Assembly (NCBI GenBank): GCA_913052635.1
Contig: CAJXDE010000010.1
Coordinates: 1-36,893 of the forward strand
Reading direction: 5' to 3'
Length of the DNA: 36,893 nt
DNA from: an uncultured Halieaceae bacterium
GTDB taxonomy: Bacteria > Pseudomonadota > Gammaproteobacteria > Pseudomonadales > Halieaceae
Numbering within the stretch: position 1 is the stretch's first letter; each line of letters begins with the position of its first letter. The notes beneath the pieces are model-generated. The model was given only the letters and a program-made list of their open reading frames with translations, made no database searches and was not told where the DNA came from. Below are positions 1 through 36,893 of this stretch, in pieces. A program made the translations under genes and the position numbers.

Positions 1-1258
1 GCGAGTCCATCGCCGCCTCGTACCCCTCAATATCCAGACTCAGCCCTCGCTCGCGAGCAATATCATTGGTCAAATCAACGGGGAATCCATAAGTATCGTA
101 AAGCTTGAAGATCACGTCGCCCGGGATGGTCTGGTCGGCAATCTGCTCCAGCGCCTCCTCAAGAATGGCCATACCGTTGTCGAGTGTCCGGGCAAATTGC
201 GCTTCCTCGCCCTGCAAAGCTGACGTGATCGCCGACAGCTGGGAGACGAGCTGTGGATACGCCTCGCCCATTTGAGCCACCAGCTCAGGCACCAGCTCAG
301 CAAAAAAGGGCTCCTTGGCGCCCAACTTATTTCCGTGTCGAATCGCGCGACGAATGATGCGCCGCAGCACATAACCCCTGCCCTCGTTGCCGGGTATCAC
401 ACCATCGGCAATCAGAAACGCCGTCGAGCGGAGGTGATCAGCGATCACTCGCAACGATTTGTCCTCGCTATCACTCGCTCCTAGCTGTTTTGCCACTGCA
501 TTGATCAGCGCGGTGAAAAGATCGATTTCATAGTTGGAGTGCACGTGCTGTAGCACCGCGGCGATGCGCTCCAAACCCATCCCGGTATCCACAGACGGAG
601 CGGGTAGCGGGTGGAGTTCTCCTTGAGCGTCCCGGTTATACTGCATGAACACCAGGTTCCAAATCTCGATATACCGATCGAGATCATCATCCTCGCTACC
701 CGGGGGCCCGCCAGGGACATCCGGGCCATGATCGTAGAAGACCTCTGAGCAAGGGCCACAGGGACCGGTATCGCCCATTTGCCAGAAGTTGTCCTCATCT
801 AGGCGGGAGAGCCGCGCGGGATCAACCCCGATCTCGTCTACCCAGATCTGTGCCGCTTCATCATCGCTGATGTGCACCGTGACCCACAGCCGCTCAGGGG
901 GTAACTGCAACGTCTCCGTCAAAAACTGCCAGGCAAATTGAATCGCCTCGCGCTTGAAGTAGTCGCCGAAGCTGAAATTGCCCAGCATTTCAAAAAACGT
1001 GTGGTGGCGGGCCGTATACCCCACATTCTCGAGGTCGTTGTGTTTACCACCCGCTCTGACACACTTCTGAGCTGTCACTGCCCTCTGATAAGGGCGCTGT
1101 TCAAGACCCAAAAAGGTCTCCTTGAACTGGTTCATACCCGCGTTGGTAAAGAGCAGCGTGGGGTCATCCGCCGGCACCAGCGAGCTCGAATCCACGCGTG
1201 TGTGACCCTGCGTCTCGAAATAACTGAGAAATGCTTCGCGGATTTCAGCGGTGTTCAT
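1..1258 (-). CDS. alaS: Alanyl-tRNA synthetase, N-terminal part (3' end runs off the window)
   Basis: Reverse-strand reading frame from the ATG at 1258 is open to position 1: [51 protein letters not shown]...[20 protein letters not shown], typical AlaS. Missing from the ORF track because it lacks a stop codon in the window. Confidence 0.97.
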
Positions 1259-1301
1259 GGGGACTTCTCTTGCTCAGGTGGTGGTCAGGGGCGGCGGCTA
1301 A

Positions 1302-1658
1302 TCAGTTCAGGTCAGCCGTCAGCTGACCCTCGGTCATCTCGCGCCCGGCCAGAATATGGAGGTGAAGGTGGAAAACGGTCTGGCCTCCCCCTTCACCGTT
1401 ATTGATCACGAGCCGAAACGCATCACCCACACCAAGATCCCCGGCAACACGACCCGCCACCAGTAATAAGTGGCCCAATAGCTCCTGGTCGTCAGCGCTC
1501 GAGTCCACCAATCGGGGAATGGGCTTCCGCGGAATGATCAGCACATGAGTGGGCGCCTGCGGGTGGATGTCGCGAATCACCACGCATTGGTCGTCCTCGT
1601 AGAGAAATTCAGTGGGTATTTCACCCCGGGTGATCTTGCCGAAGATGGTGTCTTCCAT
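1302..1658 (-). CDS. HIT-family (histidine triad) nucleotide-binding protein, HinT-like
   Basis: 118 aa; MEDTIFGKITRGEIPTEFLYEDDQ...; C-terminal HIT motif QTVFHLHLHIL. Confidence 0.95.
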   Translation of the reverse strand: MEDTIFGKITRGEIPTEFLYEDDQCVVIRDIHPQAPTHVLIIPRKPIPRLVDSSADDQELLGHLLLVAGRVAGDLGVGDAFRLVINNGEGGGQTVFHLHLHILAGREMTEGQLTADLN

Positions 1659-1668
1659 AGCGTCGTGC

Positions 1669-1854
1669 TCAGTCCAGCTTCTCGTCGGCGGTCAGGGCGC
1701 GGGCTTCTTCCTCTAGCATCACAGGGATACCGTCCCGAACCGGATAGGCTAGGCCACTAGCCTTACACAAGAGCTCTTGTGTTTCCTCGTTGTAGACCAA
1801 AGGCGCCTTGCTCACCGGGCAGACGAGGATATTAAGCAACTTGGGGTCGAGCAC
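1669..1854 (-). CDS. Trm112-like/YcaR family protein
   Basis: 61 aa [52 protein letters not shown]; characteristic LLxILVCPxxK and [11 protein letters not shown]. Confidence 0.93.
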
Positions 1855-1955
1855 GGGTTAGTCCTGCCGTTGAAAAGACAAAGTATACGGCCTTGTCACC
1901 CGGAGAGCACCGTCCTGTCCGACGCAGGAATGAATACCCGCCGCCAGAGCGATGC

Positions 1956-2876
1956 TTAATCAGGCATTGGCGGGACCAGCAACTGGGGATCAATGCGCTG
2001 GTTAAACCAGCTCATACGCCAATCGAGGTGAGGCCCGGTCGCCCTGCCCGTCGCACCGATCGCGCCAATCAGATCGCCGGTGGCGAGTTGATCGCCCACC
2101 GCGACAGACACCTCACTTAAATGCAGGAACGAGGAGGAGAGTCCATAGCCGTGGTCAAGGATCACCGTGCCCCCCGAGTAAAAGAGGTTGGGCTCGGCGA
2201 GAGTGACCTCCCCGGCTGCCGGCGCAGTGACCGGCGTGCCCGTGGGTCTCGCAACATCGACCCCATAATGGGGCGTCCCCGGCGTACCGTTGTAGATCCG
2301 CTGGCTACCGTAGACGCCGCTGATACGCCCCGTGACCGGCCAGACAAATCCGTCGCGCACTGCACGTAAGCCGTCATCTCGAGACAATCGCTGCGCTTTG
2401 GCGATGCGGACTTTGGCGCGCTCGGCTCTAATACGTTCCAGGTGCTCCTCACTTGGGGTAACCGTTTGCTGGGGCACACCGGTGATTTCCTGCAGCCGAT
2501 ACTCCCGGACCGTCACTGCCACCTCCTGCACACAGGTATCGTCGGTGGTGATCGTTAATGTATTGGCGCGGGGCATATCTCGACCCAGGCCCAATAGGAA
2601 CGCGCCATTGGACAATACCGGCACCGTAATGTCCGCAAAGGTGACCGTGGCCGACGGAAGCGTATACCCCCGCAAGATGCCGCCCTGAATCGCGTTACCT
2701 TCCAGCGTCGTGCACGGCTCCGCAAATGCAACGCCAACCCAGCAGGCGGTCAACTGCAACGCACTGATCCATAATCTGCGAAATCGGTCATGGCTCCAAC
2801 CGGCCAACGAGCTGATTGTGATAGTCACCCTTTCCCCTTGTATGTTGTTACTGGCGAGGCTTGGTCCTGCCATCAT
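1956..2876 (-). CDS. M23 family metallopeptidase (secreted, LytM-type)
   Basis: 306 aa with N-terminal hydrophobic signal; C-terminal PVTGRISGVYGSQRIYNGTPGTPHYGVDVARPTGTPVTAPAAGEV...HLSEVSVAVGDQL...GATGRATGPHLDWRM (HxxxD and HxD zinc motifs). Confidence 0.9.
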   Translation of the reverse strand: MMAGPSLASNNIQGERVTITISSLAGWSHDRFRRLWISALQLTACWVGVAFAEPCTTLEGNAIQGGILRGYTLPSATVTFADITVPVLSNGAFLLGLGRDMPRANTLTITTDDTCVQEVAVTVREYRLQEITGVPQQTVTPSEEHLERIRAERAKVRIAKAQRLSRDDGLRAVRDGFVWPVTGRISGVYGSQRIYNGTPGTPHYGVDVARPTGTPVTAPAAGEVTLAEPNLFYSGGTVILDHGYGLSSSFLHLSEVSVAVGDQLATGDLIGAIGATGRATGPHLDWRMSWFNQRIDPQLLVPPMPD

Positions 2877-3053
2877 TTCTGCGACATCTGGTTAAAGTAA
2901 CGGCTAAGGCAGATGGTATTACAGCACTGGCATTCCGTGTTTGGTATGCGGAGTTTAGCTCTTAGACACGCTACACAGACTGGGTGGACGGGAACGCATG
3001 TTCACACCGCTTGTGGCATTCCCACTCTGCGTCCACCGTTCTACACTTTGCCC

Positions 3054-3551
3054 ATGGGCCGCTATCGACCACCCCGCCCTGCGGGCTCTCCCTATATCAC
3101 CCCCGAGGGTGAGGAAGCGCTGCGGACCGAACTCCATGAACTATGGAAAGTCGAACGCCCCGAGGTCACCAAAGCGGTTTCCGCAGCGGCGGCTAACGGC
3201 GACCGCTCAGAGAACGGCGACTATATTTACGGCAAGAAACGACTGCGGGAAATCGACTCCCGGGTGCGGTTTTTGCGCAAGCGGCTGGATGCACTGCAAG
3301 TCGTTGAGGGCCCCTTGGGCGATCGCAACAAGGCATGGTTCGGCGCCTGGGTGACGCTCGAAGACGAGGAAGGTACTGAACAAGTGTGGCGAATCGTGGG
3401 CCCCGATGAATTCGATGTCAGCCAGGGGAAAATATCCTGCGACTCACCACTTGGGCGGGCGCTGCTGGGTCAGCCGGTTGGCAACGACATCCAGCTGGAG
3501 ACCCCCGAAGGGCGCAGTTATTGGACCTTGATCGACGTCGAGTACCTGTAG
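3054..3551 (+). CDS. greB: Transcription elongation factor GreB
   Basis: Start taken at the internal Met of ORF 2913-3551: MGRYRPPRPAGSPYITPEGEEALRTELHELWKVERPEVTKAVSAAAANGDRSENGDYIYGKKRLREIDSRVRFLRKRL. Confidence 0.92.
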   Translation: MGRYRPPRPAGSPYITPEGEEALRTELHELWKVERPEVTKAVSAAAANGDRSENGDYIYGKKRLREIDSRVRFLRKRLDALQVVEGPLGDRNKAWFGAWVTLEDEEGTEQVWRIVGPDEFDVSQGKISCDSPLGRALLGQPVGNDIQLETPEGRSYWTLIDVEYL

Positions 3552-3580
3552 CTACCGGCTTTCTCACTGCTCTCGCGAAT

Positions 3581-3612
3581 CTTATTGACAATCATTCCCA
3601 TTATCATTACCG
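3581..3612 (+). promoter_or_regulatory. Putative Fur box(es) upstream of bfd
   Basis: cttattgacaatcattcccattatcattaccg; 3581-3599 matches GATAATGATAATCATTATC at 13/19 by eye, immediately upstream of the Bfd start at 3620. Confidence 0.55.
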
Positions 3613-3619
3613 TGGGACC

Positions 3620-3835
3620 ATGTACATTTGTATCTGCAAAGGCGTCACAGAAAGTGCCATTCGCGAGCAAGTTTGCGCGGGCGCAACATCTGTCGATGAA
3701 GTCAGCCGTAATACGGGTTGCTCAACCCAGTGCGGCAAGTGCCTGCTCAGGGCGCAGCGGGTCGTTGAAGATGCCCGCTTGGCATCGTCATCCGCCCCGT
3801 CGGGCGCGGCCATGGGAGCAACCGCTTCCGCCTGA
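3620..3835 (+). CDS. bfd: Bacterioferritin-associated ferredoxin ([2Fe-2S], BFD-like)
   Basis: Internal start of ORF 3521-3835: MYICICKGVTESAIREQVCAGATSVDEVSRNTGCSTQCGKCLLRAQRVV; CxC...CxxC BFD pattern. Confidence 0.9.
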   Translation: MYICICKGVTESAIREQVCAGATSVDEVSRNTGCSTQCGKCLLRAQRVVEDARLASSSAPSGAAMGATASA

Positions 3836-3950
3836 GAATACGAATACTTCTCACTTCCATTTTTATTAACAAAATCAGTCACTTAGTTGCACTCCTCCCT
3901 GGGGTTAGTTATAGTGCGCCCTGTCCAAAATACTCAGGCAGGTAAACCCC

Positions 3951-4433
3951 ATGAAAGGCAACCCCGAGGTGCTCAAGCACCTGAACAAAATCCTCTACAA
4001 CGAACTGGTTGCGATCAATCAGTATTTTCTTCACTCAAAAATGTTCAAGGATTGGGGGCTCACTGAGCTCGCGGAGCACGAGTACCACGAATCGATCGAT
4101 GAGATGAAACATGCGGACGCGCTGGTTGAGCGAATCCTGTTCCTTGAGGGCATTCCAAACCTTCAGGATCTAGGCCAGCTGCGGATCGGTGAGACGCCGA
4201 AGGAAATGTTGGAATGCGACCTCCAACTGGAGCACATTGCGCATACTGATTTAGTTGCCACAATCCAGTGCTGCGAAAAAGAAAATGATTTCGTTTCGCG
4301 CGATCTCGCTAAGAATATTCTCGAGGCCGAGGAGGAACACGTGGATTGGCTCGAAACACAGCTTTCGTTGATCGAGCGGGTGGGTGAGCAGAACTACCTA
4401 CAAACAGCTATGAAAACTGTTAAGCCCGTTTAA
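3951..4433 (+). CDS. bfr: Bacterioferritin
   Basis: 160 aa MKGNPEVLKHLNKILYNELVAINQYFLHSKMFKDWGLTELAEHEYHESIDEMKHADALVERILFLEG; ferroxidase E/H pattern. Confidence 0.97.
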   Translation: MKGNPEVLKHLNKILYNELVAINQYFLHSKMFKDWGLTELAEHEYHESIDEMKHADALVERILFLEGIPNLQDLGQLRIGETPKEMLECDLQLEHIAHTDLVATIQCCEKENDFVSRDLAKNILEAEEEHVDWLETQLSLIERVGEQNYLQTAMKTVKPV

Positions 4434-4476
4434 GGCATCGCTCTCTGATGACCCGTTCAAAGGGGGCTTCCAGCTT

Positions 4477-5397
4477 TTAAACGACAGACATGGGACGCAG
4501 GTCATCAATACCGAATTCCTCGACGTCCATCCGTGGCTCCGGAAGTCCGTAACTAAGCTCTTTCGCCTCGCTACCGGCTACCCAACTTCTATTGAACCTA
4601 TCCCAGATAGCCAAAAAGGAACCATAGTTGGGATGTGAATGGGCGATGGAGTGATGCAATTGGTGCTGCGCCGGACTTATGAGCAAACGCTCAGCCCTAC
4701 CGAAGTGAAATGGCACATGACTGTGTCTCAAGTTAGCCCCCAGTAAGGTCAAAAGAAAGCCCAGCGCGTTGACCCCCAAGATATCCCAAACCTGTAGGCC
4801 ATGCCCAAACAGCCACACAAAAATCCCTGACATCAAACCCAGAGATAGTACTGCCCTACTGGAATTGATAAAGCTCTCCACCGGATGGGTGCGATGAACC
4901 GTCACCGGCGTGAGTGTCGTAGCCGAATGGTGCACTTTGTGGAAACGCCAGAGCACTGAGAAACGATGCATGCAGACATGCATTAAAAAGCGCATCCAAT
5001 CATCAAACAAAAAAGCAGTCAGCGTGAAAGCAATAGATATCGCGACAGGCGACCAAGAGAAAATGTGGCTTTCCGTCACATTAAAGTGCAGAAACTTTGT
5101 GACGGTAAGCGAGACGACAACTTGACCACCCAGCACGGGTGCAAATAAGACCACTTTGAGAAAACTGTTTAACGCAAAAAGCAAATAGTCCAAGCGAGTT
5201 GAACTGTTCCACCAGTAGGCAGAGCTGAAGAGTTTACTTGTCATTTCACTCAGCGAGCGACGATTTGATGAAAATCTGAAATAGATTAATGCGATAACCG
5301 CCGCGCTCAGCAAATTTAACCAATAGAGCCGTTTGCCAGGGTCGGCAAGAACAAATAACGCATCTCTGAGACTAAAGATTAAGTATTCGAGTTCCAT
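4477..5397 (-). CDS. Sterol desaturase/fatty acid hydroxylase superfamily membrane protein
   Basis: 306 aa, several TM segments, His clusters HVCMH, HKVHHS, HRTHPVE and HQLHHSIAHSHPNYG. Confidence 0.88.
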   Translation of the reverse strand: MELEYLIFSLRDALFVLADPGKRLYWLNLLSAAVIALIYFRFSSNRRSLSEMTSKLFSSAYWWNSSTRLDYLLFALNSFLKVVLFAPVLGGQVVVSLTVTKFLHFNVTESHIFSWSPVAISIAFTLTAFLFDDWMRFLMHVCMHRFSVLWRFHKVHHSATTLTPVTVHRTHPVESFINSSRAVLSLGLMSGIFVWLFGHGLQVWDILGVNALGFLLTLLGANLRHSHVPFHFGRAERLLISPAQHQLHHSIAHSHPNYGSFLAIWDRFNRSWVAGSEAKELSYGLPEPRMDVEEFGIDDLRPMSVV

Positions 5398-5402
5398 GAC
5401 AA

Positions 5403-7586
5403 TCAGAATTGATACTTAACTCGACCGATAAGTGACCGGGGCCTATTTGGCCGCGCACCAAAGGGCCGATGCGACACGATTGCCGCCTCGTCAGAGGCAT
5501 TCAACAACAAGAGCTGCCAAGTCAAAGTTTCACTAGCTCGGTAAGACACAGTTAGATCAATAGTAGTGAAGTCGTCTGCATGTAGATCTTCATTTATCAG
5601 CCCAGCCCCCGGCACCTCCCGCATTTTTGACTGAAAATCTAGAGATGCTTCTACACTCCAATCATTCCTGAAAAAACTGACGCGAGCATTGCCCGTGCTC
5701 TCGGGGACATAAGGCAATTCATCCCCTGCTCGCACCAGACCCCACTGAGAGAAGCCTGAGAAGAACGTCTCTCCAAATTCCGATTCCGTGTACGTGTAAG
5801 ACAACGCCATTTCCAGTTCTACGGAAGCCGGAAGGCTCATTGCATGAAGCGCAGAAAACTCAACTCCCGTGATCTCTACTTGACCTCCGTTGAACTCTGA
5901 ACCTGGCACGCAATTGGGGTCGCTTACACGACAGCGACCTATCAAGTTATCGTAGTCACTGTGAAACCCCGTCACAGATGCCTCTGAGTCACCCGAAGAA
6001 AAACGCAGTCCCAACTCGTAGTTTAGGCTCTCCTCGTGATCCGCTCCTGAAGCGGGGCCAGCGGGTGAGAATCCTTCGTAAGCACCCAGAAATAAGGATA
6101 TTGAATCAGTCACTTGCCAGATTCCACTTATAGATGCAGCAGTGAGCTCCTGTTTCTGACCCTTCACTGTATCAATCAGATAGTTGGCAACTTCGCCGTC
6201 AATATTCTCGTGCCTCAAACCCAGTGAGAGAGCAAAGTCTCCCAATGAAAACTTTGAGGTAATGTGAGTAGCCCATGCATCTGTCGTTGCCTTATTTAAA
6301 GTTTTAGGCGATCGGGGAATGCCATCGGACACCATAATGGAATTGGACATCAAGTATGTCCGCGGCTGATGATCTCTCTCAACTTGATCCGTGTGGAACC
6401 TGAGCCCGACGAGAGTATCCATGCTGACACCCCATAACTCCCTAGTATCAGAGAGAGTCCATTGGAAGCCACCATTCACGTATTTTCTAAAATTATTTGT
6501 TACGTCTAAGGTTTGGTCGGGGGACCCCAACGAATCTCTCTCGCCTGTCAGGATGGAATAGTAAAGCTCGTATTGATCAGGGGCAGCCAATATTCTCTGA
6601 AGTGACGGGCCTCGCCAAAAGCGATCCAGCTTATTCCAAGATCTATCGAACTTATTCCAGTAAAGCTTAATGTTCGTAGTGTTTGTTGGTGTCAATCTCG
6701 CACTGTAATTCAGCAACGCGTTGTAATGCTCTGAAGTAAATTTGGCGAGCTGCGAAGCCGCATATCTCCTGTTCGGCGTAGCTCTAAAATCGTCGTCAGT
6801 CAGCCCTAGATAGGTTTCATCCGCTACCTCGTCACCAACCTCCAACAGGAACGATACCCGATGTTCGAATCGCGATTTTGGAAGAGCGTAGGCAAGCTTT
6901 ATGCCGATATCGTTGCGCTCGAAACCTGTATCCTGATTGCTTCTATCCACCCGCTTGAAACCGTCTGCGCCGTAGCTGAGCACATCGAGGACATATCCGA
7001 AGTTACCCTCAGTAGCGCCGTATGAGAACTGCCCCTTGTAATATCCGTCTGAGCCGGCGCTGAGATCAATGAACCCTTCCGAGGCACCCTCGGGAATTGA
7101 TGGCGAAGCCAAATTGATGGCGCCACCCACGGTGTGCGGGCCGTAAGCAGTGGCCGCAGGGCCTTTTAAAACCTCCACACTGGCGATCCGGCTAACGTTG
7201 GGAATGTAGTAGGCTGCTGGGGCTGAGTAGGGGGCCGGAGTGATCAAAACCCCGTCCCTCATAATGGTGACTTTCTGACTTCTCTCGGCGGCAGCACCGC
7301 GGATTCCAATGTTTGGTCTGAGACCAAAGCCATCTTCCTCACGAATGTAAACACCCGCTACTTGATTAAGAACCTTACGCAGATCAATTTGGTCAAAACG
7401 TTCCAGGTCCTGCTCGCTGATGAAGTTCGCGGAGCCAGACACGTTTTTGGCAGCAGTTTTGCTGCCAATGATTAAAACTTCCTCTAACGCTGGTTCAGAT
7501 ATGGGCGCAGACACAGCCCAAACGGATGAGAAGCTTGCGATACAAATAAAAGCGATCCAAATGCGCGGCATAGCATGACGCATCAA
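5403..7586 (-). CDS. TonB-dependent receptor, FecA-like
   Basis: 727 aa; signal peptide, TonB-box-like LEEVLIIG, plug domain (RIASVEVLKGPAATAYGPHTVGGAINL), C-terminal ...GRVKYQF with terminal aromatic. Confidence 0.95.
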   Translation of the reverse strand: MMRHAMPRIWIAFICIASFSSVWAVSAPISEPALEEVLIIGSKTAAKNVSGSANFISEQDLERFDQIDLRKVLNQVAGVYIREEDGFGLRPNIGIRGAAAERSQKVTIMRDGVLITPAPYSAPAAYYIPNVSRIASVEVLKGPAATAYGPHTVGGAINLASPSIPEGASEGFIDLSAGSDGYYKGQFSYGATEGNFGYVLDVLSYGADGFKRVDRSNQDTGFERNDIGIKLAYALPKSRFEHRVSFLLEVGDEVADETYLGLTDDDFRATPNRRYAASQLAKFTSEHYNALLNYSARLTPTNTTNIKLYWNKFDRSWNKLDRFWRGPSLQRILAAPDQYELYYSILTGERDSLGSPDQTLDVTNNFRKYVNGGFQWTLSDTRELWGVSMDTLVGLRFHTDQVERDHQPRTYLMSNSIMVSDGIPRSPKTLNKATTDAWATHITSKFSLGDFALSLGLRHENIDGEVANYLIDTVKGQKQELTAASISGIWQVTDSISLFLGAYEGFSPAGPASGADHEESLNYELGLRFSSGDSEASVTGFHSDYDNLIGRCRVSDPNCVPGSEFNGGQVEITGVEFSALHAMSLPASVELEMALSYTYTESEFGETFFSGFSQWGLVRAGDELPYVPESTGNARVSFFRNDWSVEASLDFQSKMREVPGAGLINEDLHADDFTTIDLTVSYRASETLTWQLLLLNASDEAAIVSHRPFGARPNRPRSLIGRVKYQF

Positions 7587-8941
7587 TCATTATCCGACTG
7601 CGATCCGCCCGGAATATCCACGTTAACGATCGTAACAAAGTCTATTTTTAGGCTATCCACAACGCGCTTCACCAATCCATACAGCGTGCACATTGGAAGG
7701 GACTCAGAAACTGTATCTGGGTTGCTGAAAGCATTTGTACACTCTGTCTCATCAGCCTCCGTCTGAATAGCTGCGACTTGAGACGCAATAGAGCTGTCTA
7801 TAGTCTCGGCAAGCTCTTTAGCTTTCGCCAGATTAGATTTAAAGGCTTGAGATACCTCTGGCCAACCCTCATTCTCTAAATGCGCATCGAAGCCAGTCTC
7901 AGCGTTAGAAGAGAACATCTCTTTAAACATTTCTATGTTGGTGATTACATTCTGCAGTGACATACCACTGTACGGCGCTTCAACAGAATCGGGACAAGTT
8001 CTATTTGTGCATGCCGCGATGATTCCCAACGGCTTCCCTAGCTTCGCGTCCTTGGTACCCTTCTCTAAATAAAACAAGCTGTCCGTGGTCGCTTGCAAAC
8101 TTTGGAAAGTATTTGAGGGCTCTAGGTAGGTTGCCCTGTAGTTTCCTCCCGTTGCGCTCCAAGCGCTGTGAAGCTTATCCGCGGCGTCCGAAATATCTCC
8201 GGCAATGGCTACTGCAGCATTACACCGGGCGATTTTTCTGTCGGATTCGGATAAGTCATTCCAGTCTGAGGTGGCTGACACCTGAGGTGCGCAAGTGTGC
8301 GTGAGATCGCTATTAAAAAGGAGGTAATCCAGCGCCCTGATGCCTCGCGCATTGAGCGAACGGGAAGCCACGTCTACATTGTCGGATGCCGCAATGCTAT
8401 CGATGCCACAAGTGCTGATAGGACCAGACATATAAGAGTTAAGCCGATACTGAAGAGCTTTGCCATTGTCCGTAGCGGGCCCAATTGCGTGCATCTCAGC
8501 ACGCTGAACAGCTCTCACAAGGTCTTTCAAGCCTGTTTCAGCTGTGTTGAAAGCTTGGGCTTCGTCAGCCGAAGATATAGCCGAGCAGTAGTTGGCTAGC
8601 ACTCCATCTTCAGATGAAAATTCACGAGCCTCCGTCACCAACTTTGCATAACTGGGAATTATTACCTCATCAGCTAATGCAGTAAGCATACATCGCGTAT
8701 CGTAAGAGCCAGATACCGATTCCATGCATTCTGAATAACCCGAGTCGGCGGAGTTATTGGACCCATCAGTGCTGCCACCAGCTGAGTCTCCATCACCGCC
8801 ATCAGGCTCAGCCTGCTCATTTTTAATGCTGTAGCTGTTCTGCACACTTTTCAGCAGCTGATGAAAAAGGCTGCTCATATTTGCCTCCGCGTTCACAGAG
8901 ATAAATGCGGCAAATGCAAGTGCTACTCCCCAGTACTTCAT
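7583..8941 (-). CDS. Imelysin-like (peptidase M75 family) protein
   Basis: 452 aa, signal peptide, Asp/Gly/Ser-rich linker; YAKLVTEAREF...YCSA...AFNTAETGLKDLVRAVQRAEMHAIGP...LNARGIRALDYLLFN. Overlaps the downstream receptor start by 4 nt. Confidence 0.85.
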   Translation of the reverse strand: MKYWGVALAFAAFISVNAEANMSSLFHQLLKSVQNSYSIKNEQAEPDGGDGDSAGGSTDGSNNSADSGYSECMESVSGSYDTRCMLTALADEVIIPSYAKLVTEAREFSSEDGVLANYCSAISSADEAQAFNTAETGLKDLVRAVQRAEMHAIGPATDNGKALQYRLNSYMSGPISTCGIDSIAASDNVDVASRSLNARGIRALDYLLFNSDLTHTCAPQVSATSDWNDLSESDRKIARCNAAVAIAGDISDAADKLHSAWSATGGNYRATYLEPSNTFQSLQATTDSLFYLEKGTKDAKLGKPLGIIAACTNRTCPDSVEAPYSGMSLQNVITNIEMFKEMFSSNAETGFDAHLENEGWPEVSQAFKSNLAKAKELAETIDSSIASQVAAIQTEADETECTNAFSNPDTVSESLPMCTLYGLVKRVVDSLKIDFVTIVNVDIPGGSQSDND

Positions 8942-9012
8942 AATCGATCACCACCTGGTTTCAGGGAAGTTGTTCCCCAACAAATAAAATTGTCGCCTCA
9001 AATCAAGTCCAT

Positions 9013-9047
9013 AAAAAACAAGAGCGTCGCAGTGCGACGCTCTTGTT
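9013..9047 (-). terminator. Intrinsic terminator between the DUF4856-like and imelysin-like genes
   Basis: Perfect 15-bp inverted repeat aacaagagcgtcgca / tgcgacgctcttgtt (9017-9031 and 9033-9047); on the minus strand it is followed by a run of six T (complement of 9013-9018). Confidence 0.85.
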
Positions 9048-9067
9048 GCGAATGATAACTAATCTTC

Positions 9068-10783
9068 TTACCAGATGGCGACTGCATCAGTATTGAAGCC
9101 ATAAGCCTCTGACAAGATAGTCCTGGCCTCCTGCAAATCTTTGAGGTAGCCAGCAATGGCATCATCGGCGGATGCGGCGGTAGTTGGCTGACCATTTTGC
9201 GAGCCATCAGGCATCATCGGAGCATCTCCCATAAGATCTAGTGCCCTTTTTAGGTCAGTGATTGATTTGCCAGTGGACCCGTCTCTGAACGGAGATAGCG
9301 CGCTAAATTGCAATCCTAGAGCAAAACCTTTCAATTCCGCCCAGTGCTTTGCCAAATTCACAAAGTTGCCTCTATCCGCAAATGCTCCATTAGAGAACTC
9401 TGCCATATCAGCTGACACGTCGTTAATGTAGTGAACGGCAGTCGCAGCAATGCACTTCTCCCAAGTCACGGCAGCGATTTTGATCTGCGCTTGCAAAGCA
9501 TTATTGGCCGCTTCAGTTAGCTCGCCGGCCTCCTCAGCATTTTGCAGAATCCTGCGGCCAATCATAAACGCATCCATCGCGTCCTTCGTGAAATCGGTGT
9601 AAGGATTTCCCTCTGGATCTTTCAAACGATCGCGCTTGGCACAATTTTGAGCGTGACCAAATACAAACTCGCTTCTGAGGTCAATCAGCCCATCTCCATT
9701 TGAATCATAGTAGCCCTTGCCGTACTCGGCACGGCCGCCTTTCCCCGCTGCCTCGTCATCCGTGTAATCGTTCATGTCACGAGAAGCACCGTAGTAACCA
9801 AATCCCTCATCGAATTTGTGGGCGGCACTTGAGTAGGTCTTGTCTTTATAGGGGTCAAGGGCTGAACCAAAATCAGTAAGGAGATAGTCGTTTGTGCCCT
9901 GAGAGAAGTTTACCGCTACAGAGAGAAACTTCTGTATCAATTGTCGATAATGCACCCCTTCTTTGGAAATCATCGGCGAAGAGATGTTGACCTCTGACCC
10001 ATCTGCAATGGTGATGGTCGGGTCTAGCCCATCTGAAGCTTCAGCCGCCAAAGCATCCATCCATAGATAGACTAGCTCAATAGGTAACGGTGTGCTGTCA
10101 AGACCAGATTTCCACCCAAAGAATTCATCATTGATGAGCTTTCCAGTTTCTCCGGTGCCAGCTAGGCTTCCTCCAGCTATCTTGCCGTTCAGGTTTTTAC
10201 CGGAGCTAATGTCTCCGTATGTCGGCCCGGGGATCACCGGGTCGCCGCCCTTGGTTGTGAAACCATGATTAACGTCGTCGGCACCTTCTCCGTTAACGTA
10301 GAATCGTAAACCAGCAGAGATCGTTGCGGTTTCGCCCTCTTGCTCAACAATGTCTTCCATGTAGTCCGTCAGCTTCTGTTGCAGCACCAACCGAGCTGTT
10401 TGACCGGTGTAGCTGACCCCGTCTGCGGATCCGCCGTTCAGTTTGCCTTCGGCGCTGTAAACCAGAGGCATAGCGTCACAAACGTCACCCTCACCGTTAG
10501 CATCACTGTCTTCTTGCCCTGGGTTTTCGGTCTCAACGCAGTTATCTCCGTTGTCGCCCACACCGTCGCCGTCTGTATCAGTATCCTCATTCGGATCATC
10601 CGGGAATGCGTCATCATCGTCCGCCACTCCATCGCCGTCCGAATCGGGCGGTGGCTCAGCCACTGGGGGCGCCGGCGGAGTGGATCCACCACCACTTCCG
10701 CCTCCACAAGCCGCCAAGCCAATAGTCATTACTATGGCCCATGAAATCGTAGCCGTGAGCTTTCTAAGATCCATTATTTTCAA
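9068..10783 (-). CDS. Lipoprotein with thrombospondin type 3-like Ca2+-binding repeats and a DUF4856-like domain
   Basis: 571 aa; lipobox IGLAACGGG; repeats DSDGDGVADDDDAFPDDPNEDTDTDGDGVGDNGDNC; C-terminal SAAHKFDEGFGYYGASRDMNDY...GYYDSNGDGLIDLRSEFVFGHAQNCAKRD, typical of DUF4856 proteins found beside imelysins. Confidence 0.85.
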   Translation of the reverse strand: MKIMDLRKLTATISWAIVMTIGLAACGGGSGGGSTPPAPPVAEPPPDSDGDGVADDDDAFPDDPNEDTDTDGDGVGDNGDNCVETENPGQEDSDANGEGDVCDAMPLVYSAEGKLNGGSADGVSYTGQTARLVLQQKLTDYMEDIVEQEGETATISAGLRFYVNGEGADDVNHGFTTKGGDPVIPGPTYGDISSGKNLNGKIAGGSLAGTGETGKLINDEFFGWKSGLDSTPLPIELVYLWMDALAAEASDGLDPTITIADGSEVNISSPMISKEGVHYRQLIQKFLSVAVNFSQGTNDYLLTDFGSALDPYKDKTYSSAAHKFDEGFGYYGASRDMNDYTDDEAAGKGGRAEYGKGYYDSNGDGLIDLRSEFVFGHAQNCAKRDRLKDPEGNPYTDFTKDAMDAFMIGRRILQNAEEAGELTEAANNALQAQIKIAAVTWEKCIAATAVHYINDVSADMAEFSNGAFADRGNFVNLAKHWAELKGFALGLQFSALSPFRDGSTGKSITDLKRALDLMGDAPMMPDGSQNGQPTTAASADDAIAGYLKDLQEARTILSEAYGFNTDAVAIW

Positions 10784-10873
10784 TCCCCGTTTTTTTTTGA
10801 ACTATCGTTGCTATCACTTTTATAGCTGCTCGTTGAAGGAGTTAATGATGCCGCTGTCCTAACATTCAGAAGT

Positions 10874-10892
10874 AGTATCGATAATCATTCTC
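10874..10892 (-). promoter_or_regulatory. Putative Fur box 1
   Basis: agtatcgataatcattctc matches GATAATGATAATCATTATC at 14/19 by eye; about 90 nt upstream of the 10783 start. Confidence 0.6.
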
Positions 10893-10902
10893 ATTTATAA
10901 AC

Positions 10903-10921
10903 GATAATGGGATTGTTTCTC
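10903..10921 (-). promoter_or_regulatory. Putative Fur box 2 (tandem)
   Basis: gataatgggattgtttctc matches the 19-mer Fur consensus at 13/19 by eye. Confidence 0.45.
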
Positions 10922-11148
10922 ATTTGCAACATCTTTTTCTTACTGCAATTTGATGGTTTGGGCGTGAGCAACTCTGGTGTCAAGGAGGGCGAAACAGCCG
11001 ATAAACAGAGATATCCCCGAAGTTGGCGATCCACCATTCCTGCGAGACTCAGATGCTGCCGATAACGACTAGGAGGGCAATGGTGTGAAAAGAGCGAGTG
11101 CCTGGAAAACGGCCTAGCCCAAGGGTTTGCCGGTAGTAAGAGTGCTGT

Positions 11149-12867
11149 CTAGGGGCTAGACATGGCGTTCGCCCGAGAAAACACTAGTGTGCCGTCTGAG
11201 AAGGTGTGGTCTACCTTGATGGCATGGATCGTGTACGGATCACTGGTATACGGATCTCTATCGAGCACGACAATGTCCGCGAGCTTGCCCACCTCCAACG
11301 TGCCAATTTGATCCTCGAGCCGCAGCTGCCACGCAGCATCGGAAGTGTGCGCTCGAATCGCCTGATCCACACTCAGTCGCTCGCTGACTCTGGCCTGCAC
11401 GGGAACCCCTGGGTTCCCCGCCTGCTGCCGGGTCACTGCCATTTCAATATTAAACATAGGGTTCAGCGCATCTTTGCCGATCCAGCTCACCGGGTAGTCG
11501 CTACCCAGCGTGACCTTGCCACCGTGCCGCAGAATCGAAGCCAGTGGATACATTTGGTTGAAGCGCCCCACTCCCAAATATCGGAGGGCAAGCGTGTCGT
11601 AATAAAACCAGGTGGGCGTGGTCTGGGCGACTGCACCCAGCTCAGCAAAGCGACTCACATCATCCGCATTCACAATCTCGATATGGCAGATCGTCGTGCG
11701 CGAATCGCTCTCGGGGTGCAGTGTTTTGGCGCGCTCGATCGCATCCAACGCTGAACGCACCGCACCATCTCCAATCGCGTGAAGATGCAAGTCCACGTCG
11801 GCTTCATGGGCCGCAGCCACGGCGTCGAACATCACCGGGTTTGGCAGCAGCGGTTTGGCCATATGACCCTCCGGCAGAACGTAGGGGTCGAGCATCACCG
11901 CCGTTTTGGCCTCCACGGTACCGTCCAATGAGAGCTTCAACGTCGATACGTTGAAAAGCGGGTGGTGGTAGCGCGCGTTCAGTTCGGCCAATTTTGCCAA
12001 AGCAGTCGGCAACTGCCCTGGCTGATTCACGTAAAGCGAGGCCACCATGCGCACCGGAAACTCCCCGGCCTCAACCATCTTGAGTGCAAGCCGGCGCCCC
12101 AATTCACCAGTATCAATCATGCCGGCGTCAAAGGCACCGGTCAGACCAACCGCCGACATGTCTTTGAAAAAATCAGGTGCCGCGAGGGCCAGCGCCTCCT
12201 CGCTGATCACGCCGAGCGCCTCGGTCACCGGATCGATCGCCGCGCCCTCGACTAACCAGCCGGTTGGATTGCCCTCCTCGTCCCGCTGAAAAAAGTGCGC
12301 GCCTGGGACCGGGTCGGGGGTATCGCGTGAAATACCCGCTGCTTCCAGAGCGAGTGTATTCGCCCAGCCCGTATGGCCTCCTTCGTCAATGATCAGCGCG
12401 GGCCTATCGGGTACGATCGCGTCCAACTGCGCAGCCGTTGGCCCCTGCACCCCAAAAGCGGGAGCCAGGAACCCGGAGCCAAGCAGCGGATTCTGATAGG
12501 GATGCGTGAGAGCATGTTCTGCAATTTTCTCAAGCACCTGCTCTGGGCTGTCGTAGGGGCTGAGCTTGACGCCATTCACCAAGGGCAATGTGTCCATGCT
12601 GTGAATGTGGGTGTCGATAAAACCTGGCAGCACCGTTCGACCCTCAAGCTCAATGATCTGGGTCTGCGAACCAATCTGCGCTTCCGCAGCCTCACTCCCT
12701 CCCAGCCACGTCAATCGATTCCCCTTGAAGGCCATTGCCGAGTAATGTGAGGCCGTGTCATCCATCGAATAGATCACACCCCCCCGGAGCACCCAGTCTG
12801 CCTCCGCCAGCGCAAACTGGGTCCAAAGGGCACCCAGAAACATCCAGATAAATTGGCTCTTTTTCAT
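11149..12867 (-). CDS. Amidohydrolase family protein (YtcJ-like, exported)
   Basis: 572 aa; signal peptide; LPGFIDTHIHSMDTL; DVDLHLHAIGDGAVRSALDAIE; CHIEIVNADDVSRFAELGAVAQTTPTWF; LGSDYPVSW; GTLEVGKLADIVVLDRDPY. Confidence 0.93.
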   Translation of the reverse strand: MKKSQFIWMFLGALWTQFALAEADWVLRGGVIYSMDDTASHYSAMAFKGNRLTWLGGSEAAEAQIGSQTQIIELEGRTVLPGFIDTHIHSMDTLPLVNGVKLSPYDSPEQVLEKIAEHALTHPYQNPLLGSGFLAPAFGVQGPTAAQLDAIVPDRPALIIDEGGHTGWANTLALEAAGISRDTPDPVPGAHFFQRDEEGNPTGWLVEGAAIDPVTEALGVISEEALALAAPDFFKDMSAVGLTGAFDAGMIDTGELGRRLALKMVEAGEFPVRMVASLYVNQPGQLPTALAKLAELNARYHHPLFNVSTLKLSLDGTVEAKTAVMLDPYVLPEGHMAKPLLPNPVMFDAVAAAHEADVDLHLHAIGDGAVRSALDAIERAKTLHPESDSRTTICHIEIVNADDVSRFAELGAVAQTTPTWFYYDTLALRYLGVGRFNQMYPLASILRHGGKVTLGSDYPVSWIGKDALNPMFNIEMAVTRQQAGNPGVPVQARVSERLSVDQAIRAHTSDAAWQLRLEDQIGTLEVGKLADIVVLDRDPYTSDPYTIHAIKVDHTFSDGTLVFSRANAMSSP

Positions 12868-12949
12868 CGCTACTCCCTAAAGGGAATCAATAAGACTTAC
12901 TCGGCTATACCAAAGTGACGGCAAGTCCCTGCGTTCCCATTAGATTCGA

Positions 12950-12961
12950 ATGTCCGTACTA
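12950..12961. promoter_or_regulatory. Putative GntR-type operator, site A
   Basis: ATGTCCGTACTA between divergent 12867(-) and 13001(+); 11/12 to ATGTCCGKACAA. Confidence 0.55.
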
Positions 12962-13000
12962 TTTATCTATTGAGCAACAAATTCATCTGAGGAGCAAAAC

Positions 13001-14194
13001 ATGTCTCAATCGCGACCGCTGGAAGGCCTGCGGGTCATCGAGCTAGGGCAACTGTTGGCCGGTCCTTTTGCGGGCACTGTGCTCGGTTACTTCGGCGCCG
13101 AAGTGATCAAAGTGGAACCTCCTACGGGCGACCCCATCCGCCAATGGCGTGAGGTCCGCAACGGCATGTCGCTGTGGTATCACTCGCTGGCGCGAAACAA
13201 AAAGAGCGTAACGCTCGATTTGAAATCAGAGCGCGGTCGGGAACTTGCTTTTGACCTGCTGACCAAGGCAGACGTGGTCATAGAGAACTTCCGGCCGGGT
13301 GCCATGGAGAGCTGGGGACTCGGCCCCGATCAAGTGAAGGAGAAGAACCCGGGCATCATCTACGCGCGTATCTCAGGTTATGGACAGAGCGGTCCCTTCT
13401 CAGAAAAACCTGGTTATGCCTCTGTTACAGAAGGTTATGGCGGCTTCAGATACATCAACGGCGAGCCCGGCAAGGCACCAGTGCGCCCCAATATCTCGCT
13501 TGGCGATACCGTGGCTGCGATTCACGCTGCATTGGGCGTGGCGTTTGCCATTATCGAGCGCAACAAAAGTGGCAAGGGCCAAGTGGTCGACGTGGCCCTG
13601 TACGAATCGATCTTCAACCTGCTAGAGGGGATCGTGCCTGAATTCGACGGCGCGGGGGTTGTGCGGGAGCCGTCAGGCACCACCATCACCGGCATTGTGC
13701 CAACCAATACTTATCTCTGCTCGGACGGCAAACACGTTGTGATTGGCGGCAACGGTGACTCCATCTTCAAGCGCCTGATGACCGAGGCTGGTCGCGAAGA
13801 TATGGCAAACGACCCTGAACTGGAGCACAACCAGGGTCGGGTCATTCACGAGCAAAAAATTGACGCTGCGCTCGCCAAGTGGTGCAACGAGCACAGTTCG
13901 GCTGACATTATTAGTAAGCTCGAAGGCGCGCGGGTTCCGGTGGGACCCATCTACAGCGTCGAGGATATGATGAGCGATCCCCACTACAACGCGCGCGGGA
14001 TGTTCGAAACGGTCGAAATTGACGGTGAGCCGCTGAAGATACCCGCTATCCTTCCGAAACTAAGCGAGACCCCAGGGCGCACCGATTGGCCGGGAGCAAA
14101 AATCGGAGCACACAACAGCGAAATCCTCGGTGACCTTTTAGGGCTATCTGAAGCCGATCTCAGTAGCCTCAGTGACGCCGGCGTCACCTGTTAA
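13001..14194 (+). CDS. CoA-transferase family III (CaiB/BaiF-type)
   Basis: 397 aa MSQSRPLEGLRVIELGQLLAGPFAGTVLGYFGAEVIKVEPPTGDPIRQWR...NLKSERG-type core, putative catalytic Asp in NISLGDTVAAIHAALG. Confidence 0.95.
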   Translation: MSQSRPLEGLRVIELGQLLAGPFAGTVLGYFGAEVIKVEPPTGDPIRQWREVRNGMSLWYHSLARNKKSVTLDLKSERGRELAFDLLTKADVVIENFRPGAMESWGLGPDQVKEKNPGIIYARISGYGQSGPFSEKPGYASVTEGYGGFRYINGEPGKAPVRPNISLGDTVAAIHAALGVAFAIIERNKSGKGQVVDVALYESIFNLLEGIVPEFDGAGVVREPSGTTITGIVPTNTYLCSDGKHVVIGGNGDSIFKRLMTEAGREDMANDPELEHNQGRVIHEQKIDAALAKWCNEHSSADIISKLEGARVPVGPIYSVEDMMSDPHYNARGMFETVEIDGEPLKIPAILPKLSETPGRTDWPGAKIGAHNSEILGDLLGLSEADLSSLSDAGVTC

Positions 14195-14207
14195 CACTTG
14201 ATCCAGA

Positions 14208-15407
14208 ATGAAACTGGATGGCCTGACTGTTCTTGACCTGTCGCTGTTTTTGCCAGGACCCGCCGCCACGCAGTTAATGGCTGACCACGGCGCGCGAGTG
14301 ATAAAAGTAGAGAACCCGCGCGCACCGGAACCCACCCGATCCGCTGCGGCGTTCCCGTGGCAACAAGGCGGCCAGACAGTCATGTTCCGCAACACCCAAC
14401 GGGGCAAAGAGAGCATCGCGCTGGATCTCAAAACCGACGCCGGTAAGGCCGCCCTGCTCGCATTGGCTAAGCAGGTTGATGTGGTGGTCGAGGCATTCCG
14501 CCCGGGCGTGGCCAAACGACTCGGCATTGACTACGAGACGCTCTCAGCGGAAAACCCCGGACTGGTGTACTGCTCGATCTCCGCCTTCGGGCAGACCGGG
14601 CCGTGGCGCGATAAACCCGCTCACGATACTGCCACCGTCGCCGCTGCCGGCATCCTCGATGTCACCCGGTCACCAGAGGGCAACTCAGGTCCCGCGATTA
14701 TCGGTGTGCCGATTGCTGACATGTTGTCTTCTTATCTTGCGTTGTCGGGAGTGCTTATGGCGCTACATCGTCGTCACACAACCGGACGCGGCGACTTTGT
14801 GGATATCAGCATGTTCGAGTCGGTCTTAGCAGCGAGCCCCAATATTCTGGGGCCTGTATTCGGTGGCGGGCAGGCCCCGGATCGGCTCAAAGAGCGGACG
14901 CATGGCGGCAACGCCATGCTCAATGTGTATGAGACGGCAGACAAACACTATGTTGCTCTGGGTGGTGGCGAACACAAGTTCGTGGAGGCTTTATTTACAG
15001 GGTTGGGGCGACCAGACTTTATAAGCGCAGTGACCGGACCGGCCGGTGAAGGTCACTGGCCGGCAATTGCCTTTTTACGCGAGACCTTCAGGACGCGCTC
15101 CCGAGAGGAGTGGGAAGTCTGGTTTGAAGGCCGGGACATCTGCTGGAGCCCGGTGGTGACGCTCGAGGAGGCGTGGCGGGCAGATCATGTTCAGGAGCGC
15201 GGCATGCGGTTTCAGGACGAGGCAGGCAATGACCACATCGGCTCGGCGATCAAATTTACTGATGAACCCGCCCAAATCGACACACAATTGCCACAAGTTG
15301 GCGCCGATACCGCTAAAATTATTGCGGAACTAGACTTGACCGAAACCGATCGCGAGGCGATATTGGAAGTTGACGACAGTAATGTCCGGACAACGGGCAA
15401 ATCCTAG
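14208..15407 (+). CDS. CoA-transferase family III (CaiB/BaiF-type)
   Basis: 399 aa MKLDGLTVLDLSLFLPGPAATQLMADHGARVIKVENP...; putative catalytic Asp in GVPIADMLSSYLALSG. 13 nt after the previous CoA-transferase. Confidence 0.95.
   Translation: MKLDGLTVLDLSLFLPGPAATQLMADHGARVIKVENPRAPEPTRSAAAFPWQQGGQTVMFRNTQRGKESIALDLKTDAGKAALLALAKQVDVVVEAFRPGVAKRLGIDYETLSAENPGLVYCSISAFGQTGPWRDKPAHDTATVAAAGILDVTRSPEGNSGPAIIGVPIADMLSSYLALSGVLMALHRRHTTGRGDFVDISMFESVLAASPNILGPVFGGGQAPDRLKERTHGGNAMLNVYETADKHYVALGGGEHKFVEALFTGLGRPDFISAVTGPAGEGHWPAIAFLRETFRTRSREEWEVWFEGRDICWSPVVTLEEAWRADHVQERGMRFQDEAGNDHIGSAIKFTDEPAQIDTQLPQVGADTAKIIAELDLTETDREAILEVDDSNVRTTGKS
15382..15393. promoter_or_regulatory. Putative GntR-type operator, site B
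   Basis: ATGTCCGGACAA, exact to ATGTCCGKACAA; at the 3' end of the CoA-transferase gene, about 100 nt upstream of the TonB receptor start. Confidence 0.55.
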
Positions 15408-15494
15408 CGGGTATGGCGCTGATCTGAAGCCCCACAAACCGTGTAAACATCAGGCTCAGAGCCCTTCCCGGGCCCACAAAGAAGGAGGCTACCC

Positions 15495-18107
15495 ATGAGG
15501 AGCTTTACCCCACTCAAGCAACGCCACAAGGCGTTAGCGACACTCCCCCTTACCGCAGCGGTATCAGCGGCAATCTCCGCCACCGCAACGCTGATGCCGT
15601 CTGTCGCCATGGCGCAGCTCGAAGAGGTGGTAGTGACCGCGAGAGCCCGCGCAGAATCACTGCAGGACGTACCCGCCACTGTGACGGCCTTTACTGAAGG
15701 CCAGATCGAGAACATGGGGGTGGCTCGAGCGGAAGATTTTGTCTACATGACACCGGGCGTCACGTTCGTGAACTCTGTCGAGGTGGGAGATAGCCAATTA
15801 GCTATTCGCGGCATCAACGGTGCTCGCGACGCAGAGACCAACTTCGCGTTTATTGTCGACGGCATTCTTTATACGAACCCCTCAGCCTTTAACCGCGAGT
15901 ATCCCGATCTGGCGCAGATTGAGGTATTGAAAGGACCGCAAGGCGCACTCTATGGCCGGTCTGCCGCCGCGGGTGCAGTCATAATGTCGACCAAGCGACC
16001 TACACAGGAAATGGAAGGCAGTATCAAAGTCGGTGGAGCGGAATACGGCACGGTTTACGGTACGGCCACAATAGCGGGCCCATTGGGCAGCGACGTCGCC
16101 GGCCGCCTCACCGTCACTTCGCGCAAGACTGACGGCTTCCTCGAGAATGTTTACCTCAATGACGATGTCGTTAACGACTACGAAGAAACCGCCGTTAGCG
16201 GACGCCTCGTTTTTGATCCGACGGATACGTTGTCGATTGATACGAAGATTCGCTACTCACAGGTATCTGCTGCCTCAATCTCATTCAACGCCGCTTTTGA
16301 ACTGCCGTTTTTTGTCGGCGCTCTAGACGGGCTGCAAGACTTTGGGGTTGACCCTGCGGGAGCCTCGATCGACGTCAATGACTTTGAATGGGTATACAGT
16401 CCCAACGTCGATCCAGAGAACGAGCAGGACACGCTCGAGGTATCTGTCAAAGTCGACCAACAGTTTGACTCCGGCACCCTGACCGCGTGGGCACTCTACT
16501 CAGACCAGGATCAGTACTTTCTGGCAGATGGTACCTCCGGTGCATTCGGCTTCTACAACAATCTGGGGCACTGCCAGCAAACCGCTGTAGAGCGATCATT
16601 GTTCCTTGGTGATGGGACGCCGATGCAGCAACCAACTTTTAACCTCGCCGGCTTCTCACCCGCAGGTAACCCATTCTTCCCTCCCTACAGTCCTACTACG
16701 TGTGACGGCTATCAGTATCAGGAGCGCAACCAGCGCGACATCAGCTTCCAGCTGCAGTGGACCTCGGATGCTGACCAGCGACTGCGTTGGCAGGCGGGCA
16801 TGTACTTCCTGAATATTGATAGGCGCGTTGGCGTGGCGCAGCTCGAGGATGATGGGCGCGCCTCACTGCCACGTTCCTTCGTGAACGAGCTCACCGATGC
16901 ACTGGTATTGGATGACTTCGAAACGACTGTATTGTCCGGTTTTGGCTCCATTAACTACGACGTTACCGATCGCATGGAGTTGTCCTTTGCACTGCGATAC
17001 GACATCGAGGATCGAGAGGTCAGCAATGCAGTACCCAGCCCAGCTGCTGGGTACGTCTCGACCAATATCAACTACTGCGGGACCTTCTTTGAGGGTGGCT
17101 GTACGCTAAACGGCGCGCCTTTAGGCGGCACACCTTGGAACCCTGCCTTTATCGACCTGTCGACAGGTGCGGTGAGCGCGCGAGTAGCAGATCGTAGCGA
17201 AGAATTCGACGCCATCCAGCCCAAGATCAGTTTGACTTATGACCTGTCTGAAAATACGACCCTGTTCGGTAGCTGGGGCGTTGGCTTCAAGACCGGAGGC
17301 TTTAACAACCTCGGTGGCACCGAGACCATCAGCTTGTTCCTGGTAAACCCTGATGGCCTGCCTGTGGCACCGCCCGAAATCTACGAGGAAGAGACCTCCA
17401 GCTCGTTCGAGGTGGGTTTCCGCTCCACATTGCTGGACGGCAACCTGCAGCTGAACGCCGCTGCGTACCACACCGAAGTCGATGACATGCAGTTCTTCGA
17501 ATTCTACGTAGGCCCCTTCGGTCTATTAAGAACTGTTGAAGGTATCGACGAAGTCACCATTCAGGGCTTCGAGGTTGGCGCTTCATGGCAAATGACCGAT
17601 AGCCTTCGATTGGATGCCGGCTATAGCACGATCGATGGAGAGATCGACGCCATGACAGTTCGCCCCTACGTTGTGGGCAACGATGTCCCCAACGCGCCCG
17701 AATTTACCGCGAACCTGGCACTAACTTGGGACCAGAACTTCGGCGATCTGAATGTGCTGGCTCGCATTGAGTATGCCTATCAAGGGGACGTTTTCTATCA
17801 CGTCGTTCAGGGCAGTGATCTTGATGTACCCAAGTCGTATGACTTTGAGGGACTTCCATATGAGGTGCCTGCCGTATTGTTCGGAGGTTTGGCCACCAGC
17901 TATTCCAAGACGAAGGTTGACGCCTACGGCATCACGAATCTCAGAGTCGGCATAGGTGGTGAGGGTTGGAGAGTGACCGCTTTTGCTCGCAACTTGTTCG
18001 ACGAAGAATACGTAGGAGAAGTGATTATGGCGCCAGAATTTGGCGGCGCATTTGTGACACCAGGCACCTACCGCACGGCGGGCGTAGAGGTCCAGTGGGA
18101 CTTCTGA
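15495..18107 (+). CDS. TonB-dependent receptor
   Basis: 870 aa; signal peptide; TonB-box QLEEVVVTARARAESLQDVPATVTAFTEGQIE; plug LAQIEVLKGPQGALYGRSAAAGAVIMSTKRP; C-terminal EVQWDF. Confidence 0.97.
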   Translation: MRSFTPLKQRHKALATLPLTAAVSAAISATATLMPSVAMAQLEEVVVTARARAESLQDVPATVTAFTEGQIENMGVARAEDFVYMTPGVTFVNSVEVGDSQLAIRGINGARDAETNFAFIVDGILYTNPSAFNREYPDLAQIEVLKGPQGALYGRSAAAGAVIMSTKRPTQEMEGSIKVGGAEYGTVYGTATIAGPLGSDVAGRLTVTSRKTDGFLENVYLNDDVVNDYEETAVSGRLVFDPTDTLSIDTKIRYSQVSAASISFNAAFELPFFVGALDGLQDFGVDPAGASIDVNDFEWVYSPNVDPENEQDTLEVSVKVDQQFDSGTLTAWALYSDQDQYFLADGTSGAFGFYNNLGHCQQTAVERSLFLGDGTPMQQPTFNLAGFSPAGNPFFPPYSPTTCDGYQYQERNQRDISFQLQWTSDADQRLRWQAGMYFLNIDRRVGVAQLEDDGRASLPRSFVNELTDALVLDDFETTVLSGFGSINYDVTDRMELSFALRYDIEDREVSNAVPSPAAGYVSTNINYCGTFFEGGCTLNGAPLGGTPWNPAFIDLSTGAVSARVADRSEEFDAIQPKISLTYDLSENTTLFGSWGVGFKTGGFNNLGGTETISLFLVNPDGLPVAPPEIYEEETSSSFEVGFRSTLLDGNLQLNAAAYHTEVDDMQFFEFYVGPFGLLRTVEGIDEVTIQGFEVGASWQMTDSLRLDAGYSTIDGEIDAMTVRPYVVGNDVPNAPEFTANLALTWDQNFGDLNVLARIEYAYQGDVFYHVVQGSDLDVPKSYDFEGLPYEVPAVLFGGLATSYSKTKVDAYGITNLRVGIGGEGWRVTAFARNLFDEEYVGEVIMAPEFGGAFVTPGTYRTAGVEVQWDF

Positions 18108-18116
18108 GGCTCTGAA

Positions 18117-18155
18117 CCCAATAAAAAGCCGGGCAATGCCCGGCTTTTTATTGGG
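18117..18155. terminator. Bidirectional intrinsic terminator
   Basis: Perfect 18-bp inverted repeat cccaataaaaagccgggc-aat-gcccggctttttattggg between convergent 18107(+) and 18177(-). Confidence 0.92.
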
Positions 18156-18176
18156 TACTTATTTATTGTTGCTCGG

Positions 18177-18716
18177 CTACGAAAGCGCGAGCCACAGGAA
18201 CAGAATCACTCCGGCGCCCGAGATCATTGCGGTAGAGTAACGGAGCCGAGTAGAAGACAACCCTAACCAAAGGCCCGTCAAAATAATAAAGAGCATCCCC
18301 GCCGCGAAAACCTGCTGATAGGCCTTATAGGCGGTAGGACCATGCCCCATATGCAGCTCAATCATGCGCTTTTGCAGTGAGGGTTCGTTGAGCTGCACCA
18401 CCGCCCCGTCTCCGCTTATATCCAGCGTATAAAACGGCCGTGTCGTGGGCCGAGTGATCAGCTGTGAGCCTTTTTGTTTCACGTACTCAAACTCGAAATC
18501 AGCGACACCAAGGGAAGCCAATGCAGCTTGCACGTTTGCTTCGCTCGGGTCCTGCAAGAGTTGCTGTCCCATAGCGAGGGTGCCGACAGGTGTCTGTTCG
18601 ATGGAGCCTTTGATACCGATCAGGTAAAGGCCACCGGACACCGCCACCAACACGATCGCGGCAGCGAAAAAAGCAGAACAATATAAATGTAGCTTGATCA
18701 GTAAGGTGCGCGCCAT
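18177..18716 (-). CDS. PepSY-associated TM-helix-like small membrane protein
   Basis: Start taken at the internal Met of ORF 18177-18794: MARTLLIKLHLYCSAFFAAAIVLVAVSGGLYLIGIKGS...HMGHGPTAYKAYQQVFAAGMLFIILTGLWLGL. Confidence 0.72.
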   Translation of the reverse strand: MARTLLIKLHLYCSAFFAAAIVLVAVSGGLYLIGIKGSIEQTPVGTLAMGQQLLQDPSEANVQAALASLGVADFEFEYVKQKGSQLITRPTTRPFYTLDISGDGAVVQLNEPSLQKRMIELHMGHGPTAYKAYQQVFAAGMLFIILTGLWLGLSSTRLRYSTAMISGAGVILFLWLALS

Positions 18717-18946
18717 GGTGGCTCCCCCGCCAGAATATGAGTCGTAAATGAGACCAACAATCCTCAGGCTCAATGGGCCGGAATTGTGCCCCAAGAAACA
18801 GCTATCACCAACAGCCGGCCTGATATCCGTGCCAATAGCGAGTCACCGGGGATACGGGTACAGTGATGTGCCTATGCGCCAACACCACCCCCAGACAAGA
18901 GCCCGGACGCCTCTGGCACGCCGCAAAAATGCGATGAGGTGCGCTG

Positions 18947-20545
18947 TTGTCACTGGCTGACTTCGAGACGATTCCTTTCGGCGAGGTATTGCTGCGGGGT
19001 TCAAGGCAGCACCCGGACCGTGACTGTATTGTTGTCGGCGATGACCGGGTCACCTACGGTGAACTCGGCGCCCAAGCGAGGCGGATCGGTCGATCCCTGA
19101 TCGCCCTGGGTATCGAGCGCGGTGATCGCGTGGGCATCCTGATGGCCAATGGGTTGGATTTCACCGACCTGCTGTTCGGCGCGTCACTGATCGGCGCGAT
19201 CCCGGTGCTGTACAACGCCCGCTTCAAGGCACGTGAAATCGCCCATGTCACGGCGGATGCGGGTATCAAAGTGGTAGTAACCAACGACATCGTCGAAGAA
19301 CACACGGACTACGTTGAGCTGTTGAACAAGGCCGGGGTGCAGAGAGTGTCTTCTGTGCAGCATCGGATATTTCTGGGCGCAGGGCATCGCGAGGGCTTCA
19401 TGGATCGCGACACCTTCTGCGGTTTGGCAGAGTCGGTATACCCCAGTGAGGTTGAGAAACGCCACGCCGGTACCGCGATAACCGACGTCGCGCTGATGTT
19501 TTATACCTCAGGCACCACAGCGATGCCCAAGGGCTGCCCGTTGGACCATATTGTCCTGCAACATGCCGGCGTCGTGGGTGGCACAGATCGCTTGCGGCTC
19601 ATCGCGGGCGATGTCGTTTGGAACCCATTGCCTATGTTCCATAGCGCCTTCACCCAGCCGCTCACCGGCATCCTGCATGTCGGTGGGACACTGGTCTCCA
19701 TGGCTCACTTTGAGCCGGACGAGGCGCTTGACCTGATTACCCGCGAGCGGGTCACCGTCGCCTTCCCCGCTTTCCCCACCATTACCCTGCAGATACTCCA
19801 CCACCCCCGCTACACCCCTGACGCCTTGAAGGACGTGCGCGTCATGCTGAATGTAGGACCACCCGAGGAGCTAGTCTCTATGCAGTCCCTGATGCCGCAC
19901 ACCACTCAGATCACCTGCTTTGGTATGAGCGAGTGCGGCGGGTCCGTCGCGATGTGTAATCCCGACGATCCCCTACCACTGCGCTCGGAGTGCTCAGGTC
20001 AAGCGCTGCCGGGCATCGACGTTGAAGTGCGCGACCCGGAAACCGGCGAGACGCTGGCGCACGGCGAACCCGGAGAAATCGTCGTCCGCGGGCGCGGCGT
20101 CTTCCGCGGTTATTACAACGACCCCGAGAAAACCGAGGCAGCTTTCTGGGACGACGGATGGTTCCGAACCGGTGATCTTGGCGTTTTAGACGCCGAGGGC
20201 CGTGTGACATTTCGCGGCCGGCTCAAAGAGATGCTGAAAGTGGGTGGTGAGAACGTCGCGGCTGTCGAGATAGAGGGTTACCTCGCCCTCCACCCGGCGG
20301 TGAAGCTGGCGCAGGTTGTGGGTCTGCCCGACGAAAAATACGGTGAGGTGCCTGTCGCGCTCATTGAACTGGTGCCGGATGCGGCAGCGACGGAAGCTGA
20401 GATGATCGATTTTTGCCGCGGTGAGATTGCAAGCTTCAAGATTCCTCGGCATGTACGGTTTGTGGACGACTGGCCCATGGGCGCCACCAAGATACTCAAG
20501 TCCGAGCTCCGCGAGCGGATCCTCGCTGAAATGGCCCCCGCCTGA
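18947..20545 (+). CDS. AMP-binding acyl-CoA synthetase/ligase
   Basis: 532 aa; LMFYTSGTTAMPKGCPLDH; CFGMSECGG; GWFRTGDLGVLDAEGRVTFRGRLKEMLKVGGENVAAVEIE; terminal MGATKILKSELRE. Confidence 0.95.
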   Translation: MSLADFETIPFGEVLLRGSRQHPDRDCIVVGDDRVTYGELGAQARRIGRSLIALGIERGDRVGILMANGLDFTDLLFGASLIGAIPVLYNARFKAREIAHVTADAGIKVVVTNDIVEEHTDYVELLNKAGVQRVSSVQHRIFLGAGHREGFMDRDTFCGLAESVYPSEVEKRHAGTAITDVALMFYTSGTTAMPKGCPLDHIVLQHAGVVGGTDRLRLIAGDVVWNPLPMFHSAFTQPLTGILHVGGTLVSMAHFEPDEALDLITRERVTVAFPAFPTITLQILHHPRYTPDALKDVRVMLNVGPPEELVSMQSLMPHTTQITCFGMSECGGSVAMCNPDDPLPLRSECSGQALPGIDVEVRDPETGETLAHGEPGEIVVRGRGVFRGYYNDPEKTEAAFWDDGWFRTGDLGVLDAEGRVTFRGRLKEMLKVGGENVAAVEIEGYLALHPAVKLAQVVGLPDEKYGEVPVALIELVPDAAATEAEMIDFCRGEIASFKIPRHVRFVDDWPMGATKILKSELRERILAEMAPA

Positions 20546-20575
20546 GGCCGGTATCGCGCTTTTGTGACTGCCCCG

Positions 20576-21022
20576 CTAGCCTCGTGAGGGAATACGAGCC
20601 ATCGCCTCACCTTTCAGAATGGTCTCGCCCTTTTGATTTCGTTGCCACACGGCACAGGTCACGATACCGCCACCCGCCTCCATGGGCGCCACGGCCAGTA
20701 CCTCTCCACCACAGGTCAAGATGTCATCAGGAAACACATTGGCAACAAAGCGCATTTTGGTCGTCACCAAATCCCAGGGGTCGTGCAGCAACGTTGTGAA
20801 ATAACGATAGAGATAAGCCTGATTCAGCGGTCCCTGCTGCACCACGTCGGGCAGGCCTCGCTCCTGAGCATAGACGCGATCCAGATGGAGCGGATTGGTG
20901 TCTCTTAAAATCAGCGCAATCGGGATGTAATCGAAGCGATCCATTGGCCCCTGCTCAATAGTGGGCAGCGCCATCGAGATCTCGTAATCCTCAAACCACG
21001 CTTTGTTCAATGGCGCTGTCAT
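20576..21022 (-). CDS. MaoC-like hydratase subunit (hot-dog fold)
   Basis: 148 aa; ALILRDTNPLHLDRVYAQERGLPDVVQQGPL contains the hydratase-2-like D-x-N-P-L-H-x5-A motif. Confidence 0.82.
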   Translation of the reverse strand: MTAPLNKAWFEDYEISMALPTIEQGPMDRFDYIPIALILRDTNPLHLDRVYAQERGLPDVVQQGPLNQAYLYRYFTTLLHDPWDLVTTKMRFVANVFPDDILTCGGEVLAVAPMEAGGGIVTCAVWQRNQKGETILKGEAMARIPSRG

Positions 21023-21480
21023 TTGAACAGAATGTAGGATTGCTGACCGGACAAGAGCAGATCCCCCTCTTCGCGACCCTTAATGTGGAAAGTAACTTCG
21101 ATCACATCAAACGTCTGCTTGCCCTGCTTCTCATACACATCGCTTATGGCTGCCGAGATGGCAACAGATTCTCCCACCACCAAGGGTCGATGAAACTCAA
21201 TGGACTGCTCGCCGAACATGGCCGTACCCGTTCGGTAATCAAACAGAAAGTCGTCCTGCCAGTCGAAGGTTTTCAGTAGGCCAAGCACCGCAACGAAAGG
21301 CGCAAAGGATGGCGGCGCCAAGCACCCTGAGGCTGCCTCAGCGCCAGCCTCAAAACCATCGGTTGGCTCGAAGTCTGGCTCAGCCACCACGCCGAGGAAG
21401 TCGTTCACGTCGACTTCGGATACGGTATAGGTTGCGGCCCGCAAGGGGCGACCGATCAGGGCTGTACGGTCAACGATCAA
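21019..21480 (-). CDS. FAS1-like/MaoC N-terminal dehydratase domain protein (partner subunit)
   Basis: 153 aa; MIVDRTALIGRPLRAATYTVSEVDVNDFLGVV...APPSFAPF...LHxxQ-like FEYRTGTAMFGEQSIEFHRPLVVGE-type hot-dog features; 4-nt overlap with the next gene. Confidence 0.78.
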   Translation of the reverse strand: MIVDRTALIGRPLRAATYTVSEVDVNDFLGVVAEPDFEPTDGFEAGAEAASGCLAPPSFAPFVAVLGLLKTFDWQDDFLFDYRTGTAMFGEQSIEFHRPLVVGESVAISAAISDVYEKQGKQTFDVIEVTFHIKGREEGDLLLSGQQSYILFK

Positions 21481-21505
21481 ATTGCCACCTGAGTGATTGA
21501 TCCAA

Positions 21506-21531
21506 GAAAAAGCCGGGCAAGGCCCGGCTTT
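21506..21531 (-). terminator. Intrinsic terminator downstream of hyuB-like gene
   Basis: gaaaaagccgggcaaggcccggcttt: stem aaagccgggc / gcccggcttt with T-run on the minus strand, between the hyuB stop (21556) and the 21480 start. Confidence 0.82.
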
Positions 21532-21555
21532 GCAGTAGCTCAGATAGCAAGCTTA

Positions 21556-23478
21556 TCAGCCGCGGGCCATCTTGATACGGCCCTTGGGCTTGGGCTGCTC
21601 CTCAAGGAACTTGAGTGCCCAGGCCTGAAACTCCGGCTGGCGCGGCGCGTCCAGCCCGGTCTCTTTCTTGCAGCGCTTTTTCAGCTCGGCAATGTCGCCA
21701 CCGCGGTCAAACATTTTGACCTTGCCGCGTTGCTTGGCCATCTTGGCGCGCAGCGCTTTGGTCTTTTTCTCATCAACCGTTTGGTCGGCATTCATCACCA
21801 CACCATAGCGCTTGGCGCCCTCGACCGATACCAAACCCGCCCGCACGTCGAACTCAACGCGCTCGGTTTCCCGCTTCAAGGGATCGCCACAGCCACCACC
21901 ACCCCAGGTGTTGAAGTAAAGAATGTCCCCGGCGTTAACGGTAATCCGGTCGCACTTACTGGGCATCATCTCTTCACTGCCATCGACACGCTTGAGAATC
22001 TTCTCCGAACGACGTCCCGGCAAGCCACCGTTAACACCCCACGGGTAGGTCAGCCAACGGTCATCGTGGATAGAGATGGTGCCCGGCTCCAGGAAGCAGT
22101 AGCCCATCCGCAGGCCGTTACCACCGCGGTTGTAGCCCGCACCACCGCTGTCAGTGATCGTCTCGTAAGCTTCGATACGCAGCGGGAAGTAACTCTCGAG
22201 GAACTCGTTTGGCACGTTGGTAAAGCTTGGCCACAGCGAGTGCCCGTCGGGCCCGTCACCCGAGGGTTTACCCGGAATCCCACCAAAGCCAATGGAGTAG
22301 AGCTGATACCACTCACCATTCTTGTCGTAGCCCGAGTACATGAAGTGCGGGCTGTCAGAGAAGCCAGCGCCCGCGAGGAAGTCGGGATCACCCTGGCCCA
22401 AAAGACCGCCCAAGACGTCGAAAATCCTACCCAAGGCGTGGGTGCGACACGAGAGTGCGGCGGGTTCACGCGGCTTGAGCAGCGTGCCTTCGGGAATCCG
22501 CACTTCCATCAGGTCATAGAAACCGTCGTTAAACATAATCTGGGGATCAAACACCATGATCATGTAAACGCCGCAGAACATCTTGAACATCTCTTCGTTG
22601 AGATAGAAATTGATCGAGCTGATCGACTGCGGATCTGTGCCGTCAAAGTCGAAGATGACTTTGTCTTTGTCACGCCACATCGAACACTTGATGCGATATG
22701 GCCCCATGCCCAGCCCGTCATCACAAATATAATCCTCAAAGTGCTGCTTTTTCGTCGGTACGGTGTCCTTAATCAACCGGCCCATAGCGCGCTTGTTACG
22801 GGCCAAAAGCTCGTCCAAGGCTGAGTAATACTCATCGTCACCAAAGCGCTCCGCCATCTCGATGACGCGCTTTTCAGCGGTCCGCATGGCGGCAACTAGG
22901 GCATTGAAGTCACTGCGATTCCAGGTTGGCATGCGGCTGTTATGCAGAATCAAATTCAGCACATCCGTCTGCAGCTCATCGTTTTTGAAGATCTTAAGAG
23001 GCGGCACGCGAATACCCTCCTCAAAAATCTCCCGCGCGTCAGTTGGCAGACTGCCCGGCACCTTACCGCCCACGTCCGTCATATGGCCAAACATGGCGGC
23101 GTAGGCAATCAGCCGGCCGTCCTTGAAGATCGGCCGCAGCAAAAGCCAATCGTTAATGTGGCTAATGGCGCCGTTACAGGCGTAGGGGTCGGTGGTCAGG
23201 AACAGGTCACCCTCTTCGATAGTGCCGTCGTAGGCCTCTTTGAAGCCGTGAATAAAGCTACCGAACTGGCCGACCACCATCTTGCCTTCCAAATTGGCGA
23301 TCATCGGGAACATATCGTTTTGCTCACGAATACCCGGTGACATTGCCGTTCGAAACACGACCGCATCCATCTCGTAGCGGGCGTTCATCATCGCGTTTTC
23401 GATGATGTCGAGGGTGATTGGGTCGATATCCTTGCGCTTGAATTTCTTGGTGTTGGTTTCAACGATTGTTGCAGACAT
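21556..23478 (-). CDS. Hydantoinase B/oxoprolinase family protein
   Basis: 640 aa; KDIDPITLDIIENAMMNARYEMDAVVFRTAMSPGIREQNDMFPMI...; DPYACNGAISHINDWLLLRPIF; GGSGYNRGG-like GGAGYNRGGNGLRMGY; TWGGGGCGDPLKRE. Confidence 0.96.
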   Translation of the reverse strand: MSATIVETNTKKFKRKDIDPITLDIIENAMMNARYEMDAVVFRTAMSPGIREQNDMFPMIANLEGKMVVGQFGSFIHGFKEAYDGTIEEGDLFLTTDPYACNGAISHINDWLLLRPIFKDGRLIAYAAMFGHMTDVGGKVPGSLPTDAREIFEEGIRVPPLKIFKNDELQTDVLNLILHNSRMPTWNRSDFNALVAAMRTAEKRVIEMAERFGDDEYYSALDELLARNKRAMGRLIKDTVPTKKQHFEDYICDDGLGMGPYRIKCSMWRDKDKVIFDFDGTDPQSISSINFYLNEEMFKMFCGVYMIMVFDPQIMFNDGFYDLMEVRIPEGTLLKPREPAALSCRTHALGRIFDVLGGLLGQGDPDFLAGAGFSDSPHFMYSGYDKNGEWYQLYSIGFGGIPGKPSGDGPDGHSLWPSFTNVPNEFLESYFPLRIEAYETITDSGGAGYNRGGNGLRMGYCFLEPGTISIHDDRWLTYPWGVNGGLPGRRSEKILKRVDGSEEMMPSKCDRITVNAGDILYFNTWGGGGCGDPLKRETERVEFDVRAGLVSVEGAKRYGVVMNADQTVDEKKTKALRAKMAKQRGKVKMFDRGGDIAELKKRCKKETGLDAPRQPEFQAWALKFLEEQPKPKGRIKMARG

Positions 23479-23494
23479 TGTTATCTCCCCTCGC

Positions 23495-25555
23495 TCAAGC
23501 TGACGGTGCTATCAGGATGTTGCCGAACTTGTCGACGTTGCCGGTATGACCGGACAGGATGACCGTGGTCGAATCCATCTCGAGTACGATCGCGGGTCCA
23601 TCGATTTTGTTACCGGCTTTCAGCTGATCCCGTCGGTAAAGGTTTGCTTCCATATTTTTGCCGTCCATGAAGACTTTTGACGTCCCGATCTTGGCGGCCG
23701 CGACCGGTGTGCGGCTGCCAGAGCCAGTCACTTTCTTCGCGTCGATTTCGGCGCTCTTGCCTTGCGCCACCGCACGGACATTCACAATTTCCTTGTCCGC
23801 ATCGAGCGCAAAGGTAAATAGCTGTCGATGCATGTCATCAAAAGGATCGCCAATTACCGACAAGCCCTTGGACTTCAGCTTCTTGAGGTCGAAGTCGACT
23901 GTCAGCGTGAGTCCTTGCCCCGAATAACGAATATCCGCCTGGTAGGTCACCGAACGATGTGCCTTGGGAACGCCTTCTTTTTCCAGCGTTTTGAGCGCCT
24001 TATTCGCCAGCTGTTGATAGGTTTTGGTCAGCTCGGAGGGCGAGATGTTGGCGAAACGCCGGATAAAGGTTCGCGACGCCTCGTCACGCACGCGCGTGGT
24101 CGCGTCCCCGTAAGCGCAGAGCACACCCGGACCAGGGGGAATGATCACCGGCCAGCTATTCATTAACTTACCGAGTGCGTTGGCGTGCAGAGGGCCCGCG
24201 CCGCCAAACCCGATCAGTGCGAAGTCGCGGGGGTCAAAACCCTGCTCCACTGAAACCAGTCGGAGTGCGCCGTACATGTTCTCGTTCACAATATCGATGA
24301 TGCCCGCAGCGGCGCGCTTCACTGAAATACCTAACGCGTCTGCAACCGGCTTGATCGCCTTTTCAGCGAGGTCCTTGCGAATTTCCATATCGCCACCCAG
24401 CCGCACTTCGCTGGGCAAGTAGCCAAGCACCACATTGGCGTCGGTTACGGTCGGCAGGTCGCCACCTTTGTTGTAGACAGCCGGTCCAGGTTCGGCGCCG
24501 GCACTTTCCGGACCCACACGTAATGCTCCCGTGAGCTCGGGCACGTGAGCGATCGAGCCGCCCCCGGCACCGACGGTGCGCACGTCGACCGAGGATGCTC
24601 TCACGGTCACGTCGCCAACGGTTGTCTCTCTCCGCAACTGTGCATTGCTGTCCTGCACCAGTGCCACATCGGTAGAGGTGCCGCCCATATCGAAGGTCAG
24701 CAGGTTTTCAAATCCCGCCTGTTTGGCGACCCAAACGGCACCGGATACACCACCAGCGGGCCCCGACATCAGCAGATTGACTGGCAGGGATTGGGCGACC
24801 TTGGCCGAGGCCATGCCCCCGTCAGAGCGGAGGATGTGAAGCTTCACGTCCTTCATTTTGGCTTTGAGTTTTCGCTCGAGGCTTTTCACGTACGCAGCAA
24901 CTTTAGGCCGGACGTAGGAGTTAGCCACCGTCGTAATCGTTCGCTCGTATTCCTGCATCTCTGGCACCACGTCGTAAGAGAGCGAGACCGGAATACCGGG
25001 TAGCACCTGCTTGGCGATTTTCTCGACTTCCTTTTCGTGGGCTGGGTTGGCGTAGGAATTCACCAGCGAGATCGTCAACGCCTCGATATTTTCTTTCTTG
25101 AGCCGTTTCAGCTCTCTGGTCAATGAAGTCTTATTCAGCTTTCGCACCACAGAGCCGTCGGCTCCCATGCGCTCGTCAGCCTCAATCGTGCACGAGAGCG
25201 GGGCAAGTGGTTGGCTCTTGTTGTAGATCACCCAACCACCCAGGCCGCCCGGCACGTAAGAGCGCGCGATCTGCAGTACCTGTCTATAGCCTTTAGTGGT
25301 CACCAATCCGACTTTAGCCCCGGTTCCGGTCAGCACCGTATTCGTCGCGACCGTGGTGCCGTGCATAACCTGCGCGATTTCAGAGGGGTCTACTCCGGCG
25401 TTGTCGCAGACCTTTGCAACACCGTTCATGACGCCGATCGATGAATCAGAGGGGGTACTTGGGACTTTCGCTGTGTGGATGGAACCCGATTTCTCATCAA
25501 CGAGAATCAGGTCGGTAAATGTGCCGCCGACGTCGACACCAAGACGATAAGGCAT
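23495..25555 (-). CDS. Hydantoinase A/oxoprolinase family protein
   Basis: 686 aa; MPYRLGVDVGGTFTDLILVDEKSG; HGTTVATNTVLTGTGAKVGLVTTKGY; NLLTFDMGGTSTDVALV; GFGGAGPLHA. Confidence 0.97.
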   Translation of the reverse strand: MPYRLGVDVGGTFTDLILVDEKSGSIHTAKVPSTPSDSSIGVMNGVAKVCDNAGVDPSEIAQVMHGTTVATNTVLTGTGAKVGLVTTKGYRQVLQIARSYVPGGLGGWVIYNKSQPLAPLSCTIEADERMGADGSVVRKLNKTSLTRELKRLKKENIEALTISLVNSYANPAHEKEVEKIAKQVLPGIPVSLSYDVVPEMQEYERTITTVANSYVRPKVAAYVKSLERKLKAKMKDVKLHILRSDGGMASAKVAQSLPVNLLMSGPAGGVSGAVWVAKQAGFENLLTFDMGGTSTDVALVQDSNAQLRRETTVGDVTVRASSVDVRTVGAGGGSIAHVPELTGALRVGPESAGAEPGPAVYNKGGDLPTVTDANVVLGYLPSEVRLGGDMEIRKDLAEKAIKPVADALGISVKRAAAGIIDIVNENMYGALRLVSVEQGFDPRDFALIGFGGAGPLHANALGKLMNSWPVIIPPGPGVLCAYGDATTRVRDEASRTFIRRFANISPSELTKTYQQLANKALKTLEKEGVPKAHRSVTYQADIRYSGQGLTLTVDFDLKKLKSKGLSVIGDPFDDMHRQLFTFALDADKEIVNVRAVAQGKSAEIDAKKVTGSGSRTPVAAAKIGTSKVFMDGKNMEANLYRRDQLKAGNKIDGPAIVLEMDSTTVILSGHTGNVDKFGNILIAPSA

Positions 25556-25647
25556 GATTGGCCTCCTCTTGTTATAGATCTTCTATTGATCGCAATGCGA
25601 GTCGCAGGGTTCAGAAAACTGCGAGTGCTCAGCGGCACTCAAAACAA

Positions 25648-25659
25648 TTGACCGGACAT
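25648..25659. promoter_or_regulatory. Putative GntR-type operator, site C
   Basis: TTGACCGGACAT (reverse complement ATGTCCGGTCAA, 11/12 to ATGTCCGKACAA), near the middle of the 25556-25754 divergent intergenic region. Confidence 0.55.
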
Positions 25660-25754
25660 TTGCTACAATTCCGCTTCCAATCCAAAGATGCACCAATCTG
25701 CAGACAGGTGCAAGGTATCATCCCTCTCACATCCGAGATTCGCTGGAGCCCACC

Positions 25755-26939
25755 ATGATGAAACCCCTCGCCGGCATTCGTGTACTGGCTATTGAGCAGT
25801 TTGGCGCGGGCCCCTATGGGTCGATGTATCTCGCCGAACTGGGAGCCGAGGTGATCAAGATCGAGAATCGCGCCACGGGCGGCGACCCATCGCGTCAGTC
25901 AGGGTCAGTTACCCTTGCCGATGACGACAGCGCCTACTTTCAGGCATTTAACCTCGCCAAAAAAAGCGTGACGCTGAATCTCAAAAGCGACGAGGGCCGC
26001 GCGCTGTTTCATGAACTGGTCAAAAAGAGCGACGTGGTCTGGAACAATCTGCGCGGCAGCCAGCCCGCGAAGATGGGGCTGACCTATGATGACCTCAAAG
26101 GCGTCAAGCCCAACATTATTTGCACACACATCTCGGCCTACGGACGGGATAACGACCGCGCTGATTGGCCGGGCTATGACTACCTGATGCAAGCCGAGTG
26201 CGGTTTTTTATCAGTGACCGGCGAGCCCGGTACGCCACCCTCCCGCTTTGGCTTGTCGATGATCGATTTCATGACCGGAGTCGTGGCGGCGCTGGGCTGC
26301 GTCTCGGCACTGTTGGCGCGACCCAACCAGGGCGGACGCGACGTGGATATCAGCCTGTTTGATGTGGCGCTACACCAGCTGACCTATCCCGGCACCTGGT
26401 ACCTCAACCACGGCATCGAGACGGGTCGCGTGGCGCGGTCGGCCCACCCCTACAACACGCCGGTGCAACTTTATAAAACCCGCGACGGCTGGATCTTCAT
26501 CATGTGCATGACAGACAAGTTTTGGCAGCTGCTGCTGGAACGCTCGGAGCACACAGAATTGGCAGATGATCCCCGCTTTAATTCCATAGCCGGGCGCGCG
26601 GAAAACCGCGATGCCTTGACCGAGGTTCTGGACGAGATCTTCCAGACACAAGACACCGACCACTGGTTCGAAAAGCTACAGACCTACATTCCCGTGGCGC
26701 CGGTGTTCGACTTACCCAACGCTTTAGACAATCCCTTCGTGGCCTCCATCGGTATGATGCAAACCATGACCCACCGCGAGTTCGGCGAGTATCGGGGCCT
26801 GAGCAATCCCATCAAGATCGATCAGCAGCGCCTGCAGACACATTGCGGCGCCGGCCTCGGGGCGGATAATCAGGAGATTCTCGGTGAGGAATTGGGCGTG
26901 GGAGATCTCGAGAATTTGGCCGCACGAGGGATTATCTAA
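25755..26939 (+). CDS. CoA-transferase family III (CaiB/BaiF-type)
   Basis: 394 aa MMKPLAGIRVLAIEQFGAGPYGSMYLAELGAEVIKIENRATGGDPSRQ...; putative catalytic Asp in FGLSMIDFMTGVVAALG. Confidence 0.95.
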   Translation: MMKPLAGIRVLAIEQFGAGPYGSMYLAELGAEVIKIENRATGGDPSRQSGSVTLADDDSAYFQAFNLAKKSVTLNLKSDEGRALFHELVKKSDVVWNNLRGSQPAKMGLTYDDLKGVKPNIICTHISAYGRDNDRADWPGYDYLMQAECGFLSVTGEPGTPPSRFGLSMIDFMTGVVAALGCVSALLARPNQGGRDVDISLFDVALHQLTYPGTWYLNHGIETGRVARSAHPYNTPVQLYKTRDGWIFIMCMTDKFWQLLLERSEHTELADDPRFNSIAGRAENRDALTEVLDEIFQTQDTDHWFEKLQTYIPVAPVFDLPNALDNPFVASIGMMQTMTHREFGEYRGLSNPIKIDQQRLQTHCGAGLGADNQEILGEELGVGDLENLAARGII

Positions 26940-26952
26940 GCACCACTGACTC

Positions 26953-27756
26953 TCAATGAGCCCCTAAGAAGTCGAAGAGGATCCTGCCGAAGGCAATCTT
27001 CTCTTCTTTGCCAGCCACCACGTGGGCGACATCATCCATGGTGACCCCCACCGAGTTTCTGAGCCCCTCCTCGAGAGGCTTGGTAGTCCGAGGCCCGGTG
27101 ATAATGTCTTCCCCCGCGTGAATCACCAGTGTCGGCGCCTCGATATCACCAAGGTGGGGCCGAATATCATGTCCCCGGCATGCTTGCACAAAGCGCAGGT
27201 GGGTTTGGATACGACCCTCGAGCGCACCCCATACACCGCCGCTACCGAGCAGCTTTTCGCGGTTGGCATTGTAGTAATCGGGCTTGAACGACAGGGAGGC
27301 TACCATCGACTGAAAGGCGTGGAATCCCGCGTGTTCGTGGATGTCACCAAAGGCCTGAAGGTGGTCGGAGAGCATGGGATCGGCCCAGGTCCAGCAACCC
27401 ATATTCACCATGCAGCGCACCAGATCAGGCCGCTTAACCGCTACCCACTGACCGATACACGCCCCAATGCCCACCAGCCCTACGAAGTACACCGACTTCA
27501 TGTTGAGGTGGTCCAAAAGGCCAATGATGTCGTCGGCAAACAGTTGCGTAGAGGGTTCCATCGAGTAGTCATCGATTGACTCACCGAGGCCCCGGTAATC
27601 AATGATGACGGTGGAGAACTGATCGGTCATGCCCCTCGCCAGATAATGATGCCGGCCGTGACAGAAGGTATCCCAGCCACCGATGTAAACGGCTGGCGGA
27701 CCATCACCATGCACCTCGTAGTACATGTCGTGTCCGTTGATCTGGGCAATAGGCAT
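26953..27756 (-). CDS. Alpha/beta hydrolase-fold protein with atypical nucleophile elbow
   Basis: 267 aa; MPIAQINGHDMYYEVHGDGPPAVYIGGW...VIIDYRGLGESIDDYS...VYFVGLVGIGACIGQWVAVKRPDLV...TLVIHAGEDIITGP...DDVAHVVAGKE. Confidence 0.85.
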   Translation of the reverse strand: MPIAQINGHDMYYEVHGDGPPAVYIGGWDTFCHGRHHYLARGMTDQFSTVIIDYRGLGESIDDYSMEPSTQLFADDIIGLLDHLNMKSVYFVGLVGIGACIGQWVAVKRPDLVRCMVNMGCWTWADPMLSDHLQAFGDIHEHAGFHAFQSMVASLSFKPDYYNANREKLLGSGGVWGALEGRIQTHLRFVQACRGHDIRPHLGDIEAPTLVIHAGEDIITGPRTTKPLEEGLRNSVGVTMDDVAHVVAGKEEKIAFGRILFDFLGAH

Positions 27757-27833
27757 GTTTGTTCTCCTAGCGGGTAAGCGAATTCATTGGTGTTTCGTTA
27801 AGTTGGCAGGCGCTGAGCGACCAAAGCGATGGC

Positions 27834-28451
27834 TCAGAGTCCATTGATATGTGCCAGCACGCTCTCCAGATCAGTGACATCGGCATAGCGTCTACCCACG
27901 TCGCGGAGGTTGCTCGCATGGGCCTCCTCGTCCTGATCACCACAGCAGTCAGCAGGGACGATGGTGCGGTAGCCGGCTGAGAAGCTGTCCACGATTGAGG
28001 CGCGCACACACCCCGAGGTCGTGCAACCAGTGATGATAGTGGTGTCGATACAATGCGTGACCAACCAAGGTTTGAGCGGCGTCTCATAAAAAATGGAGGG
28101 CGCCGTTTTAATAAACTGGAAGATGTAGTCATCGTCCCGGATGCGTGGGTCTAGCTCAGTGCAGGGATGCCCGTGGTAGAAGCTGCCGTCGTAGAGTGAG
28201 TCGATCTTCCAATAGGTCATTTCGTCAGGACCGCCCCAGGACACCGCGCAGGAAGCAACAGGAATACCCTTGGCCCTGCAGGCCGCGAGCAGTACCGCCG
28301 TGTTATCCACCGCACGTTGCACGTGGTCGCTACGGCCCAGTGGATTGCTGGCGTCGGTAAAGCCCTGCTGGAAATCGACCATCACGAGCGCTGGCCGCTC
28401 ACCAAATCCGATATCGCGCTGACCGTAGCCAGCCTCTGCAAATTTATCCAT
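27834..28451 (-). CDS. Isochorismatase-family cysteine hydrolase (N-carbamoylsarcosine amidase-like)
   Basis: 205 aa; PALVMVDFQQGFTD; FIKTAPSIFYETPL; ITGCTTSGCVRASIVDSFSAGY (Asp/Lys/Cys triad intact). Confidence 0.9.
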   Translation of the reverse strand: MDKFAEAGYGQRDIGFGERPALVMVDFQQGFTDASNPLGRSDHVQRAVDNTAVLLAACRAKGIPVASCAVSWGGPDEMTYWKIDSLYDGSFYHGHPCTELDPRIRDDDYIFQFIKTAPSIFYETPLKPWLVTHCIDTTIITGCTTSGCVRASIVDSFSAGYRTIVPADCCGDQDEEAHASNLRDVGRRYADVTDLESVLAHINGL

Positions 28452-28503
28452 GGTCGCGGGGTTCCGTTGTCTTGGTCACGTCGGTCACGCAATATGACTT
28501 AGA

Positions 28504-28515
28504 ATGTACGGATGT
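28504..28515. promoter_or_regulatory. Putative GntR-type operator, site D (weakest)
   Basis: ATGTACGGATGT (reverse complement ACATCCGTACAT, 9/12) between divergent isochorismatase genes. Confidence 0.35.
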
Positions 28516-28536
28516 TTCAAGGACGGCGATCCCGCT

Positions 28537-29220
28537 ATGAGCCAGCCCAGCTTTATTGACAACTTCAGCCAGCAGTTTTCCCTCGAGCCCCGTCGTACAG
28601 CCCTGCTCGTCATCGATATGCAGAACGCCACCGGCAATCGCAACATGGGGCTTGGCAAACTCCTGGCTGAACAGGGCCAGAGCGAGTCGGCGCAATATCG
28701 CTTTGATCGCATCGATAAACTGCTGATCCCCAACATCCAAAAACTCATCGCGGGGTTTCGCGAGGCCGGCGCACACGTGATCTGGATTACCTATGGGGCC
28801 AACGCATCAGATGCCAGCGACGCGCCCCATCACATCGCCCCGATCATCAAAGCCACCAACAACATTGCGGGTCAGCCCGAACACGAGGTGGTCGATGCGC
28901 TGAAGCCCGGACCAGGTGATCTGGTGTTGAACAAGACAACGCAGGGAGCGTTCCGCTCGACCGCGCTGGACAGCTCGCTTCGCGCACTGGGTGTCGATAC
29001 CGTGGTCTCTACCGGTGTCTCCACCAACAACTGTGTTGCCATGACGTCGATGGAGGCCTGCGATCTGCAATATCGCGTGGTGGTGACCAGCGACGCCACC
29101 GGCACCGATAGCGAAGAGATGCAGGAAGCCACGCTGACCATGCTGAAACGACTTTGGTCCCGCGTCCTGACAACCGACGAAGTCCTCAGCGAACTCACTG
29201 CTGGGGGAAGCCGCACCTGA
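28537..29220 (+). CDS. Isochorismatase-family cysteine hydrolase
   Basis: Start at the internal Met of ORF 28504-29220 (MSQPSFIDNFSQQF); ALLVIDMQNATG; LNKTTQGAF; TGVSTNNCVAMTSMEACDLQYRVVV. Confidence 0.88.
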   Translation: MSQPSFIDNFSQQFSLEPRRTALLVIDMQNATGNRNMGLGKLLAEQGQSESAQYRFDRIDKLLIPNIQKLIAGFREAGAHVIWITYGANASDASDAPHHIAPIIKATNNIAGQPEHEVVDALKPGPGDLVLNKTTQGAFRSTALDSSLRALGVDTVVSTGVSTNNCVAMTSMEACDLQYRVVVTSDATGTDSEEMQEATLTMLKRLWSRVLTTDEVLSELTAGGSRT

Positions 29221-30134
29221 CCGCCTTCCAAAACCCCCGTCTGATTGGCGGGCTGTTGGTAGCCATCGGGGCGGTCCTGCTAGCCGCCAAGGGGCTCTTC
29301 GCAAAAGCCCTATATAACATGGGCCTCAGCTTTCACGACGTCGCCGCCATTCGCTCGGTACTGGCGGTGCCGGGCTTCGCGCTGCTGGCGTGGCTATATC
29401 GGAGTACAACCACAGCGGAGCGGGACGCCACCTCCCGGCGCGACGACCTGCTTCTCGCCCTCTTTGCCGGATTCCTTTGCTACTATCTCGGGGCACTGGC
29501 GAATTTTTATGCCCTGACCATCATCGACGCCAGCGTCGAGCGGCCATTGCTGTTTGCCTACCCCATCTTCGTGGTCATCATTACCACGCTCATTTCGCGG
29601 CAGCCCCCCTCGGCAAGAGTGCTACTCGCGTTGCTGCTGACCACGCTGGGGGTCGTACTGGTGACCGGCACCTTAAACGCCCGCCTCTCGGCCAGCCAAT
29701 GGTCTGGCATGGCGTGGATACTGTTCTGCTCACTGAGCATCGCCGTTTACACCCTCATCAGCGGTGAACTGACCCAGCGGCTGGGCAGCGGCCTATTTAC
29801 GCTGACTGCCATGACCGCAGCCGCAGTCGGCATGTCCGTCCACTATCAAATTTTCGCAGGCTGGGAGAATGTCGATCTATCCGTTGCCGCCTGGTGGACG
29901 CTCGCAGCGTTGGTGGTCTTCTCTACCGTTTTGCCGCTATTCCTCATGGCCGAGGGCGTGCGCCGAGTCGGCGCTTCCAAGGCCTCGCTGATCAGTACAC
30001 TCGGGCCACCCGCCACTGCCATCATGGCGCAGGAGCTCACAGGCGAGGTTCTCACCCCAGCCCAATGGCTTGGCATTGCACTAGTATTAATCGGGGTCAT
30101 GGCACTCGAGTTCAGGCGCCAGCGACCCACCTGA
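29154..30134 (+). CDS. EamA/DMT-family transporter (start uncertain; true start probably near 29217)
   Basis: About 10 TM helices; LIGGLLVAIGAVLLAAKGLFAKALYNMGLSFHDVAAIRSVLAVPGFALLAW...; EamA-like repeat ...LGPPATAIMAQELTGEVLTPAQWLGIALVLIGV. Confidence 0.85.
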   Translation: MVPRPDNRRSPQRTHCWGKPHLTAFQNPRLIGGLLVAIGAVLLAAKGLFAKALYNMGLSFHDVAAIRSVLAVPGFALLAWLYRSTTTAERDATSRRDDLLLALFAGFLCYYLGALANFYALTIIDASVERPLLFAYPIFVVIITTLISRQPPSARVLLALLLTTLGVVLVTGTLNARLSASQWSGMAWILFCSLSIAVYTLISGELTQRLGSGLFTLTAMTAAAVGMSVHYQIFAGWENVDLSVAAWWTLAALVVFSTVLPLFLMAEGVRRVGASKASLISTLGPPATAIMAQELTGEVLTPAQWLGIALVLIGVMALEFRRQRPT

Positions 30135-30174
30135 AGACCGGTTCCAGCGCGCTGTCAGTTGGTATTTCTGTCTA

Positions 30175-30186
30175 ATGTCCGTACAA
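30175..30186. promoter_or_regulatory. Putative GntR-type operator, site E
   Basis: ATGTCCGTACAA, exact to ATGTCCGKACAA, about 30 nt upstream of ATG 30217. Confidence 0.6.
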
Positions 30187-30216
30187 TTAGGCTTCACCAG
30201 ATTTGAGGCCTCGTTC

Positions 30217-31062
30217 ATGTATGGCACACGCTCACTGGGCGCTAGCTTCGGCGCTGAAGTGCTGGAGTTCCAGCTTCCCGGGACACCCTCGCAGGAGGAC
30301 ATAACGGCAGTCCGGGAGCTGTGGGCGGAGCACAAACTGCTGCTTTTCCGAAATCAGTCCTTCGATGAGGCAACGCTCGTGGGTTTCAGTCGCCAGTTCG
30401 GCGACCTTGAGATTCACGTGAGAGAGGAGTACCTCTCCCCCGAACACCCCGAGATTCTTTATGTTTCCAATATGGAACAAGACGGGCGGCGCATCGGGAT
30501 TCTTTCCGATACCGAAGTGGGTTGGCACTACGATCAGATCTACCTACCCAAGCCTGCCGTGGGTTCTCTGCTCATGGCCGATACGCTCCCCCCGGAGGGC
30601 GGCAATACGGAATTCGCGGACATGTGTGCTGCGTGGGAAACCCTACCCGAGGCAACGCGTGAGAAGTTGGACGGCTGTCTGGCCAATCAGTCCTACGAGG
30701 CCTTTAATCAGGCTTACAGCGTACCCACCAACAACAAGCAAAAAGCGCGATCGCCGGATATCCATCATCCGATTGTGCGCACGCACCCGGTAACGGGAAG
30801 AAAAGCGCTTTATCTGTGCCCCGGCATGACGACCGAGATCGTGGGCTGGGATGCTGCCGAGAGTGCCGAGATGCTGGCCTTTCTCTTTGACTGGACCACC
30901 AAACCGGAGTTTGTTTACTCACACGCCTGGCAACCCGGTGATGCACTCATGTGGGACAACGCCTGCACGATGCACCGCAGAGATCCTTTTGATCCTGCGC
31001 ATGCGCGTTTGATGAAACGCACCACCATCCTGCCACCAGCCGACTTGGCGGTGCCGTTCTAA
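30217..31062 (+). CDS. TauD/TfdA-family Fe(II)/2-oxoglutarate dioxygenase
   Basis: Start chosen at internal Met of ORF 30175-31062: MYGTRSLGASFGAEVLEFQLPG...WHYDQIYLPKPAVGSLLMADTLPPEGGNTEFADM...HPIVRTHPVTGRKALYLCPG...GDALMWDNACTMHRRDPFDP; HxD...H facial triad. Confidence 0.92.
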   Translation: MYGTRSLGASFGAEVLEFQLPGTPSQEDITAVRELWAEHKLLLFRNQSFDEATLVGFSRQFGDLEIHVREEYLSPEHPEILYVSNMEQDGRRIGILSDTEVGWHYDQIYLPKPAVGSLLMADTLPPEGGNTEFADMCAAWETLPEATREKLDGCLANQSYEAFNQAYSVPTNNKQKARSPDIHHPIVRTHPVTGRKALYLCPGMTTEIVGWDAAESAEMLAFLFDWTTKPEFVYSHAWQPGDALMWDNACTMHRRDPFDPAHARLMKRTTILPPADLAVPF

Positions 31063-31114
31063 CCCGGGGGATTGCCAAGCCGCCCTCCTCTAACAGAGGC
31101 GTGCGGCCATGGAT

Positions 31115-32677
31115 TTACTCCTCAGCATCGTTCTCAGGTAGCGCGGGAGGCTGACAGCCCGTCGCGCAGCACTGACCCGGCTGTTTTTGACGGTTCGGTG
31201 CCCCAGAAGCGCCGGTCTCTGCCACGCCGCGATCCAGCAATCGCTCCACCAACGAACGTCTCTCTTCGATGGGATACCGCCGATAGATCTCGCGCTTCAT
31301 CGCCTGAGGCGAGCCACCCCCGTGCAAGCTGATGACGGAGTACCAGCCACCTGTTGATGAGGCGGTGATATCCTCCATAAACCGGGCCACCTGCATCCGT
31401 TGGTCGTAAGGGATATCTGGGCGCCCCGCCAACACTGAGGCGAGGTCGCCGGAGGTTGCTGGGTTGTGGTCTTCGTCGGGCCCTGGCAAGGCCACGATCA
31501 ACCCGCCAGACACTTCGTGCGCAATGCGATGCATATCGTAAATTTGCGTCGCCAGCAGTAATTTACCGACGTTTGAGAACACGGGCTCCGGCATCCATGA
31601 CCCGCAGGGATCCTCAACGCCATACACCGACGCCGCCACACCACAAGCAAAAAAACCTTCCACCAGTTTGATGAGCTCGGCCATGCTGTCGCGCAAATGG
31701 GGGACGGTGTCCATATCGAGACCGTTGGCCTCTGTCATGAGAGAACCCGCGCCAATCAGTAAGTCTCCGAAACCGGCGCGTGCACCGATGCAACTGTGTC
31801 GGTGATGGTTGGCATAGGACGTCACCAGATGCTCGGTATAGTCATGCTCACCCGCAAAGAACACCTGATCCCAGGGCACCAGTACCTGATCAAAATGGCA
31901 CACAGCCGTACTTTGGCCGTACTTTGCGCTGAAATGCGCATCTGCCTCGCCGGGCCGGCCCGCTGGCCGCGAAATGATCGTGAGCCCTTTGGCATCGATG
32001 GGTACCGCACAGCAGACCGCGAAGTCGGCATCTTCCTTACGCATTGTCCGGCAGGGCATCACCAGTAGCTCGTGCATATATGGCCCACCGGTGACGATGG
32101 CCTTCACGCCTGAAATCACGATGCCATCAGCCCGCCGCTCGGTAATGTGCACGTAGCTGTCGGCGACCTGCTGGTCTCCCGGCCGCTTGCTGCGATCTCC
32201 CTTGCCGTCGGTCATGGCCACCCCGAGAGTCAGATCCTCATCCTGAACGCGGTGCAGATAGGACAGGAAGCGCTCGTGCTGCTCTCCCCCAGTGTTCTCT
32301 GTCATCTGCCAGGTGGCCTGATAAATCGCATTGAGCGCATCGTGGGTCAGATAACGCTGCGCACAACCACTCTCACGGCAGACCAGTCGCACTGCCTCCA
32401 ATTTGGAAAGCAGGTCCTCGCTGTGGCGATTGATGTGCAACATGCGGTTCACGGTCTTACCCGAAGTCGCCTGCTCGGCCAGCATTAACGCGCCGTACTC
32501 GGGTTTCTGCGCAAAATCGTAGGTCACACCGACCGCGCGCACACCAGGCTGTAGCCGCGGATCATCGGCAACGGATTCGACGCGGTCACCGTCGACATAC
32601 ACCGTTGGGCTGTACTCGCGCAGACTCTCTTCGTAATCGGCCGCGCTCATGATGCGACCACCGGCTTTCATCAACAT
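31115..32677 (-). CDS. 4-hydroxyphenylacetate 3-hydroxylase / 4-hydroxybutyryl-CoA dehydratase superfamily protein
   Basis: 520 aa; SAADYEESLREYSPTVYVDGDRVE...GKTVNRMLHINRHSEDLLSKLEAVRLVCRESGCAQRY...AMTDGKGDRSKRPGDQQVADSYVHITERRADGIVISGVKAIVTG...SLHGGGSPQAMKREIYRRY. Confidence 0.88.
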   Translation of the reverse strand: MLMKAGGRIMSAADYEESLREYSPTVYVDGDRVESVADDPRLQPGVRAVGVTYDFAQKPEYGALMLAEQATSGKTVNRMLHINRHSEDLLSKLEAVRLVCRESGCAQRYLTHDALNAIYQATWQMTENTGGEQHERFLSYLHRVQDEDLTLGVAMTDGKGDRSKRPGDQQVADSYVHITERRADGIVISGVKAIVTGGPYMHELLVMPCRTMRKEDADFAVCCAVPIDAKGLTIISRPAGRPGEADAHFSAKYGQSTAVCHFDQVLVPWDQVFFAGEHDYTEHLVTSYANHHRHSCIGARAGFGDLLIGAGSLMTEANGLDMDTVPHLRDSMAELIKLVEGFFACGVAASVYGVEDPCGSWMPEPVFSNVGKLLLATQIYDMHRIAHEVSGGLIVALPGPDEDHNPATSGDLASVLAGRPDIPYDQRMQVARFMEDITASSTGGWYSVISLHGGGSPQAMKREIYRRYPIEERRSLVERLLDRGVAETGASGAPNRQKQPGQCCATGCQPPALPENDAEE

Positions 32678-32697
32678 GCTTCGCTCCCGGGGCGCCG

Positions 32698-34116
32698 TCA
32701 GGCCGCCCTGTTGGCTTGTGTTCGCAGCAGCGCCGTCAACTCTGCTACGTCATTCATCTCGTCGAGGTTTAACATTGCACTCCATAACTGCTCTGCTTTA
32801 TCCGCTGAAATAGTGAGCGCACAGTTATCGAGAAATTTGGCCTTCACTTGCTCAGCGGAGAGTAGCTGCCCCTCCGCACCTCGATTTACCGCTTCGAAGT
32901 GCTCCAGCTCGGTACCGTCTGTTAGGGTGATTTTAACGCCGCCCGAGAAAGCATCGGGGTAGCGTGACCGGTCGTCATGGGTGCATTCGATCCGCTGCGC
33001 GAGCGACAGCACCTCGGTGTCCACTCGCGCAGCGTCTTCCAGATCAGCCAGCGTAAAGCGCCCTTTGCAAAGCGCGGTAGCCACTGCGTACGGCGCACTG
33101 AATTTCGCGTCGTACTCACTTTGCGGCGCTCGCTTGGCCTCAATCGGATCAACCACCACACCAAACTGGCGTTCATCAAGACCGATAGTGACCGACGCGA
33201 TCTTATCTGGCGTCAAACCGTGCTGCTCTCGCAAAACCAGTGCGGCGTCTACAGGTGCATGATTAAAGTGACAGATGGGATAGGGCTTGATGGCGACGGT
33301 GCGCAGTGCCCAGTCGCGGAATAGCTGGGAGGATACGGTCTCAGTGTCCACCGAGGTGCCCGGCGCGAACAGCGCATAAAACCCAAAGCGCCCTCCGTAT
33401 GCCTCGCCTGGACCCTGAAAACCGGCAACGCCCAACGCCGCGGCTTGCACAGCTGCAGAGGCTGCCCATCCTGGATGCAGTCGCTTAGTCCAACTGCCAT
33501 CATCCAAGAACGCCATGCTGCCACTGCTGAAACTGAGCGCCACACCCTGTGCACGCACCAACGCTTCACTGTTGGCCCCCATCATGCGTGCAGTGGCAAC
33601 GGTCGCGCCAAATACGCCAACAACACCTGTAGGGTGGAAGCCCACCTGCTGGAATACCCCGCCCGCCTGAGTGCCCAGCATGGCGTCGACTTCGATCGCC
33701 ATTAAGGTAGCAAGGAGGAGCTCTGCGCCACTCAGGCCGCGTTGCTCAGCCAGCGCCAGTGCTGCGGGGAAAGCACTGGCGGAGCAATGGACGACCGACG
33801 CCAGGTGGGTGTCGTCGTAGTCCAACCCATGCACCAGCAATCCGTTCATCAAAGCTGCGTCGCGCAGCGACACCGTCGCGGACTGGCCAATAATGGTCGA
33901 CACACCGTTGCTACCCAGCAAATTAAGCGAGTCCAGAGAGGTGTGCGCAAAATCGTAAGCGCGTGAGGCGAAGGCAATTCCGACGGCATCCGCCAAACAC
34001 AGCTTGAGGTAATCCCACACGTCTTGCGGAACCTGATCTTGCTGCAACGCAATTGCGCGATCAGCGATCGCGCGGCTCAACGGTGCGCTTTGGTGAGTGA
34101 GCGGTGATGCCTGCAT
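32698..34116 (-). CDS. MmgE/PrpD family protein
   Basis: Start at internal Met of ORF 32698-34158 (MQASPLTHQSAPLSRAIADRAI), preceded by GGAG; DYLKLCLADAVGIAFASRAYD; LLVHGLDYDDTHLASVVHCSASAFPAALALAE; GFHPTGVVGVFGATVATARMMG. Confidence 0.93.
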   Translation of the reverse strand: MQASPLTHQSAPLSRAIADRAIALQQDQVPQDVWDYLKLCLADAVGIAFASRAYDFAHTSLDSLNLLGSNGVSTIIGQSATVSLRDAALMNGLLVHGLDYDDTHLASVVHCSASAFPAALALAEQRGLSGAELLLATLMAIEVDAMLGTQAGGVFQQVGFHPTGVVGVFGATVATARMMGANSEALVRAQGVALSFSSGSMAFLDDGSWTKRLHPGWAASAAVQAAALGVAGFQGPGEAYGGRFGFYALFAPGTSVDTETVSSQLFRDWALRTVAIKPYPICHFNHAPVDAALVLREQHGLTPDKIASVTIGLDERQFGVVVDPIEAKRAPQSEYDAKFSAPYAVATALCKGRFTLADLEDAARVDTEVLSLAQRIECTHDDRSRYPDAFSGGVKITLTDGTELEHFEAVNRGAEGQLLSAEQVKAKFLDNCALTISADKAEQLWSAMLNLDEMNDVAELTALLRTQANRAA

Positions 34117-34130
34117 CAGGGACTCCAGAA

Positions 34131-34142
34131 ATGTCCGGACAT
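34131..34142. promoter_or_regulatory. Putative GntR-type operator, site F (perfect palindrome)
   Basis: ATGTCCGGACAT, perfect 12-bp palindrome, about 14 nt upstream of ATG 34116 of the MmgE/PrpD gene. Confidence 0.65.
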
Positions 34143-34192
34143 GATACACCAACCGCATGCGGATACCGACCGCCGAGCCGGCTATTGGCCTG

Positions 34193-35080
34193 TCAGCTCA
34201 ATAATGAGTCCGCCAACGCGAGGATACGCTGACTTTTATAAACAATCGGGTAGTCAATGAAATAACCGTCCAACTGGATGGAAGCCGAGCCCTCTGCCTC
34301 TGCAGCTTCGAAAGCCGCCACCACGGCGCGGGCGTAGGCAATCTCCTCGTCGGAGGGCGTAAATACCTGATGCGTTAGGGGGATCTGGGCGGGGTGGATA
34401 CAAAGTTTGCCGCCAAAGCCGAACTGCTTGCCGTGCTGGGCGGACTGCAAAAACCGCTCGTCATCTTTGATTTGCAACACTACCGTGTCGATCGGCGCTT
34501 CGAGATTGCCCAGACGCGCCGCATGAGACAGCTTCGCTCGCGCATAGGCCAAAACCGACTCATCCGCGTGCCATTCGTAATTCAGATCCAGCGTGTAGTC
34601 CCCGCCGCCAAATGCCATGCGCTTGATGCGACTATCGGCAGTGGCAATCTTCCTCGCTCCTTCAACACCTGCCGCCGTCTCGATAATGGGCATCAGGTCC
34701 AAGCTACCCACTGCCATACCCTGCGCCGTTTCGGCAGCGGCCAAGAGGTTTTCCAGCTGATTGAGACAGGCCCGCGACTCCACCTTTGGCAACACCACAC
34801 CATCGAGCCATGGCCCGACGGTGGCTTTGATGTCTTCAGCGCAATAAGGCGTATCGATACTGTTCACCCGGACGTAGTGCCGCGTGCCGCTGTTGGGGCG
34901 GGCGGTGAAAGCATCCACCACACACTGTCGCGCTGCGGGTTTTTCACTGATCGCCACGGCATCTTCTAGGTCCAGGATGACGGCATCGGCACCCACCTCA
35001 AAAACCTTTTCAACGCGCCGGGGATGGTTCGCGGGCGTGAACAGAAAACTGCGAATGGGCGTGAAATCTTCGGGGCTCAT
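34193..35080 (-). CDS. HpcH/HpaI aldolase / citrate lyase beta subunit (CitE-like) family protein
   Basis: 295 aa; IRSFLFTPANHPRRVEKVFEVGADAVILDLEDAVAISEKPAAR; YVRVNSIDTPYCAEDIK; VVLPKVES; LMPIIETAAGV; GGKLCIHPAQI. Confidence 0.94.
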   Translation of the reverse strand: MSPEDFTPIRSFLFTPANHPRRVEKVFEVGADAVILDLEDAVAISEKPAARQCVVDAFTARPNSGTRHYVRVNSIDTPYCAEDIKATVGPWLDGVVLPKVESRACLNQLENLLAAAETAQGMAVGSLDLMPIIETAAGVEGARKIATADSRIKRMAFGGGDYTLDLNYEWHADESVLAYARAKLSHAARLGNLEAPIDTVVLQIKDDERFLQSAQHGKQFGFGGKLCIHPAQIPLTHQVFTPSDEEIAYARAVVAAFEAAEAEGSASIQLDGYFIDYPIVYKSQRILALADSLLS

Positions 35081-35081
35081 A

Positions 35082-35885
35082 TCAGTTGTTCCAGGACCAA
35101 TGATCGGCGGTCTGCCAGCCGCGGGTGAATTCGAAGTTATAGCTGAAGTTACTCGCGGGATGTTCAGAGATAGACGCCTCGAAAATTCGCCCGCCTCTCC
35201 CTTGATAAAAACGACTTACGCTGAGCGAGGGCGAGCCCGGCTCGACTCCTAGGACTGCGGCTTTTTGCTCTGAAAGGACGCCCGCAGTGAGGCGAATCGT
35301 GATGTTCTCGATCGATTCCTTGAAGATCTCAGCAATCATCTCGTAAACCGGACGTGAACTCCCACCCAGCCGCTGGGCGATAGAGCCGTACTCGGGGATG
35401 ACATACACATTGGCCAGACAGATCGGCATGCCCTCATCGCCCAGCGTCCGCAAGCCCGAAATTTGCACCCACTGGTCTCCCACTTGACAGCCCAACTCTC
35501 TGGCTAAGGATTTGTCCGCCGTAATGCGCTCATCGGAGAGTATTCTAAAAATACTGCTGTCGGGATAACTGAAGAGTTCCGATGGCGAACGCACCATTTG
35601 CACGAACGCAGGAGAAGCCTCGGTGGAAAGCACCAGCGTGCCACGGCCCCGCTGCCGCTTAACGAGACCCATGTCCTCCAGCACACGTAACGCCTCGCGG
35701 ATCGTATGCCGGCTGGCGTCGAAGCGATCGATCAGCTCCAGTTCGCCGGGTAAAAAGGTGCCGACGGGAAACTTCCCATCTCGGATTCCAGCGAGCAAGG
35801 TGTCCGAGATCTGTCGGTACAGCGGCAGTCTGGATGAGCTCTGCGCGCCATCTCCCGGCCGCTTTTTTACTTGCTCAACTTGCAT
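35082..35885 (-). CDS. GntR-family transcriptional regulator with UTRA-like effector domain (HutC subfamily)
   Basis: Start at internal Met of ORF 35082-35924 (MQVEQVKKRPGD); LYRQISDTLLAGIRDGKFPVGTFLPGELELIDRFDASRHTIREALRVLEDMGLVKRQRGRGTLV followed by UTRA-like C-terminus. Confidence 0.92.
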   Translation of the reverse strand: MQVEQVKKRPGDGAQSSSRLPLYRQISDTLLAGIRDGKFPVGTFLPGELELIDRFDASRHTIREALRVLEDMGLVKRQRGRGTLVLSTEASPAFVQMVRSPSELFSYPDSSIFRILSDERITADKSLARELGCQVGDQWVQISGLRTLGDEGMPICLANVYVIPEYGSIAQRLGGSSRPVYEMIAEIFKESIENITIRLTAGVLSEQKAAVLGVEPGSPSLSVSRFYQGRGGRIFEASISEHPASNFSYNFEFTRGWQTADHWSWNN

Positions 35886-35912
35886 GACAGGCCTGAACCC
35901 CCCAGACTTGAT

Positions 35913-35924
35913 TTGTCCAGACAT
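35913..35924. promoter_or_regulatory. Putative GntR-type operator, site G (autoregulatory/divergent)
   Basis: TTGTCCAGACAT (reverse complement ATGTCTGGACAA, 11/12 to ATGTCCGKACAA), between the GntR start (35885, -) and MaoC start (35983, +). Confidence 0.6.
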
Positions 35925-35982
35925 TTTAGATGGTTATCGGGTGACCACAACCCGTTCCGCCATTCTGACAAGGTATTTGATC

Positions 35983-36471
35983 ATGGCTAAAACCACTGCA
36001 AAGGCGCGCTACGCTCATCAAAGTGGCCGTCACTTTGAGGACTTCACCGTGGGAGATATCTATCACCACCTGCCAGGAAGGACGATATCGCAACACGACA
36101 ACGCCTGGTTCACCTTGCTGACAATGAATACCCACCCACTTCATTTTGATGAGGAGTACGCCGCAGAGACCGAGTTTGGTCGACCACTAGTCGCGAGCCC
36201 GCTCACGGTGGCGATCATCGTGGGCATGAGCGTATCGGATGTGAGTGAGGCCGCCATCGCCAATTTGGGCTGGAAAGAAATCAAATTGCCTGCTCCGGTC
36301 TTTCCGGGAGATACCCTTTACGCCAACACGGAGGTGCTAGACAAGCGTGAGTCGCGCTCGCGGCCCAATGCGGGCATCGTCAGCGTGCTGACTCGCGGTA
36401 TTAACCAGGACGACACCGAGGTGTGTGTCTTCGAACGTCAGGTCCTCATTCCCAAGCGCAACCCCGCCTAA
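35983..36471 (+). CDS. MaoC family dehydratase (mesaconyl-/itaconyl-CoA hydratase-like)
   Basis: Start at internal Met of ORF 35623-36471: MAKTTAKARYAHQSGRHFEDFTVGDIYHHLPGRTISQHDNAWFTLLTMNTHPLHFDEEYAAETEFGRPLVASPLT. Confidence 0.9.
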   Translation: MAKTTAKARYAHQSGRHFEDFTVGDIYHHLPGRTISQHDNAWFTLLTMNTHPLHFDEEYAAETEFGRPLVASPLTVAIIVGMSVSDVSEAAIANLGWKEIKLPAPVFPGDTLYANTEVLDKRESRSRPNAGIVSVLTRGINQDDTEVCVFERQVLIPKRNPA

Positions 36472-36494
36472 CCCCTTTTTCCGAGAGAAACAGC

Positions 36495-36893
36495 ATGAGC
36501 CACGACGCGTCGGTCGAACAACAAATTCTGGCCACCATCGACAAGTGGGTCGAACAGGAACTGCGGCCTATCGCGCGCGAGTTCGATCAGGCGGACGAAT
36601 ACCCAGGCGATTTGGTGGAGCAGATGAAGGAGCTCGGGCTCTTTGGCGCTACGATCTCTGAAGAATATGGCGGCTTGGGCCTTAGCGCCTCGACCTATTC
36701 GCGGATCGTCTCGCGGATATGTGAAGTCTGGATGGCGCCCTCGGGCATCTTCAACTCCCATCTGATTATGGCGAGCTGTGTCGAACGCGCCGGCACGCAG
36801 GCGCAGAGAGAGCATTTTCTGCCCAAGTTCGCCACCGGGGAGCTGCGCGGCGGTATTGGCCTCACCGAGCCCGACGCTGGGTCAGACCTGAAG
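36495..36893 (+). CDS. Acyl-CoA dehydrogenase, N-terminal part (runs off the window)
   Basis: Open frame to the window end: MSHDASVEQQILATIDKWVEQELRPIAREFDQADEYPGDLVEQMKELGLFGATISEEYGGLGLSASTYSRI...GGIGLTEPDAGSDLK. Confidence 0.93.
   Translation, partial: MSHDASVEQQILATIDKWVEQELRPIAREFDQADEYPGDLVEQMKELGLFGATISEEYGGLGLSASTYSRIVSRICEVWMAPSGIFNSHLIMASCVERAGTQAQREHFLPKFATGELRGGIGLTEPDAGSDLK

Follow-up and report, generated by a model that had tools for sequence, protein, structure and literature searches.

The DNA analysed here (the window: 36,893 nt from a contig of an uncultured Halieaceae bacterium) encodes a 520-aa flavoprotein of the HpaB/4-hydroxybutyryl-CoA dehydratase (4-BUDH) family, accompanied by the following genes:

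25755–26939, plus strand: class III CoA-transferase (52% identity to its counterpart in a gene cluster of the distant genome L078)
30175–31062, plus strand: TauD-family Fe/2-oxoglutarate dioxygenase, convergent with the flavoprotein gene (65% identity to its L078 counterpart)
31115–32677, minus strand: the flavoprotein; a real ORF, with its ATG at 32677
32698–34158, minus strand: MmgE/PrpD family protein, 20 bp upstream of the flavoprotein gene, same operon
34193–35080, minus strand: HpcH/HpaI–CitE family C–C lyase, same operon (under the RipC and CitE cut-offs)
35082–35924, minus strand: GntR/UTRA regulator, first gene of the operon
35983–36471, plus strand: divergent MaoC-type hydratase (RipB/Ich-like, under the cut-off; start inferred from an ATG)

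The flavoprotein gene, the only one of the HpaB family in the genome assembly (84% complete), is the last in a tight operon GntR–CitE–MmgE/PrpD–flavoprotein with gaps of 1, 34 and 20 bp. This operon is conserved across Luminiphilus, the source of the protein's nearest relatives, one of which is carried by strain HTCC2080. Purifying selection on the gene is evident, as synonymous sites are saturated between Luminiphilus species (pS 0.75–0.79) while pN is low (0.05–0.13).

Profile searches matched the protein to the Pfam domains HpaB_N (1.8e-85, 287.3 bits) and HpaB (5.6e-55, 186.1 bits), both above the gathering score, and left it far under the cut-offs of the NCBIfam HpaB equivalog models (135.6 vs 480.2 and 89 vs 885.2 bits). 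A sequence search of the PDB returned two 4-BUDHs, those of the archaeon Nitrosopumilus maritimus (6vjr, 6e-88) and of clostridial origin (1u8v, 1e-87), at 34–36% identity, compared with 3e-34 for the best HpaB. The AlphaFold model (pLDDT 85.7) likewise found its top structural match in 1u8v_A (E 8.7e-40; TM 0.86/0.91, the latter by target length), with HpaBs second. From this kinship we infer that FAD is bound as in 4-BUDH. With the HpaB two-component monooxygenases (2yyg), the protein shares the Pfam domains, the fold (TM 0.86 to 2yyj) and an equivalent of Arg100 (R108), but identity amounts to 22–25%. Among R100, Y104 and H142, which we take to be the HpaB active-site residues, Tyr104 and His142 are replaced by Ala114 and Val153, making a role as phenol hydroxylase unlikely.

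Homologues of the flavoprotein were collected into a clade of 32 sequences from Luminiphilus and other proteobacterial genomes, representing about a dozen genera at 62–98% identity. In a maximum-likelihood tree (LG+C20+F+G4), this clade received support of 100/100 on a stem of 1.07 and joined canonical 4-BUDH as its sister group at a node supported at 100/99. A third, Rhodococcus-type group branched outside both and the HpaBs lay further off, separate from the clade; long branches were flagged around the HpaB rows, so that the clade itself is firmer than its deep placement. Sequence, fold and tree thus agree with the original prediction that the protein stands closer to 4-BUDH than to HpaB, and the tree places the clade with the former instead of with the HpaB monooxygenases, the grouping that had been named as counter-evidence. 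The clade is a variant within a known superfamily. A literature search returned no description of it, which is weak evidence of novelty as subscription papers lay mostly outside the search.

The residues that set the clade apart from 4-BUDH map to these positions:

32351–32365, minus strand: motif CAQRY (C105–Y109), corresponding to C99-x3-C103; the first Cys is kept, the second is Tyr in 32/32 clade members
31778–31804, minus strand: motif HRHSCIGAR (H292–R300); the His ligand is kept, with Tyr296 changed to Cys, ligand Cys299 to Ala and Lys300 to Arg
31466–31471, minus strand: D403–H404 in a clade-invariant PGPDEDHNP motif that 4-BUDH lacks
31331–31333, minus strand: I449, replacing Glu455 of 4-BUDH by alignment
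31154–31171, minus strand: CCxxGC (C503, C504, C508) of the clade-specific C-terminal tail QPGQCCATGC

Presumably, the [4Fe-4S] cluster of 4-BUDH is held by C99, C103, H292 and C299, and we take E257, Y296, K300 and E455 to be catalytic or active-site residues. Alignment to 1u8v, the check proposed with the original prediction, upheld the loss of two of the four ligands, and with them two of the three cysteines: C99 (C105) and H292 (H292) are kept, C103 is Y109 and C299 is A299. Beyond the ligands, the clade replaces E257 by T or V, Y296 by C, K300 by R and E455 by I, and retains Q101, R102, T190 and H458 as well as the core motifs AMTDxKGDR and HGGGSP. Written out at 1u8v positions 99, 101, 102, 103, 190, 257, 292, 296, 299, 300, 455 and 458, the three groups read:

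Canonical 4-BUDH: C Q R C T E H Y C K E H
Clade: C Q R Y T (T/V) H C A R I H
Rhodococcus-type group: I L K E S E H A Y K L H

Because the same pattern recurs in 32 clade sequences, while all 17 canonical proteins (seven rows plus ten copies from the same bacterial family as the clade gene) keep every 4-BUDH residue, the substitutions are a real change fixed across the clade and no single-gene oddity. The alignment also supports the view that the canonical four-ligand site is broken in the clade and that the canonical cluster cannot form. What the clade has of 4-BUDH is the fold (1u8v_A), but neither the full ligand set nor the set E257/Y296/K300/E455. Judged by its defining ligands, it is not a 4-BUDH and, judged by signature residues, not an HpaB monooxygenase. 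It probably carries out chemistry other than that of 4-BUDH; the dehydration itself is unlikely, as the canonical cluster, E257, Y296 and E455 are all gone.

Residues were gained as well as lost, a side that the original prediction overlooked. C100, H291, C296, D381, H387, D403, H404 and D436 are invariant acquisitions of the clade, as is the C-terminal tail QP[GD]xCCxxGC, which is attached through a linker whose length varies and which 4-BUDH lacks. C296 and H292 are a single helical turn apart, with C296 on about the face once occupied by C299: on an ideal helix, the angles from H292 are 40 degrees for C296 and −20 degrees for the old ligand, and in the AlphaFold model a single helix (278–317) spans H292 and C296. 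The tail was disordered in two AlphaFold models (pLDDT below 50), the second of a short-linker member, a result that neither favours nor speaks against docking. Among the Halieaceae genomes searched, no long ORF outside the clade carried the motif near its end. We considered a general Halieaceae motif and rejected it, the other readable matches to the DNA pattern lying in short ORFs or away from the C-terminus, and a known domain, the only Pfam match being a sub-threshold one to Oxidored-like (E 0.31, 11.2 bits vs 24). The tail also occurs in a partial homologue encoded on a Mycolicibacterium plasmid, and a 45-aa ORF in L101 ends in the similar NPGRCCLQGCP.

Around the operon, Luminiphilus genomes also encode TauD, EamA, two isochorismatase-fold hydrolases, an alpha/beta hydrolase and a CoA-transferase, as well as MaoC, acyl-CoA dehydrogenase and hydantoinase-like genes. 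A single stretch of L078 unites CitE, isochorismatase, the clade gene, CoA-transferases, an HMGL-like lyase, TauD (65%), PrpD (43%), GntR and acyl-CoA dehydrogenase (67%). Outside Luminiphilus and L078, CoA-type neighbours are mostly absent; of the 13 non-Luminiphilus loci, eight have a homologous TetR gene next to the clade gene and eight an isochorismatase-like gene. The context suggestive of an acyl-CoA substrate is therefore not general. At three loci (L061, L062 and L064), the clade gene with its TetR and isochorismatase-like partners adjoins the gene of an AMP-forming acyl-CoA synthetase; nearby are genes for lipoyl-domain proteins like those of the pyruvate dehydrogenase complex.

Drawing on fold prediction, sequence changes, conservation and gene context, we infer a mode of working without the canonical cluster. 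The reading we favour, tentatively and at a little short of an even chance, is a cluster-independent flavin enzyme that would catalyse an isomerisation or elimination on a small acyl-CoA or carboxylic acid, within a catabolic route ending in CitE-type cleavage. In this scheme, the base that removes a proton adjacent to the carbonyl would be the kept His292, perhaps acting together with the new Cys296, and the acceptor of electrons or hydride would be FAD; the outcome would be double-bond migration or elimination and not the radical dehydration of 4-BUDH. In Luminiphilus, the enzyme might feed a route with CoA-transferase, acyl-CoA dehydrogenase, MaoC and MmgE/PrpD steps that ends at the CitE-type C–C lyase. 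By its description, a purely functional precedent for cluster-free C4 elimination is BbuA, a flavoenzyme with a similar predicted structure that eliminates trimethylamine from gamma-butyrobetainyl-CoA, a C4 elimination from a CoA thioester; it is encoded beside class III CoA-transferases, but is a predicted acyl-CoA dehydrogenase with about 10% identity to 4-BUDH (PMC8364193). Of the proposed 'dehydratase/isomerase', the kinship with 4-BUDH stands, but the replacement of Glu257, Tyr296 and Glu455 in addition to the ligands weakens the word dehydratase.

The label 'cluster-free' goes further than the loss of the canonical four-ligand site supports: in view of what the clade keeps (C105, H292) and gains (the invariant C296 and a tail with three cysteines), a relocated metal site was considered. 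Here, C105, H292 and C296, perhaps with C503, C504 and C508, would hold a rearranged Fe-S cluster or other metal near the flavin. The invariance of all six residues in the clade, the absence of C296 and tail from 4-BUDH, the placement of C296 near H292 on one model helix and the confinement of the long-ORF tail motif to the clade among the Halieaceae genomes searched all suggest that the extra cysteines may bind metal; yet the tail is disordered in both models behind a linker of variable length, and conserved cysteines could instead be catalytic or redox-active. We consider a moved site fairly unlikely. Quite unlikely, too, is a rebuilt site in which a C105/H292/C296 core and a mobile CCxxGC tail docking at the flavin would create either a new metal centre, Fe-S or otherwise, or a thiol relay with redox activity, for a reaction new to the superfamily.

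The suggestion of a new oxygenase gained no positive support. As the oxygenase component of a two-component flavin monooxygenase, the protein would receive reduced flavin from an unlinked reductase. Its HpaB domains fit such a role, and two Flavin_Reduct genes indeed lie elsewhere in the genome, away from the window. The window itself contains no HpaC-type flavin reductase gene, as had been noted, and in none of 16 loci (the window and 15 related ones) did any gene resemble either Flavin_Reduct gene, a search that a distant reductase could escape. Catabolic or detoxifying oxygenases often sit beside TetR regulators, as the clade gene often does, but with Tyr104 and His142 gone despite the kept Arg100, and with the tree setting the clade apart from HpaB, we regard this reading as unlikely. 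Scarcely credible is a true 4-BUDH whose ligand loss reflects an alignment or assembly error: fold and 34% identity would fit, but assemblies of about a dozen genera, independent of one another, share these substitutions, and canonical copies of the same family align without trouble.

Ligand loss was also seen in the Rhodococcus-type group, a set of 4-BUDH-like proteins without Cys ligands:

L087, 5995–7392: Rhodococcus plasmid
L088, 5947–7353: Rhodococcus plasmid
L025, 7845–9377: acidobacterium

Like the clade, these proteins (27–29% identity) keep H292 and H458 and cannot form the canonical cluster; unlike it, they keep E257 and K300, have lost C99 and lack C296 and the tail. The natural series of canonical enzyme, clade and Rhodococcus-type group offers a probe of what the cluster is for and of how a flavin enzyme manages without it. 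4-BUDH serves as the marker enzyme for two cycles of archaeal CO2 fixation, and homologues readily receive its name on similarity alone; because the clade cannot carry the canonical cluster, such annotations need a ligand check. The name 4-hydroxybutyryl-CoA dehydratase in the annotation of the L088 protein is likely wrong.

Across 57 Luminiphilus genomes, the clade gene occurred in 24 and canonical 4-BUDH in 12, with both in none (Fisher p 6e-4 for exclusivity, ignoring kinship and incomplete genomes). Functional replacement of the canonical enzyme by the clade gene was rejected, the examined canonical copies sitting in unrelated contexts. Elsewhere in the window (21556–28451), a hydantoinase B/A pair (caprolactamase-like, under the cut-off) lies near an isochorismatase-fold protein (27834–28451) that carries TSGCVR and presumably resembles N-carbamoylsarcosine or maleamate amidases; this region is possibly a set for lactam, imide or hydantoin breakdown.
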